In this document: one piece after another, positions 1 to 49,593 of the stretch | Numbering within the stretch: position 1 is the stretch's first letter | Layout of the letters: every line of letters begins with the position of its first letter | DNA from: a virus | IMG/VR virus record: IMGVR_UViG_3300037961_001616 | Span: 1 to 49,593 of that record | Reading direction: 5' to 3' (one strand) | Length of the DNA stretch: 49,593 nucleotides | The notes under the pieces: model-generated | Seen by the model: only the letters and a program-made list of their open reading frames with translations | What the model was told of the DNA's origin: nothing | Databases searched by the model: none | Made by a program: the position numbers and the translations under genes

Positions 1-23
1 TTCGTTCAAGCATGAGTTTCTAA
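1..23 (+). CDS. 3' end of an upstream gene (partial)
   Basis: Reading codons from position 3 gives the end Arg-Ser-Ser-Met-Ser-Phe and a TAA stop at 21-23. That stop shares one base with the ATG of the next gene (TAATG), the stop-start overlap used throughout this strand, so a real gene probably ends here. Too little is present to say what it encodes. Confidence 0.4.
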
Positions 24-3007
24 TGAACGGTGACCCAACAAAGTACCCCGAGTGGTACAAGAACTACCTGCGAGGGATTATGCAGGTGGAGTCCTCTGGC
101 GGTAACCCCGACGAGTTCATCAACCCTGGGTCTTCAGCCACTGGTATGTATCAGCAGCTATACAAGCAGGTCAAGGACCTCCCCGTTATGCAAGGGGTGG
201 ACCGCAAGGGCTTTGCTTCTGACACCGCCCTGCAGAACAAGGTCATGGGGATGCGGTTCCTCGACGACCTCCCTGGCGTTACTGGGGAGTTGCGCAACGC
301 AAGGGACTTAACAGAAAGGTTTCAGCCGCAGTTCGGGGACAAGTGGAACTACCGCCCCGATGAGGTTGCGGCCATGACTTACTTCATCGGTAGGCAGGGG
401 ACGATCAACTACCTCAACCACCTGCTCAAAGGCGGTAAGCCAGAGGACTTCAAGGTGTCTGGCAACAACATGACCGTCCCCAAGTACATGCAGGTGTACA
501 ACGAAGGGTTCGGGATGGAGGAGGAACAGCCTGAAGAGAGGCAGATATCCCCAGAGCTACAGAACGCCATAGACATTATGAAGCGTGACAACCGCTTCGG
601 GGGGAGGGTTCTGAAGAAAAAGAACTACGGTCAGGACGGGATGCTCGTGCAGAAGGACCCCACCCTGCAACAGGACCCACCTCAAGGCACCATCACCCCG
701 CAGGAGGCTTTGATGCGTGCCCTCCAGCCCGAGAATCAGTTCAGGCTGACAGGTGGGGAGGCACCGTTCAGGCCCATCAAGGAACAGAGGGACCCCGTCG
801 AGACCCTTGGGAAGGGGATCGCAGAGGCCGTGCGCATGCTCCCGTTTGCTGGGGAGGTGATTGACACCTACGAGCTGGGTAAGGTGGCGGCTACAGGGGA
901 GGACGTATACGGACAGGAGCAAGACCCAGGGCTGTTCGCTGCGCTTACCGCCGCAGGGTATGTCATCCCGAACGTCCTTGAGAAGCCACTGAAGTCGGCG
1001 TGGCGTGCCGTAAAGAAGTTCCCCGCGAAGATGCCGAAGAAGGAGTTCAGGGAGCTGATGGGACCAGAGAAAGAACAGGCTCGAGCCAACCTGATTCAGG
1101 CTCACGATGAAGTGTACAACATGGGTCGTATTGATCCAAGTAATACTGATAGAGATACGTTTACTCTCGGACCTGGGCCGTATAACGTGCGTCAGCTCCC
1201 GTCGCTGATGTCAGGGAGTAAGCTAGAGAACGCTGTCGGAAAGGACGGGATGATTAAAGTCTCTCAGATTGAGAACCTCATCAACAGCAAGGACATCTCT
1301 GCCGCAGAGCGTGAAGAGTTAACGACGTTGATGAGAAGCGACAGATTCAAGAATCTTCTTGATGAAGGGGGTGGGAGTAAAGTGGACTACAATAAGTTCA
1401 GGGACCTTAGTCGTATTGAAATGTCCATCAGCGATATATACGTAGATACTACTGACGAGCAAGCGAATTATGGCCTTGAAAAACTTGGTCTTCAAAACAT
1501 CCCAGGGGGTAGGTATACAAACATGCTAGAAAAAGCTCTGGCTAAATCGCGCACTAACCTCATCCGCACCACAGACCCTGACCTGAAGTCTACTGAGTAT
1601 GGTCACTTCGGGGAGGACGTCATCGGTCACTACCGCACCTTCGAGCGCCCAGACGAAGAAGGGGTGCTGTACATCTCTGAGATGCAAGCCGACCCGCTGC
1701 AAGCGCGTGGCCCTGAAGGGCAGAAGACGGTGAGTCTTGACGTCACTAAACCCGTTGATGTTGACGCTCAACTAGAAACCGCTAGGATTCAACTTAAAGC
1801 AGCCGAAAAGCATCTAGCGGAAGTTCGCGCTGGAGCCCCGTACAACCCACAAAAAGTATACGGGGCCGAAGGTCTCCCTACAGGTCGAGGCTCCTTGGAG
1901 GATCCTAGGGGAATACTCGCAACCAATAAAGCGGAGGCTCTAGGAGCCGATGACATAACGGTGTTGAGAGAAACGGATTTAGAGGCTCTCACCCCTATGG
2001 CTAGAGCACAGAGGGAGGCAGACTTCATGGCCCCCACTGAGCAGCTAATCAGTTTCATGGATGAGCACAAGCGCTACATCAAAGCCCTAGAGGGTGGGTA
2101 TCGTGGTGGCCCTAACGCCAAGCAAGCTAACCTTATCAAGAACCAAGACCAGTTCCTTATCTCTCACATCCTCGAGCAAGAAGCGCAGGGGGCAGACAAG
2201 CTCCGCTTCCCGACGGGGGAGACGACGAGCAAGATTCAGAAGTACGGGGATATCCAATCGGGTGTCGAGCGTGCCCGAAGAAATCTAGATGCAGAGCAAG
2301 GGGCGCTGGATGCTATGATGGAAGACATCGACACGCCGACCTTCGGGGAGACTTCTCCGTCCCGTCTTGCTCAGCGTGTTGATGGCATGGGGTTGAGCGG
2401 AATGGATTTGGGTGACACCTTGGACTTCTTGGGGAGGATTAGGGCGTATAGGACTAGAGGCGGCGTACCGAGAGACTTAACTTCTGATCCTGGGATACAG
2501 TACAATCAGAGTATCGTAGAAAAGTTCGACGACGACGCCCTGAAGCTAGCTTATAAGGAATTTGAAGACCAAGCTAAGGCTGCTGGTCAGAAGCTAAATG
2601 TTAATGCCGCAGGATTCGTACAAGCATTAGAGGCTAGGGTAATCCAAATCAAGGAAGACATCCATCGCTGGAGTCAACAGCTTGAAAGAATCAAGAGTCG
2701 GAGAAAACATCTGTCTGAATTGAACGCCAATACTCAAAGGGCCCAAGGCATTATGAAAGGTTACGATCGCCTCCCGAAGGCTTTGAAGAAGCACGGGTTG
2801 GACGCCACTAAGGTCACCGACGACGTCGGAAATACCTGGTGGGAGGTAGACATCCCCGCTCGCCTCGGGGAAGGTGTTGGGGAGATTCGTGCCTACCGAA
2901 AGGGTGGTCAGGTGTCTGACAAGATTCGCGTGCTGAAGAAAGAGGGGAAGCCGCAAGACCAAGCCGTAGCCATCGCGCTAGCCATGAAACAAAAAGGACA
3001 GCTTTAA
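23..3007 (+). CDS. Large internal virion-type protein with lytic transglycosylase-like N-terminus
   Basis: This is a 994-residue protein. Residues 10-130 resemble a lysozyme or lytic transglycosylase fold: a helix with Met-Gln-Val-Glu-Ser-Ser-Gly-Gly places a candidate catalytic Glu at residue 23, followed by a GMYQ turn. Such domains in podovirus internal proteins open the cell wall during DNA entry. The middle is long and mostly helical, and near residue 545 it has a segment (GHYRTFERPDEEG, then YISEMQADPLQ) like a motif found in other giant phage proteins. The C-terminus (KGGQVSDKIRVLKKEGKPQD, then AVAIALAMK) is a short appended motif seen on many phage proteins. The start is the ATG in TAATG with the upstream gene. 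Several stretches are richer in A/T-ending codons than the rest. The cleavage activity is inferred. Confidence 0.6.
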   Translation: MNGDPTKYPEWYKNYLRGIMQVESSGGNPDEFINPGSSATGMYQQLYKQVKDLPVMQGVDRKGFASDTALQNKVMGMRFLDDLPGVTGELRNARDLTERFQPQFGDKWNYRPDEVAAMTYFIGRQGTINYLNHLLKGGKPEDFKVSGNNMTVPKYMQVYNEGFGMEEEQPEERQISPELQNAIDIMKRDNRFGGRVLKKKNYGQDGMLVQKDPTLQQDPPQGTITPQEALMRALQPENQFRLTGGEAPFRPIKEQRDPVETLGKGIAEAVRMLPFAGEVIDTYELGKVAATGEDVYGQEQDPGLFAALTAAGYVIPNVLEKPLKSAWRAVKKFPAKMPKKEFRELMGPEKEQARANLIQAHDEVYNMGRIDPSNTDRDTFTLGPGPYNVRQLPSLMSGSKLENAVGKDGMIKVSQIENLINSKDISAAEREELTTLMRSDRFKNLLDEGGGSKVDYNKFRDLSRIEMSISDIYVDTTDEQANYGLEKLGLQNIPGGRYTNMLEKALAKSRTNLIRTTDPDLKSTEYGHFGEDVIGHYRTFERPDEEGVLYISEMQADPLQARGPEGQKTVSLDVTKPVDVDAQLETARIQLKAAEKHLAEVRAGAPYNPQKVYGAEGLPTGRGSLEDPRGILATNKAEALGADDITVLRETDLEALTPMARAQREADFMAPTEQLISFMDEHKRYIKALEGGYRGGPNAKQANLIKNQDQFLISHILEQEAQGADKLRFPTGETTSKIQKYGDIQSGVERARRNLDAEQGALDAMMEDIDTPTFGETSPSRLAQRVDGMGLSGMDLGDTLDFLGRIRAYRTRGGVPRDLTSDPGIQYNQSIVEKFDDDALKLAYKEFEDQAKAAGQKLNVNAAGFVQALEARVIQIKEDIHRWSQQLERIKSRRKHLSELNANTQRAQGIMKGYDRLPKALKKHGLDATKVTDDVGNTWWEVDIPARLGEGVGEIRAYRKGGQVSDKIRVLKKEGKPQDQAVAIALAMKQKGQL

Positions 3008-3012
3008 TTTCG

Positions 3013-3020
3013 TACTTTTA
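3013..3020 (+). promoter_or_regulatory. Weak -7-like element (TACTTTTA)
   Basis: TACTTTTA matches seven of eight bases of TAnnTTTG and ends five bases before the ATG at 3026. This is the same short spacing as the better promoters in this window. The final G is missing, so this is a weak call. Confidence 0.25.
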
Positions 3021-3025
3021 CAATC

Positions 3026-3454
3026 ATGGCAACCCTAACAGTAACCATCAAGGAGGAGCTTATCCTGAACGGGGCGGAGCGAGGTAGCGAAAACGTTATC
3101 TCCATCCCCTCCGTTACCGAGATGATTGAACGGATTATCGACACCCCCACCGCAACCGAGACCACCTTGGTGGAGTACGGGGCGGCTACGGGGGGTAGCA
3201 CCTTTATCGACGAAACGACGAAGTATCTGCGTGTCACAAACCTTGACTCCACCAACTTCGCTACCCTGCGTGTGCTTGGGACCAGCGAAGAGTACTTCGT
3301 GAACATCCCCGCCGAGGGGAGCTTTATGCTGTTCAACGACAAGATGGACGCCAACGCGACGGGGTCTCAAGCCGTGAGCTTTGCAGACATCGAAAGCATT
3401 AAGGCTCAAGCCAATACCGCTGCTGTGCAGCTCGAGGTGTTCGTGGCAGTCTAA
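3026..3454 (+). CDS. Small beta-rich virion-type protein
   Basis: This 142-residue acidic protein has no signal peptide or membrane segment. After an N-terminal strand region it has the pattern 'strand, short loop, FVNIPAEGSFMLF, then ATGSQAVSFADIESI'. This resembles the protein at 22807-23214, which has FIYVYAD... then GGEFAYFPAQ and a terminal strand. The pair look like members of one small beta-sandwich family, perhaps head decoration or tail accessory proteins. The gene lies between the 994-residue virion protein and the endolysin. Function is not recognised. Confidence 0.65.
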   Translation: MATLTVTIKEELILNGAERGSENVISIPSVTEMIERIIDTPTATETTLVEYGAATGGSTFIDETTKYLRVTNLDSTNFATLRVLGTSEEYFVNIPAEGSFMLFNDKMDANATGSQAVSFADIESIKAQANTAAVQLEVFVAV

Positions 3455-3597
3455 TGGGGAGTAAGGGGTACTTCAACCCAAGGCTGAAATCGAAAGACAT
3501 CAATAGACGGCGCAGTGCAACTATCCAGAAACCTAAGCCTCCGCGAAGCGACAAAGAGCATCACGGCTCTGCGCTTGGGGATCGACAACACCCCTGA
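3454..3597 (+). CDS. Possible small basic protein overlapping the endolysin start
   Basis: An ATG at 3454 shares a base with the stop of the previous gene (TAATG) and opens a 47-residue frame beginning MGSKGYFNPRLKSKDI, rich in Lys and Arg. It runs 83 bases into the endolysin gene in another frame. The stop-start overlap is the main support, because that junction is reused at most real genes here. Against it are its short length and long overlap. It may be only a ribosome path that feeds the GTG start at 3515. Confidence 0.25.
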   Translation: MGSKGYFNPRLKSKDINRRRSATIQKPKPPRSDKEHHGSALGDRQHP

Positions 3598-3973
3598 AGA
3601 GTACGAGATTAAGAACCTAGAGCGCATCGCGCACGGTATCTTCCAGCCCCTGCGTGACCACTTCGATACCCCGATTGCGGTGACGTCGGGGTTCAGGTCG
3701 AAGGCGTTGAACGAGGCCATCGGGGGGAGTAAGTACTCTCAGCACATTACCGGAGAGGCTCTGGACCTCGACGCCCACGTATACGGTGGGGTGAGCAACG
3801 CCGAGCTGTTTGAGTTCATCGCCACTAGGCTAGAGTTCGATCAACTCATTTGGGAGTTTGGGGACGACGAGGAGCCCGCGTGGGTTCACGTGTCCTTAAA
3901 GCGCGACGAGAACAGGGGGAGGAAGTTGAAGGCTGTCCGAGAGGACGGGAGGGTAACGTATATCGTATTGTAA
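3515..3973 (+). CDS. M15-family peptidase, probable endolysin
   Basis: This 152-residue protein is a zinc carboxypeptidase/endopeptidase of the M15 type (Peptidase_M15_3-like), which cuts peptide cross-links of peptidoglycan. The visible motif is SQHITGEALDLD, with zinc ligands His77 and Asp84, followed by the catalytic Glu in LIWEFG (Glu114) and the third ligand in WVHVS (His125). The N-terminus, LSLREATKSITALRLGIDN, is the usual opening of phage versions. No ATG lies in frame after an upstream TGA at 3485, so the start is GTG at 3515. Lysis at the end of infection is the likely role, with the holin at 45639. Confidence 0.88.
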   Translation: MQLSRNLSLREATKSITALRLGIDNTPEEYEIKNLERIAHGIFQPLRDHFDTPIAVTSGFRSKALNEAIGGSKYSQHITGEALDLDAHVYGGVSNAELFEFIATRLEFDQLIWEFGDDEEPAWVHVSLKRDENRGRKLKAVREDGRVTYIVL

Positions 3974-3988
3974 TGAACACAGTCTACC

Positions 3989-4017
3989 TTGCTGTATACA
4001 AATAACAACTAAATTTG
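3989..4017 (+). promoter_or_regulatory. Bacteroidota-type promoter (TTG-N18-TAAATTTG)
   Basis: TTG at 3989-3991 is separated by 18 bases from TAAATTTG at 4010-4017. This matches the Bacteroidota -33 and -7 elements (TTG, TAnnTTTG) with an accepted spacer. Only four bases separate it from the ATG at 4022, so the transcript is probably leaderless or nearly so. It would drive 4022 and the 49-residue gene after it. Confidence 0.65.
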
Positions 4018-4021
4018 CACC

Positions 4022-4432
4022 ATGGCAACAGTTTACCTTCCAGTAGAACCTACTGCAAACATGACTACTGAGGAGCGGGCCATGGCTATCAACGCCGAGG
4101 TTTGGAGCCTCCGACGCCCCGACTCAGTGAAGTCCCCGCAGGATGTCACGCGCTACTACTACCCCACCATCACTCACCCGACTACTGGTCAGTGGGCTAT
4201 CGTTGGGGAAACCGACGAGCAGGTGCGCATCCACCAAGACGTGGACATGACGGTTATGATTTCTTTGATGCCTGAAGTCCCGCAAGACGAGAAGGATCAG
4301 CTCGTAGCCTACATCGACGCCAACCGTGGAGGGACGGTAGCCTTCAGCACCTTCATCCCCTCCTCATCTACTCAACTCACCCATGCCGAAGCTGAAGCCG
4401 CAGGCTGGTTCCCTGACGACACCCTGAACTGA
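4022..4432 (+). CDS. Conserved-looking small protein, unknown function
   Basis: This 136-residue soluble protein has no recognisable family. It has a Tyr-rich strand segment (VTRYYYPTITHP), a central hydrophobic stretch (VDMTVMISLMPEV) and an acidic C-terminus. Its first residues, MATVYLPVE, match the start of the membrane protein at 16407 (MSTVYLPVQ) and a ten-codon fragment just upstream at 3973. A Bacteroidota-type promoter ends four bases before the ATG. It overlaps the next gene by one base. Confidence 0.6.
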   Translation: MATVYLPVEPTANMTTEERAMAINAEVWSLRRPDSVKSPQDVTRYYYPTITHPTTGQWAIVGETDEQVRIHQDVDMTVMISLMPEVPQDEKDQLVAYIDANRGGTVAFSTFIPSSSTQLTHAEAEAAGWFPDDTLN

Positions 4433-4581
4433 TGAAGTCTCTCAAGAAAAACAAGAACGAACTCCACGGAGCCAAGCGCTACGAGATGGGGGGTACCGTG
4501 TACTACGCTAAGGGCGGAAAATTGAAGATGGTGACCGACCCCGACACGGGGAAGAAGGTCCCGTTCTTCATGGTCGACTAA
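4432..4581 (+). CDS. 49-residue basic protein with KGGK motif
   Basis: The frame opens at an ATG sharing one base with the preceding TGA and runs for 49 codons to TAA at 4579-4581. The protein is basic (MKSLKKNKNELHGAKRYEMG...) and contains YYAKGGKLKM. This is close to YNKGGKLKIS in the 61-residue protein at 21222, which also begins MK and has a similar layout. Its stop interlocks with the stop of the convergent leftward gene. Function unknown; a small nucleic-acid-binding or virion-packaged protein is one possibility. Confidence 0.55.
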   Translation: MKSLKKNKNELHGAKRYEMGGTVYYAKGGKLKMVTDPDTGKKVPFFMVD

Positions 4582-5012
4582 GCCTCGTCCTTCTCCATCT
4601 CGCGGTAGATACTCTGCACGAACAACCTCCCCTTCTGCGTGAGGCAGTACCTAGTGCGGTGCTGCATTCGTGACATCCCGCGATCCTTGAACATCTGGTA
4701 GTCGTAGGTGTTCTTGTCGAACCTGTTGAAGTACTTGTATATGTACCCCTGCCTCTGCAGTGGGTACACTAGCCTGTCCCCTACCTTCTCCTCCTGGTAC
4801 CCGTAGTCTTGGGAGACGTATCGCATCGTGAAGAACTCTAGGTCGTAGGCCCAGAGCATGAAGTACACGTACGACATCTTCAGCCCCGTCTTCTCTTTGG
4901 TGCTTGCCATGACGTTGCGAAGGTTCTTTAGGTAGTTCCTTTTAACGTAAATTTGGTTGAGCTTCGAGAACTCCCGAAAGATTTTCTTCTTGCTGTTCTT
5001 GGACTTCGGCAT
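4578..5012 (-). CDS. Winged-helix-like DNA-binding protein, possible transcription regulator
   Basis: This is a 144-residue basic protein and the only leftward gene inside the rightward late block. A Lys-rich N-terminal tail precedes a predicted helical core (SYVYFMLWAYDLEFFTMRYV). Next comes a recognition-helix-like segment (EEKVGDRLVYPLQRQGYIYK) and a wing ending YCLTQKGRLFVQSIYREME. This order resembles MarR/PadR-type winged-helix proteins, where the final segment (LTxKGR...) follows the wing. It is divergent from 5036 across 23 bases, and its TAG stop overlaps the TAA of the 49-residue gene. A role in switching early or late transcription is inference. Confidence 0.55.
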   Translation of the reverse strand: MPKSKNSKKKIFREFSKLNQIYVKRNYLKNLRNVMASTKEKTGLKMSYVYFMLWAYDLEFFTMRYVSQDYGYQEEKVGDRLVYPLQRQGYIYKYFNRFDKNTYDYQMFKDRGMSRMQHRTRYCLTQKGRLFVQSIYREMEKDEA

Positions 5013-5035
5013 ACACTACAATAAAGGCTAAAGTT

Positions 5036-5332
5036 ATGGATAGAGAGGAGTTTTTTCTTGAGGTTCAGAAGCTAGCGGTGCAGATGGATGACCTCATCGA
5101 CCGCTACGACGCTAGGGACGAAGTCGTCTGCGTGTTCCTCACAGGCAGTATCACCGAGGACGAGTTCGGGGACATGCTCATCCAAGCCGTGTACGGGATG
5201 CATGTAGACAACTCCGACGAGCTAGACAGCGTACTCGAGTTCTTTAGCCAGATGTACGAGGCAAGCAAAGAGCTTGGGGACGAACCCAACTGGGGGGACT
5301 TCCTCGGAGACTTTGGGATTAGCCTGAACTGA
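5036..5332 (+). CDS. Small acidic protein, unknown function
   Basis: This 98-residue, strongly acidic protein looks mainly helical (EEFFLEVQKLAVQMDDLIDR; ELDSVLEFFSQMYEASKE). There is no signal peptide or known motif. It begins a run of tightly packed genes (5036, 5332, 5568, 6136, 6426, 6770, 7990) leading into the terminase. Size and charge would fit a DNA mimic or host-protein inhibitor, but nothing in the sequence proves that. Confidence 0.6.
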   Translation: MDREEFFLEVQKLAVQMDDLIDRYDARDEVVCVFLTGSITEDEFGDMLIQAVYGMHVDNSDELDSVLEFFSQMYEASKELGDEPNWGDFLGDFGISLN

Positions 5333-5568
5333 TGGAGGGGCTGATTAGAAAGATTGTCCTCGGTCAGAACCCGAAGGACGCCATGGCATACTACGTCGGT
5401 ATGCGTGCAGGCAGCGGTGAGGTGAGCGCCATCGTCTACGACGAGAAGCACCTGTACAACTTCAACAAGTCTCGGTACCTAGTGTACATACAGACCGACG
5501 ACGGGGTGGTGCTATGGAAGGCTATCGAGGACCTCCCTTGCGTAGTAGAGTACGACTTAAACTTCTAA
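5332..5568 (+). CDS. Small protein, unknown function
   Basis: This 78-residue protein starts at an ATG sharing its A with the TGA of the preceding gene. It contains VLGQNPKDAMAYYVGMRAG, then strands (VSAIVYDEKHLYNF; RYLVYIQTDDGVVLWKAIED). The mixed alpha/beta layout is not assigned. It is translationally coupled to both neighbours by one-base overlaps. Confidence 0.6.
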   Translation: MEGLIRKIVLGQNPKDAMAYYVGMRAGSGEVSAIVYDEKHLYNFNKSRYLVYIQTDDGVVLWKAIEDLPCVVEYDLNF

Positions 5569-6149
5569 TGAAAACATTCGATCTATTTGTCGTTGAGCTA
5601 GAGAAGCTCACCAACGACACCATCACCACCGAGAGCGGGCTTGAGCTCTACGTGGACACCAAGTTCAACGAGTTCGAGCACAGGGTTACCGAGGGGCCAG
5701 TAGTCGCTGTCCCTTTCAAGTACGACACGGGCGTCAGCGTAGGGGATACGCTGTACTTCCATCACCTTGTCGTTATGAACGAGGGCCAGCCGCTGACGGG
5801 GGAGGACAACCACTACCTTGTACGCTACACACCCGAACACACCGTGAACAATCAAGCCATCGCATACCAAGACCAAGACGGCAACATCACCCCGCTTGGC
5901 GGGTGGGTGCTTCTAACTCCTGTAGAGGAGGAGGCTCCAACGCAGGACTCAAGCATCGAGGTCGTGAGCTTTTCGGAGCCTACAGTAACCAAAGGGGTGC
6001 TGGCTTTCGAGACCGAGGAGACCGAGGAGCTCGGGGTAGAGGTAGGGGATGTAGTGGGGTTCCCTGTCAACAGGGACTACAGCATCACGATTGAGGGGCA
6101 GGAGTACTATCGCGTAAGAAACGAAGACCTGCTCTATGTCCAGGAGTAA
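5568..6149 (+). CDS. Tandem GroES-like co-chaperonin
   Basis: This 193-residue protein appears to contain two GroES-fold modules. The second (about 110-193) has a GroES-like start (GGWVLLTPVEEE), a mobile-loop-like stretch (about 123-142), GVLAFE, GVEVGDVVGFPV and a terminal YYRVRNEDLLYV, like the end of GroES proteins. The first (about 1-100) repeats the order: FDLFVVELEK, loop, GPVVAVPFKYDTGVSVGDTLYFHH, then HYLVRYTPE. Such a protein would cap host GroEL and help fold virion proteins, as T4 gp31 does for its capsid protein. The ATG at 5568 (TAATG junction) is preferred over an in-frame ATG at 5514, which would overlap the previous gene. The family assignment is from motif reading. Confidence 0.6.
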   Translation: MKTFDLFVVELEKLTNDTITTESGLELYVDTKFNEFEHRVTEGPVVAVPFKYDTGVSVGDTLYFHHLVVMNEGQPLTGEDNHYLVRYTPEHTVNNQAIAYQDQDGNITPLGGWVLLTPVEEEAPTQDSSIEVVSFSEPTVTKGVLAFETEETEELGVEVGDVVGFPVNRDYSITIEGQEYYRVRNEDLLYVQE

Positions 6150-6426
6150 ATTCACTACGGTCTCTGCCGCCAAGAGGCTGATGAGCAGCATGGAGGTGGC
6201 CATCAACAACATGATCGAGGAGGTCAAGAAACCTGTCGATCCTGAGCTAAGTGGTGCCGGCAGGAAGGCCGAGCTCTCGAGCATCAAGCAGACGGCGGTG
6301 GACTGCAAGGAGCTGCTTGTCGAGAGGCAGCGGCTAGAGCAGATGGTAAAGGACCTGCAGGAGAGCGGGGAGATATCGCAGGAGCAGGACTACTCGGGTG
6401 GGTTCGCAGAAAGGTTCAGTAAGTAA
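6136..6426 (+). CDS. Possible terminase small subunit
   Basis: This 96-residue, mainly helical protein starts 14 bases before the end of the co-chaperonin gene. It has a basic N-terminus (MSRSKFTTVSAAKRLM), helices with KAELSSIKQTAVDCKELLVE and RQRLEQMVKDLQES, and ends DYSGGFAERFSK. Position one gene upstream of an HNH nuclease and two upstream of the large terminase, together with size and helical content, suggest a small terminase. No diagnostic motif proves it, and it could be another small helical protein. Confidence 0.45.
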   Translation: MSRSKFTTVSAAKRLMSSMEVAINNMIEEVKKPVDPELSGAGRKAELSSIKQTAVDCKELLVERQRLEQMVKDLQESGEISQEQDYSGGFAERFSK

Positions 6427-6773
6427 TGGCATACAAGAGTAAGGAGGACCAGAAGGTAGCTTCACGTAGGCACTACCAAAAGAACAGGTCTTCCATAATT
6501 GCTCGAAGTAAGGAACGTAACAAAGCACAACGCATAAGGAACAGGGCCTTTATTGCTCGAGTTAAGTCTTTCTTGAGTTGCGTAGACTGCGGTGAGTCTG
6601 ACCCTCGTGTTCTAGACTTTGATCACGTTAGGGGGGTAAAGAAGAACAACGTTTCTGACATGGCTTCGGGTGCATACTCTATATCGAGGATTAAGAAGGA
6701 GATTCGAAAGTGCGAGGTTCGGTGTGCGAACTGCCACAGAAAAGCAACCAATCAAAGAAGAGAAAACTCATGA
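6426..6773 (+). CDS. HNH endonuclease
   Basis: This 115-residue basic protein has the zinc-binding HNH arrangement: CVDCG (Cys52, Cys55), DFDHV with the catalytic-type His67, and RCANCHR (Cys100, Cys103, His104). The N-terminal 45 residues are Arg/Lys-rich and probably bind DNA. Its codons are richer in A/T than those of its neighbours, which fits a recently moved gene. HNH genes next to terminases can be homing nucleases or can help cut packaged DNA. It overlaps the next gene by four bases (ATGA). Confidence 0.85.
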   Translation: MAYKSKEDQKVASRRHYQKNRSSIIARSKERNKAQRIRNRAFIARVKSFLSCVDCGESDPRVLDFDHVRGVKKNNVSDMASGAYSISRIKKEIRKCEVRCANCHRKATNQRRENS

Positions 6774-7993
6774 CGCGGTTCTGGTGGATGATTTTCTTGC
6801 TTGTCCTGTCCAAGCTACTCAACGGGCAGTGCGACTTAGAGCTTCTTGAGGCGGACCTCATCGAGGGTGAGATTACGGTTGCGTTCAACAACACCGAGAA
6901 CTGCGGGGGCATTGCAAGCCCGACGGGCATAGCCGAGATTCAGTTTGGGTTCCAAGCTCTCGATGCGGACTGCAACGCAATGAATCAGGGGTGGGACTTC
7001 CCGTGGGGGTTGAGTATCCCTGACGACAGCAACCACCCTGGATGGATATACTCTGCTACTACTACGACTTCGTCCACCAACTGGACCAACCTAGACGTAT
7101 GGGAGGATTACAACGTAGACCCCCCGTACTACACAGGCGACACTGTCACCTTCCCACTCGACGACTTCTATCAGGCTGGTAGTACTAGTCTATTCTCCAA
7201 CCTACTCAACGCCTTCGACTTCTGGTTCGATCAGGGGCTGAGCATACAGGTTGTCATTTGGCAGATTAGCTACGGCCCCACGATGTACGCAGGTGACGGG
7301 GGGTGGGCTGAGACGGGCCCTATCGGCAACGGCATAGCTCCAGACTGTTGCGGCTTGTACGAAGACGATAACTTCCTCGACAACTGGCTTGTCGTAGGCC
7401 CGTGCGGCACCCCACTGCCTGAGGTCATCGTGGACACGGTGTACGTAGAGCTCCCACCAGATACCATATATGTTCTAGAAATCGATACGGTGGTGGAGTA
7501 CGACACAATCCCTGTCCCCATCAACTGGTACTTCTACGACACAACATACATCTACCTCACCGACACGCTGTACCTAACAGAGTACGACACCTCGTACATT
7601 ACTTTAATTGACACTGTCTATTTTACTGACTACCAGCTAGATACACTAGAAACTTACGAGTACACCTTGCTCGACGTAGACTGCGATACGGGTCTCCCCT
7701 GCACTCCGCTAGAGCAGGACTGCCCTGTCTATATCCCCAACAGCTTCACCCCAAACAACGACGGAGTAAACGACGTATGGGGGGCGGAGACCGACACCTT
7801 CTGTTGGGACTCTTGGTTGCTTACTGTGTACAGCAGAAGCGGGGAGCAGGTGTGGATGGGTACCGAACCCGACGACATCTGGTTGGGTGGTGACGAGTAC
7901 TTTGTCCCTGACGGGGTGTACGCATACAAGCTGGTCTGCTCCTCGCTAGGGGATACGATCATAATCAACGGTCACGTCACCATCTTCCGATGA
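6770..7993 (+). CDS. Secreted protein with T9SS type B sorting domain
   Basis: This 407-residue protein is built for export. It starts with a Sec signal peptide (MTRFWWMIFLLVLSKLLNGQ, then Cys-Asp), followed by a globular beta-rich region rich in Trp, Tyr and Asn (about 20-200). About residues 220-315 form a Thr/Tyr/Asp-rich stalk with repeated DTVY, DTIY, DTLY and DTSY units. The C-terminus from about 318 is a gliding-motility/CHU_C-type T9SS sorting domain: IPNSFTPNNDGVNDVW, VYSRSGEQVWMG and PDGVYAYKLVC. The ATG at 6770 is chosen over the in-frame ATG at 6710 because it begins the signal peptide and makes an ATGA overlap with the HNH gene. It is co-translated with the terminase gene, which is unusual. 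It would be displayed on or released from the host surface. Confidence 0.85.
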   Translation: MTRFWWMIFLLVLSKLLNGQCDLELLEADLIEGEITVAFNNTENCGGIASPTGIAEIQFGFQALDADCNAMNQGWDFPWGLSIPDDSNHPGWIYSATTTTSSTNWTNLDVWEDYNVDPPYYTGDTVTFPLDDFYQAGSTSLFSNLLNAFDFWFDQGLSIQVVIWQISYGPTMYAGDGGWAETGPIGNGIAPDCCGLYEDDNFLDNWLVVGPCGTPLPEVIVDTVYVELPPDTIYVLEIDTVVEYDTIPVPINWYFYDTTYIYLTDTLYLTEYDTSYITLIDTVYFTDYQLDTLETYEYTLLDVDCDTGLPCTPLEQDCPVYIPNSFTPNNDGVNDVWGAETDTFCWDSWLLTVYSRSGEQVWMGTEPDDIWLGGDEYFVPDGVYAYKLVCSSLGDTIIINGHVTIFR

Positions 7994-10125
7994 GTGCACT
8001 TATAGAGCTTGAAGAGTACACCGAGCCTGGGGTAGCGATTTGTCCGAACGGGACTCACGGCCTAGTGGAGGAGATTGGGGGGCTGGTCATCATGCTCCCC
8101 AAGCGTCCCGCTAAGAACAAGATTCTGTTCCACGACCTCCCGCGTGAGGATCAGCACTGGAGGAGGATGGAGATGCCCAAGGAGCTCCAGCGCATCAAGA
8201 GCATGGACGAGTGGATGGAGGCCCCGAAGGAGTTCCGCAACCGCTTCCGTCCGTACGTAGAGGAGGAGTTCCGTCGCCGCAGAGATGGGGTGTGGTTCTA
8301 CAACTGCGGTGTCCCAACCTACATCACAGGCAGGCACTACATGGCCTTGCAGTGGACGCGCTTTGACATCGGCTACCCTAGCTACCTTGAGTTTCAGCGC
8401 ACCATCTTCATACACATGGCCGCCTGCGAGGTTGACCCTAGGTGCATAGGTCAGCTCTACACCAAGTGCAGGCGATCGGGGTACACCAACATCTGCTCCG
8501 CCGTGCTCCTCGACGAGGCTACGCAGGTCAAGGACAAGCTGCTAGGGATACAGAGCAAGACGGGTAAAGATGCGCAAGAGAACATCTTCATGAAGAAGGT
8601 GGTGCAGATGTTCCGCCACTACCCGTTCTTCTTCAAGCCCATCCAAGACGGTACCACCAACCCGCGCATGGAGCTGGCCTTCCGTGAGCCGTCCAAGCGC
8701 ATCACCAAGAACAACAAGACCACTAGGAGCGGCGACGCGCTCAACAGCATCATCAACTGGAAGAACACCACCAACAACGCCTACGACGGAGAGAAGCTAC
8801 ATATGTTGTACCTCGACGAGGCAGGAAAGTGGGAGAAACCCATCGACATCCGCGAGGCGTGGAGAATCGAGCGTACCTGCCTAATCGTGGGTAGGAAGAT
8901 TGTCGGGACCGCAATGGTTGGGAGCACGGTGAACCCGATGGATAAGGGAGGGGCAGAATACAAGGAGCTGTGGCAGGACTCCAACCCCGACCAGCGCAAC
9001 GCCAACGGCAGGACTAGGTCTGGATTGTATAGGCTGTTCATCCCTGCCTACGATGCCTTGGAGGGGTTCTTTGACATCTACGGGAGGGCCGTGGTCGAAG
9101 ACCCCGAGGAGCCCGTGATAGGGATTGACGGGGAGTACGTAGACTTTGGGGCCAAGACGTTCCTAAAGAACGAAAGGGACAGCCTCAAGAACGACGCCTC
9201 AGAACTGAACGAGGTGGTGAGGCAGTTCCCCTTTACCGAGGACGAAGCCTTCCGCGACAGCGTGGACGGGAGCCTGTTTAACGTGGGCCAGATATACGAG
9301 CAGGTAGAGTACAACGACGACCTATTCCCCAACCCTGTCGTCAGAGGCAACTTCATATGGAAAGAGAACAAGAAGGACGAGGAGGTGGTCTTCTCCCCCG
9401 ATCCCAAGGGACGGTTCTACGTCTCGTGGCTACCCCCTGTGGAGACAAGGAACGTCAAGCGCAGGGAGAACAGCAAGCTCGTCCCCCCGTACCCGTCCTT
9501 CGGCTGCGGTGGTGTTGACTCCTACGACCTCGACGCAACACTCGACGGCAGGGGGTCTAAGGGTGCGCTGCACCTGTACAACAAGTTCACTATGGCCGAG
9601 GAGAGGCCGAGCAATATGTTCGTGGTGGAGTACGCCTCCCGTCCCCCTCTAGCCAAAATCTTCTACGAAGACGTGCTGATGTGCGCCTTCTTCTACGGCT
9701 ACCCCATCCTGATTGAGAACAACAAGTACGGGATAGCTAGGTACTTCGAGGACAGGGGGTACGACGGGTATCTGATGGGGAGACCCGATCACCTGAAGGT
9801 ACCAGGTAGCCACAGCAACGTAAAGACTAAGGGGGTCCCCTCCAACTCTCAGGACGTCATCCACGCCCATGCACAGGCCATCGAGGCTTACGTACACGAG
9901 CACGTCGGGGTGAACAGGGAGACGGGGGAGATGGGGAGGATGTACTTCAACCGCACGCTAGAGGACTGGGTGGGGTTCAAGATTGACAAGCGAACCAAGT
10001 TCGACCTTACCATCAGCGCAGGGCTTGCTCTTCTAGCGGCACAGAAGGGAAAGCCCGAAAAACCACCCACTAATTTCTCTGAGAAACGCTTCTTTAGAAG
10101 GTACAAAGGGATTAGCAGAGTTTAA
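7990..10125 (+). CDS. terL: Terminase large subunit (DNA-packaging ATPase/nuclease)
   Basis: This 711-residue packaging motor cuts concatemeric DNA and drives it through the portal. A deviant Walker A loop is seen at TKCRRSGYTN (158-167). Walker B is MLYLDEAG with Asp276 and Glu277, and a coupling motif follows at GSTVNPMDKGG. The nuclease half has a first acidic residue in CGGVDSYD (Asp510) and ends in helices with FDLTISAGLALLAAQKG. Its length is slightly larger than usual because of an N-terminal extension and an insertion near 380-480. It starts with an ATGA overlap with the T9SS cargo gene and lies directly before the portal gene. Confidence 0.9.
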   Translation: MSALIELEEYTEPGVAICPNGTHGLVEEIGGLVIMLPKRPAKNKILFHDLPREDQHWRRMEMPKELQRIKSMDEWMEAPKEFRNRFRPYVEEEFRRRRDGVWFYNCGVPTYITGRHYMALQWTRFDIGYPSYLEFQRTIFIHMAACEVDPRCIGQLYTKCRRSGYTNICSAVLLDEATQVKDKLLGIQSKTGKDAQENIFMKKVVQMFRHYPFFFKPIQDGTTNPRMELAFREPSKRITKNNKTTRSGDALNSIINWKNTTNNAYDGEKLHMLYLDEAGKWEKPIDIREAWRIERTCLIVGRKIVGTAMVGSTVNPMDKGGAEYKELWQDSNPDQRNANGRTRSGLYRLFIPAYDALEGFFDIYGRAVVEDPEEPVIGIDGEYVDFGAKTFLKNERDSLKNDASELNEVVRQFPFTEDEAFRDSVDGSLFNVGQIYEQVEYNDDLFPNPVVRGNFIWKENKKDEEVVFSPDPKGRFYVSWLPPVETRNVKRRENSKLVPPYPSFGCGGVDSYDLDATLDGRGSKGALHLYNKFTMAEERPSNMFVVEYASRPPLAKIFYEDVLMCAFFYGYPILIENNKYGIARYFEDRGYDGYLMGRPDHLKVPGSHSNVKTKGVPSNSQDVIHAHAQAIEAYVHEHVGVNRETGEMGRMYFNRTLEDWVGFKIDKRTKFDLTISAGLALLAAQKGKPEKPPTNFSEKRFFRRYKGISRV

Positions 10126-10133
10126 TATATTTG
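10126..10133 (+). promoter_or_regulatory. Bacteroidota -7 element TATATTTG upstream of portal
   Basis: TATATTTG lies just after the terminase stop and 24 bases before the portal ATG at 10158. No TTG is seen at the -33 position. It probably starts a transcript for the portal and fibre genes. Confidence 0.55.
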
Positions 10134-10157
10134 CATTTGACGACAAGTAGTCGTATT

Positions 10158-12572
10158 ATGCAAGACTCCAAAACAAAATACTCTTCTAATTTTCCTGACC
10201 CTATGGTCCCGAAGGAGAAGAAGGAGAGCAAAGAGTACGGGCTGCGGTACGCTAAAGCCATCGAGAAGCAGTGGGGTAACGCCGACGACTACAACTCTCT
10301 GTTTCGCAAGAGGCAGAAGATTTTCGAGCGCAACAGGGACTATGCCAACGGTACGCAGGACACTACTGTCTATAAGCAAATCCTTACTAGCCTGGACCCA
10401 AATAATGGGGATGGTAGTCTTGTTAATCTTGACTTTACTCCTGTACCCATTCTGGCCAAGTTTGCCCGCATCGTCACAAACAAAATCCTCTCGCGCTCCC
10501 CGTACCCGAACCTAGAGGCTGTCGACCCCTTGTCCTCTTCGGAGAAGGATCAGCAGAAGAAGATGATGCAGATGCAGGTCGCAGCCCGCGACGAGCTGAT
10601 TGCACTCAAGCAAGAGACTGGGGGGTTGACCATCGGTGACGACCCCGAGCAGCTTCCCGAAACACTCGAGGAGGCAGAGATTTTCTTCGAGACCAACATC
10701 AAGACCGACGCCGAAATCGCCGCGCAGATTGCGACGAACATGACGCTGGAGTGGAACAACTTCGACGACAACACCTACCGACGTTGCGTATCCGACCTGA
10801 CCGCAATCGGTATGGCGGTATCCAAGCGCACCAACGACCCGAACTACGGGGTCAAGGTAGAGTACGTCGACCCAGGCAGTTTCGTGCACAGCTACACCGA
10901 GGACCCCAGCATGGAGGACCTCGTGTACGCAGGCCACATCAAACGCATGACCATCAGCGAGTTGAAGCGACTGGCTGGTGACGAGCTCACCGAGGAGCAA
11001 CTGAAGAAGATTCAGAAGGGAGCCAAGAAGCACAAGCAGGGGGACTACTCCTCCCCGCACGCTACCTCGTACGACAACTTTACGGGCAAGTACACCTCAG
11101 GCTACGACGAGTACATGGTCGAGGTCCTGTGCTTTGAGTTCGTGTCCGTCGACACCGTCTTCTTCGAGGAGAAGGAGAATCGATTCGGCAACACGGGGTT
11201 CTTCTACCAAGGGTACAACTACAAGGAGAAGCCCAACAGCGTGTTCTCTCGCACCCCGCATAAGATGGAGGTGGAGAACGTGTACTACGGGATGTACGTC
11301 ATGGGGAGCGAGTTCATCTTCAACTACGGGTTGATGAGCAACATGCCTCGGAACATGCACGACCTGACTCGCACGCGGATGTCGTACTCCCCCGTGGCTA
11401 CCAACATGCGGGATATGGTCCCGAAGTCTTTGGTGGATAGCTGCATCGGGTTTGCGGACATGCTCCAGCTCACTCACTTGAAGCTGCAGCAGGCCATCGC
11501 TAAAGCCAAGCCCGACGGACTGGTGATTGACATCGAGGGGCTAGAGAACGTACAGCTCGGAAAGGGTGGGGAGTTGCAGCCGCTGGAGTTGCACGACATC
11601 TACGAGCAGACGGGTGTATTCTACTACCGTAGCAAGAACCCTGAGGGCGGGTTTCAGAACCCCCCTGTCCGCGAGATTGGCAACGCCATCCGAAACGTCA
11701 ACGAACTGATTGGGTTGTATAACCACTACCTGCGTATGATCCGTGACGCCACGGGCATCAACGAGGTCATGGATGCCTCCACCCCAAAGGGTGACGCCTT
11801 GGTTGGGGTTCGGGAGCAGGCCCTTGCGGCAGGCAACAACGCCATCTACGACGTCACCAACTCCTCCATGATTCTGTTCAAGAAGGTGTGCGAGGACGTA
11901 GTGAAGTGTCTGCAGGTCCTTCCGTCTGAGAGCGTCGTATACAGGGTGTACGAGAACGCCATCGGGAAGGAGAACATGGCCGTACTGAACAGCTTCAGCA
12001 ACCTTCCGATGTACAACTTCGGGGTCACGGTGCAGAAGGAGATGGAGGACGTAGAGAAGGCGTACTTGGAACAGAACATCCAAGCCTCTCTCGCTCAAAA
12101 GGAACTCGACATCGAGGACGCCATCGCCATCCGCAACATGAAGGACATCAACCAGGCCGAGAGGCTGTTGATTGTTCGGCGCAAGAAGAGGATTCAGCGC
12201 ATGCAGCAGATGGCCCAGCAGAACGCTCAGGTCCAATCCGAGCAGGCACAGCAGGCTGCCCTTGTGGCTTCGCAGGCCAAGCAGCAGGAGATGCAGGTGG
12301 AGGCCCAACTCGAGGCACAAACCCTGCAGCTCAAGAACGAGCTCGAGATGCAACTCGAAGCCGTCAAGCATCAGTACCGAAGGGAGATTGAGATGATTCG
12401 CGCTCAGGCCACCCTCGGGTTCCGTGAGGACGACCAGAACTTCCGCGAGAAGATTGAGGTGTTCAAGGAGGGGAAGAAAGACGAACGGGTCGATAAGCAG
12501 AAGGAGGCCCAGAAGGAACTCATCGCAAAGCGCAAGGGTGAAGAGCCCATCATCAATCAAGTCATGGAGTAA
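10158..12572 (+). CDS. Portal protein
   Basis: This 804-residue protein forms the ring through which DNA enters and leaves the head. Its place directly after terL, its size, and its podovirus-portal features support the call: an N-terminal arm with YGLRYAKAIEKQW, the helical wing with PVPILAKFARIVTNKIL, and VEYVDPGSFVHSYTEDP. After about residue 680 there is a very long Gln/Glu/Ala-rich coiled coil, likely the barrel that projects into the capsid. The ATG at 10158 is chosen; a TTG at 10131 falls inside the -7 element and cannot be the start. It joins the next gene through TAATG. Confidence 0.85.
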   Translation: MQDSKTKYSSNFPDPMVPKEKKESKEYGLRYAKAIEKQWGNADDYNSLFRKRQKIFERNRDYANGTQDTTVYKQILTSLDPNNGDGSLVNLDFTPVPILAKFARIVTNKILSRSPYPNLEAVDPLSSSEKDQQKKMMQMQVAARDELIALKQETGGLTIGDDPEQLPETLEEAEIFFETNIKTDAEIAAQIATNMTLEWNNFDDNTYRRCVSDLTAIGMAVSKRTNDPNYGVKVEYVDPGSFVHSYTEDPSMEDLVYAGHIKRMTISELKRLAGDELTEEQLKKIQKGAKKHKQGDYSSPHATSYDNFTGKYTSGYDEYMVEVLCFEFVSVDTVFFEEKENRFGNTGFFYQGYNYKEKPNSVFSRTPHKMEVENVYYGMYVMGSEFIFNYGLMSNMPRNMHDLTRTRMSYSPVATNMRDMVPKSLVDSCIGFADMLQLTHLKLQQAIAKAKPDGLVIDIEGLENVQLGKGGELQPLELHDIYEQTGVFYYRSKNPEGGFQNPPVREIGNAIRNVNELIGLYNHYLRMIRDATGINEVMDASTPKGDALVGVREQALAAGNNAIYDVTNSSMILFKKVCEDVVKCLQVLPSESVVYRVYENAIGKENMAVLNSFSNLPMYNFGVTVQKEMEDVEKAYLEQNIQASLAQKELDIEDAIAIRNMKDINQAERLLIVRRKKRIQRMQQMAQQNAQVQSEQAQQAALVASQAKQQEMQVEAQLEAQTLQLKNELEMQLEAVKHQYRREIEMIRAQATLGFREDDQNFREKIEVFKEGKKDERVDKQKEAQKELIAKRKGEEPIINQVME

Positions 12573-13033
12573 TGGCAAGGCGACTAGACCTAGACATCAG
12601 CGAAAAGGTGGCCATCACCACCCGTCGAGGGGACAGCTTCGACGTGACTCTGACCTTCTACATCGGAGAGGAGGCGGCAGGCAACGAAGACGACCTTCAA
12701 GGAGATCAGTTCCTAATGGAGGTTCGGGATAAGGCAAGTAGTGACGTGAACGAGGGGTTGATTATTTCCTCGATTGGGAGCAATGTGATTGTTACTTCCG
12801 CTTCCGTCCTCCCTGCTAGCAACTTCACGATGGAGATTTCTGGCTCTCAGAATAACGACGCGGGCATTAACAATCAGCTCACCATCCGCTGTTCGGCAGC
12901 CGAGATGGAGCTTGTCGCTTCTGGTCGTTATGTCTACGACTTGCAGCGATACAACACATCATCAGAAGAACAAAAGACTATCCTTCGTGGCCCGTTTAGG
13001 GTGGTTGAGGACGTCGCAGAAGCCGACAACTAA
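12572..13033 (+). CDS. Small fibre-associated or baseplate-like beta protein
   Basis: The 153-residue protein begins LDLDISEKVAITTRRGDSFD, then VTLTFYIG. This resembles the N-terminal adaptor domain of phage fibre and baseplate proteins that starts with a 'xIxxGDTFxxxxxF' strand. Further strands (LIISSIGSNVIVTSAS; GRYVYDLQRY; TILRGPFRVVED) suggest an Ig-like sandwich. It sits between the portal and a long fibre, so it may connect the fibre to the tail. The assignment is by position and pattern only. Confidence 0.55.
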   Translation: MARRLDLDISEKVAITTRRGDSFDVTLTFYIGEEAAGNEDDLQGDQFLMEVRDKASSDVNEGLIISSIGSNVIVTSASVLPASNFTMEISGSQNNDAGINNQLTIRCSAAEMELVASGRYVYDLQRYNTSSEEQKTILRGPFRVVEDVAEADN

Positions 13034-13036
13034 GTC

Positions 13037-14695
13037 ATGGCCGTATCAAAGAACACCATCGTCATTACCTCTAACGGTCCGAAAGGAGAGAAGGGGTCCG
13101 CAGTTACTGTAGACGGGGACGCGATTACTTCGTTCTCCACAATCGCTATTACTGGCGATGACAACGTCGTAGCTGACCAAGCCAACGACACCGTAACCTT
13201 CACGGGAGGAGAAAACGTCAGCGTGTCTTCTAGCGGCAGCGAGGTCACGATTGCTTCTAACAACACCGAGTACTTTCTAGACACGGCCCAGAGCGGAGAC
13301 GACGCGACCATTACCCTTACGGGTACTGACGCAAGCACAGACTCCATTACCCTTGCCGCTGGTTCGGGGGTCACGCTCACCGAGAGCGGTGACACGATTA
13401 CGATTGCTTCTACTGCTAGCGGTAGTGCGGTCACTGTTCAAGAGGACGGGGTCAGCCTGACTACGGGTGTCACCACCTTGAACTTTACTGGTGACGGGGT
13501 TGCTTTGAACGAGCCTCAGCCAGACAACATCACGGTCACCATCAGCGGCGACGCGGGGAACAAGTACCTGAGCTTCAGCGACGGAAGTACGGCTATTAGC
13601 CCTACCTCGCCTACCTCTGAGTTGGCCATCGTTGCTGGGGGTAGCAGTACTCTTACAGTTACTGCCGATCAACTTACCGACACCCTTACCATTGACGGGG
13701 GTAGGTTGCAGGACGAGACTTCCCCGACCTTGTCAGCTCAGCTCGACGTAAACAACCAAAGGATTTATACCACCACCACCAACGGGAACATCTCGATTCA
13801 GCCCAACGGTACGGGTGTGGTGAGCTTGGGTAGCTCCGCAGTCAACGACTCGGTCAACATCTCCTCGGGCCTGATTGAGGTTCGAAACAACAACACCCAG
13901 TCTGAGGTTAGGCTGTACTGCGAGAACGACAGCCACTACGTTTCTCTCAAGGCCCCTGCTCATGCCGACATCGGGGCTAGCTATACGCTCACCCTCCCAG
14001 GTGATGACGGTGATGCAAACCAGTACTTGAAAACCGACGGCAGCGGGAATCTGTCTTGGGCTACGGTTAGTGGAGGCGGTGCCATTACGGGCTTGGATGA
14101 CCTGAGCGACGTTGCCATCTCCAACCCTTCTAATGGTCATGTGCTCATTTACGACAGTGGGGACTCTCAGTTCGAAAACGCAGAGCTGACTGAAGGGACC
14201 AATGTCCGCATCACCAGCACTGCCGCCTCGATTACCCTTGCAGCGGGCTTGGGTCAGGAGCTGCAAATGATCACTCAGTCTACTTCTGACGGGGCTGTCA
14301 ACGCCGCAACTGAGGCCGAGGGGACGATTGTAAAGTTCGGTACGGGGACACTATCTGCTGGTACGGTTTACACGTACGGTAGCGGCGCATGGGTGGCTGT
14401 TGACGCCGACGGTGATGCGACAACTGAAGGACTTCTCGGGTTGGCCCTTGGACAGTCACCGACATCTGACGGATTGCTCGTAAACGGGGTTGGGTTTATC
14501 GGTCACGACAACGCCGCTACCGCCGCAGGCGAGCCGCTCTACATCTCTACTACGGCAGGGCAGATTACGGCTACGCAACCTACTACAGGCGGAGACTTCG
14601 TACGCGTGGTGGGGTATGCCTTGGCTGCGGGAAATGCTTCGGGATCGAAGGTTTTCTTCTCTCCGTCACAAGACTACATTGAGATTGCCACCTAA
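13037..14695 (+). CDS. Tail fibre protein
   Basis: This 552-residue protein is rich in Thr, Ser, Gly and Asp with many short repeats of the form 'ITLTGTDASTDSITLAAGSG' and 'VTLTESGDTITIAS'. These are typical of trimeric beta-helical fibre shafts. Near the N-terminus is a collagen-like GPKGEKGSA. The C-terminal third (about 395-552) includes YTYGSGAWVAVDADGD and LLGLALGQSPTSDG, then a knob-like segment. Similar end domains are common on phage and algal-associated fibres. It is coupled to the next gene by TAATG. Confidence 0.75.
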   Translation: MAVSKNTIVITSNGPKGEKGSAVTVDGDAITSFSTIAITGDDNVVADQANDTVTFTGGENVSVSSSGSEVTIASNNTEYFLDTAQSGDDATITLTGTDASTDSITLAAGSGVTLTESGDTITIASTASGSAVTVQEDGVSLTTGVTTLNFTGDGVALNEPQPDNITVTISGDAGNKYLSFSDGSTAISPTSPTSELAIVAGGSSTLTVTADQLTDTLTIDGGRLQDETSPTLSAQLDVNNQRIYTTTTNGNISIQPNGTGVVSLGSSAVNDSVNISSGLIEVRNNNTQSEVRLYCENDSHYVSLKAPAHADIGASYTLTLPGDDGDANQYLKTDGSGNLSWATVSGGGAITGLDDLSDVAISNPSNGHVLIYDSGDSQFENAELTEGTNVRITSTAASITLAAGLGQELQMITQSTSDGAVNAATEAEGTIVKFGTGTLSAGTVYTYGSGAWVAVDADGDATTEGLLGLALGQSPTSDGLLVNGVGFIGHDNAATAAGEPLYISTTAGQITATQPTTGGDFVRVVGYALAAGNASGSKVFFSPSQDYIEIAT

Positions 14696-16407
14696 TGCCA
14701 GACATTAACGATATCAACGGGCTAGCTGTTGGGAGCATCAACGATATCAACGGGGTGCTCAAGGCGGACATCGCCGACATCAACGGGCTGACGATTCCGA
14801 GTGCCGCGGCGTTCCTGCTGGACACCACGTATGGTAGCGGCGCAGCTGCTGCCTACTCTGTGCGTAAGCTAGACAAAGACTACACCGGCAACTGCATGCG
14901 CATCAGGCGCGACAGCGACGGCGCTGAAACAGACATTGGTTTTGACAGCTCAGGCGACCTCGACACGGCAGCCATCGCCAGCCATTGCGGTAGCGCTAAC
15001 GGTTACTGTGTGACCTGGTTTGACCAAAGCGGAAACAGTGCCAACGTCACGCAGAGCGCAAGTATAGCTCAGCCGCAGATATACAACGGTACTGCTGTAA
15101 TTACTGAGAACGGCAAGCCGGCGCTTTACTTCAACATAGACAAACTTGGTATTAGTTCTGTCAGCTGGGGCGCTACTCGCACAATATTTACTGTGTTAGA
15201 GCCGGTTGCGTTTGACGGCTTTGACCCAGTTTTTGGCACGCGCGACGGATCAGCAAATTTTGCGGCGCTTGTTGGCACTACGGGCAATTATAAAATGCAG
15301 CAGCATGCTTCAGGGCAGTTTACTAACGTGGACACCGGGATAGCAATAACAACTGACCAGCAACTGATTTACACTTTGTTTGATGGCACTGGCTCTGAAA
15401 TAGGCAAAGACGCAAGCACGGCAGTCTCGGTCAGTTTAAAAGCAGCTAGTGCAGGAAACCACAGCATATCCAGCCGTGGCACAGATTCAGGTGACGGAGA
15501 ATTTTACATTCAAGAACATATTATATACACTAGCGACCAGTCTAGCAACCGCACCGCCATCGAGACCAACATCAACTCGGACTACCTCATCTACCAGCCC
15601 ACCGATCAACCTACTTCTGGGTTACTCTACGACTACGGCTCACAGAGTGGCGGTACGGATGCGGCAGTAGCGTACTCAGTAAGGCAGTTATCAGACAAAG
15701 CAGTTATCTGCATGCGTATCCGTCGTGACTCCGACGATGAAGAGCGCAACATCGGCTTTGACGCCAACGGTGACCTCGCAACGGCTGACATCGCTGCATT
15801 CTGTGGGACCGCGAACGGATACGTCACGCGGTGGTGGGACCAGAGCACCAACGGCAACCACGCCGACCAAGCGACGGACGCAAACCAGCCGAAGATTTAC
15901 AACGGCTTTGCGGTCATTACTGAGAACGGCCAAGCGGCGCTTGAATTTGATGGCACTGACTACCTCGACGCATCATCGGGAACTGTGACCCAACCGTTTA
16001 CGATATTTCAAGTGTCAAACCTTACTCGACAAGGCAGCTTCCAGACATTTTATTCGGGAATAGGTAGCCGCACAAGTGATGCAACATGGGGAAGCAGCAC
16101 TTTGAGAGTTGGTGTTTATAGCGGCCAGTTCAATGTGAACAGCAGTAGCGATTTGCCTGAAAGTCAAGTGCTTATGACAAACCTGCACGCTACGACATCT
16201 GTCCACCGTCGCGACGGCACTCAATATGCATCAGGTAATGGAGGCACGAATAACATTGTAGACTTTCGGATTGGCGGAATTAATAATGCAAATTTCCGTT
16301 TTGTCGGAACTATGCAAAGCGTCATCTTTTACGATTCTGACCAAACAAGCAATTTCACCGGCATCGAGACCAACATCGACAACTACTTCCAAATCCCAGG
16401 AATGTAA
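14695..16407 (+). CDS. Receptor-binding protein with duplicated arabinofuranosidase-B-like domain
   Basis: This 570-residue protein is built from two copies of one domain. Copy 1 (about 50-300) has AAYSVRKL, CMRIRRDSDG near residue 68, and TWFDQSGNSANVTQS. Copy 2 (about 322-570) has VAYSVRQL, CMRIRRDSDD near residue 340, and RWWDQSTNGNHADQAT. This pattern resembles the catalytic or lectin-like domain of alpha-L-arabinofuranosidase B found in many fibre tips. It begins with three short INDINGL-type repeats. The stretch about 15100-15540 is richer in A/T than its surroundings, as if swapped in. It most likely binds or trims a host polysaccharide. Confidence 0.7.
   Translation: MPDINDINGLAVGSINDINGVLKADIADINGLTIPSAAAFLLDTTYGSGAAAAYSVRKLDKDYTGNCMRIRRDSDGAETDIGFDSSGDLDTAAIASHCGSANGYCVTWFDQSGNSANVTQSASIAQPQIYNGTAVITENGKPALYFNIDKLGISSVSWGATRTIFTVLEPVAFDGFDPVFGTRDGSANFAALVGTTGNYKMQQHASGQFTNVDTGIAITTDQQLIYTLFDGTGSEIGKDASTAVSVSLKAASAGNHSISSRGTDSGDGEFYIQEHIIYTSDQSSNRTAIETNINSDYLIYQPTDQPTSGLLYDYGSQSGGTDAAVAYSVRQLSDKAVICMRIRRDSDDEERNIGFDANGDLATADIAAFCGTANGYVTRWWDQSTNGNHADQATDANQPKIYNGFAVITENGQAALEFDGTDYLDASSGTVTQPFTIFQVSNLTRQGSFQTFYSGIGSRTSDATWGSSTLRVGVYSGQFNVNSSSDLPESQVLMTNLHATTSVHRRDGTQYASGNGGTNNIVDFRIGGINNANFRFVGTMQSVIFYDSDQTSNFTGIETNIDNYFQIPGM
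14707..14787 (+). repeat. Short repeat encoding (I/A)-(N/A)-DINGL
   Basis: The 15-base unit AACGATATCAACGGG occurs at 14707-14721 and again at 14740-14754, 33 bases later. A related GACATCAACGGG lies at 14776-14787. The repeats sit at the extreme 5' end of the receptor-binding gene and encode an extended, flexible N-terminal linker. Confidence 0.7.
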
Positions 16408-16829
16408 TGAGCACCGTATACCTTCCCGTACAAGAGACAATGCGCATTGTATACATCACCCTCGTTGCAGTTATCGGACTGCTTCTCATCCCGCTCGGGA
16501 TGCTGTTCTCTTTCACCCGCGCCTTCCTTACGGTGCAGTGGAATCCCTTCCCGAAGCTCTCGGCGTACATCAACACCTTGGGGGTGGCTTTGTCACAGCT
16601 TCTCAACACCACGTGTGCGGAGCTCTTCAACGACTTCCTGATTGTAAACCAAGGCTTTGAGTTCGGCAACCCCGACTTCACCACTAGCGCTACGCTAGGT
16701 ATGAACGAACGCGAGGGGACTTTGAGGCCCTTGGGGAAGGCATTCGTCTGGGTCTTGGATAAGGTCGACAAGGACCACTGTCAGAAGGCACTGACCCAAG
16801 AACTTCTCTGCGAGTGTAAGCCTCGCTGA
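16407..16829 (+). CDS. Membrane protein, unknown function
   Basis: This 140-residue protein has a hydrophobic segment at about residues 12-41 (MRIVYITLVAVIGLLLIPLG, then MLFSFTRAF). The second half is soluble with FGNPDFTTSATLG and LGKAFVWVLDKVDKDHC. Proteins of this layout occur in other phage genomes without a known role. The first residues, MSTVYLPVQ, echo the start of the protein at 4022. It is coupled to the fibre gene by TAATG and is the last gene before the promoter at 16831. A holin-like or membrane-anchoring role is possible but not shown. Confidence 0.6.
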   Translation: MSTVYLPVQETMRIVYITLVAVIGLLLIPLGMLFSFTRAFLTVQWNPFPKLSAYINTLGVALSQLLNTTCAELFNDFLIVNQGFEFGNPDFTTSATLGMNEREGTLRPLGKAFVWVLDKVDKDHCQKALTQELLCECKPR

Positions 16830-16830
16830 T

Positions 16831-16838
16831 TATCTTTG
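16831..16838 (+). promoter_or_regulatory. Bacteroidota -7 element TATCTTTG before the surface cassette
   Basis: TATCTTTG ends four bases before the ATG at 16843, giving a leaderless or nearly leaderless message. No clear TTG is seen about 20 bases upstream. It would give the T9SS/outer-membrane cassette its own transcription start. Confidence 0.5.
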
Positions 16839-16842
16839 TATT

Positions 16843-19530
16843 ATGTCTGAAGACAGGGTACGGAAAAGGATTTCTCGGCTCCTCAAGAAGCACGGGCTGA
16901 GTGGAGTCAACAAACCCAAGCGTACCCCGTCGCACCCCAAGAAGTCGCACGTTGTTCTTGCTAAAGAAGGGGACAAGGTCAAGCTCATCCGTTACGGTGA
17001 GCAGGGGGCCAAGACCGCTGGCAAGCCGAAGGCAGGCGAGAGCGATCGGATGAAGAAGAAGCGTGCAAGTTTCAAGGCTCGTCACGCACGGAACATCGCC
17101 AAGGGGAGGATGAGCGCGGCCTACTGGGCCAACAAGAGCAAGTGGTGTCTACTGTTCCCGATCCTGTCTCTGCAGGCTCAGAGTTGGTTGAACGTAGAGT
17201 TTGTTTCTGATCAGTATGCAGCGGAGAGTAGCTGGGAGATTCTAGCAGACACCAACGTCGTGGCTTCGGGTGTAGCAGGAGAAACGTTGGTCAACCTGCC
17301 GCCTGGTCCGTATACGTTCGTAGCCTACGACAGCTTTGGCGATGGTATTTGTTGCGAGTATGGAGAGGGCTATATCGTCTTGAGCAATGCCTGTGGTGTA
17401 GATATCGAGGTCTTAGACTTCAACACCGCACAGCTTGACATCCCGATTAACTTATTGCCTTGCCCCCCGCCCGTGTTAGGGTGTATGGATGAGCAGGCCA
17501 CCAACTACAACCCAGAGGCAATCTTCGAGGGGGAGCCTTGTTTGTATGAGGTTACGTTCAGGCTAGACTTGAATGGCCCACACCCAGAGGGGATTGTAAC
17601 GCCCGAGGTCAACTCAGACTACTTTAGTTGGTGCGGGTCATGTGTTCCGATGGAAGACGCTGATGGTGACGGGGTGTGGGAGGCCACCGTCTCTATGGCT
17701 GCTGGGCAGTATCTATGGAAGTTCTCTGCAGATAATTGGACGTATCAAGAACTGCCTGTCGGCGTTGCAGAGTCCCCCTGTTTTATTTTCGATGAGTTTG
17801 GGTATGTCAACCGACCTCTGAACGTACAAGGCCCTATGGCCCTGCCGCCTTTTTGTTGGGAGAGTTGCCTGCCCTGCGGAGCTATCCCAGGCTGTACGAA
17901 CCCCGAGGCAATCAACTGGAACCCGTGGGCCAACTTCAATCAGAACTGCAATATTCTAGAGTCAGCCGACTGCGACTTCACCGAAACGGAGGTTATGGTG
18001 GTTGTTGTCCCTGACAACTATCCAGGGGAAACGGGATGGTCACTGGTAGATGTGACCAACGATGAAATCCTTGCCGCTGTTTTGGCTGGCGAATACGCAG
18101 GAGAACCTACAGGTATCCCGATTTTCAGTAGTGTCTGTGCTCCTATTGGTAGTCAGCTCTCGTTTACCATCAGCGATGTTTATGGTGACGGACTCAATGG
18201 CGCCCAGTGGGGTGGAGAGGACGGCGGGTTTGGTCTCCTTGCTTGCGGGGAGGAGGTCTATGCCATGGACCCTGCACAGGCCAACTTCGGATACAACTTC
18301 CAGCACCTCTTCCAGGCCCCTGCTTGCCTAGAGATAGAGGATATCGTTGGCTGTGGCGATCCCGACTACCTCGAGTACAACCCGAACGCGACGGTATTCC
18401 TTGACTTGCTGTGCGAGACCCCCGTGGTATACGGCTGTATTGACAGCGCGTACTACAACTACGACTCGCTTGCAAACGTAGAGTTACAGCCCGACTCTTG
18501 CTTCTATACGCTGACGCTCACTGACGGTGCTGCTGACGGATGGTTCGGTAGCTGGCTAGGAGTGCGTCAGGGTGAGTGGTTGTCCCCACAGTATAAGATG
18601 GGACCAGGGGACGGATTGGAAGAGTCCTTTGAGCTGTATTTGTCTAGCGACAAAGAAGTAGAGTTGTACTTCTTCCCTACCCCGCAGTCTATGTTCACTG
18701 TGGCTCAGTGCGGCTTCATGCTCGAGGGGCCAACAGGAGACACCCTCGTCAACGTGCCACAGTGGAGCATTATCCCCTTCCCGTACACGTACAAGGCTAC
18801 GACATACTGCGGGAACTTTTGTGAAGAGTTTTCCTACGGATGCTTAGACACTTTGGCTCAAAACTACGACGTCTATGCCAACAGCCCTGATAGCAGTTGT
18901 TACTACGCTGCAGGGTGCATGCAAGCTGGGTATTTAGAGTACTACACTCAAGGGTACGAGGCTGACTATGACGATGGTTCTTGTTTAACGTTGGCGGCAT
19001 TTGGTTGCACAGACTCTACCGCTTTGAACTTTGACGAGGGGGCGAACGTAGACAACGGAAGTTGCATCCCCGTTGTGGTAGGGTGCATGGATTTGTCGGC
19101 ATACAACTACAATGCGGAAGCCAATACCGAAGGTGATTGCCTGTATGATGCGGGGTGCGCTACAGGTCCAGGCGTTCCGTACTGGCTGAACGACTCTTGC
19201 TACGCTTGGGTTATTGAGGTCGACCCGTATTGCTGCGAGGCAGAGTGGGACGGAGGGTGTATCGGGCTGTACGATTACTGTCAGCAGGGGTGGCCTACGG
19301 GTGTTCCTGAGTTAGCAGACGAGGTCACAATCCGCCCGACGGTAGTTGAGCACAAGTTCTATGTGGACGCACCATACCCGTTTGTATTGACTGTCTTCGA
19401 TGCCACTGGCAGGAAGGTGTTAAAATCGTCCAGCGCTACGCAGGACGCATCGGATTGGCCTGTCGGGACATATCACCTCGTAGTAGTTTCTGACAATCGC
19501 ATGTTCAAGCAAACTATCGTCAAGCTATGA
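16843..19530 (+). CDS. Phage basic domain fused to a T9SS type A secreted surface protein
   Basis: This 895-residue reading frame joins two unlike parts. Residues 1-101 are a basic phage domain (RTPSHPKKSHVVLA, SFKARHARNIAKGRMSAAYW) known as a small stand-alone phage protein. Immediately after comes a Sec signal peptide (KSKWCLLFPILSLQAQ) with predicted cleavage near 113/114. The rest is a Bacteroidota surface protein: a YDSFGDGICC-type domain, a carbohydrate-binding-like domain (WCGSCVPMEDADGDGVW), and about eight Cys-rich repeats of the GCTDSTALNFDEGANVDNGS type. It ends in a Por-secretion (type A T9SS) tail (VFDATGRKVL, VGTYHLVVVSDNRMFKQTIV). An in-frame ATG at 17110 (residue 90) could start a normal-length signal peptide. 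The ATG at 16843 sits four bases after a -7 element, so two products are possible. Confidence 0.75.
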   Translation: MSEDRVRKRISRLLKKHGLSGVNKPKRTPSHPKKSHVVLAKEGDKVKLIRYGEQGAKTAGKPKAGESDRMKKKRASFKARHARNIAKGRMSAAYWANKSKWCLLFPILSLQAQSWLNVEFVSDQYAAESSWEILADTNVVASGVAGETLVNLPPGPYTFVAYDSFGDGICCEYGEGYIVLSNACGVDIEVLDFNTAQLDIPINLLPCPPPVLGCMDEQATNYNPEAIFEGEPCLYEVTFRLDLNGPHPEGIVTPEVNSDYFSWCGSCVPMEDADGDGVWEATVSMAAGQYLWKFSADNWTYQELPVGVAESPCFIFDEFGYVNRPLNVQGPMALPPFCWESCLPCGAIPGCTNPEAINWNPWANFNQNCNILESADCDFTETEVMVVVVPDNYPGETGWSLVDVTNDEILAAVLAGEYAGEPTGIPIFSSVCAPIGSQLSFTISDVYGDGLNGAQWGGEDGGFGLLACGEEVYAMDPAQANFGYNFQHLFQAPACLEIEDIVGCGDPDYLEYNPNATVFLDLLCETPVVYGCIDSAYYNYDSLANVELQPDSCFYTLTLTDGAADGWFGSWLGVRQGEWLSPQYKMGPGDGLEESFELYLSSDKEVELYFFPTPQSMFTVAQCGFMLEGPTGDTLVNVPQWSIIPFPYTYKATTYCGNFCEEFSYGCLDTLAQNYDVYANSPDSSCYYAAGCMQAGYLEYYTQGYEADYDDGSCLTLAAFGCTDSTALNFDEGANVDNGSCIPVVVGCMDLSAYNYNAEANTEGDCLYDAGCATGPGVPYWLNDSCYAWVIEVDPYCCEAEWDGGCIGLYDYCQQGWPTGVPELADEVTIRPTVVEHKFYVDAPYPFVLTVFDATGRKVLKSSSATQDASDWPVGTYHLVVVSDNRMFKQTIVKL
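17110..17184 (+). other. Internal start and signal peptide within the fusion gene
   Basis: The in-frame ATG at 17110 would give MSAAYWANKSKWCLLFPILS, then LQAQSW. This is a short basic n-region, a hydrophobic core and an AxA-like end. The full-length start puts 89 hydrophilic residues before the same core, which usually weakens Sec export. This supports, but does not prove, a second start for the exported form. Confidence 0.4.
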
Positions 19531-20561
19531 GGTTTCTGTTAGTTCTACTCCTGTGCGTCCCACTAACGAGTGGGGCTCAGACACTGAAAAAGGCGTTTCG
19601 GTTCTCGACTTTTTATGCGGCTGTCAACGGAAACAACTCGCTTTCTGACTACAAGACGTATTCGGTTGTCAATGGTCCTCTGTCTACAGACATCGTAGAG
19701 ACTCCGTTCGACTACTCTTTGACTCTTGGTATCCGCAAGATTGCTAGGTTCAAGTACGAGAACAGGGCCAACGTCTTCTACAACGGCGAGGAGCACTCCT
19801 ACTCCGATGCAGCTACGATCGGTACGGTCAAAGGTTTCGAGTTTCTTTTTGAGAGCGACTACCGCAGGCAGCAGGGAGTGCTTTACCTAGACCAGAACCA
19901 CTTCCTGAGATATGTTGGGGGCAGGTTCGTAGGGAAAGTGGAGTACGTACAGGACGGCTTTGCTGACGTCAGCTACCTCGAGGCTTCCCAGAGATTGCGC
20001 ATCAACTCTAAGGGTAAGCTGTCTTTCAATATCGGTGCAGCCCAGCGCATCTCGGAGCCGTATGGGTACAACCCACTGAAGCAATGGGAGTTGCCAAACG
20101 GAAGTTTACACTACACGCAACTTGCTTTCAGTCAAGGCTACAGCTACGACTTCTCTACGGGGGAGTACATAGACCCCGACGGAACAGTTGTCGCTAGTAG
20201 TTTCGAGGTGTGGCGGGAGGTTGTCATCCCGCAGATTCTTGACGACTACGTCCAGCTCAAGCGTAGCGAGTTAGACACAGAGTGGAACTATTCTCTGGTC
20301 GCGGGCTTTGACTACTACCATTACACCAAAGACTTTTGGTTACACTCGTGGGGTAATGTCTTGCCTCGGCATTTAGATACGGGGTCAGAGTTTTCCTACT
20401 TCCAGCTCAACGACGGGCAGTGGGTTGACTATAGTGGGGGATTGATTTTTGGTTGGAAGCTAAACAAATCCCTAGGCTGCTTCTTGGAGGGTAGATACAA
20501 CAAGTATTGGAACAGAGAGTGGCACGACTTCTCGGTCGGGGTCAACTACGTAATATTCTAA
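19527..20561 (+). CDS. Outer-membrane beta-barrel protein
   Basis: This 344-residue protein has a clear signal peptide (MRFLLVLLLCVPLTSGAQ) followed by alternating strands with aromatic girdles (ARFKYENRANVFY; GFEFLFESDYRRQQGVLYL; KWEYSL-like and LVAGFDYYHYTKDFW segments). It ends in an aromatic residue (VGVNYVIF), as barrel proteins do for BAM recognition. It starts in an ATGA overlap with the T9SS type A gene, so the two are translationally linked. In Bacteroidota, secreted surface proteins often pair with an outer-membrane barrel such as PorP/SprF. A barrel partner or surface receptor blocker is the likely role, but the exact family is not recognised. Confidence 0.7.
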   Translation: MRFLLVLLLCVPLTSGAQTLKKAFRFSTFYAAVNGNNSLSDYKTYSVVNGPLSTDIVETPFDYSLTLGIRKIARFKYENRANVFYNGEEHSYSDAATIGTVKGFEFLFESDYRRQQGVLYLDQNHFLRYVGGRFVGKVEYVQDGFADVSYLEASQRLRINSKGKLSFNIGAAQRISEPYGYNPLKQWELPNGSLHYTQLAFSQGYSYDFSTGEYIDPDGTVVASSFEVWREVVIPQILDDYVQLKRSELDTEWNYSLVAGFDYYHYTKDFWLHSWGNVLPRHLDTGSEFSYFQLNDGQWVDYSGGLIFGWKLNKSLGCFLEGRYNKYWNREWHDFSVGVNYVIF

Positions 20562-20563
20562 TT

Positions 20564-20848
20564 ATGGCAAAAGAGATTAACGAGGATATGGGGTTCAACG
20601 TCAGCCTGAAAACTTTGGCTGGTATTGGAATCGGGATGTCGTCTCTCATCGGAATGTGGTTTACCCTGCAGGCCGATATCGCTGAGGCCAAGGAGCTTCC
20701 AGCCCCTCTCCCGTCAGAAGTTTCACGCATGGAGTTCGACATGAAGGACCAACTCATCCGTCAGACGATTATGTCTACCCAGGAGGATGTAGGGGAAATC
20801 AAGGAGGACATTAAGCGTATTGAAGAAAAAATCGATAAACTCAAATAA
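20564..20848 (+). CDS. Membrane-anchored coiled-coil protein
   Basis: The 94-residue protein has one transmembrane helix at about residues 15-36 (LAGIGIGMSSLIGMWFTLQ). After a short linker comes a charged coiled coil (VGEIKEDIKRIEEKIDKLK). The ATG at 20564 is chosen; an in-frame ATG at 20507 lies inside the barrel gene. This layout is seen in phage spanin-like, holin-associated and superinfection proteins, and cannot be separated further here. It lies two bases after the barrel gene. Confidence 0.6.
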   Translation: MAKEINEDMGFNVSLKTLAGIGIGMSSLIGMWFTLQADIAEAKELPAPLPSEVSRMEFDMKDQLIRQTIMSTQEDVGEIKEDIKRIEEKIDKLK

Positions 20849-20856
20849 GATGAACA

Positions 20857-21222
20857 ATGAAAGGTGTGCTTGCCCTCTTTGTCTTGTCTGCTCTGTTCTC
20901 GGCCACTGTCTTTGTGGCTGCGTCTGCGGACAGTGAAGTGTGCGAGTCTGGCGTTTGCGTTGTAGAGTTCAACGCAAGTTTCAACGCCACCAACAGTGTC
21001 CCGTGGATTGAGAAGTTGAGCGATTGTTCGACGTCTCGTGTAGATATTGTCTCGAGCCCTGATTTACAGCAGAAACATAAAATCGTAGTAGTTCCTACTA
21101 TTATTATCTTTAACGACGGAGAGGAAGTAGAAAGATTTCAGGCAAACATTATGATGGCTATCGAAGCCTCTAAGTCTGATGTCCAAGAGGCTGTAGATGA
21201 AATCCTAATGAGCTCGTTCTGA
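20857..21222 (+). CDS. Secreted thioredoxin-fold protein lacking the CxxC
   Basis: The 121-residue protein starts with a hydrophobic signal or anchor segment (MKGVLALFVLSALFSATVFV). The rest follows a thioredoxin fold: first strand CVVEFNASF, helix, and the cis-proline strand VVVPTIIIFNDGEEVERF. At the place of the active-site Cys-Gly-Pro-Cys it reads Asn-Ala-Thr-Asn, so redox activity is not expected. Other cysteines (CESGVC near the mature N-terminus, and one at SDC) could form a structural disulfide. It follows the surface genes in the same run and may act as an envelope scaffold or inhibitor. Confidence 0.6.
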   Translation: MKGVLALFVLSALFSATVFVAASADSEVCESGVCVVEFNASFNATNSVPWIEKLSDCSTSRVDIVSSPDLQQKHKIVVVPTIIIFNDGEEVERFQANIMMAIEASKSDVQEAVDEILMSSF

Positions 21223-21407
21223 TGAAGACAGTCAAGTACAACAAAGGCGGTAAGTTGAAGATTAGTCAGAAGACTGCTACCGTCAATCCGCCAGCAGGTC
21301 ATCACTGGATGCTAGAAAACGGACGGTACTTCCTGATGAAGGGGGAGTACAAGCCACACCCTGGTGCCGTAAAGGAAGCCAAGTTTAAACTCGTATCTCA
21401 TGCCTAA
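21222..21407 (+). CDS. 61-residue basic protein with KGGK motif
   Basis: This small basic protein has YNKGGKLKISQ near its start and HHWMLENGRYFLMKGEYKPH in the middle. It resembles the 49-residue protein at 4432, which also carries KGGKLKM. It starts in TGATG with the thioredoxin-like gene and overlaps the next gene by eight bases. It may be a small virion-associated or nucleic-acid-binding protein. Confidence 0.6.
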   Translation: MKTVKYNKGGKLKISQKTATVNPPAGHHWMLENGRYFLMKGEYKPHPGAVKEAKFKLVSHA

Positions 21408-21804
21408 AGCACAGAAGAAGTTCGCAAAGAAGTACGTCCAAGGCAGTTCCAACCCTGCCCGCCGCAAGGCCCTAATGTCCAAGATTGCCAAAATTTACGA
21501 CAAGTACCGTGGCGGAAAGGACAAGAAACCGTTCCCTACCGACGTTCAGAAGCAGTTGAAGAACCTGATGAAGGAGCGCGACAGCATGGAGCACGGGGGT
21601 AAGGTGAAGAAGTACAAGAAGGGCGGGATGGCTGGCTTGGATGCGGCAGAACGGGAAGTATACCGCAGGGGCTTGGCTGCGTACATGAGCAGTGGCAATC
21701 GCCCCAAGACTTCTCAGCACGCTTGGGCTATGGGGAGAGTGAACAGTGCATTTGGTAAGAAAGAAGCAGCCAAAATCCGAGCAGGAAAGGGGAAGAAGAA
21801 ATGA
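21400..21804 (+). CDS. Basic phage protein with KGG segment
   Basis: The 134-residue, strongly basic protein has three parts: a helical N-terminus (KKFAKKYVQGSSNPARRKAL), a Gly-rich linker (MEHGGKVKKYKKGGMAGLD) and a C-terminal domain. The last has YRRGLAAYMSSGNRPKTSQH and WAMGRVNSAFGKKEA, a pattern found in other phage structural clusters. Charge and context suggest a DNA-contacting head or ejected protein. The start overlaps the preceding gene by eight bases and the end overlaps the next by four. Confidence 0.6.
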   Translation: MPKAQKKFAKKYVQGSSNPARRKALMSKIAKIYDKYRGGKDKKPFPTDVQKQLKNLMKERDSMEHGGKVKKYKKGGMAGLDAAEREVYRRGLAAYMSSGNRPKTSQHAWAMGRVNSAFGKKEAAKIRAGKGKKK

Positions 21805-22373
21805 TTGGCGGGTTTTCTATATCCAACAGTAACCACAACAAGAAGTATGTCACTTCTTCAAGCAGAGTGGAGACTGTTTCTGGTAGCAATCAGCCAGCAC
21901 TGAAGCAAATCAACATCGTTTACAGGAGCGACTTCAGTAACGATTCTGACGGATTCAACTTTACTGTCGATGGTTCGGTTGAGGGGGGTGTTTCTGCTGC
22001 AGGCAGAGACGGGTTGTTGAAGTGCACTTTAGGCACTCAAACTGTTATTCAAGGTGAACCAATAGCCTTTAAAAATAGCGGAATTACTGTTGACGTCCCA
22101 AACGATTCGGACGTTCAAATGACGTTCTTGTACTACTTCCCATCAACTAATTTTGGTGCTGACAGCATTAGTGGAGAGTTTGATGGTGTAGAAGGTGATG
22201 TTGTTGAAGATGCGTCAAAAGATGTTTGGAATAGGTACACCACCACCATTACAACTCTAGGAACAGTTTCTGAGGTCCCTAAAATTAGTATCACAGGAGG
22301 TTCCGTAGGCCTCCCCGCTTTTAGATTTGACATTGTCTACATCAGAGACATGGTCATTTGGTACGAAACGTGA
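21801..22373 (+). CDS. Jelly-roll-like structural protein
   Basis: This 190-residue protein has a 30-residue Ser-rich N-terminus. Beta strands follow, in the style of carbohydrate-binding jelly rolls (YRSDFSNDSDGFNFTVDGSV; VQMTFLYYFPSTNFG; RFDIVYIRDMVIWYE). It resembles in pattern the C-terminal region of the nozzle protein (about 34720-35314). Codons are richer in A/T than in the genes around it. It probably decorates the virion or binds glycans, and it is the last gene before the promoter at 22388. Confidence 0.55.
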   Translation: MIGGFSISNSNHNKKYVTSSSRVETVSGSNQPALKQINIVYRSDFSNDSDGFNFTVDGSVEGGVSAAGRDGLLKCTLGTQTVIQGEPIAFKNSGITVDVPNDSDVQMTFLYYFPSTNFGADSISGEFDGVEGDVVEDASKDVWNRYTTTITTLGTVSEVPKISITGGSVGLPAFRFDIVYIRDMVIWYET

Positions 22374-22387
22374 CGCCCAAAATGATA

Positions 22388-22395
22388 TATATTTG
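22388..22395 (+). promoter_or_regulatory. Bacteroidota -7 element TATATTTG before the head genes
   Basis: TATATTTG lies in the 38-base gap before the gene at 22412, with 16 bases to the ATG. No TTG is seen about 20 bases upstream. It likely starts the transcript running through scaffold and capsid to the terminator at 26064. Confidence 0.6.
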
Positions 22396-22411
22396 CAGTA
22401 AATAACGAGAC

Positions 22412-22807
22412 ATGGCTACCACCACTGCAACCATTACGCTCAACAGCGCCGATCTGACGACGGATGCCTTGGCGTTGAGCAAAACCGCCACCCTCACAAA
22501 GGCGGGTACGACCACGGGTCTGGCTCAGACTACGGGGGTCGGAAGGAAAACCACCACGGCATCGTCTGCTGTGACGCTGTTCGCTGCCGCTGACTACACC
22601 AACGACAAGGCACACAAGATTTACCTGTGCAACACCTCCTCCACCGCTACCGAGTACGCGACGATTGTCGTCGGTACGCAGGCTGTGGGAAGGCTGTACG
22701 CAGGCGACTGGGCTTTCATCCCGTGGGACGGGACGGCTGACTTTAAGTACACCCCGAGCGTAGCGACTTCTTTCACCCTGGAGTACCAGCTCCTGATTGA
22801 GGAATAA
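22412..22807 (+). CDS. Small beta-rich virion protein
   Basis: This 131-residue protein is Thr- and Ala-rich with strands such as VTLFAAADYTNDKAHKIYL, EYATIVVGTQAVGRLYAGDW and SFTLEYQLLIEE. The pattern 'strand, YAGDWAFIPWDG' recalls the 'GGEFAYFPAQ' stretch of the next protein. A set of three such proteins precedes the scaffold and may decorate the head or form short fibres. It is coupled to the next gene by TAATG. Confidence 0.6.
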   Translation: MATTTATITLNSADLTTDALALSKTATLTKAGTTTGLAQTTGVGRKTTTASSAVTLFAAADYTNDKAHKIYLCNTSSTATEYATIVVGTQAVGRLYAGDWAFIPWDGTADFKYTPSVATSFTLEYQLLIEE

Positions 22808-23214
22808 TGGGGGTGCTCAAGGCTGAGCTCTCGCTGTCGAGTACCAACGTGCTCACGTCCCCTGTGAACGTCCAAGTTTCGGTGAACGTAAACGCCGACT
22901 CAGGGAGCATCATCAGGGGTAAGGTCGCCTCTACGTCCAAAGGTGGTAGCGACGTAACGGTGTACAAGGCCAGCGACAAGCTCGAGAGCGCGTACGTGTA
23001 CGTGAAGAACATGGACGAAGTCCGTGAGAACTTCATCTACGTCTACGCCGACAGCACTACGGACGATCCCGTGGTGCTCAAGATTGCAGGGGGTGAGTTC
23101 GCTTACTTCCCTGCACAGAATGACCAGACCCTCAAGGCTTACGGTACCTCCGTGGACCAAGTCATCGAGTACGGGGTGTTTGGTTTGGATAGTTCATCTG
23201 TAACACTCGGATAA
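22807..23214 (+). CDS. Small beta-rich virion protein, related to the 3026 product
   Basis: The 135-residue protein has strands with VNVQVSVNVNADSGSIIRGK, SAYVYVKNMDEVRENFIYV and LKIAGGEFAYFPAQNDQTLK. The order of 'valine-rich strand, charged loop, aromatic strand, GGEFAYF' matches the product at 3026 (EEYFVNIPAEGSFMLF). It is likely a decoration or fibre component and is the second of three neighbouring beta proteins. Confidence 0.6.
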   Translation: MGVLKAELSLSSTNVLTSPVNVQVSVNVNADSGSIIRGKVASTSKGGSDVTVYKASDKLESAYVYVKNMDEVRENFIYVYADSTTDDPVVLKIAGGEFAYFPAQNDQTLKAYGTSVDQVIEYGVFGLDSSSVTLG

Positions 23215-23215
23215 A

Positions 23216-23497
23216 ATGGCACACCCTAGTCAGTCCCTCCCTACGGACATTTATATCCTTACAAACAACAACACCCTCTCCTCTACTTCTGGGAGCAGGT
23301 TTGTTGCAGTATACAACCCAACCTCAGCCGCTATTACGGTGACTGTGAAGGGGGCTGTGAAAGAATACGACGCTACTTCAGACAAGTACATCAGTAGCGC
23401 TAGCAAGGCAATCGCCGTCCCTGCAGGAGCCACCATCTACGGGAACTTTACTGAGTTCAGTGGAGCGGCAATGGCGGGACTGTTCGTCTACGCATAA
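23216..23497 (+). CDS. Small beta-rich virion protein
   Basis: The 93-residue protein has strands RFVAVYNPTSAAITVTVKGA and KAIAVPAGATIYGNFTEFSG. The last stretch plays the same part as the GGEFAYF strand in its neighbour. It ends the set of three before the scaffold gene. The start is an ATG one base after the preceding stop. Confidence 0.6.
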   Translation: MAHPSQSLPTDIYILTNNNTLSSTSGSRFVAVYNPTSAAITVTVKGAVKEYDATSDKYISSASKAIAVPAGATIYGNFTEFSGAAMAGLFVYA

Positions 23498-23516
23498 GTA
23501 AAAATAAATCAATATA

Positions 23517-24629
23517 ATGCAACAAGAAACGATTGACAAAGTTGAGTTCGTTGACTCCCCTGAACAACTGCAAGAGGCTATTCAGCGAGACGCTGGGCCG
23601 ATTCAAGAACCTGTTCAACAGGACGCACCTGTGGCTACGGAGCCTACTCCAGAGCCTGTGGTGCAACCTGAAGCACCTGTTCAGGAGCAAGTAGAACAGC
23701 CTCAACAACCTGAGTACTCCGAGCCCCAGGTCTCTGACCAGCCGCAGTACACAGAACCACAATACTCGGAACAGCAAGTCGAAGGCGCTGTAATGAACTT
23801 CTTGAGCGAGAGGCTTGGGAGGGAGATTACTAGCCTCGAAGACCTTGCTCAACCGCAACAGGCAGCCCCAATGGACGAGCGCATCGAGGCCATCTCGAAG
23901 TTCGTGCAGGAGACGGGGAGGGCCCCACAGGACTGGTTCGCATACCAGCAGCTCAACCCGACCGAAATGGACGACGTGACGGCTGTGCGTGTGAACATGG
24001 CTTCTGACTACCCTAACCTTTCTAACGAGGAGTTGAACCTTTTGGTGCAGAGCAAGTACAAGCTCGACCCAGAAATCAACACTGAGGAGGAGGTTCGCCT
24101 TTCGCAGATTCAGCTCAAGGTTGACGCAGCGAACGCACGCCAAGCAATCGAGAAGATTCGCGACGGCTACGCCGCCCCTGCAGAGCAGCCTCAGCAGCCT
24201 GAACCCGAGTCGTTCATCAACGAAGAGTGGATGAGCAACATGTCCCGTGAGGTGGATGCACTCACTGGGATTGAATTTGATTTGGGTGGGGGGAAGTCCT
24301 TCACCTTCGGTATTGATGATCAGTACCGCGCTCAACTGAAAGACAAGAACGCCCGTCTTGAGGAGTTCTTCGACCCGTACGTAAATCAAGATGGTTCTTG
24401 GGACTACGATATGCTGTCCTCTCATCGCACCGTTATTGACCGCATTGACGAGATTGTCTCTTCGGTCTATAAGCAGGGACTGAGTGACGGACAGAAAGGC
24501 GTAGTCGAGAACGTCGCCAACGTACAGTCGAGGGCACCTGAACAGGGTGTTGCCCCTGACGCTAACCCCCTGACAGAACAACTACGTCAGATCGTCAATG
24601 GCAACAACACTTTGACATTCAACATCTAA
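23517..24629 (+). CDS. Capsid scaffolding protein
   Basis: The 370-residue acidic protein lies directly before the major capsid gene, the usual place for a podovirus scaffold. Residues 1-90 are disordered and rich in Pro, Gln and Glu (EPVVQPEAPVQEQVEQPQQP). The middle is helical and charged, and the C-terminal part has RIDEIVSSVYKQGLSDGQKG, a basic-helical segment like those that bind capsid protein. It would guide prohead assembly and leave before or during packaging. Bases before the ATG are A/T-rich (AAAAATAAATCAATATA), a favourable Bacteroidota start context. Confidence 0.8.
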   Translation: MQQETIDKVEFVDSPEQLQEAIQRDAGPIQEPVQQDAPVATEPTPEPVVQPEAPVQEQVEQPQQPEYSEPQVSDQPQYTEPQYSEQQVEGAVMNFLSERLGREITSLEDLAQPQQAAPMDERIEAISKFVQETGRAPQDWFAYQQLNPTEMDDVTAVRVNMASDYPNLSNEELNLLVQSKYKLDPEINTEEEVRLSQIQLKVDAANARQAIEKIRDGYAAPAEQPQQPEPESFINEEWMSNMSREVDALTGIEFDLGGGKSFTFGIDDQYRAQLKDKNARLEEFFDPYVNQDGSWDYDMLSSHRTVIDRIDEIVSSVYKQGLSDGQKGVVENVANVQSRAPEQGVAPDANPLTEQLRQIVNGNNTLTFNI

Positions 24630-24640
24630 GACCCTAAACA

Positions 24641-26050
24641 ATGGCAAACATTGCTGGACCTGGAACGGGTAACGCCCCTTCCTTTGCAACGACTCCAGAG
24701 AAGTACACTACGGTGGCTACTCTCTTGGAGCACAACAAGCCCGACAATCGGGACCTGCTTATCAAGACCTACGGTGACCAAGGCATCACGGGCTTTCTCC
24801 AACTGACTGGTGCGGTCAAGAGCGGTGGTACCGCTGACCACGTTCAGTACTGGGAGGAGGAGCGTCGCCACGCCACGATGACCACGGCCTCTGCTACGGG
24901 TTCTCAAATCTCTGGTGTGGTCACCTGCGACCTCGGTGATGACACTGACATTAAGGTCCGCAGCAACGACGTGGTGATGAACGCCGCTACGGGTGACGTC
25001 TTCATCGTTATCGCCACGAACATTGCTGGTGACTTTATCGCTCCGGCGACTGCCGTGACTGGTACTGCTGGTCAGATTCAACTCAAACTGATGAGTGGCC
25101 TCACCGCATCTGGTAGCAACACTCAGTTTGCTACGGGTGGTGGTGAAACCCTCATCATCCTCGGTAGCGCTTACGATCAGGGTACGGACCAGCCTGGACA
25201 CTTCTTTGAGACGTCCCCGACGCTGCGTACCAACCCGTACATGATCGTCAAGGACACCTACCAAGTGAATGGCTCTCAGGCCACGAACATTGGCTGGGTG
25301 AACGTCGGCAACGGCGACTACCGCTGGTACATCCACGGTGAGCAGGAGACCCGTGCTCGGTTTATGGACCGCCGCGAGATGATGATGCTGTTTGGCGAGA
25401 AGGCTAGCGGTACGATTGGGACCACTACGGGAGCTGTGGCTGGTTCTGAGGGCTACTTCGCTGCCGTCAACGATCGCGGTATCGTGGTGAGCAACGCCAA
25501 CGCTAACCCTCTGGACAGCTTCGGTGAGTTCGACAACATCATCCTCGAGCTCGACAAGCAGGGCGCCCCGAGTGAGTACGCTATGTACGTGAACCGTACG
25601 CAGGACCTCGCCATCGACGACATGCTGGCCGCAGGTATCGCTACGAGCGTTACCGCAGGTCTCGCAGGTCAGTTCGGCTCCTTCAACAACGACGCTGACA
25701 TGGCCGTCAAGCTGGGCTTCAAGAGCTTCACCCGTGGTGGATACACCTTCCACAAGCACGACTGGAAGCTGCTGAACGACCCGACCTTGCTCGGTGCAAG
25801 CACGAAGTTCCAAGGCGCTATGGTCCCCATGACGCAGGTCGTCGACCCCGTCAACGGTACCAAGGCCCCCGCACTGGAGCTCAACTACAAGGAGGCTAAC
25901 GGTTACAGCCGCGAGATGGAGCACTGGGTGACTGGTGGTGGCGTCCTCGGTTTCAAGACCGACGGCGAGGACGTGGCCAAGTTCCACTACCGCTCCGAGA
26001 TTGCCTTGGTGACCCGCGCTGCTAACCAGCACGTCATCATCAAGGGCTAA
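24641..26050 (+). CDS. Major capsid protein
   Basis: The 469-residue protein is assigned from its place after the scaffold and its HK97-like layout. The layout is an N-arm with FATTPEKYTTVATLLEHNKP, an E-loop/P-domain region with GDYRWYIHGEQETRARFMDR, and an A-domain-like end with EMEHWVTGGGVLGFKTDGED. It has strong codon bias toward C/G third positions, fitting high expression. The gene is closed by a strong hairpin at 26064. GroES-like 5568 may assist its folding with host GroEL; that is inference. Confidence 0.85.
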   Translation: MANIAGPGTGNAPSFATTPEKYTTVATLLEHNKPDNRDLLIKTYGDQGITGFLQLTGAVKSGGTADHVQYWEEERRHATMTTASATGSQISGVVTCDLGDDTDIKVRSNDVVMNAATGDVFIVIATNIAGDFIAPATAVTGTAGQIQLKLMSGLTASGSNTQFATGGGETLIILGSAYDQGTDQPGHFFETSPTLRTNPYMIVKDTYQVNGSQATNIGWVNVGNGDYRWYIHGEQETRARFMDRREMMMLFGEKASGTIGTTTGAVAGSEGYFAAVNDRGIVVSNANANPLDSFGEFDNIILELDKQGAPSEYAMYVNRTQDLAIDDMLAAGIATSVTAGLAGQFGSFNNDADMAVKLGFKSFTRGGYTFHKHDWKLLNDPTLLGASTKFQGAMVPMTQVVDPVNGTKAPALELNYKEANGYSREMEHWVTGGGVLGFKTDGEDVAKFHYRSEIALVTRAANQHVIIKG

Positions 26051-26063
26051 TAACCTGAAGTGA

Positions 26064-26100
26064 AGAGAGTGGGGCTTCGGCCCCCTCTCTGACCTTCATA
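26064..26100 (+). terminator. Hairpin after the capsid gene
   Basis: An eleven-pair stem with one bulged T (arms 26064-26075 and 26080-26090) is closed by a TTCG tetraloop. The following T-rich stretch is weak (CTTCATAATCTTTTT), so it may slow transcription or protect the 3' end of the capsid message as much as stop it. Confidence 0.7.
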
Positions 26101-26112
26101 ATCTTTTTAGAT

Positions 26113-26583
26113 ATGGCAGAATACACCTACAACAAAGGATCAAACAGCATTATCAAGAAGGTTGTCGTGAAGGACGCTTTCGTCCAAAACGATTCTGTCG
26201 AGGCAGAAATCTCTCAGCCCGCTGGTAGCCTCCTCACGAAGGCTTACATCAAGTGCGCGGCTCAACCCACCGTTACGGCGTCTATGGATCTTGGCTTCAA
26301 GATTGGCACCACCACTGGGGGAACGGAGATTGCCAATGATGCTGATGGTATCATCGATGGTGCTGGTAACACTACGGCCTTCAAGACTGGGGCTATGGTG
26401 AAGTGTGGTATCACTCAGGTCGATAGCCCTGGAACCGATACCGCTCGAGCTGCTCAGGCTGAGTACACGGACTCCGAAAGGACCCTCTTCTGCAACACCG
26501 TTGCTAGCAACTCCGCCGTGAGCGCTGCTGGTACTGTTGAGTGGGTTCTCTTCTTCGAGATTCTGGGTGCCCCCAACGTCTGA
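26113..26583 (+). CDS. Head decoration-like protein
   Basis: The 156-residue protein immediately follows the capsid gene and its hairpin, and is bracketed by a second terminator. It has beta-rich segments (SLLTKAYIKCAAQPTVTAS; LGFKIGTTTGGTEIAND; GTVEWVLFFEILGAPNV). A capsid-proximal beta protein with its own terminators and capsid-like codon bias suggests a highly expressed decoration or major tail protein. No diagnostic motif is seen. Confidence 0.6.
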   Translation: MAEYTYNKGSNSIIKKVVVKDAFVQNDSVEAEISQPAGSLLTKAYIKCAAQPTVTASMDLGFKIGTTTGGTEIANDADGIIDGAGNTTAFKTGAMVKCGITQVDSPGTDTARAAQAEYTDSERTLFCNTVASNSAVSAAGTVEWVLFFEILGAPNV

Positions 26584-26600
26584 TAACACATACGACTATG

Positions 26601-26631
26601 AGAAAGGCCCCTATGGGGCCTTTTTCTTTTT
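26601..26631 (+). terminator. Rho-independent terminator
   Basis: Perfect stem AAAGGCCCC / GGGGCCTTT (arms 26603-26611 and 26615-26623) with a TAT loop, followed by TTCTTTTT. It ends the capsid-proximal transcript, and a -7 element begins three bases later. Confidence 0.88.
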
Positions 26632-26633
26632 AG

Positions 26634-26641
26634 TATATTTG
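26634..26641 (+). promoter_or_regulatory. Bacteroidota -7 element TATATTTG after the terminator
   Basis: TATATTTG begins within three bases of the terminator T-tract and lies 15 bases before the ATG at 26657. Its -33 region falls in the T-rich tail of the terminator (no TTG). Confidence 0.6.
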
Positions 26642-26656
26642 TTTAAGTAAACTGTA

Positions 26657-27889
26657 ATGAAGAAGTTCTTCCTCTTCCGCAGGGAACAGCTTACTCTGTT
26701 CTCTAGCAACTCATCAGACGACGGGTCTGGACTGTCTGTATTGGCTGTCCCCGCCGATAAGCTGTCCTTCATGACTGCAGGGATTGGGAAGGTGCAGTTT
26801 AACTTCGACGACGCTAGCGTGTACGACTACGTTACGCTCCCTTCGTCTGACGTCATCGACAAGACCCACATCATCGTTTCTTGCCAAGAGGGTAAGGAGG
26901 TGGACTTGATGCTTTCGGTGATGAACTTCATCTCTTCAGACAGCAAGAAGAACATCTTACGGTTTGACGCAGTAGACAACGAGGCTACACTAAACGAAGC
27001 TAAGGTTGATGGGTTTGAAGACATCTCTGCGATTGTCAATGCCACCCCAATCAATATCGTCACTCAGGAGACAGACACGAGCTCTAGTGTCATCGCTGGG
27101 GTAGACTTCCTTGCTTCTGCTAACCTCCCGTTTATTGACTATAATCACAACGATCTGTCTAGCTACAGTACTGGACAGCATATCTCTTCTTGGGCCAACG
27201 ACGCTAGTGCTACTGGGGGTAGCGATTACGATATGACTGACCAAGGGGGGAGCAACACTACAGCAACAACTGCTGGGGCTACCTCGAAAGTCACCACTAC
27301 TAGCGCTAATATCATTGCGGGTAATTACTTCCAGCTAGCCAATGAAATGGTACACAATGCAGACTACACGATGTATTGTGCCTTTGGCTTCCCTGGATAC
27401 ACGAATATGTATGAAATCTTCTCTAGCAGTGACGCTACAGGGAAGGGATTTACTAACGGGAAGTTCAATCTGGTGAGTATGATTCACGATGGGTTGAGCG
27501 GTCTCCCCGCTACATCAAGGACAGATAACACTGACAATGGGACAGTCAGCTACAAACTCCCAGACCCTAATCTGGAGGTTAATGTCAGGAAGTCACAGAC
27601 ACTGTACTCTTTCGTAATCAGGAGGGATAAAGATTTCAACTTGTTCTTCTACGACTACAAGGGCGATGTCTTTGCTGTTATCCCAGCATCGACTGGAGGG
27701 AATGACAGCACTAGCTACAGGACTGACGGGGATTTAGCTATCAAGAACATTGGTGGTGTTGCCCCTGGCTACCTATTCAAAGGGTTCTTGACTCGATTTG
27801 GTGTAATCAAGCGTGACGTAGGTCACAGCACCGCGCACTCTATCGCCAAGGATTTATTCAAGCTATACGCACGCAACCTTAATTTCTAA
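26657..27889 (+). CDS. Virion protein with LamG/concanavalin-like domain
   Basis: The 410-residue protein has an N-terminal module (1-110; KFFLFRREQLTLFSSNSSD), probably for attachment to the virion. A lectin-like jelly roll follows (about 140-400), with IDYNHNDLSSYSTGQHISSW, the WANDAS segment typical of LamG-like folds, YTMYCAFGFPG and FLTRFGVIKRDVG. It likely binds host glycans from the head or neck. It begins just after a terminator-promoter pair, and its codons are richer in A/T than the capsid gene. Confidence 0.55.
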   Translation: MKKFFLFRREQLTLFSSNSSDDGSGLSVLAVPADKLSFMTAGIGKVQFNFDDASVYDYVTLPSSDVIDKTHIIVSCQEGKEVDLMLSVMNFISSDSKKNILRFDAVDNEATLNEAKVDGFEDISAIVNATPINIVTQETDTSSSVIAGVDFLASANLPFIDYNHNDLSSYSTGQHISSWANDASATGGSDYDMTDQGGSNTTATTAGATSKVTTTSANIIAGNYFQLANEMVHNADYTMYCAFGFPGYTNMYEIFSSSDATGKGFTNGKFNLVSMIHDGLSGLPATSRTDNTDNGTVSYKLPDPNLEVNVRKSQTLYSFVIRRDKDFNLFFYDYKGDVFAVIPASTGGNDSTSYRTDGDLAIKNIGGVAPGYLFKGFLTRFGVIKRDVGHSTAHSIAKDLFKLYARNLNF

Positions 27890-27898
27890 TCAAATAAA

Positions 27899-28741
27899 AT
27901 GGCTGAACAAGCAAAGAGGGGTCCAGGACGCCCCAGAAAGTCCACCACAGAAACCGCACCCAAGGCAGCCCCCACTGTCGAAGCTGTTGCTACCGCCCCA
28001 CCGCCAATCGTACGACGGGAGAAGGCAGTGGAGAACAGGGTGTACACCATCCCCAAGGGAGGTGGCATCGTGTACATGCTTCAGGGTAAGGGGGTTACCA
28101 TCTACGACGAGGAGAAGAACCAAGTCCGCGAAATGCGTTATTGCCCCAACGAACCCAGCATTTGGGTCGACGAGCAGAGCGAGAACGCGGTCAAGAAGCC
28201 CGTCATCTTCAACAACGGGAACCTCATCGTAACCAAGGACAAGCCGAACCTGATGGAGTACTTGGATCGGCACCCGCAGAACGTGAACAACGGGGGCGGG
28301 GTATTCAAGCTCGTGGAGCAGGACCGTGACGCAGAGAAGGAACTCGAGAAGGAGTTCAGCATGGTCGATAGCATCTCCATGGTGCGCGAGAAGCCTATCC
28401 AAGAACTGCTTCCTGTGGCCTTGTTCTACGGCATGAACATCGACCGCCCCGTGGCAGAGATTCGTTTCGACCTTCTCAAGGAGGCTAAGACCAACCCACA
28501 GAAGTTTATCCAAGCCTTTGACAACCCCGTGGTTCAAGCCCGTGCGGTGGTCTACCAGGCTAAGGAGTACCAGATTATCAACGTCAAGAACGACGGGGTG
28601 TACTGGTTCGACAGCAACAGGCTCATCGTGGCTAACCCCACTGGCCAAGACCCCATCGACACTCTGACCCGATACTGCCTGACAGACAAGGGGGCTTCTG
28701 TATTTGACAAGCTGCGCGACGACCTGATGCGACTTGCGTAA
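27899..28741 (+). CDS. AT-hook-bearing phage protein, unknown function
   Basis: The 280-residue protein starts with an AT-hook-like DNA-binding motif (KRGPGRPRKS), then an Ala/Pro linker, a beta-rich part (VYTIPKGGGIVYMLQGKGVT) and a helical C-terminal half. The latter has KPIQELLPVALFYGMNIDRP and ends LTRYCLTDKGASVFDKLRDD. Proteins of this layout are found near head genes of other phages. It may bind DNA in the head or act in neck assembly. It is closed by a strong terminator, and the start follows an A-rich CAAATAAA. Confidence 0.55.
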   Translation: MAEQAKRGPGRPRKSTTETAPKAAPTVEAVATAPPPIVRREKAVENRVYTIPKGGGIVYMLQGKGVTIYDEEKNQVREMRYCPNEPSIWVDEQSENAVKKPVIFNNGNLIVTKDKPNLMEYLDRHPQNVNNGGGVFKLVEQDRDAEKELEKEFSMVDSISMVREKPIQELLPVALFYGMNIDRPVAEIRFDLLKEAKTNPQKFIQAFDNPVVQARAVVYQAKEYQIINVKNDGVYWFDSNRLIVANPTGQDPIDTLTRYCLTDKGASVFDKLRDDLMRLA

Positions 28742-28764
28742 AGGTCTAGACCACTAGAAAAGAC

Positions 28765-28790
28765 AAGGGGCTTCGGCCCCTTTTCTTTTT
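28765..28790 (+). terminator. Rho-independent terminator with TTCG loop
   Basis: Stem AAGGGGC / GCCCCTT (28765-28771 and 28776-28782) with a TTCG tetraloop is followed by TTCTTTTT. It separates the head region from the tail-connector region. Confidence 0.88.
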
Positions 28791-28791
28791 G

Positions 28792-28799
28792 TATATTTG
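28792..28799 (+). promoter_or_regulatory. Bacteroidota -7 element TATATTTG for the connector-nozzle genes
   Basis: TATATTTG begins one base after the terminator tail and ends four bases before the ATG at 28804, predicting a leaderless message. The -33 region lies inside the terminator stem and lacks TTG. Confidence 0.6.
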
Positions 28800-28803
28800 T
28801 TTT

Positions 28804-29541
28804 ATGGTTAGCGTCATCGACGTATATAACACAGTTCGAGACATTGCGAATAAAGAGCAGAAGGGTTTCATTACACCCGAAGTGTTCAACACGCTTGCAT
28901 CTGTAGCTCAGCTTAATCTCTACAGCGAACTGTTCAAGGAGGTCATCAACGGTCAGCGCCTGCGTAGGCAGAGCTTCGACCACGGCAGGGACCTCTCCTA
29001 CCTCAAGCAGGTGAAGGAGGATTTGGCCCTGTACATGGTGGAGGTGGAGCTTGACGACACGTACGTCGACGAAATCGCTGACGAGGAGTTCGTCTCCTTC
29101 AGGAAACCGACCAACCTTGGCAAGATTATCGCGCTCCGCACCACCGACAACAACTCCGTGGAGATAGAGTACGACAGCGAGAAGGTCTCTAGGCTCCTCA
29201 GGAGTCTGTTGTCTCGCCCCACCTCGGAGCATCCCGTGGCCATTCTCGGCAACGACATCAGGGTGTACCCCGACAGCGTATGCCCTGTGCTTTTGCGCTA
29301 CTACAGAATCCCTGCCGCACGAACGATGGACGGGGAGCTGGACCTTGACAGCCTCCCTACGTACTCTGTTACGGAGTTGGGTGAGGACTTCATGGTCGTC
29401 AACCCTAGCGAGAGCAGGGACTTTGACCTGCCTGGGCACTACAAGGGGGAGCTGGTGAACGAGATTCTGAAGATGGTCGGGGTCAGGCTGAGGGACCCGA
29501 ACCTGTACAGTTTTGGTAGCACAGAAGACGCGGCAGAATGA
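28804..29541 (+). CDS. Probable head-tail connector protein
   Basis: The 245-residue protein is largely helical at the N-terminus (VYNTVRDIANKEQKGFITPE, where 'QKGFITPEEFN' is a common phage connector opening). A beta region follows (FRKPTNLGKIIALRTTDNNS; HPVAILGNDIRVYPDSV) and then a helical end (GELVNEILKMVGVRLRDPNL). It is coupled by a four-base overlap to the adaptor gene, which suggests a joint role in closing the head. The ATG at 28804 is used; an in-frame TTG at 28789 overlaps the -7 element. Confidence 0.6.
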   Translation: MVSVIDVYNTVRDIANKEQKGFITPEVFNTLASVAQLNLYSELFKEVINGQRLRRQSFDHGRDLSYLKQVKEDLALYMVEVELDDTYVDEIADEEFVSFRKPTNLGKIIALRTTDNNSVEIEYDSEKVSRLLRSLLSRPTSEHPVAILGNDIRVYPDSVCPVLLRYYRIPAARTMDGELDLDSLPTYSVTELGEDFMVVNPSESRDFDLPGHYKGELVNEILKMVGVRLRDPNLYSFGSTEDAAE

Positions 29542-30374
29542 GCATGAACTTCATCACCCTCAGGCAAATCCTCGACGACTTCATCTTGACGCTCGACGGG
29601 GACGACTACGTGTCCACCGCCAGTGACGTAGCCATCCGCAACTTCGCCCTGCGTGGGATTCGGGAGCTTGGGTTCGATGTCACAAGCAAGATTAAGAGCC
29701 TGAAGCGTACCGTGCAGAGCAACGATACGGTGACTCTGCCTGACGACTACGTGGACCTTGTGAAGATTGGGGTGGTGGATTCTGACGGGCTCGTGTACGT
29801 GCTCGGACAGAACAAGAACCTCAACTACAGCAGGAAGTACACCGCCGCCGAGAACACCACCGCTAGCGACGCAGGCCCCCTGAACATCGACGACAACATC
29901 GTCATCGATAGGGAGGACAGCAAGAGCGCTACGGGCGGCAACTCAGGCAACGTAGACGTTGTCGACGGCTTCGACAGCTACATCTTCCGCAACTACATCT
30001 ACGAGAACAGCCTCGGGAGGTTGTACGGAATGGGGGGTGGACAGCAAGAGGGGGACTACCGCATCAACCTCGACCAGAACAGGATTGAGCTCGAAGTCAA
30101 CAGCGGGGTGACGGAGGTGGTGATTGAATACGTCGCTGACGAGGCCCGATCGACCAACCCCATGGTTCACGTCTACGCCGAGGAGGCGTTGCGTGCCTAC
30201 ATCTACTACAAGCTCTGCGAACGCAAGAGCTCCGTCCCTGCCAACGAGAAGGCTCGGGCTCGTGCGGAGTACTACAACGAGAGGCGCAAGGCCAAGGCCC
30301 GCCTGAGCAACTTCTCCAAGGAGGAGGCGCTGCGTACGATCCGAAAGAACTACAAGCAATCACCTAAGTACTGA
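29538..30374 (+). CDS. Head-tail adaptor (tail tubular protein A-like)
   Basis: The 278-residue protein resembles podovirus adaptors such as T7 gp11. It has an N-terminal helical part with RNFALRGIRELGFDVTSKIK, a strand pair with TVTLPDDYVDLVKIGVVDSD, and a helical C-terminal hairpin with AEEALRAYIYYKLCERKSSV. It would form the ring between portal and nozzle. It overlaps both neighbours (ATGA and TGATG). Confidence 0.75.
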   Translation: MSMNFITLRQILDDFILTLDGDDYVSTASDVAIRNFALRGIRELGFDVTSKIKSLKRTVQSNDTVTLPDDYVDLVKIGVVDSDGLVYVLGQNKNLNYSRKYTAAENTTASDAGPLNIDDNIVIDREDSKSATGGNSGNVDVVDGFDSYIFRNYIYENSLGRLYGMGGGQQEGDYRINLDQNRIELEVNSGVTEVVIEYVADEARSTNPMVHVYAEEALRAYIYYKLCERKSSVPANEKARARAEYYNERRKAKARLSNFSKEEALRTIRKNYKQSPKY

Positions 30375-33300
30375 TGATTGAGAAGCTGTTCCCACGCCTC
30401 CTGAACAACTCTTCGGATTCACGTGTCAGGAAGGCGACGGAGATGTCCGATGCCCTCAATGTTCAGGTTGGGGGTGAGTCTGCTGGGAGTGAATCCACGG
30501 GGGACCTAGGGGTACTCAAGCCGATTAACGGCAACAACCCTGTATTAGGTAGCGAGATTGGATTGGCTAGCGACAAGCGGGTCATTGGTAAGGCCGAGGA
30601 CGGGCAACAGAACAAGGTCTACTACTTCGTGTACAGCTCCGAGGCTACAGAGCAGGGGGTGTACGTGTACGACAACGTGCAAGGCACTGTAAACCAAGTG
30701 TTTACGTCCTCTTACTTCAACTTTCAGTCGAACGGATTTGTCAAGGGGGATGTCGTTCACCTGAACAACCAGACGGATGTCGATGCCGAGGAGCGCACGC
30801 TGCTGTACTTCACCGACAACGTGAACGAGCCAAGGAAGCTCGACGTCGATAGGGCGTTGGAGAACAGCTTCGCTGACTACAACCAGTACGACTTCGCAGA
30901 CCTGATTACGGCGTGCCCACGCACACCCGTTCTCCCCCCTACGTTCTCGTTCTCTTACGACCCCGAGTCTCAAGTAAACAACTTCGAGGGGCTGAACGGC
31001 TTTCAGTTCGCCTATCAGAACGTGTACTTCGGTGGCGAGGAGAGTGCCCTGTCTACGTACAGTGACATCGCCATCCCCCCGAGCTACGTAAACCAAGGGA
31101 ACCTCCCGCTGTCTAGCATCAACGTTGACAACGTTTGCAACATCACCATCCCTCGCGACGGGTACACCCGTGAGATTGAGAAGGTGAGGCTGTTAGGGCG
31201 GTACGGTAACGAGGGCAACTTCTACATCATCGAGGACCTCGATCCGAATCTGGACGGAGACACGACGTACGAGTTCCGCAACGCGCAGGTGATTACGGCC
31301 ATCCCGCTGCTGGAGAGCGACAAGCAATTCGACGCCCTCCCTAAGCGTGCTCAGGCCCAAGCGGTTACTGAGAACAGGCTGTTCTACGGGAACTACGTGG
31401 AGGGGTTCGACAACTTCCCCGTCACGGCTACGCTGACTGCGGTGTATAACGAGCGGGAACAGGACTTCGCCAACACCTCCATCGGTATTGAACCCATCAC
31501 GCTTGAGCTTGATACCCAAGGATCTTTTAACAACCTGAAGAACAGGGTAGCTGGTTTCAAGCTAGACCTGTCTACGGTCCCATCTTCTATCCCTGCAGGT
31601 AGCGAATACACCTTCACGATGACGGTGGGTCCAGACAGGAACTGGCATGTGTATGACGCTCGTTATGGCATGCACGCTACTCGACAACTCTACAATGTAG
31701 ATACGGGAGAGCAAGAATCAGAAGGGGCGAGCTACGAGCAAAGTGTTTACGACAATGCATATTCAGAGGGGACAGCTTACTTCGGGTCTCTTCTTCTGAC
31801 TCAAGGTCTTCCGTATAATCAGGGGTTCGGTAACGAGAATGAAAACTTGGTGAATTGGAACGTAGAGCTTGGCAACCAAGCCTCTTCTACACCAATCCCT
31901 GTTGCATACGGAACTTCTGCAACCAACCCCTTGATTATCAAAGGCGGAGTAGTCACCTTCATCGTCAAGGTTACCACCGAAAACATCAACAGTAGGCTTA
32001 ATCTCCGCAATGCTATTTGCGGCGCCATCTCTGGGGAAGACATCTCTGCTACGGGGTTTGTACTCCAAGAGAATCAAAGCGACGTCACCCCCTCGTACAG
32101 CTTCGACTTGGGGTTGAGTCATGGTAACAAGATTAACAACATCCCTAGCAATCCTAATGCAAAGCTGATTACGGCTGTTGGGGATAGGTCTCTGCTACAG
32201 AACAACACGATTGTCAATGTAGCCCCGTGTGGTTACTTTGTTGTCAATAGCGGAGTGGTTACGGTACGCTGTAGGAACTTCCTGAGTGTCCCTGGATATG
32301 GGGATGAGGCTACTGAAGGTTTCTTGGCTTTGGAGTTAGACTCTGTAGATGACACTACGGTTCGGACTTGCGTTCCAGACGCGCCTCTATCTCCACAAGA
32401 TAACCCCAACGACATACCCTTTGGAACAACGAATATACGGAGGTTTGTTGTACTTGAAGGAAATCAGATTCCAAGTATCAATCAGGCATTCATCGATCAA
32501 AATTTCGAGTACAGCTGGCATTCCGATGTATATAATGGTGTTCAGCCAGTTGGATTTGCTAGCTACGACGATAGCATAGCAGATGGGCCTTCTAGAATCG
32601 ACAATCAAATAGAAAGACTATTCGGGGCTCTTGAGGTTTCAGCTGGTGCAAGCCTGTATCAATCTACTCGACAACGGGCTGAGAACTCGGGCATTCCAGA
32701 TTCCCTAGGACTGTTCTTGCTTTCAGGACTCTCTATCGTTGACGGCGACTCGGGTCCTGGAGGGGGTAGTCAACTATTCAATCTATTAGGCGGAGATTTT
32801 AACAACCTTTATCAAGAAGGCTCTGTTTCGTATGTTGCATTTAGACTAGGGAAACATGACGACGGCATTTTTTCCTATCGTGAAAAGACTCTTCCTTTTT
32901 TCATTACTGACGGCACGATTGATCCAGCTCAAGCGATTGAGTTAAGTGCACAGTATACTCAGACCGAAGGTGACGAGTCCCCTGTAGAGGCTGTTTCTTC
33001 TGCCTCTTTCCTGAGCGCTAGCGCCGAGCAGGGCGCCGCCTCTCGCTCCTTTAAGTCCTCTGCCAACCACGACTTCGGGGTGGTGTACTACGACCAGCGC
33101 GGTCGCAGTAGCAACGTCAACCCAATCGGTAGCGTGTACGTCGCTGGGTACAGTGCCGCAGAACGAGGGTCAAACGTACAAGGCAGTGCGAACGTCAGGG
33201 TACAGCTTCAAGAAGAAGCCCCTGACTGGGCCTTCCACTACCAGATTGTGTACGGGGGGAACAGCAGCGTAGACAAGTTCATTCAGTACACCACAGGCGG

Positions 33301-35314
33301 GGCGTTTGTCCCTGTCGATTCAGGGGAGGAGCAGAACATCTTCATCTCCCTCAACTACCTTCAAGACAACGACGATGTTTCCTACGTGGACGCTTTCGGG
33401 GCTCGTTCGCCCGAGGGCAACAACCGCCTCTACGAGTTCCGAGAGGGGGACAAGCTGCGCGTCATCAGCTACTACAACGAGAACGATGGCCGCGTCTTTC
33501 CTACCAACTACGTATTCGATGTGGTCGGACTGCGCAACCTCGGTGAAGAACCCGACGGCAACCCTCTGACCAGCGAGGATCAGACCGTACCCCAGGCTAA
33601 GCAAGGGGACTTCTTGGTGCTTCGCAACAACCCCACGGCTAGCGGGTTCAGGTACGCTGACGTGCAGGCCGCAGGTGGGGACTTCGAGACGTTCACACAC
33701 TACTGGGGTAACAGGTGCGTGGTGGAGATTTTCTCCCCCTCCTTGTCTCAGGACGAAGAGGAGCGCGTCTTCTACGAAGTCAGCGAAGCCTACCCCGTAG
33801 AGATTAACGGGGACGGGGTGACGGTACACTCTAGCACGGACATCACGCTCACCAACGGCGACGTATGGTGGAGGCGCATGGCAGTGAATATGCCTGAGCA
33901 GAACGCAGAAGGCAGCGGGTACATCAACCTTGTCGGTGGCGATACAGGGGACGGGTTTACTGCACCGAGCTTCCGTGCCTACCACCTCGAGGCCCCGACC
34001 TTCAGCGACCTAGTCAGGAACGCAGACGTATACTCCTACGGGAAGGTGAAGGCCATCCTCCCCAACAGCCGTGAGGTACGCAGGAGGAGCAGTGTAACGT
34101 TCGGGGAGGGGAACAACTACGCTAGCAAGCTAGTCAGGTACACCTCCTTCAACCCCTCTCTCTTCCCGTTCAAGGACCTCCCGAACCGCTACGGGGCAGT
34201 CAACTACCTCGAGGCGTTCAACGAGTTCCTGCTCATCATCCAAGAGGACAAGTTGTCTCGACTCCCCGTGAGCAGGCAGATTCTTTCTGATGCGGCAGGG
34301 GGTCAGCAGCTCATCGCTAGCGACATCATCCTTGGTACGCAGGCTTTCTACGCAGGCGACTACGGGTGCGACAACAACCCCGAGTCCGTGGTGGTGGTAG
34401 ACAATGACATCTACTTCGCTAACAAGAGCGTGGCCGAGGTGTACAGGTTCAACCGCAACGAAGGCGGGGTGCGGGTCATTAGCGACAACGGCATGGAGGA
34501 GTTCTTCGAGAGGCTGTTCCGCGAAGCGGGGGTGGATGCTCGAATCGTGGGGGGCTATGATCCGCTGCACGACGAGTTCCTTATTAGCATCTTCAGGCCC
34601 GACGAGCTCCAGACTGCTACGCCGCTGTATGTGTCTCAGCCTGCGCTCGGTATCGCCCCTGTAGAGGACGACCCTGGTGAACCAGAGCCTGATGTTGACG
34701 AGCCTGTGGGTTTGCAACCCTTCTCGTTTACGTTTGACTTCACTTCCGCCCCAGACCCACTCAACGCTGGTGGGGACGGTGACGACTGGTTATATGAGGC
34801 ATTCGATGGTACGGGATACTACAATCAACCTGCTAATATTCAAAGCTCTGTGTCATATAACCAAGAAGTTGGTGACAGGACTGGAGTGGCGAAGTGGACT
34901 CGAGTTGGAGATGGGTGGGAATATGTTGCAGTTTACGGAGCATACCCGCGTTTTGGTGAAGGGACAACGATTCATCAACAGTTTGGCAGAATAAACTCTT
35001 GGCCAGATAACTGGCAGGAATATTCTACTTTCAGATTGTCATTTGACGCGTATATAAGCAACGTTTCAATTGACACTTATGATTCTGTGAGGTGGGGTAT
35101 AGGAAACGCTGGTGCTAGTACAATTACAATAGAAAATCATCCTGTTGAAGAGGACGTGTGGTTGTCTTACGATTCGGGCGAGTTAGATATTAGCTCTATC
35201 AACACAAACTCGTTGTTCTTGAGGATTAGGTTTTTAGGTAATCCAGGTAGTTCTCTGTTTCTAGATGGAGGGTTTATAGCCCTAGACAACGTAACCCTGA
35301 CTATGACTCCGTAA
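30374..35314 (+). CDS. Nozzle / tail tubular protein B-like, with extra domains
   Basis: The 1646-residue protein is much larger than T7 gp12 (about 800 residues). It begins IEKLFPRLLNNSSDSRVRKA, like other phage proteins of this family, and has beta-propeller-like repeats. It continues through DGYTREIEKVRLLGRYGNEG, RRRSSVTFGEGNNYASKLVR and, near 1370-1400, NGMEEFFERLFREAGVDARI. After a Glu/Pro/Asp linker (VEDDPGEPEPDVDEPVG, about 1436) comes a C-terminal jelly-roll-like domain of about 190 residues. The stretches 31500-32990 and 34720-35314 have more A/T-ending codons, suggesting inserted modules. It would form the DNA exit tube and perhaps bind glycans. Confidence 0.7.
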   Translation: MIEKLFPRLLNNSSDSRVRKATEMSDALNVQVGGESAGSESTGDLGVLKPINGNNPVLGSEIGLASDKRVIGKAEDGQQNKVYYFVYSSEATEQGVYVYDNVQGTVNQVFTSSYFNFQSNGFVKGDVVHLNNQTDVDAEERTLLYFTDNVNEPRKLDVDRALENSFADYNQYDFADLITACPRTPVLPPTFSFSYDPESQVNNFEGLNGFQFAYQNVYFGGEESALSTYSDIAIPPSYVNQGNLPLSSINVDNVCNITIPRDGYTREIEKVRLLGRYGNEGNFYIIEDLDPNLDGDTTYEFRNAQVITAIPLLESDKQFDALPKRAQAQAVTENRLFYGNYVEGFDNFPVTATLTAVYNEREQDFANTSIGIEPITLELDTQGSFNNLKNRVAGFKLDLSTVPSSIPAGSEYTFTMTVGPDRNWHVYDARYGMHATRQLYNVDTGEQESEGASYEQSVYDNAYSEGTAYFGSLLLTQGLPYNQGFGNENENLVNWNVELGNQASSTPIPVAYGTSATNPLIIKGGVVTFIVKVTTENINSRLNLRNAICGAISGEDISATGFVLQENQSDVTPSYSFDLGLSHGNKINNIPSNPNAKLITAVGDRSLLQNNTIVNVAPCGYFVVNSGVVTVRCRNFLSVPGYGDEATEGFLALELDSVDDTTVRTCVPDAPLSPQDNPNDIPFGTTNIRRFVVLEGNQIPSINQAFIDQNFEYSWHSDVYNGVQPVGFASYDDSIADGPSRIDNQIERLFGALEVSAGASLYQSTRQRAENSGIPDSLGLFLLSGLSIVDGDSGPGGGSQLFNLLGGDFNNLYQEGSVSYVAFRLGKHDDGIFSYREKTLPFFITDGTIDPAQAIELSAQYTQTEGDESPVEAVSSASFLSASAEQGAASRSFKSSANHDFGVVYYDQRGRSSNVNPIGSVYVAGYSAAERGSNVQGSANVRVQLQEEAPDWAFHYQIVYGGNSSVDKFIQYTTGGAFVPVDSGEEQNIFISLNYLQDNDDVSYVDAFGARSPEGNNRLYEFREGDKLRVISYYNENDGRVFPTNYVFDVVGLRNLGEEPDGNPLTSEDQTVPQAKQGDFLVLRNNPTASGFRYADVQAAGGDFETFTHYWGNRCVVEIFSPSLSQDEEERVFYEVSEAYPVEINGDGVTVHSSTDITLTNGDVWWRRMAVNMPEQNAEGSGYINLVGGDTGDGFTAPSFRAYHLEAPTFSDLVRNADVYSYGKVKAILPNSREVRRRSSVTFGEGNNYASKLVRYTSFNPSLFPFKDLPNRYGAVNYLEAFNEFLLIIQEDKLSRLPVSRQILSDAAGGQQLIASDIILGTQAFYAGDYGCDNNPESVVVVDNDIYFANKSVAEVYRFNRNEGGVRVISDNGMEEFFERLFREAGVDARIVGGYDPLHDEFLISIFRPDELQTATPLYVSQPALGIAPVEDDPGEPEPDVDEPVGLQPFSFTFDFTSAPDPLNAGGDGDDWLYEAFDGTGYYNQPANIQSSVSYNQEVGDRTGVAKWTRVGDGWEYVAVYGAYPRFGEGTTIHQQFGRINSWPDNWQEYSTFRLSFDAYISNVSIDTYDSVRWGIGNAGASTITIENHPVEEDVWLSYDSGELDISSINTNSLFLRIRFLGNPGSSLFLDGGFIALDNVTLTMTP

Positions 35315-36381
35315 TGACCGTAGCCTTCAAGACATCAGCCAATGCATGGACGTCGAGCTACAGCTTCGACTCCTCGTGCTTCGCTCACGTAGACAATGTG
35401 ATGGTGTCCTTCAACACCCAAGTGTCAGACGATACTGACATCGTGCACACGCACAACGTAGACGCAAGCAAGAACAGCTTCTACGGGGTGGTGACAGACT
35501 CGCAGTTTACGGTGAGCTTCAACGACAACCCTAGCAAGAACAAGGTGTTCAAGGCCGTGTCGCTAGAGGGGGCCAACCTCTCTGCCGCCACAAGCAGCTT
35601 TGTAGCCAACCAGTCCCCTGACTTCAACCAAGCCCGTGAAGGGCAGGTATTTGAGTCCTTCGTAGAGAAGGGTGGGGTGTTCTACGGGGGGCTGACCAAG
35701 AGCAACCTTACCGACCCGACCAACAACCTCAAGGCTGTGGCTGGGATTAGGAGTGTCAAGCGCCTGACTAACGATCCGTTCCCTGACTCGGCCAACAACG
35801 GGACCTTTCCGTTCAAGGGGTACACTGTAGCTGATATCTTTAACACCGTCATCTTTCAGGTCACCCCCTACCCGCACTACAAGCAGCTAGGTAGCGCATC
35901 AGGCGATGAGGTAGTGAGTAAGTACGTGCTCGGGTTCCTCACAGAAGACGGGGTTACGCTACGCACACCGAAGGTGGACATCAGCCCCGACGGGGTCTTC
36001 ACCCTCAACGTAGACTCTGACCCGATTAACGGCAGGCAGGAGCTGTTTGCCAACCAACCCGACGCCTTGGTCAACGCCTCGGGGGTTTCTAAGTACAAGA
36101 ACCACTTGGTGGTAGGTGTCAACGACAGCGTAGTGGGGGAGTTCCCTGAGGGCACGGAGATTAGCTTCTTGAAGATTGAGGCTTTCGTCAACGCCGTAAA
36201 CGACTTCATTGCGGCAGGCAACGAGGTGATGCTGTTCATGATTACCGACGACCGCATCAACGGGGCAGACCCGAGGGGCCAGTACGGTGACCTGACTGTG
36301 AGTATTCCTGCCGAAGACTTTGAGATTTTTGCAGTTAATATGGAGTATTTCCCTACAGAACTAGACCACTCCAAAGGATAA
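35314..36381 (+). CDS. Nozzle-associated structural protein
   Basis: The 355-residue protein follows the nozzle gene through TAATG and precedes the internal virion genes. It has beta segments (HVDNVMVSFNTQVSDDTDIV; ADIFNTVIFQVTPYPHYKQL; AFVNAVNDFIAAGNEVMLFM) and codons like other structural genes. The order suggests a tail-tip or stopper protein. No family motif was recognised. Confidence 0.55.
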   Translation: MTVAFKTSANAWTSSYSFDSSCFAHVDNVMVSFNTQVSDDTDIVHTHNVDASKNSFYGVVTDSQFTVSFNDNPSKNKVFKAVSLEGANLSAATSSFVANQSPDFNQAREGQVFESFVEKGGVFYGGLTKSNLTDPTNNLKAVAGIRSVKRLTNDPFPDSANNGTFPFKGYTVADIFNTVIFQVTPYPHYKQLGSASGDEVVSKYVLGFLTEDGVTLRTPKVDISPDGVFTLNVDSDPINGRQELFANQPDALVNASGVSKYKNHLVVGVNDSVVGEFPEGTEISFLKIEAFVNAVNDFIAAGNEVMLFMITDDRINGADPRGQYGDLTVSIPAEDFEIFAVNMEYFPTELDHSKG

Positions 36382-36386
36382 TTTTT

Positions 36387-36394
36387 TACATTTG
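36387..36394 (+). promoter_or_regulatory. Bacteroidota -7 element TACATTTG for internal virion genes
   Basis: TACATTTG ends five bases before the ATG at 36400, predicting a leaderless message. No TTG is seen about 20 bases upstream. No terminator separates it from the upstream gene. Confidence 0.55.
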
Positions 36395-36399
36395 TAGTC

Positions 36400-37380
36400 A
36401 TGGGTATACCTCTTGGATTAGCAATTGCAGCGGGCGCCGGCCAAGTCGGCGGCGGCATTTACAACCTTGCCGCAGGTGCCAAGCAGCGGCGTGAGGGGGA
36501 GAGGCTGTTCGAACAGCAGCTCGAGGACCTCCGCTCTGGTAAGTACGACCTGACGGTTTCTCAATCTCAACGTGACGTAGCTGACCTAGCTCGACAGTAC
36601 GGAGAGCAGGCGGCTATGACGGCGGAGCGCCGTGGTGCTGCGGCACAGCAGGCGGCCCTGTTCGGGTTGCGTGGCGGTGACCCGAGGCTTGCGGCTATGA
36701 TGCCTGCACAGACTAGGGCTACGGAGGAGGCTACCCAGCGTGCTCAGCTTGCTGGTACGGGGATGGCCCTTACGGCACAGCAGAGACTTGCTGGTCAGGA
36801 GCAGGCGGTCTTGACTCAGAACGAACAGGCCCGAAGGATGCTCGAGCAGATGCAGATGCAACGCGGGGCGGCGGCAGGTGAGGCTGGTAGGCAACAGCAA
36901 GTGGCGGGGATTGGGCAGATTGCTAGTCTCCCTGCAGACCTTGCCACTCTGTACACTGCGGCTGGCGGAGTTAAGAACCTCATTCCAAAGGGAATGAAAG
37001 AGATGAAGAATACAATCTCTGACTTAGTGGGTGACTTTAATGTTGTTGAATACGCAAAAAAACTTCGCGATCAGTTTGGGTCTGGAATATCACCTGCTAC
37101 CACAACAACTCAGTCAGGCTATTTTAACCCGCGTATTCCAGGAAATGAGCACGGGGGTAAGGCCCCGATGGTCACCCCTGGTGAATTCGATCACGACACC
37201 AACCCCATCGACATGGTCGCCGAAGACGGGACCAAGGTCGGGGAAGTGACAGGCGGGGAGCTCATCCTCAACCCTGAGCAAAGCAACACAATCGAGGAAC
37301 TGGTCGAGAAGGGTGACGGGGACGCTCTCGTCATGTACCTCAAGGACCTTTTCGAACAGCCTCAGTTCCAAGAGTCCTGA
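36400..37380 (+). CDS. Internal virion protein (ejection protein)
   Basis: The 326-residue protein starts with a Gly/Ala-rich hydrophobic segment (LGLAIAAGAGQVGGGIYNLA) able to enter a membrane. A long Ala/Gln/Arg-rich helical part follows (AAQQAALFGLRGGDPRLAAM; QQRLAGQEQAVLTQNEQARR). This is the composition of podovirus ejection proteins such as T7 gp14. The C-terminal part has HGGKAPMVTPGEFDHDTNPI and GGELILNPEQSNTIEELV, a segment also known at the ends of phage internal proteins. It is the first of three internal genes joined by TGATG. Confidence 0.7.
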   Translation: MGIPLGLAIAAGAGQVGGGIYNLAAGAKQRREGERLFEQQLEDLRSGKYDLTVSQSQRDVADLARQYGEQAAMTAERRGAAAQQAALFGLRGGDPRLAAMMPAQTRATEEATQRAQLAGTGMALTAQQRLAGQEQAVLTQNEQARRMLEQMQMQRGAAAGEAGRQQQVAGIGQIASLPADLATLYTAAGGVKNLIPKGMKEMKNTISDLVGDFNVVEYAKKLRDQFGSGISPATTTTQSGYFNPRIPGNEHGGKAPMVTPGEFDHDTNPIDMVAEDGTKVGEVTGGELILNPEQSNTIEELVEKGDGDALVMYLKDLFEQPQFQES

Positions 37381-39275
37381 TGGCAGACGGAGTAAACACT
37401 GGGGGGTTTGTACCCACACAACCAGCAATCGTAGATACCTCGGCCTCCTTCACGAGGCTGTTGAATATCGCCCAGCGTCAGCAGGAGCGGGACATTGCCA
37501 TGCAGCTTGCCGACCAGCAGCGCAGGCAGAAGCAGATGGAGGCCCAGCTCGACATCATCAACGGGTTCGACTCCTCCAAGATGGTGGCCGACGACAGGAT
37601 GATGTTCAACGACGCCGTCAACCAGCTCCGCATGGACTTTGTGGAGGGGAGGATTACCGACCCGATGCAGTTTCGTGGCAGGGTGGGGAAGCTCAGGAAC
37701 TACTACGGGCAGTTCACGCAGTACGCTCAGAACCCTGAGACGCTAGCTATGCGGGATAACATGATGAAGGTGTCATACTATCCTAGTGAGCTCAATAAAG
37801 CCAACGAAGAACTTGGACCAGGGCGTAGGTACGTAACCGACGAGGCTATCTACAACGACCGAGTCAATAGGTTCGAGCACCCGCTTGCGGGGAGGCAGTA
37901 CGAAATCACTCCTGACGGCACGATACTTGCTAAAACTGAACAAGGCTTAGTCCCTGTAGATGCATTACCTCGTGAGGGTGCCTCTCTGTTTCAGATACCT
38001 GACGAGTTTAACGCAGAGGGGTTGACGATTGAAGCTATTGCCGCTCCGCTTCGGACTGGTATAGCTCAAGTAAGAAATCCTTCTAACTACATCGGAATGA
38101 CCTACGAGTCAAACCTGATGGGGACTCAGGACGGGAGGGCTTCTATGGTCGGAGACTTTACTGATAACAGGGGTGGGTTCGGTGCGTTTGATGATCTAGT
38201 CGAAGCGCACATCACAGGGGGTAGGTCCGCTGTGGACAGCCTCATTGCGTCTCAGGAAGAGAATAGGGGGAGGGAGATGAGCAGGGTTTACGACGAGTTC
38301 TTGAACTACTCCAATCAGGAGTGGGATAAGGCTATGAGGGCTATGCTCCCGAAGGTGTCGACGTCCGCGACCCAAACCGAATTGGGACGCAAGAGAGCGG
38401 CTCTTCTTCAAGATGGTGAGTACCTCCCCCGCACTCCGTTCATGAATACGGTTATGCCCGAGTCATCTTATACGGTTGGAATCTTGGGTGGCGAGTCGAT
38501 GCCTCTCGAGGGCGGGGAGAAAGGTGCTGGTGATGAGTTCTTTGATGTTCTTGTAGACCCTGTCGATCTTGTTTTCTTTGATGACGGCAGGGTGGGCATG
38601 AAGTATACTTTCAAGACCGAAGGTGTCACTTCTGAAATCGATGCTCGATACATTGACAGGAGTCAGAGACCTAGGTTGAGCCGATACCTGCAAGGAGAGT
38701 TTGGTATTACTCTAGATGAACTCGAGTCTGCGTATAGGAGGAAGTTCCCTGCAACTCAACCTACAGCTCAGACCGCAGCAGTCACGGATCAACCCGAGCA
38801 GCAGTTCGTCATCCCTGTCTTCTTCCCTGAGGATACTGTTCAGCAACCTATTGTCACCCCCGAACCTGTTGTCGCACCCGACACTGTTGACGTCGGGATG
38901 ACCGTTACCGCTGCCCCAGGCCAATCGCCAGGAGAGTACGATGTTCAGACGCGCAACGTAGAGCTGAGGACCGAGGCTATCGAGAATCCAGAACCCTTGA
39001 AGATTAAGGTTCGGGAGGACTATAACATCAGCCCCTTTGTAACTAGGACGCAAGAAGACTTCGTGTTCAGGGACAACTTGCGGAACCTGCTTGATGACAC
39101 TAGGTTTCAAAGAGCCCTCGTGGAGTCTGGGTACGTAGACTTCCGTGGTGTTCTCGGGGACATCTCTGGTGAAGCCCGAAACAATGCTATGATGGAGGCG
39201 CTAGATACCATGGGGGATGACGAACGCGCCATCTACGTCAAACAGTTTATTCAAACCAATAAAGACAGGTTCTGA
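37380..39275 (+). CDS. Internal virion protein
   Basis: The 631-residue protein begins with a helical part (FTRLLNIAQRQQERDIAMQL) typical of ejected proteins, with NYYGQFTQYAQNPETLAMRD and YDEFLNYSNQEWDKAMRAML further on. A Pro/Thr/Val-rich linker lies near 460-540 (AATQPTAQTAAVTDQPEQ-type residues). Overlaps of one base with both neighbours suggest 1:1 control of the three internal proteins. Function within the ejection apparatus is inferred from order and composition. Confidence 0.6.
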   Translation: MADGVNTGGFVPTQPAIVDTSASFTRLLNIAQRQQERDIAMQLADQQRRQKQMEAQLDIINGFDSSKMVADDRMMFNDAVNQLRMDFVEGRITDPMQFRGRVGKLRNYYGQFTQYAQNPETLAMRDNMMKVSYYPSELNKANEELGPGRRYVTDEAIYNDRVNRFEHPLAGRQYEITPDGTILAKTEQGLVPVDALPREGASLFQIPDEFNAEGLTIEAIAAPLRTGIAQVRNPSNYIGMTYESNLMGTQDGRASMVGDFTDNRGGFGAFDDLVEAHITGGRSAVDSLIASQEENRGREMSRVYDEFLNYSNQEWDKAMRAMLPKVSTSATQTELGRKRAALLQDGEYLPRTPFMNTVMPESSYTVGILGGESMPLEGGEKGAGDEFFDVLVDPVDLVFFDDGRVGMKYTFKTEGVTSEIDARYIDRSQRPRLSRYLQGEFGITLDELESAYRRKFPATQPTAQTAAVTDQPEQQFVIPVFFPEDTVQQPIVTPEPVVAPDTVDVGMTVTAAPGQSPGEYDVQTRNVELRTEAIENPEPLKIKVREDYNISPFVTRTQEDFVFRDNLRNLLDDTRFQRALVESGYVDFRGVLGDISGEARNNAMMEALDTMGDDERAIYVKQFIQTNKDRF

Positions 39276-42200
39276 TGAACGAAGAACGTCTAGAGTTTCT
39301 TTACAACACGCTGCGTGAGCGTAGCCTTGTAGACCCGCAGAGCAACTTCGAACAGTTCAGGGGGGCGTACGCTACCACGGACAGGCAAAAGTTCCTGTAT
39401 GACGCTCTAAGGCAGCGTCAGCTAGTGGACCCAAACAGCTCGTTCACCCAGTTCCAGTCAGCATACTTCACCCCTAGCGATGAAGTAAAAAAAAAAGACA
39501 CCGCTACGCAGGCGGGTCTTGCTATGGCTGGTGGGCCAGACTCAGAGACTCCTGCAATTCCTGGAGTCGTTGGCGACCTGATTCGCTCCGTCCCGTACTT
39601 CGGTGACTTCGTAGACGACATCTACCGTGCTGGGGCAGCAGGTCTGTACCGTGGTGCCTCGACAACCGAGGTCTTCAAGGGGGCCTTTGGTGGCGAACTA
39701 GACGAGGACGACTACGACGATATCCTCGCTAATATGCGTACCGTCAATCAGTACGGGCAGAGTGACGAGGCGAAGCAGTTCCAAAAAGAATACGAGGAGG
39801 CCGACGGCTTCTTCGATCAGCTCTACGTTATGGCTACGAACCCTACCGCTATGGGGGAGGTCATGGTGGGGAGCATCGCCCAGATGGTTGCGACTGCTAC
39901 CGAAAGAGGAGGACTAGCTACGATGGCCGCTGGTGCGGCTACGGCAGCCCCTGTCGGCTTGGCTGGTGGACCGCTTGCTGGGGTCACCGTCCCTTCCGCC
40001 GCACTCAGCGGTGCTGTCGGTGCCCTGAGCGGAGCCACTGACGCCACGGCAACCATGCTCGAAATCATCCGAGAGGAACTAGATAAGGGCGGGATGGAGC
40101 TGACCAAGGACAACCTCCAGGCTGTGTTCCAAGACCAAGAGACCGTCAAGAAGATGCGGTCCAAGGCCCTGTCTCGTGGCATCCCCATCGCCGTAATGGA
40201 TGCGGTAACCATGGGGGTCGCAGGTAAGGTGGTGCAAACCCTCGGTGCAGGTGTCAAGGGTACGCTAGCAGGCGGTGCCGTAGAGATGCTTGGTGGGGGT
40301 GCAGGCGAGGCCGCCGCACAGGTTGTGTCGGGCGATCCCCTGAACCAAGGCGACATCCTGCTTGAGGCTGCAGCAGAGGGACCGATGGTGGTCACCTCTT
40401 TGATTACAGGCAAGCGACCCAAGTACACCGTTGGGGGTCAGAAGGTTAGCCGTCAAGACTTCGAGAACTACATCAACAGCGGAGAGGACCTGACCAAAGC
40501 CGAGGTAAAGAACGACCCGAAGCTAGAGGAACAGCTTCAGGAGCAGAAGGAGAAGAGCGGGATTCTCAAGGACCTCCCCGAGGACATGGTGGAGGCCGAT
40601 CGCATGCGGGCTATGGAGCTCGAGAGAGAGCGAGGGAAGAAGGCAGGGAGCAAGCTCGAGGTAAACAAGAAGCGGGTGTCAGACATCGACACCGAGCTCA
40701 AGGACATCTACCGCAGGTACTTCGACGAAGGGCAGCGGAAGACAGAGGAGGACAAGGGGAAGAAGACTGTGGTCCCCAACGCCGACGAAATCCTTGCTAA
40801 CATCGGTAAGGTCCGACCCAAGACGCTGCGTGGCCTCTACGAGGTCAACAAGCAGATGTTCGGGTTGGACGAAGAGCAGGCCCTGGCCAACACCATCATC
40901 ATGGACAGGATGATTGGGCAGATGGCCAAGCGTGCGGGGGTGGAGAAGCAGGCTATGTACGGGGAGATTGGGTTCGTCAAGGGCGACGAGGCCACCGCAC
41001 AGGGACTGAGGGAGAACGGGACGGCCCTCTTCCAAAACGACTTCTCCGACGTAGAGACAGGGATTACCTATCGGTACGACAAGAACACCGACGAGTGGGC
41101 AGCCCTAGAAGAAGACGGGACCATCACAAGGAACAAGACCCTTGCAGACTTTGAGGGTGAGCCGATGCTCGTCCACGGCCCTGACGTAGCCTTCTCAGGC
41201 AGCATCATGGTCGGCGACGAGGAGGTGGTGAAGGGTCAGGGTGGCATGTACTACCCCATCAAGTACCTCCAAGACGGGGTGTTCTGGGCATCCAAGGGTG
41301 TCGGTCCCACCAACCAGGCTATCGCTAGCCTGAACAAGTCGGGCAGGACATCGAGCACAGGCAATGGGTACATGGTACTCATGACGGGCGGGTTCGATAA
41401 GATTCTGAACAGCTTCACAGGGTTCGGTAGCGTGATGAATATCCTCAACCACGTCCACGAAAAGGGACTGTACGGGGTGAGTCAGACGCGGTTTCAGAAG
41501 GCCTTGCGCGATGCATACAAGACCAAGTTCAAAGGAAAGGCTGTCTTTGAGAAGGGGGTGGTCGCAGCCTCAGGGGGTACCAAGGACATGGTAGCTCAGT
41601 TAGTGGAGGACTCCCGCGACCTTTCGTTTGCTGCACGCGCCGCCATACTAGACAACTTCTTTGATTCGCTGGCTAATGGTATGAACCGTAGCACGGTGGA
41701 GAACCGTGTGGCGTTCAAGAAGTTCTTGGCAGGGGACAACCCTGCGTTCAACAAGCTAGCGTTCAGAGGCAGGGCACTGATAAAAAAGACCGACCTGTTC
41801 GACGGGTTCAGTTACATGATTGGTGAGCCGTTCCTGCGCGACATGAAGCGCGGGGAGAAGGGGAGCTACGCCTACGCAGTGCTTGAAGCTGTTCGCCCCG
41901 AGGGGATGAGCAGGAACGCAGACCTAGTGGAGTACTCTGGGGAGTCTAAGCACGACAGCTACCCATCGGTTATCAAGCTGAAGGAGGGGGTGAAGTTCAG
42001 GCTGCACGCACTCAGCGACCACAGCGCACGCTACGAGGACTCCTTCAAGCATCCGCAGACGGGGACGATGAAGACCCCGACGGGAGCCAACGTATTCGGT
42101 GGACAGATTCAGATGGGGGTGGACGTGATGCAGGTCACGGGGGTGAAGCCGAAGGAGGCTGGGGTAACCAAGGGTCCTGAACGTACCGTCAACATCGAGA

Positions 42201-45200
42201 GCCAAGAGAACGGAGACATGCTCTTCAGGACCGAAGGGGGGACGCTGACAGTATCCCCCTTGGAGGACGAGCTTATCATCGACAATATCTTCGTTGATCC
42301 TAGCGTTCAGCGACAGGGTGTTGCCACGGACTTGATTCGTGCGGTGATGAAGGAGTACGACGGCCAGCGTAGTCTCGACCAAATCGTCAACGACGAAAGG
42401 ATACCAGGTAAGCCGTACACAATCAAGTTCGGTATGACCGTCAGCCCTGAGGGTAAGGCTTTGGTTGAGTCAGTGCAGAAGGAGGTTGCTGAATGGAACA
42501 CGAGGCAGCAGAAGGCTAAAGACGGTGACGCTCTCTTCCAAGACGAGAGGGGTGCTATGGTACGTGAAGACAGCAAGGCCATCATCTACTCCCTCACATC
42601 CCCTGACGTATCCACCCCACTGCACGAGATGGCTCACGTCTTCGAGCACTACCTCACCGACGCAGAGCGCAAGCAGATTATGGAGTGGGCGGGGACCAAG
42701 GAGTGGAACCGCGACACCAGCGAAGCCTTTGCCGAAGGGTTCGAAGCCTGGCTAGCCGAAGGCGGACCGCAAGAGAACAGCCTCTTCAACGTATACGACT
42801 CCTTCAAGAAGTGGATGCTCGACATCTACGAAGGCATCACGGGCACCCCGCTCGAGCGCAAGCTCAACGATCCCATGCGTGCCATCTACGCAGAGATGAC
42901 GGGGGAGGCCCAAGCTCAGCGTCAGCAACAGGAGGCAGGACAGCCCAAGAAGATGCGGCGCTTCTCTCAGCGCGTGGCACAGAACGTAGAGGAGCTACGG
43001 GAGGACATCATCAACAACCCCAACTCCTACTACGAGCCGCAGAAGTATGCCGAGATTCGTGACCGCCTTGCCGAGATGACCCACGAGGAGCTCGTCACGG
43101 AGATGAAGCTGTCTGGTCTTACCAACCTGAGTGCCGCTGGAGGTCAGATTGGGGTGATGGCAGGGATTGAGCGCATGAACAGGGCCTTGGCAGAGGGAGA
43201 CTTTAACACCGTTAATTCAGTACAAGAAGAGCTAGCCAAGATTGGTACTGCGGCAGGTCAAATCCTGCGTCAGTTTGGGGAGCTTCGAACTTCTACCCCT
43301 GATAATCTCGTACGCTTCATTGAAGCACAGATGAAAAAGCGTGGTAGGGAGATGAACGATGCTCAGCGCAAGCGCATCACCGATATCGCCAACAGGTACA
43401 TGCAAGCTCAAGCCCAGTACAAGGAGACAATCAGGCAGCTCACCTTCGACGGTGGGTTAGATAAGGTTCAGTTCGACGCCTTGGAGGCTCAGGCCGAAGA
43501 GCAACAGAATCGAATCGGAAGTATCGAGAGGGAAATCGACACCTTTAGCAACACCAATATCGAACGTGGATGGGGCGACTTGGGTAGCATGCTCATTCAG
43601 GGTAACCTGCTCACCCCGATGTCTCAAGTCACTAACATCTTCGCCAACGCCGTCAACGCTACGTTGGCTATCCCACGTGACATCGCAGCCAAACTGTTGG
43701 AGCTTCCGACTAGAGCTATCGCAAAGGCTTTCGGAAAGGAGACTCAACCTTCGGGTAGGCAGTTTAGCATCAGTGCGTATCTGCACGGTGCTAGGCAGTT
43801 CGGGCGAGGGGTTGCGCAGTCCGCTCGGGAAGCATACACAGGTGAGACTAGTGATGTGTCTGAGTGGAGGATTCAGCGAGGGTTTGCGCCGCAACGTTCC
43901 TTGCTGGCTTTGCTGTCACCAAAAGGAATTGCAGTACAGAGGGCTAAGAGGAAAGGGGTGGAGGTAGATTCTCCATTGAGTAGCAATCAGAAGGCCAAGT
44001 TGTGGGTTCAGGGTACGTTCGGCATTCCTGCCGAGATTATGTTCCGCCTCTTGAGCTTAGGTGATACTCCATTCCGTAGGTATATGGAGGGGATTGACAT
44101 CTATCAAGCTGCCCTTGAAGCAGGAGTAACTAGAGATAAAGAGAAACTGCGTCAGTTCTTGAAGTACCCGCCTCGTAAAGCCCTCGAAGCAGCTCAAGAA
44201 TCAGGCAGGGCCCTGACCTTCCAGCAAGAAACAGCTTTCTCTAGGAATGCTCAGCGTGCAGTCAATGGTCTTATCAACTACGCAGAGCAGCAGACTGGAA
44301 GCAAGCGTGTCGGCGACGTCGTGAAGTTCATACTCAGGTCCAACGTTCCATACATCAAGACCCCAGCGAACATCTTGCTGGAGACCCTAGAGTACGCTTT
44401 CCTCCCACTGGCTGCAGTCAAGGGTGTAATGAAGAGCTCCCGTGGTGATGTGCGTGGAGCTACGCAGAGCTTTGCCAAGGGCTTCCTTGGATACATGGTC
44501 GGGCAGGCTGCAACGGAGTTGATTAAACAAGGCTTGATGTCTGGTGAACCAGAGTGGGGAGGGGATGAAGCAGAGAAGAACCTCGCTTACGACCAATTCC
44601 CTCCGAGCAGTATCAACGTCACGGGATTGCAGCGCTATCTTGCTGGTGGCGACCCATCGGTGCAGCCTGGGGATGTGTTCCGTTCGTACAAAAAGCTCGG
44701 TATTCCAGGTGTGATTATGGGTGCCAAGACGATGATTCCCGTTGATGAGTTGCCTGACGACAAGGCCCTACTCGACGACATCCTAGACAACGTTTATCGT
44801 AGCACTGGTACGCTGAACTACTTCCTCGATCAGAGCTTCATTCAAGGTATCAATAACCTCTTGAATGTCTTGACGGAAACCAACCCCGACCGTGTCGAGG
44901 GTAGGGTCGAGAAGTGGGTTGAGGGAACCATGAAGGCGATGATAGCCGCACCCCTTCCGAACACGCTTTCTGCTGTTCATAGGGCGGAGCGTGAGTTTCT
45001 CCCCGATGTACGAGTGACCAGAAATGAAACTCCAGGAGAGAGGCTGTACAAGAAGTTGCGTTACACAATCCTTGACAGGACATTTGGTGGTAGCGAAATC
45101 CCCGTCCGCATCAACTGGAAGGGACTCCCGATTCAGCAGACCCCACCTGGTGCTTCGGCGTGGCAGTACAACCTGCTTGACGTGACTAAGGCTAGGCAGG

Positions 45201-45667
45201 GGGAGGCTGACCCCGTAAGCAACGAAATCTACAGGCTGTACGAGGTTACCGATGAGATAAGCAAAGTGGTTTCAACTCCTTCGTTTGCAAAAAGCAGGAC
45301 GTTCAACGTTCCAAGCCTAAAGCGCAAGGATCGCATGAAGCTACGCAGGGCGGGGGTAAATACCAGCTTTGCTGATGACCTAGAGTTTAAGAAGCAGAAA
45401 ATCTCATTCTCTGTAGAACAGCTTAACCAGCTCATGCAGGTGGCAGGACAGCAACGCTACGCCGAGGTTCAGGACCTCATCAACTCATCCAAGTACGCAC
45501 GCATGAGCGACGAGCAGAGGCTGTCGGCCCTCGACAAGGTGGCCGCCAAGTACAACGGTCGCCTCGAAGACGGAAACAGGCCAGGCGTATTCGCTGACCA
45601 CAGCGTGCTCTTGATGCAGTTCATCCAACAGCTTTACGATGGCAGACAAGAAGTTCAAGGACAGTAA
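39275..45667 (+). CDS. Giant internal virion protein with GNAT-like and metallopeptidase motifs
   Basis: The 2130-residue protein is the largest gene here. Residues 5-65 are two tandem copies of a unit (LEFLYNTLRERSLVDPQSNF / QKFLYDALRQRQLVDPNSSF). About 190-380 is Gly/Ala-rich and hydrophobic, likely membrane-active. Around 990-1025 is a GNAT-like fold with IDNIFVDPSVQRQGVATDLI (Gln-Arg-Gln-Gly-Val-Ala as acetyl-CoA loop). At 1117-1121 a HEMAH zinc-peptidase motif is followed by TSEAFAEGFEAWL, with Glu1150 or Glu1154 as third ligand. The rest is helical. Such 'polyvalent' proteins are ejected with DNA and act in the new host. A run of ten A's lies at 39487-39496. Confidence 0.7.
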   Translation: MNEERLEFLYNTLRERSLVDPQSNFEQFRGAYATTDRQKFLYDALRQRQLVDPNSSFTQFQSAYFTPSDEVKKKDTATQAGLAMAGGPDSETPAIPGVVGDLIRSVPYFGDFVDDIYRAGAAGLYRGASTTEVFKGAFGGELDEDDYDDILANMRTVNQYGQSDEAKQFQKEYEEADGFFDQLYVMATNPTAMGEVMVGSIAQMVATATERGGLATMAAGAATAAPVGLAGGPLAGVTVPSAALSGAVGALSGATDATATMLEIIREELDKGGMELTKDNLQAVFQDQETVKKMRSKALSRGIPIAVMDAVTMGVAGKVVQTLGAGVKGTLAGGAVEMLGGGAGEAAAQVVSGDPLNQGDILLEAAAEGPMVVTSLITGKRPKYTVGGQKVSRQDFENYINSGEDLTKAEVKNDPKLEEQLQEQKEKSGILKDLPEDMVEADRMRAMELERERGKKAGSKLEVNKKRVSDIDTELKDIYRRYFDEGQRKTEEDKGKKTVVPNADEILANIGKVRPKTLRGLYEVNKQMFGLDEEQALANTIIMDRMIGQMAKRAGVEKQAMYGEIGFVKGDEATAQGLRENGTALFQNDFSDVETGITYRYDKNTDEWAALEEDGTITRNKTLADFEGEPMLVHGPDVAFSGSIMVGDEEVVKGQGGMYYPIKYLQDGVFWASKGVGPTNQAIASLNKSGRTSSTGNGYMVLMTGGFDKILNSFTGFGSVMNILNHVHEKGLYGVSQTRFQKALRDAYKTKFKGKAVFEKGVVAASGGTKDMVAQLVEDSRDLSFAARAAILDNFFDSLANGMNRSTVENRVAFKKFLAGDNPAFNKLAFRGRALIKKTDLFDGFSYMIGEPFLRDMKRGEKGSYAYAVLEAVRPEGMSRNADLVEYSGESKHDSYPSVIKLKEGVKFRLHALSDHSARYEDSFKHPQTGTMKTPTGANVFGGQIQMGVDVMQVTGVKPKEAGVTKGPERTVNIESQENGDMLFRTEGGTLTVSPLEDELIIDNIFVDPSVQRQGVATDLIRAVMKEYDGQRSLDQIVNDERIPGKPYTIKFGMTVSPEGKALVESVQKEVAEWNTRQQKAKDGDALFQDERGAMVREDSKAIIYSLTSPDVSTPLHEMAHVFEHYLTDAERKQIMEWAGTKEWNRDTSEAFAEGFEAWLAEGGPQENSLFNVYDSFKKWMLDIYEGITGTPLERKLNDPMRAIYAEMTGEAQAQRQQQEAGQPKKMRRFSQRVAQNVEELREDIINNPNSYYEPQKYAEIRDRLAEMTHEELVTEMKLSGLTNLSAAGGQIGVMAGIERMNRALAEGDFNTVNSVQEELAKIGTAAGQILRQFGELRTSTPDNLVRFIEAQMKKRGREMNDAQRKRITDIANRYMQAQAQYKETIRQLTFDGGLDKVQFDALEAQAEEQQNRIGSIEREIDTFSNTNIERGWGDLGSMLIQGNLLTPMSQVTNIFANAVNATLAIPRDIAAKLLELPTRAIAKAFGKETQPSGRQFSISAYLHGARQFGRGVAQSAREAYTGETSDVSEWRIQRGFAPQRSLLALLSPKGIAVQRAKRKGVEVDSPLSSNQKAKLWVQGTFGIPAEIMFRLLSLGDTPFRRYMEGIDIYQAALEAGVTRDKEKLRQFLKYPPRKALEAAQESGRALTFQQETAFSRNAQRAVNGLINYAEQQTGSKRVGDVVKFILRSNVPYIKTPANILLETLEYAFLPLAAVKGVMKSSRGDVRGATQSFAKGFLGYMVGQAATELIKQGLMSGEPEWGGDEAEKNLAYDQFPPSSINVTGLQRYLAGGDPSVQPGDVFRSYKKLGIPGVIMGAKTMIPVDELPDDKALLDDILDNVYRSTGTLNYFLDQSFIQGINNLLNVLTETNPDRVEGRVEKWVEGTMKAMIAAPLPNTLSAVHRAEREFLPDVRVTRNETPGERLYKKLRYTILDRTFGGSEIPVRINWKGLPIQQTPPGASAWQYNLLDVTKARQGEADPVSNEIYRLYEVTDEISKVVSTPSFAKSRTFNVPSLKRKDRMKLRRAGVNTSFADDLEFKKQKISFSVEQLNQLMQVAGQQRYAEVQDLINSSKYARMSDEQRLSALDKVAAKYNGRLEDGNRPGVFADHSVLLMQFIQQLYDGRQEVQGQ

Positions 45668-46082
45668 GGTCGGGAAGTGGCTCACTGAAAAGCTACCCGA
45701 TGTAGCCAGCACCATGGGGGATGTCCTCCCCGATCGTGGGATGCTCGGTGTGCTCAAGCGCGTAGTGGACGGGAGCCCAGAGCTTACCCCCGCAGAGAAA
45801 CTAGAGTTCGAGAAGCTGGCTATGCAGCAAGAGATTTCCGCTCAAGAGCAAGTGACCCGCAGGTGGGAGGCCGACGCCAAGGGGGACATCAAGCTAGCTA
45901 AGTACATCCGCCCTGTCACACTCATCGTACTCACCCTGTTCTTCATGGGGGTGATGGTGTGGGATGGGTTGGACCAAGAGTTCATGCCCCCCGAGAACTA
46001 CATCAGGCTACTCGAGCTGCTGATGCTCACGGTATTCGGGGCGTACTTCGCGGGTAGGACGGTAGAGAAAGTCAAACGCTGA
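45639..46082 (+). CDS. Holin (3TM-holin-like)
   Basis: The 147-residue protein has a basic N-terminus (KFKDSKVGKWLTEKL), a helical middle (LEFEKLAMQQEISAQEQVTR) and two clear membrane helices at about 88-108 and 119-140. A possible third weaker one lies at the N-terminal side of this pair (KYIRPVTLIVLTLFFMGVMV). This order matches the 3TM holin superfamily (Holin_3TMs). It would open the inner membrane so that the M15 endolysin at 3515 reaches the wall. It begins 29 bases before the end of the giant gene, and its last bases overlap the possible leftward peptide at 46072. Confidence 0.78.
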   Translation: MADKKFKDSKVGKWLTEKLPDVASTMGDVLPDRGMLGVLKRVVDGSPELTPAEKLEFEKLAMQQEISAQEQVTRRWEADAKGDIKLAKYIRPVTLIVLTLFFMGVMVWDGLDQEFMPPENYIRLLELLMLTVFGAYFAGRTVEKVKR

Positions 46083-46128
46083 CGCTCATCGCGCCAAGGA
46101 TAAAGAGGAAAACGAGAACGAAAGTCAT
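46072..46128 (-). CDS. Possible 18-residue hydrophobic peptide, leaderless
   Basis: On the minus strand an ATG at 46126-46128 opens MTFVLVFLFILGAMSVSV and a TGA stop. It is preceded by five bases (GAGGT) and a TACCTTTG element with a TTG 20 bases further back. The peptide is one hydrophobic helix. It lies between the convergent holin and the leftward terminator and overlaps the last bases of the holin gene. It might tune lysis, or the transcript may simply be an antisense RNA. There is no direct evidence of translation. Confidence 0.35.
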   Translation of the reverse strand: MTFVLVFLFILGAMSVSV

Positions 46129-46133
46129 ACCTC

Positions 46134-46164
46134 CAAAGGTACGTAACATTCTGTTAACACGCAA
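46134..46164 (-). promoter_or_regulatory. Bacteroidota-type promoter, leftward (TTG-N20-TACCTTTG)
   Basis: On the minus strand TTG (46162-46164) and TACCTTTG (46134-46141) are 20 bases apart, a full match to the Bacteroidota -33/-7 pair. It lies downstream of the leftward terminator at 46174-46207, so it must serve something other than the reductase operon. The transcript would run antisense to the holin and giant gene. Confidence 0.6.
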
Positions 46165-46173
46165 GCCTGAAGT

Positions 46174-46207
46174 AAAAAGAGGGAGGTGACGTTTCACCCC
46201 CCTCCCT
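46174..46207 (-). terminator. Terminator of the leftward operon
   Basis: Arms at 46180-46189 and 46194-46207 form a ten-pair stem with four unpaired C's on the plus strand and a CGTT loop. Read leftward, the stem is followed by TTTTT (46178-46174). It would end transcription from the reductase gene and the tRNA, and also block readthrough into the late genes. Confidence 0.75.
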
Positions 46208-46293
46208 AAACCAAAATCAAACTCGCCTCAATCTCTCGCTCCTACAAAACCTAATGCAGGGGCAAGGTAGTACAGCTTTTTGGTTCCCACAAG

Positions 46294-46365
46294 TAGCCTC
46301 GCCAGGAATCGAACCTGGATCTAAGGTTTAGGAAACCCTCGTTCTATCCGTTGAACTACGAGGCC
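46294..46365 (-). tRNA. tRNA-Arg (anticodon CCT)
   Basis: On the minus strand the sequence folds as a tRNA. The acceptor arms are GGCCTCG and CGAGGCT, with a G-T first pair. The D-arm is GTTC/GAAC, and the anticodon stem is AGGGT/ACCTT with loop TTCCTAA, giving anticodon CCT. The T-arm is CCAGG/CCTGG with loop TTCGATT. The discriminator base is A and no CCA is encoded. It reads AGG, a codon common in this phage (for example two in a row in the terminase gene near 8160). It is 29 bases after the reductase stop and probably cut from the same transcript. Confidence 0.92.
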
Positions 46366-46394
46366 GTGGTAGAGCTGGCTTACCCAGCACTGAC

Positions 46395-48290
46395 TTATCG
46401 GACGGGACATGCGCCGCTGTCGCAGTTGTCAATCTCGATGTCGTCCAGCTTGAGGCTGTTCAGGCTCGTGATTGGGGTGACAGAAGCAACCATCTGATTG
46501 TATGTATCTACATCTATTTCTTCCATCGGGGCCTGATCGAACCCGTGGTCGTTGTGCAGCAGGAAGCTCACCGACTTGGTGTTGAAGTAGTTGTCGTGCA
46601 GCCACCAGCGGATAGCCTCGAGCTCCTCCTTGCGGTAGTAGATGGTGACAGAGACAGAGTTGTCTGACCACTCAAGTTGCAACCTCTTGATGACCTCGAG
46701 CTGGTCGATGGCAGACATGTCGTCAGCGAACTGCGTGCCTTCAGGGAAGGAGCAGGGGAAGGAGACCACCACCGTACTGTGGTCCTCGGTCCCGTCGAAG
46801 TTGCGGACGTACTCTACGTGGTACCCATTCGACCGAGCAACTGATGCCAACTCGCTATCTGTTGCCATTCGGATTCGTCTAATGTAGTATCGGGAGAATC
46901 CAGGGTGTGCGCCAGGTGTAACACCAGCAAGAAGTGACAGCGTTCCAGAGGGTTTAACTGTAGTAAGTTTGATGGAATGAGGAAACCCATGAATCTTTGA
47001 ATACTCTTTGTCGTACCCCCTAAGGTACGTGTAAACGTCACTGAGCCATCCGCGCTGTTCCTCGCTAGCCTGCAGGTATCCCGTCACACCAATCCCCATC
47101 CTCATGTTCTGGTGCACGATGTCCTCGGTCTCCTTCAAGGAGCACGGGATCGAGAGGCTGTGCTTGTTGATGCGGTACAGGTATCGGGCTACGTTACGCA
47201 GCTCCTTCTTGCTCTCGATATTCGGGAGGTAAATCTCTGCAAGGCAGCACGTCTCGAAGTTGGCTAGGCTCTGCTCTGCGCACGGGTTGAATCCCATCAC
47301 GTCAGGATCGGGGTACTCGGTATCGCCTGTCCTCCCCATGCGGCGGGATGCGTCAAGGTTGATGAGACCGTAAGGCTCACCGTTACCATTGTACCCCTCC
47401 CAAAACTCCTCAGGCAGGTCACCGATGTCACTGCACGCCACAGAGTTGTTGCTCATGGCCCTCCAGTTCGGGATGCCACCAAGGTCCCAACGCTTGGCAC
47501 GCAGGTACTCGATGTCGTCGTGGTCACCGATGGCAATCTGTGCGGAGCGACGGACGTTGCCTGCCACCACAATCTTGCCGATGATGTTCATGATATCTAG
47601 GCAGTCCACGGGGCGGAGGCGCTCACCTGAGCGAGAGTTCAACAGCTTGTTGATTTCAATCATCCCCCACACCAAGTCCTCGCTGCCTGAAGCTGTCCCC
47701 CCAAAGCCTTTAATCTTGGCTCCCTTGGGGCGGATGAGGTGGGTGGCGAAGGTGAAGCTCTCCCCCGTCTCAAAGCTAGCCCGAAGCGTACGGTCCAGCA
47801 GTTCCACCCAACCCTCACGGGAGTCGGGGACGATGAAGTCTGCGTCGTTCTCGTCCTTGCGTGTCACCTCCACCGAAGCCTTGACCTTCGGGAGCTGGTA
47901 CACGTGCTCACGTTGGATGTTGAACCCTACCCCTGAGCCGAGCATCAGCATCTCAAAGGCCCACGTAAACGGACGGATTGGTTGGTCGACCACCACGAAG
48001 CTGCAGTTCTGCAAGCTAGGCAGGCCGAGCCTGTCCACCGTCTCGGTACCCAACTGCCACAAGAACCTCCCTGCCACGGTGCCCTTCAGGCTCATCATAA
48101 TCTCCTTCAACTCCTCCTGCTCGTAGATGGCGAAGTTGCATCCGAGCTGGTCGTTGCAGGCTTTGATGACGCGGTCAACAGTTTCCTCCCACTCTTCTGT
48201 GCGGTCGGCGAACGGGCGAGAGTAGGTACGCTTGTAGGTGGCATACCCGACCTCTCCCCAGGGGATGTCTTGGGGTGTGTAAGTCTTCAT
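46395..48290 (-). CDS. Class II (adenosylcobalamin-dependent) ribonucleoside-triphosphate reductase
   Basis: The 631-residue enzyme makes deoxyribonucleotides using a B12-derived radical. Seen are LPSLQNCSFVVVDQ with the active-site Cys, GSGVGFNIQREHVYQ, and NPCAEQSLANFETCCLAEIY holding the radical-site Cys and the Glu. VKPSGTLSLLAGVTPG and the C-terminal CDSGACPVR, whose two Cys relay electrons from thioredoxin, are also present. This matches monomeric RTPR-type class II enzymes found in many phages. It works without oxygen-dependent activation and uses host cobalamin. It begins 20 bases from the upstream leftward gene. Confidence 0.9.
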   Translation of the reverse strand: MKTYTPQDIPWGEVGYATYKRTYSRPFADRTEEWEETVDRVIKACNDQLGCNFAIYEQEELKEIMMSLKGTVAGRFLWQLGTETVDRLGLPSLQNCSFVVVDQPIRPFTWAFEMLMLGSGVGFNIQREHVYQLPKVKASVEVTRKDENDADFIVPDSREGWVELLDRTLRASFETGESFTFATHLIRPKGAKIKGFGGTASGSEDLVWGMIEINKLLNSRSGERLRPVDCLDIMNIIGKIVVAGNVRRSAQIAIGDHDDIEYLRAKRWDLGGIPNWRAMSNNSVACSDIGDLPEEFWEGYNGNGEPYGLINLDASRRMGRTGDTEYPDPDVMGFNPCAEQSLANFETCCLAEIYLPNIESKKELRNVARYLYRINKHSLSIPCSLKETEDIVHQNMRMGIGVTGYLQASEEQRGWLSDVYTYLRGYDKEYSKIHGFPHSIKLTTVKPSGTLSLLAGVTPGAHPGFSRYYIRRIRMATDSELASVARSNGYHVEYVRNFDGTEDHSTVVVSFPCSFPEGTQFADDMSAIDQLEVIKRLQLEWSDNSVSVTIYYRKEELEAIRWWLHDNYFNTKSVSFLLHNDHGFDQAPMEEIDVDTYNQMVASVTPITSLNSLKLDDIEIDNCDSGACPVR

Positions 48291-48310
48291 ACGTTTCTTG
48301 GAAAGGGCCT

Positions 48311-48829
48311 CTAAGATACGGCGATTTTCTCTATCGTCGTAGTACTCGGATGTGGGAAGCTAAGTGCATACGGACGCACGTGAAAGCTGTCCAAATCGAC
48401 GAGGTCGTTGATGGTCACAATCGTGATGAGGTCCTCCCTACCCTTCCTTCTGTACAGCTTCTTGTACGCCTGAGACTTAGGGACTAGGCGAGTCATGTCG
48501 GTGACATCGAGGGCAAATTCCAAGAGGTTCTTGCGTAGGACAGTAACGAACCCACCCATCTCTGGGAGGTCGAAGCTAATCCAGTCTGCCTTCCCATACA
48601 TCCACCCTGCGTTGCCTTGTACGTTCTTGAACTCCAACCAAATCTCCTCTGGTAGGTTGTTTCCCTTCACGTCCACGCTCCCCTCCTCGTCGAAGAAGTC
48701 GATGTGGTCGAACATGTCCTGTTGCTTGGTGGCCTTGCGTGCGTTGGGTCGGGCACGCATGTACCTCTTCTCAATGAACCGCCCCTGACGCATGGCTTGG
48801 TGGCGCTTGCTTAGGAACTTACCTCCCAT
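48311..48829 (-). CDS. Possible PD-(D/E)XK-fold nuclease
   Basis: The 172-residue protein has a basic N-terminus (FLSKRHQAMRQGRFIEKRYM). A nuclease-like core follows: DHIDFFDEEGSVDVKG (acidic residues and a D-x-K), then a strand with EIWLEFKNVQGNAGWMYGKA, and ADWISFDLPEMGG. Later comes LYRRKGREDLITIVTINDL. The order resembles a restriction-endonuclease-like fold found in phage replication clusters. It precedes the reductase gene. Activity is inferred from the motif only. Confidence 0.5.
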   Translation of the reverse strand: MGGKFLSKRHQAMRQGRFIEKRYMRARPNARKATKQQDMFDHIDFFDEEGSVDVKGNNLPEEIWLEFKNVQGNAGWMYGKADWISFDLPEMGGFVTVLRKNLLEFALDVTDMTRLVPKSQAYKKLYRRKGREDLITIVTINDLVDLDSFHVRPYALSFPHPSTTTIEKIAVS

Positions 48830-49031
48830 TGTACTCCTTTACGGCCTCCTTAATCAAGTCCAGCTCCACTCCGATGCGGGTGATTAACCCGTACATCACC
48901 TGTCCTACCCCCTCCACTGTATCTAGCGGCTCCCCGTTTCGATCGTGCAGCTTCTCGTAGAGGCTGTCCATCTCATTGTGGACGCGCGTGCACGCTAGGT
49001 GATACAGTCTCGATAACTCATTCTTTTCCAT
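48819..49031 (-). CDS. Small helical protein, unknown function
   Basis: The 70-residue protein is charged and helical (ELSRLYHLACTRVHNEMDSL; VMYGLITRIGVELDLIKEAV). It overlaps the genes on both sides by 11 and 14 bases, which supports it being real and coupled. No motif was recognised. Confidence 0.55.
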   Translation of the reverse strand: MEKNELSRLYHLACTRVHNEMDSLYEKLHDRNGEPLDTVEGVGQVMYGLITRIGVELDLIKEAVKEYNGR

Positions 49032-49476
49032 CCCCTCTAAACTGAATGATGTCTTGAATCGCTTGGTCTACTTGCTCCTTGTTCTTCGCAAGATACACCG
49101 CATAAGGTAACTCATTCAAAGTCAAGTACCTAAGGAACAGCTTCCACCTCATCGGGAAGTCGTGGTGCGACCCAAGGTACATCCCCTTGGTCTCTATCAT
49201 CCAGTCGTGGTCCCTGCCCACGAAGTCTGGCGTGTACTTGATGGGAAGCTGTTTGGTCCCGCTCCTGTCTGACATCAGCTTGGCTTTGCTGGTCATCTTC
49301 CAGTAGCGGTAGGGGAATCGGAAGCTGTCTATGAGTACGAATTCGTGTTCTTCGTAGTCAAAACTTAGCCCGTATTCAGATAACTGGTCCGCGCAGTACT
49401 TCTCTAGGTTGGATTTGTACCTCCCCAGAGTTTTTTTTGTGTGTGCACGAGAACGCTTCTTCCTCTTCCCCTTCAC
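49018..49476 (-). CDS. PD-(D/E)XK endonuclease (phage endonuclease I-like)
   Basis: The 152-residue protein has the catalytic series YTPDFVGRDHDWMIETKG: Asp in PDF, then Glu-x-Lys in IETKG. DFPMRWKLFLRYL and LPYAVYLAKN follow, matching the T7 endonuclease I-type resolvase fold. A very basic N-terminus (KGKRKKRSRAHTKKTLGRYK) would bind DNA. It could cut branched DNA or host DNA. The start read here is GTG at 49476; no in-frame ATG is close. It overlaps the next gene by 14 bases. Confidence 0.75.
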   Translation of the reverse strand: MKGKRKKRSRAHTKKTLGRYKSNLEKYCADQLSEYGLSFDYEEHEFVLIDSFRFPYRYWKMTSKAKLMSDRSGTKQLPIKYTPDFVGRDHDWMIETKGMYLGSHHDFPMRWKLFLRYLTLNELPYAVYLAKNKEQVDQAIQDIIQFRGDGKE

Positions 49477-49488
49477 TGCAAGGGCAAG

Positions 49489-49593
49489 TTACACGGAATT
49501 TTCTAGAAAGTCAAGATTGGAGTACAGCTTGAATGGCTTCCCCTCAACTTGCTCATTCTCAATGCGTTGAAACAGATTGCTCTGACTCCCCCA
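49489..49593 (-). CDS. 3' end of a leftward gene (partial)
   Basis: Read leftward from 49593, 34 codons end in TAA (49489-49491): ...GSQSNLFQRIENEQVEG, then KPFKLYSNLDFLENSV. The open frame to the window edge and the 12-base distance to the next start support a real gene. It is too short to name. Confidence 0.55.
   Translation of the reverse strand, partial: WGSQSNLFQRIENEQVEGKPFKLYSNLDFLENSV

What the first reader, a model, noticed from the sequence alone, without database searches (positions are those of the whole stretch)
5568..6149. Double GroES-like co-chaperonin
Two halves of the protein show the same order of landmarks: FDLFVVELEK / GGWVLLTPVE, GPVVAVPF / GVLAFE, GVSVGDTLYFHH / GVEVGDVVGFPV, and a terminal YxVR. 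Tandem Cpn10 proteins are known from plastids (Cpn20), but phage co-chaperonins such as gp31 have one module. A tandem protein would give ring symmetry different from seven single subunits.
Basis: partly seen in the sequence, partly recalled or inferred. Interest (0 to 1): 0.7.

Follow-up and report, generated by a model that had tools for sequence, protein, structure and literature searches.

The report
Phage double GroES-like chaperonin lid
A virus of marine Bacteroidota carries a gene for a folding-chamber lid made of two GroES-like units fused head to tail, as chloroplasts do; the protein is widespread in these phages and already filed as 'co-chaperonin', but its double build and how it fits a seven-fold chamber seem not to have been discussed.

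Summary
Window 5568-6149 (+) encodes a 193-aa protein. Its C half is a Cpn10/GroES domain by Pfam. Its N half is missed by Pfam, but GroES profiles, an independent phage single-domain co-chaperonin profile and structure prediction support a second, diverged GroES domain. The best solved match over the full length is a double co-chaperonin chain of the Chlamydomonas chloroplast. Both halves lack the GroES roof hairpin, like T4 gp31.

The protein is not unique. It belongs to PHROG 13932 ('co-chaperonin GroES'), has hundreds of IMG/VR relatives, and occurs in cultured Cellulophaga, Flavobacterium and Maribacter phages at one conserved place: small gene, tandem lid, (small gene), terminase, portal. 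So 'phage lids have one module' was already untrue in the databases, although I found no paper that says so.

New here: all seven named relatives examined also encode a separate single GroES, and five encode GroEL, the same set of parts as chloroplast Cpn60/Cpn10/Cpn20. The window's own clade has neither in two complete genomes, so it must use host GroEL. I propose a late lid for host GroEL that helps fold virion proteins. The ring (3 doubles + 1 host GroES = 7, or 4 doubles = 8) is untested.

The parts
5568..6149 (+). tandem GroES-like co-chaperonin, 193 aa, 21.8 kDa, pI 4.2
5568..5879 (+). N-terminal GroES-like domain (residues 1-104): canonical mobile loop TTESGLELY, no roof hairpin, conserved insert GDTLYFHHLVVMNEGQ
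   Evidence: hhalign to GroES E 5.6e-5 and shuffles; phrog_3188 on N half of relatives; own model: first 14 VIA-align rows all co-chaperonins, Z 3.4-4.8
5604..5681 (+). N-domain mobile loop (about residues 13-38), hydrophobic motif G24-L25-E26-L27; low model confidence at 24-33
   Evidence: G24 and L27 invariant
5880..6146 (+). C-terminal Cpn10/GroES domain (residues 105-193), no roof hairpin, diverged mobile loop SSIEVV
   Evidence: PF00166 31.2 bits; hhalign 98%; VIA-align Z up to 7.5
5925..5990 (+). C-domain mobile loop (about residues 120-141); low model confidence at 123-136
5332..5568 (+). 78-aa conserved partner gene (RKIxxG...AMxYxVG), stop overlaps the co-chaperonin start; not GroES-like
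   Evidence: found in 152 of 156 loci; homologous genes at the same place in Panino, elemo, Calle, ctfjg026; no GroES match
6136..6426 (+). 96-aa gene overlapping the co-chaperonin stop; small-terminase candidate by position only
   Evidence: in 156 of 156 loci; weak homology to phi18:3 and ctfjg026 genes at the same place
7990..10125 (+). large terminase
   Evidence: phrog_6681 E 4e-209
10131..12572 (+). portal protein
   Evidence: phrog_6547 E 7e-189
24641..26050 (+). virion structural protein, 469 aa, 50 kDa; candidate major capsid protein and candidate client
   Evidence: phrog_13704; 31% identical to phi38:1 gp093 'virion structural protein'; the capsid role is inferred

Best explanation
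The gene encodes a phage co-chaperonin in which two GroES domains are fused head to tail through a turn of about 5 residues. Shown by computation: the C domain is a Cpn10 domain, the N domain is a diverged one, both lack the roof hairpin, and the fold matches a chloroplast double co-chaperonin over its full length. Inferred: the C-terminal strand of domain 1 and the N-terminal strand of domain 2 form the pairing that joins neighbouring GroES subunits in a ring, so two domains sit side by side in one ring. The protein caps host GroEL late in infection, and the wide, roofless dome and the long N-domain mobile loop help fold virion proteins, the 50-kDa capsid candidate first. Most speculative: three doubles plus one host GroES make a seven-domain ring; the alternative is four doubles with one domain left out.
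For: Pfam PF00166 on the C half; PHROG 13932 over the full length. N half to GroES, E 5.6e-5, 0/100 shuffles; phrog_3188 on the N half of Ekhidna and elemo proteins. Full model pLDDT 75, pTM 0.75, least sure exactly at the two mobile loops and the N-domain insert. Best solved match 7ekq_R over residues 2-193: Z 9.6, rmsd 4.7, 168 aligned; Foldseek TM 0.53 against about 0.3 for single-domain matches, which suggests a similar relative placing of the two domains. N half alone: first 14 rows all co-chaperonins. Stretch between GxVxAV and GD: 10 residues (N, 32 of 32) and 12 (C, 31 of 32) against 17-18 in E. coli and most sampled Bacteroidota GroES; T4 gp31 has 11 by my count. Same place next to terminase and portal in seven named phages and in 156 loci. 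Two complete genomes of the window's clade have no GroEL and no second GroES, so the partner must be the host's. phi18:3 gp096 is annotated by similarity, while its virion proteins carry MS/MS notes.
Against: No binding, folding or oligomer data. The N half alone is poorly predicted (pLDDT 62) with Z under 5 and has no Pfam match. The C-domain mobile loop has no glycine and is among the least conserved parts; in Panino and elemo the C domain is shortened in this region and has no Pfam match, so both domains may not dock alike in all members. Some Bacteroidota GroES also have a short roof (12-13 residues), so the missing roof is not special to phages. The clients are not known.
Confidence: 0.72

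Rival explanations
1. Only one of the two domains docks on GroEL; the other has become an adaptor, for example to recruit a phage client or the 78-aa partner protein.
For: The halves evolve differently (N 76% mean column identity, C 66%). The invariant GDTLYFHHxVVxNxGQ insert of the N half has no GroES counterpart. In Panino and elemo the C-domain mobile loop is shortened, and in Calle/phi38:1 the N-domain loop lacks the usual glycine-hydrophobic motif. The 78-aa gene is next door in 152 of 156 loci.
Against: In the window's clade both domains keep a flexible loop with a hydrophobic stretch (GLEL; IEVV) at the right place.
Confidence: 0.17
2. The GroES fold was taken over for another job: a cap on another ring (as Chlamydomonas CPN11/20/23 on ClpP) or a morphogenesis factor at the packaging machine, not a chaperonin lid.
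For: All seven named relatives also carry a separate single GroES, so a second lid looks redundant. The gene sits in the packaging cassette, not with groEL. The best solved match is a co-chaperonin chain solved on ClpP (PMC8889267).
Against: In the window's clade it is the only co-chaperonin found and it keeps mobile loops; T4 gp31 is a precedent for a morphogenetic lid.
Confidence: 0.08
3. Only the C half is GroES; the N half is an unrelated beta domain and the repeat is chance.
For: No Pfam or NCBIfam match on the N half; direct similarity of the halves is weak.
Against: N half to GroES E 5.6e-5 with 0/100 shuffles, phrog_3188 on N halves of relatives, structural ranking, full-length match to a double co-chaperonin.
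Confidence: 0.03

Closest known systems
Phage tandem co-chaperonin family PHROG 13932 (Cellulophaga phi18:3 gp096, phi38:1 gp089, Calle gp013; Flavobacterium elemo; Maribacter Panino)
   Same: Full-length homology, 180-200 aa, two halves, same place beside terminase and portal
   Different: 19-24% identity to phi18:3, phi46:3, Panino and elemo proteins. Those phages also encode single GroES and most encode GroEL; the window's clade encodes neither
Plastid Cpn20/Cpn21 double co-chaperonin (Chlamydomonas CPN20/CPN23, Arabidopsis Cpn20, Plasmodium cpn20)
   Same: Two GroES domains head to tail in about 20 kDa; best solved structural match over the full length
   Different: Phage protein, no transit peptide, no roof hairpins (Pf-cpn20 is reported to keep roof and mobile loop in both domains, PMC3542282); no Cpn20 chain found by sequence profile
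T4 gp31
   Same: Phage co-chaperonin; roof loops absent and a lengthened mobile loop in the N domain (PMC6318259)
   Different: gp31 is one domain and a heptamer; structural match to the C half Z 7.2, to the N half Z 3.4
Bacterial GroES (Cpn10, PF00166)
   Same: C half over the Pfam cut-off; N half a remote relative
   Different: Single domain, roof hairpin usually 17-18 residues

Membership tests
Cpn10/GroES (PF00166) | Pfam model over its gathering score, C half | tested here: met
   31.2 bits against 21.1, residues 106-189
Cpn10/GroES (PF00166) | Pfam model over its gathering score, N half | tested here: not met
   no N-half match; remote homology only. The N half is therefore called GroES-like, not a Pfam Cpn10 member
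Cpn10/GroES (PF00166) | GroES beta-barrel fold in each half | tested here: inconclusive
   C half Z up to 7.5; full length Z 9.6 to a double co-chaperonin; N half alone Z 4.8 at most, all first 14 rows co-chaperonins
Cpn10/GroES (PF00166) | mobile loop with a hydrophobic tripeptide | tested here: met
   N domain T-E-S-G-L-E-L with G24 and L27 invariant and low pLDDT at 24-33; the C domain has IEVV without glycine
Cpn10/GroES (PF00166) | ring oligomer that binds GroEL with ATP | not testable with these tools
   needs protein
Plastid Cpn20 | two GroES domains joined head to tail | tested here: met
Plastid Cpn20 | roof hairpin in both domains | tested here: not met
   10 and 12 residues against 17-18
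Plastid Cpn20 | plastid origin, sequence relationship to Cpn20 | tested here: inconclusive
   profile A1 over PDB sequences lists no Cpn20 chain at E up to 10; no tree was built
T4 gp31 | single-domain co-chaperonin | tested here: not met
   two domains
PHROG 13932 | full-length profile match | tested here: met
   E 5e-45, residues 1-192 on profile 1-199 of 200

The most novel reading that the evidence does not exclude
Bacteroidota phages arrived, separately from chloroplasts, at a mixed lid of double and single co-chaperonins: three doubles plus one single make the seven domains GroEL needs. Phages that carry their own single GroES (and often GroEL) supply it themselves; the window's clade borrows the host's GroES, making a hybrid virus-host lid.
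Probability: 0.3. Interest if true: 0.75.

Novelty: new variant of a known kind. Interest (0 to 1): 0.5.

Why it matters
How a lid with an even number of domains caps a seven-fold chaperonin is an old puzzle from chloroplasts. Small cultured phages that carry single GroES, double GroES and GroEL in one genome, and a sister clade that carries only the double, make the puzzle testable in bacteria. If true it also shows how phages retune the host folding chamber for their own large proteins with a part other than gp31.

Tried and rejected
Recent internal duplication: rejected, the halves barely match each other. Host-acquired double gene: 395 Bacteroidota genomes gave one full-length hit, an Ekhidna MAG contig; that contig also encodes terminase and portal, so it is phage. 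The 78-aa neighbour as a third GroES unit: no match. Second GroES or GroEL in the window or in complete clade genomes: none, also with sensitive phage-made profiles. PDB profile hit of the N half to YfiH (E 0.0018): not followed further and taken as chance, as the structure searches did not return it. PDB rows of quinone oxidoreductases and alcohol dehydrogenases: their GroES-like domain, ranked below the co-chaperonins. Papers on tandem co-chaperonins in phages: five searches, none found; the library holds only open-licence papers, so this is not proof. No ring could be modelled: only single-chain prediction was available.

Full report
What is there. Window 5568-6149 (+) is an open frame of 193 codons. 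The start is secure: the first methionine is invariant in 32 relatives and the ATG overlaps the stop of the preceding gene.

The halves. Pfam sees Cpn10 only in the C half (residues 106-189, 31.2 bits over a 21.1 cut-off). PHROGs match the whole protein to a 200-residue family called co-chaperonin GroES (E 5e-45). The N half needed other tests. A family-wide N-half profile against an alignment of E. coli GroES and GroES drawn from Bacteroidota genomes aligns in register with E 5.6e-5; none of 100 column shuffles reached that score. A profile made only of phage single-domain GroES places two domains on members of the family, the N one weakly (i-E 0.006 to 0.08). The public single-domain family phrog_3188 hits the N half of two relatives (E 3.9e-5 and 3e-4). 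The halves hardly resemble each other, so the fusion or duplication is old.

Structure. The full model (pLDDT 75, pTM 0.75) is unsure at residues 24-33, 68-73 and 123-136, that is the two mobile loops and the N-domain insert. The top solved match, covering residues 2-193, is 7ekq_R (Z 9.6, 168 residues), a chain of the Chlamydomonas ClpP structure. The literature describes a CPN11/CPN20/CPN23 co-chaperonin on that complex (PMC8889267); that chain R is a double one is inferred from its 194-residue length. The closest viral models include phi18:3 'chaperonin cpn10'. The N half alone is a poor model (pLDDT 62), yet the first 14 aligned entries are all co-chaperonins, Z 3.4-4.8.

Anatomy. The stretch that forms the GroES roof is cut to 10 residues in the N domain (32 of 32 sequences) and 12 in the C domain (31 of 32), against 17-18 in E. 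coli and most sampled Bacteroidota GroES, though some Bacteroidota have 12-13. T4 gp31 has 11 by my count and is known to lack the roof (PMC6318259). The N-domain mobile loop region is about 31 residues against 23 in GroES and 24 in the C domain (my count). The N domain also carries an insert, GDTLYFHHLVVMNEGQ, in the most conserved stretch of the protein; 'HHN' recurs in distant members and is unexplained. About five residues link the last strand of domain 1 and the first of domain 2; from known GroES structures (my own knowledge) these are the strands that pair between ring neighbours, so a side-by-side arrangement is likely (inference).

Who has it. In 156 fetched loci (some contigs fetched twice) the 96-aa gene and terminase are found with the co-chaperonin in all, and the 78-aa gene in 152. 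Cultured or named phages: Cellulophaga phi18:3, phi46:3, phi38:1, Calle; Flavobacterium elemo; Maribacter Panino; the uncultured ctfjg026, always just upstream of terminase and portal. In Pervagoviridae 'chaperonin cpn10' is already listed as a core gene (PMC8776804). Of 395 Bacteroidota genomes only one has the full-length protein, on a phage contig.

The co-occurrence. phi38:1, Calle, elemo, Panino and ctfjg026 each encode GroEL and a single GroES besides the double one; phi18:3 and phi46:3 encode a single GroES and no detected GroEL. The phi38:1 GroEL is seen as protein in infected cells (PMC13288928). The window's clade differs: G005 and G011 have end repeats, so they are taken as complete, and they hold the double protein alone. 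Its partner must then be host GroEL.

How it probably works. Chloroplast precedents show that lids with 6 or 8 domains can work on seven-fold chaperonins and that native ones are probably seven-domain hetero-rings (PMC5780408); the algal complex on ClpP is a heterotetramer of CPN11, CPN20 and CPN23 (PMC8889267), which would give seven domains if one member is single. By analogy three phage doubles plus one GroES would fit; four doubles with one domain idle is the alternative. The place beside terminase and portal suggests late expression and help with virion proteins; the capsid candidate is 50 kDa, near the size at which T4 needs gp31 for gp23 (about 56 kDa, PMC6318259). The client and the ring are inference.

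Verdict. Real; a co-chaperonin by family; a double, roofless variant. Not new to databases, apparently not discussed. Its interest lies in the symmetry question and in phages that carry one, two or three parts of the system.

Noticed in passing
window 5332-5568 (+): A 78-aa protein (RKIxxG...AMxYxVG...WK...EYD) of no known family sits directly upstream of the tandem co-chaperonin in 152 of 156 loci and in Panino, elemo, Calle and ctfjg026: a conserved partner gene.
   Followed up: partly
window 6851-7993 (+): Protein with an apparent signal peptide and a C-terminal CHU_C type IX secretion signal domain (PF13585, E 1.4e-10), inserted between co-chaperonin and terminase; 18 of 156 related loci give a match. 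A phage gene product probably exported by the host type IX system.
   Followed up: no
window 6426-6773 (+): HNH endonuclease (phrog_2255) in the same variable gap; 42 of 156 related loci give a match, so the gap between the 96-aa gene and terminase takes up different cargo (280 to 4408 bases from co-chaperonin to terminase).
   Followed up: partly
window 46395-48290 (-): Phage ribonucleotide reductase (phrog_367, E 1e-127).
   Followed up: no
window 5742-5795 (+), residues 59-76: GDTLYFHHLVVMNEGQ: most conserved stretch of the protein, a double histidine followed by an insert absent from GroES; the HH(N) recurs in Panino, elemo, Calle and ctfjg026. Possible metal site or cavity-lining ring; unexplained.
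   Followed up: no
L240 2251-4374 (phi38:1): groEL and the single cpn10 of phi38:1 lie together near the replication genes, apart from the double co-chaperonin, which lies with the packaging genes.
   Followed up: no

Follow-up and report, generated by a model that had tools for sequence, protein, structure and literature searches.

How does a small, conserved phage gene come to run without a stop codon into a large exported surface protein, and what does such a gene make? The question is raised by one open reading frame in the stretch of DNA analysed here (the window), the IMG/VR virus record G000 of 49,593 bases. The frame runs from an ATG at 16843 to a TGA (16843-19530, + strand) and encodes 895 amino acids. 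It joins phrog_7595 (residues 1-101), a signal segment, a protein with GCTD repeats, and a T9SS type A sorting domain. The two parts have contrasting isoelectric points, 11.3 for residues 1-101 (31 Lys and Arg, no Cys) and 4.1 for residues 102-895 (40 Cys).

The basic phage domain is encoded at 16843-17145 (+ strand). Positions 7-96 of the 96 in the phrog_7595 profile align to residues 12-101 (E 3.3e-39); the profile thus ends at residue 101, in agreement with the first-pass annotation, which placed the in-frame join precisely where the domain ends. Structure prediction for this N-terminal domain was poor, with blocks mostly at pLDDT 44-72. The segment that follows, CLLFPILSLQAQ (residues 102-113; 17146-17181, + strand), is a putative signal segment that lies internally instead of at the N terminus and is conserved in all fused members. 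It has a short hydrophobic core of about 10 residues with an A/Q cleavage site and, by hydropathy, the core in the window is weaker than in separate relatives.

The rest of the chain is predicted to be exported. The Cys-rich body (17182-19296, + strand) carries GCxD repeats identified by alignment (eight GC-x-D/N/Q repeat cores in residues 102-895), is predicted to contain adhesin-like beta-sandwiches, and includes a CBM48-like domain that Foldseek matched to the AMPK glycogen-binding domain, a modelled similarity that suggests glycan binding. The T9SS type A sorting domain and the stop codon occupy 19297-19530 (+ strand). Against TIGR04183 ("T9SS type A sorting domain") the window scores 24.2 bits, just above the curated cut-off of 23, compared with 31.9-54.5 for phage relatives; its PF18962 score of 12.9 is under the cut-off of 27. 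The predicted fold of the sorting domain resembles the NucA CTD (8glk_D; 75 of 75 residues, rmsd 2.2, Foldseek with the predicted model). The original description of this part as a T9SS type A exported protein is supported. A PDB sequence search with the fusion protein and with the barrel encoded next to it found no match.

The fusion seam is TGG TGT (17143-17148, + strand). Codons 100-102 read AAG TGG TGT and encode Lys, the conserved terminal Trp, and a Cys at the position where relatives have their stop. In 74 of the 80 nearest separate phrog_7595 genes a stop codon (TAA, TAG, or TGA) directly follows the Trp codon; the domain normally forms a gene of its own, about 100 codons long. With residues 102-895 as the query, the same in-frame join was found in eight further IMG/VR contigs (L082-L089), whose C-terminal parts are 74-98% identical; with the window included, they comprise seven distinct sequences. 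The seam codon across this group is TGT, TGC, or TTC and is always sense, and stops at the junction, by which the first-pass annotation would have recognized an error, occur only outside the fused group. A missed stop, or a sequencing or assembly error, is ruled out because eight other contigs carry the same join, and readthrough, which had also been considered, does not apply to a frame that has no stop at its seam. The chance of a random open frame of 794 codons is about 4e-15 at the GC content of the window, which together with the retention of the join in the eight contigs excludes chance. A second search aimed at the signal region yielded no additional fused contigs. Two contigs with tails of 36-39 residues on the domain (L058 and L072) were considered as a second kind of fusion and rejected, as the tail overlaps a downstream gene that is out of frame.

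Both halves of the fused gene are under purifying selection, as judged by dN/dS values within the fused group of 0.08 for the domain, 0.06 for the signal segment, 0.05-0.16 for the body, and 0.11 for the sorting domain; in many pairs, synonymous changes are close to saturated. No second copy of phrog_7595 was present in any fused contig (contigs of up to 62 kb, which are fragment records). The low dN/dS and the single domain copy argue against either half being baggage.

The predicted exported half of the fusion also opens a cassette of three genes (surface protein, outer-membrane beta-barrel, and thioredoxin-like protein) that spans 17146-21222 in the window. Gene 2 (19527-20561, + strand) overlaps the fusion gene at an ATGA and encodes a predicted exported outer-membrane beta-barrel with the signal peptide MRFLLVLLLCVPLTSGAQ, about 12 long strands, and an aromatic C-terminal residue (it ends in VIF). 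Its AlphaFold2 model (pLDDT 76) matches NanC and OmpG in Foldseek. Gene 3 (20857-21222, + strand) encodes a predicted exported thioredoxin-like protein (PF00085, E 6.7e-5). Its 121 amino acids contain no CxxC active site, and it is therefore unlikely to be a redox enzyme; the fold motif VVPTIIIF is retained.

This cassette occurs in dozens of marine phage loci (further loci L090-L191). Among the 61 viral loci with enough flanking DNA, the surface-protein gene lies at most 1.3 kb upstream of the barrel gene in 58, and all three genes lie within 6 kb in 57. The cassette is found after phrog_7595 and, elsewhere, between portal and coat genes, by a holin gene, and in contigs of up to 245 kb. The barrel family has at least 585 confirmed IMG/VR matches; in 84,980 bacterial and archaeal genomes it was found at five places, and 295 of the 296 genomes of one Bacteroidota order had no match. 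Of 296 Bacteroidota genomes, 15 contained matches to the surface protein, all of them partial and confined to single domains or repeats, and neither this protein nor the barrel matched any INPHARED phage record. By these counts, the cassette is a mobile phage module that is almost absent from bacterial genomes. Since it is frequent in phage loci and nearly missing from bacterial genomes, the exported half is better called a phage gene built from Bacteroidota-type domains than a recently captured host gene. The initial notion that the phage had domesticated a host surface gene was therefore abandoned: this is a phage family with its own partner genes, and host genomes provide relatives only at the level of domains.

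Two observations on the cassette families may be added. Five barrel-family matches came from a Woesearchaeota MAG, RS366 (G014; 0.6 Mb, archaeal label; loci L192 and L193), where the identity is 31-34%; they are probably phage or Bacteroidota contigs in the bin. In L090 (about position 5917) and L098 (about position 1129), about 74 nt of the surface gene are shared with a tiny basic phage gene ending in KAYRGQGR, so that the long signal-peptide n-region of the surface gene is coded over the tiny gene.

Comparison of the fused contigs locates the point at which they exchange DNA. Between the window and L082, synonymous differences are 0.74 in the domain and 0.12-0.15 after the seam, with a change point located at nt 298 (297-315) of the coding sequence, on the seam (lnLR 40). 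The DNA of the pair is 95-98% identical from the seam through the end of gene 3 and then 76% and 40% identical, while the flanks of the cassette are 40-80% identical. The opposite pattern is seen between L084 and L087, where the domain is common and the body has diverged. In a third arrangement, L155, the surface gene has its own start, an ordinary signal peptide, a different sorting domain, and no phage domain, and its body is 76-96% identical to a fused body over residues 102-751. Together, these three patterns indicate that the domain travels with the phage backbone and that the cassette is swapped at borders of which one is the conserved end of the domain. The same backbone also occurs with a separate phrog_7595 gene and no cassette (L002).

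On the tree of the surface protein, the separate form of L155 nests within the fused members. A single clean fused clade is contradicted by this position, and fused and separate forms probably interchange by recombination. Support in the N-domain tree was too low to count fusion origins. Because the fused surface gene lacks its own start, only in-frame recombinants can work, and this requirement may maintain the fusion. A less purposeful account is that the fused frame is a tolerated accident of recombination with little function, in which the domain would tolerate any tail and the surface protein could be dispensed with. The breakpoint on the seam, the short extra tails of some separate domains, and the interchange of forms in L155 would fit such an accident. 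It is nevertheless quite improbable, because dN/dS stays low in all four parts (domain, signal, body, and CTD) with synonymous divergence near saturation, the frame is kept in seven distinct sequences, and cassette genes 2 and 3 are retained alongside.

Other contigs contain related arrangements. In two of them (L113:5398-5691 and L115:5260-5553), phrog_7595 overlaps a related surface gene by 7 nt out of frame (ATGGTAA), and the start codon of the surface protein falls inside the last codons of the domain. This overlap was considered as the direct ancestor of the fusion and rejected because the tree places their surface protein in another branch; it is a parallel case. In L177 (6626-8995), the partner joined in frame to a related surface protein is a different basic phage protein, phrog_14910, and the canonical Met of the signal peptide is kept; this is a possible second, independent fusion, found in one contig only. 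A homologue of the window gene at 4022-4432 lies directly before phrog_7595 in L085 (5246-5644), where the window has the gene at 16407-16829. The slot before phrog_7595 thus appears to be another swapped slot beside the fusion.

The window can be placed with the crAss-like phages by its terminase, portal, coat protein, and muzzle genes, families that were matched by profile search. The relevant matches are phrog_6681 (E 3.9e-209), phrog_6547 (E 7.4e-189), and phrog_13704 (E 1.5e-119), which we take to be crAss-type families, and crAss_MUZ_C (28.2 bits against a cut-off of 27). Terminase matches include Azobacteroides and Cellulophaga phages, relatives of which are counted among the crAss-like phages (PMC10136315). 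In phage records nearly all terminase matches are Bacteroidota phages, such as those of Flavobacterium, Cellulophaga, and Tenacibaculum; the top single match is an uncultured phage from Manatee Spring (47%). On the basis of these matches, a marine member of the Bacteroidota, the phylum that has T9SS, is the probable host. The fused members form a small group of uncultured marine crAss-like phages.

A Bacteroidota -7 promoter box, TATCTTTG, is located at 16831-16838 (+ strand), 4 nt before the ATG. The TAnnTTTG box stands at exactly this distance from the domain ATG in the window, L082-L085, L087, L088, and L002, and the 4-nt spacing is also seen in L113 and L115. In Flavobacterium, the promoter box spans -12 to -5 (PMC9723704, PMC6847099), which with this spacing places +1 on the A of ATG 16843 and predicts a leaderless mRNA that starts there. 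A sigma70 promoter scan was uninformative (2 matches, 3.7 expected). Two more TAnnTTTG boxes lie 4-5 nt before gene starts of the window (4010-4017 and 36387-36394), which suggests that this phage may use leaderless messages repeatedly.

The first-pass annotation had left two options, one chain from the first ATG or an exported form from an in-frame internal ATG at 17110-17112 (+ strand), which is codon 90, a weak candidate start within the MSAAYW motif of the domain. If both starts were used, one frame would give two products: the first ATG would yield the domain with an inefficiently exported surface part, and ATG 17110 a normally exported protein with the signal peptide MSAAYWANKSKWCLLFPILSLQA, which would be of normal length. 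This codon is present in all fused members as the only conserved in-frame ATG between the domain start and the signal; it has an A at -3 and a strong Shine-Dalgarno-like stretch (in the top 9% of internal ATGs), of a kind found at few gene starts of the window. However, since nearly all separate domains have the motif that includes this Met, its conservation is uninformative. The AT content upstream of 17110 is 0.35, whereas it averages 0.62 over 31 gene starts of the window phage, and the local structure predicted there is stronger (-16.9) than the average (-10.5). The phage has AT-rich gene starts without a preference for Shine-Dalgarno motifs, and Shine-Dalgarno sequences are naturally lacking in Bacteroidota (PMC6847099). 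ATG 17110 therefore looks like an ordinary internal ATG, and we regard production from both starts as unlikely. Promoter placement and start-site context favour the first of the two options, a single chain from 16843.

We propose that this single chain is split during export. A mobile surface-protein cassette sits directly behind phrog_7595, and its gene 1 has lost its own start codon and the n-region of its signal peptide, so that the surface protein would be made only as the C-terminal part of the 895-residue chain, translated from 16843 on a leaderless mRNA. The basic domain would remain in the cytoplasm, and its Lys-x-Lys-Trp end would double as the n-region of the signal peptide. The buried signal sequence would route the rest of the chain through Sec, and signal peptidase I would cut near LQA|Q. 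The surface protein would thereby be released from the phage domain, which would retain a tail of about 10 residues, and the sorting domain would then pass the surface protein to the host T9SS. Outside, the Cys-rich, CBM-like protein would probably coat the infected cell together with the co-encoded barrel. The most plausible benefit would be receptor masking, with the exclusion of competing phages, or the binding of surface glycans; masking is a guess. If cassette gene 1 needs the domain for its start, recombinants are expected to keep the frame, as they do. We give this explanation as a whole, from the single chain to the surface coat, a probability of roughly 55%. Several features count against it: the signal segment has a short hydrophobic core of about 10 residues, a weaker one than separate relatives have, a basic domain of 101 residues ahead of a cleavable signal is unusual, a Shine-Dalgarno-like stretch precedes 17110, the sorting-domain score is marginal, and the model of the N-terminal domain is poor.

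The chain might instead stay intact and be displayed on the virion. If phrog_7595 is a structural protein of the head region, the fusion would place a glycan-binding adhesin on the particle, similar to the Ig-like decorations that other phages carry. The domain lies between the portal and coat genes, both in the window and in cyanophage KBS-S-2A, it is weakly similar to phrog_220 (a minor head protein family), and the predicted adhesin-like and CBM-like domains of the body would suit this role. Yet the virion location of phrog_7595 is itself putative, purifying selection acts on a signal segment and a sorting domain that display within an intact chain would not need, and in L155 a body of up to 96% identity follows a normal signal peptide without any phage domain. 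Display on the particle is accordingly improbable, and the split chain remains our preferred reading. One form of it is a phage polyprotein divided by the host signal peptidase, in which a leaderless message would give, in a fixed 1:1 ratio, a head-region protein that stays in the cytoplasm and a surface protein displayed by the T9SS, the phage C-terminus would serve as n-region, and the cassette would be exchanged at the seam. For this form we put the odds a little below even.

If correct, a late phage protein whose cleavable export signal lies internally, after a conserved phage domain, would be a phage counterpart of viral polyproteins processed by signal peptidase. The results also point to an uncharacterised, common marine phage module (surface protein, outer-membrane barrel, and thioredoxin-like protein) with which the phages apparently remodel infected Bacteroidota cells at their surface via the host T9SS.

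Phage-encoded T9SS cargo is already known. Cryophage has been described to encode an endoglucanase, a glycoside hydrolase, and a PA14 protein as T9SS cargos (PMC7468147), and in gut crAss-like lineages ORFs with T9SS domains adjoin the head gene section (PMC6949934). Both concern Bacteroidota-linked phages with T9SS type A sorting domains, as in the window, and the gut crAss-like ORFs share with the fusion their place beside the head gene section; the passages on these cargos mention no joining to a phage protein and no partner genes for a barrel or a thioredoxin-like protein. In the open-access literature we found no report of a T9SS cargo fused to a conserved phage protein, or of the cassette.

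The T9SS type A cargo of Bacteroidota (TIGR04183; NucA CTD in 8glk) has a signal peptide, a modular extracellular body, and a beta-sandwich CTD, as is predicted for the fusion, and differs in that the putative signal peptide of the fusion is internal, after a basic phage domain of 101 residues. Separate phrog_7595 proteins (S-CBS2, CRP-1, KBS-S-2A, HMO-2011, and many marine phages) are small and basic like the domain of the window, which is full-length, 85% identical to that of the cassette-free crAss-like L002, and has the common Lys-x-Lys-Trp end; in KBS-S-2A, the gene has the same slot between minor head and coat genes. The separate proteins stop after the Trp, whereas the window continues into a putative signal peptide and about 780 residues that are predicted to be exported, so the usual trait of a separate gene ending after KxKW is absent from the window and the eight other contigs. 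The capsid-prM polyprotein of flaviviruses also has a small basic viral protein followed by an internal signal sequence that signal peptidase cuts. This is an analogy of layout only, as the flavivirus sequence is unrelated, the process takes place at the eukaryotic ER, and a viral protease takes part as well. The Ig-like or Hoc-type accessory domains of phage particles resemble the fusion in being adhesive beta-sandwiches joined in frame to phage structural genes. They act on the particle, and none is known to combine a signal peptide with a T9SS sorting domain.
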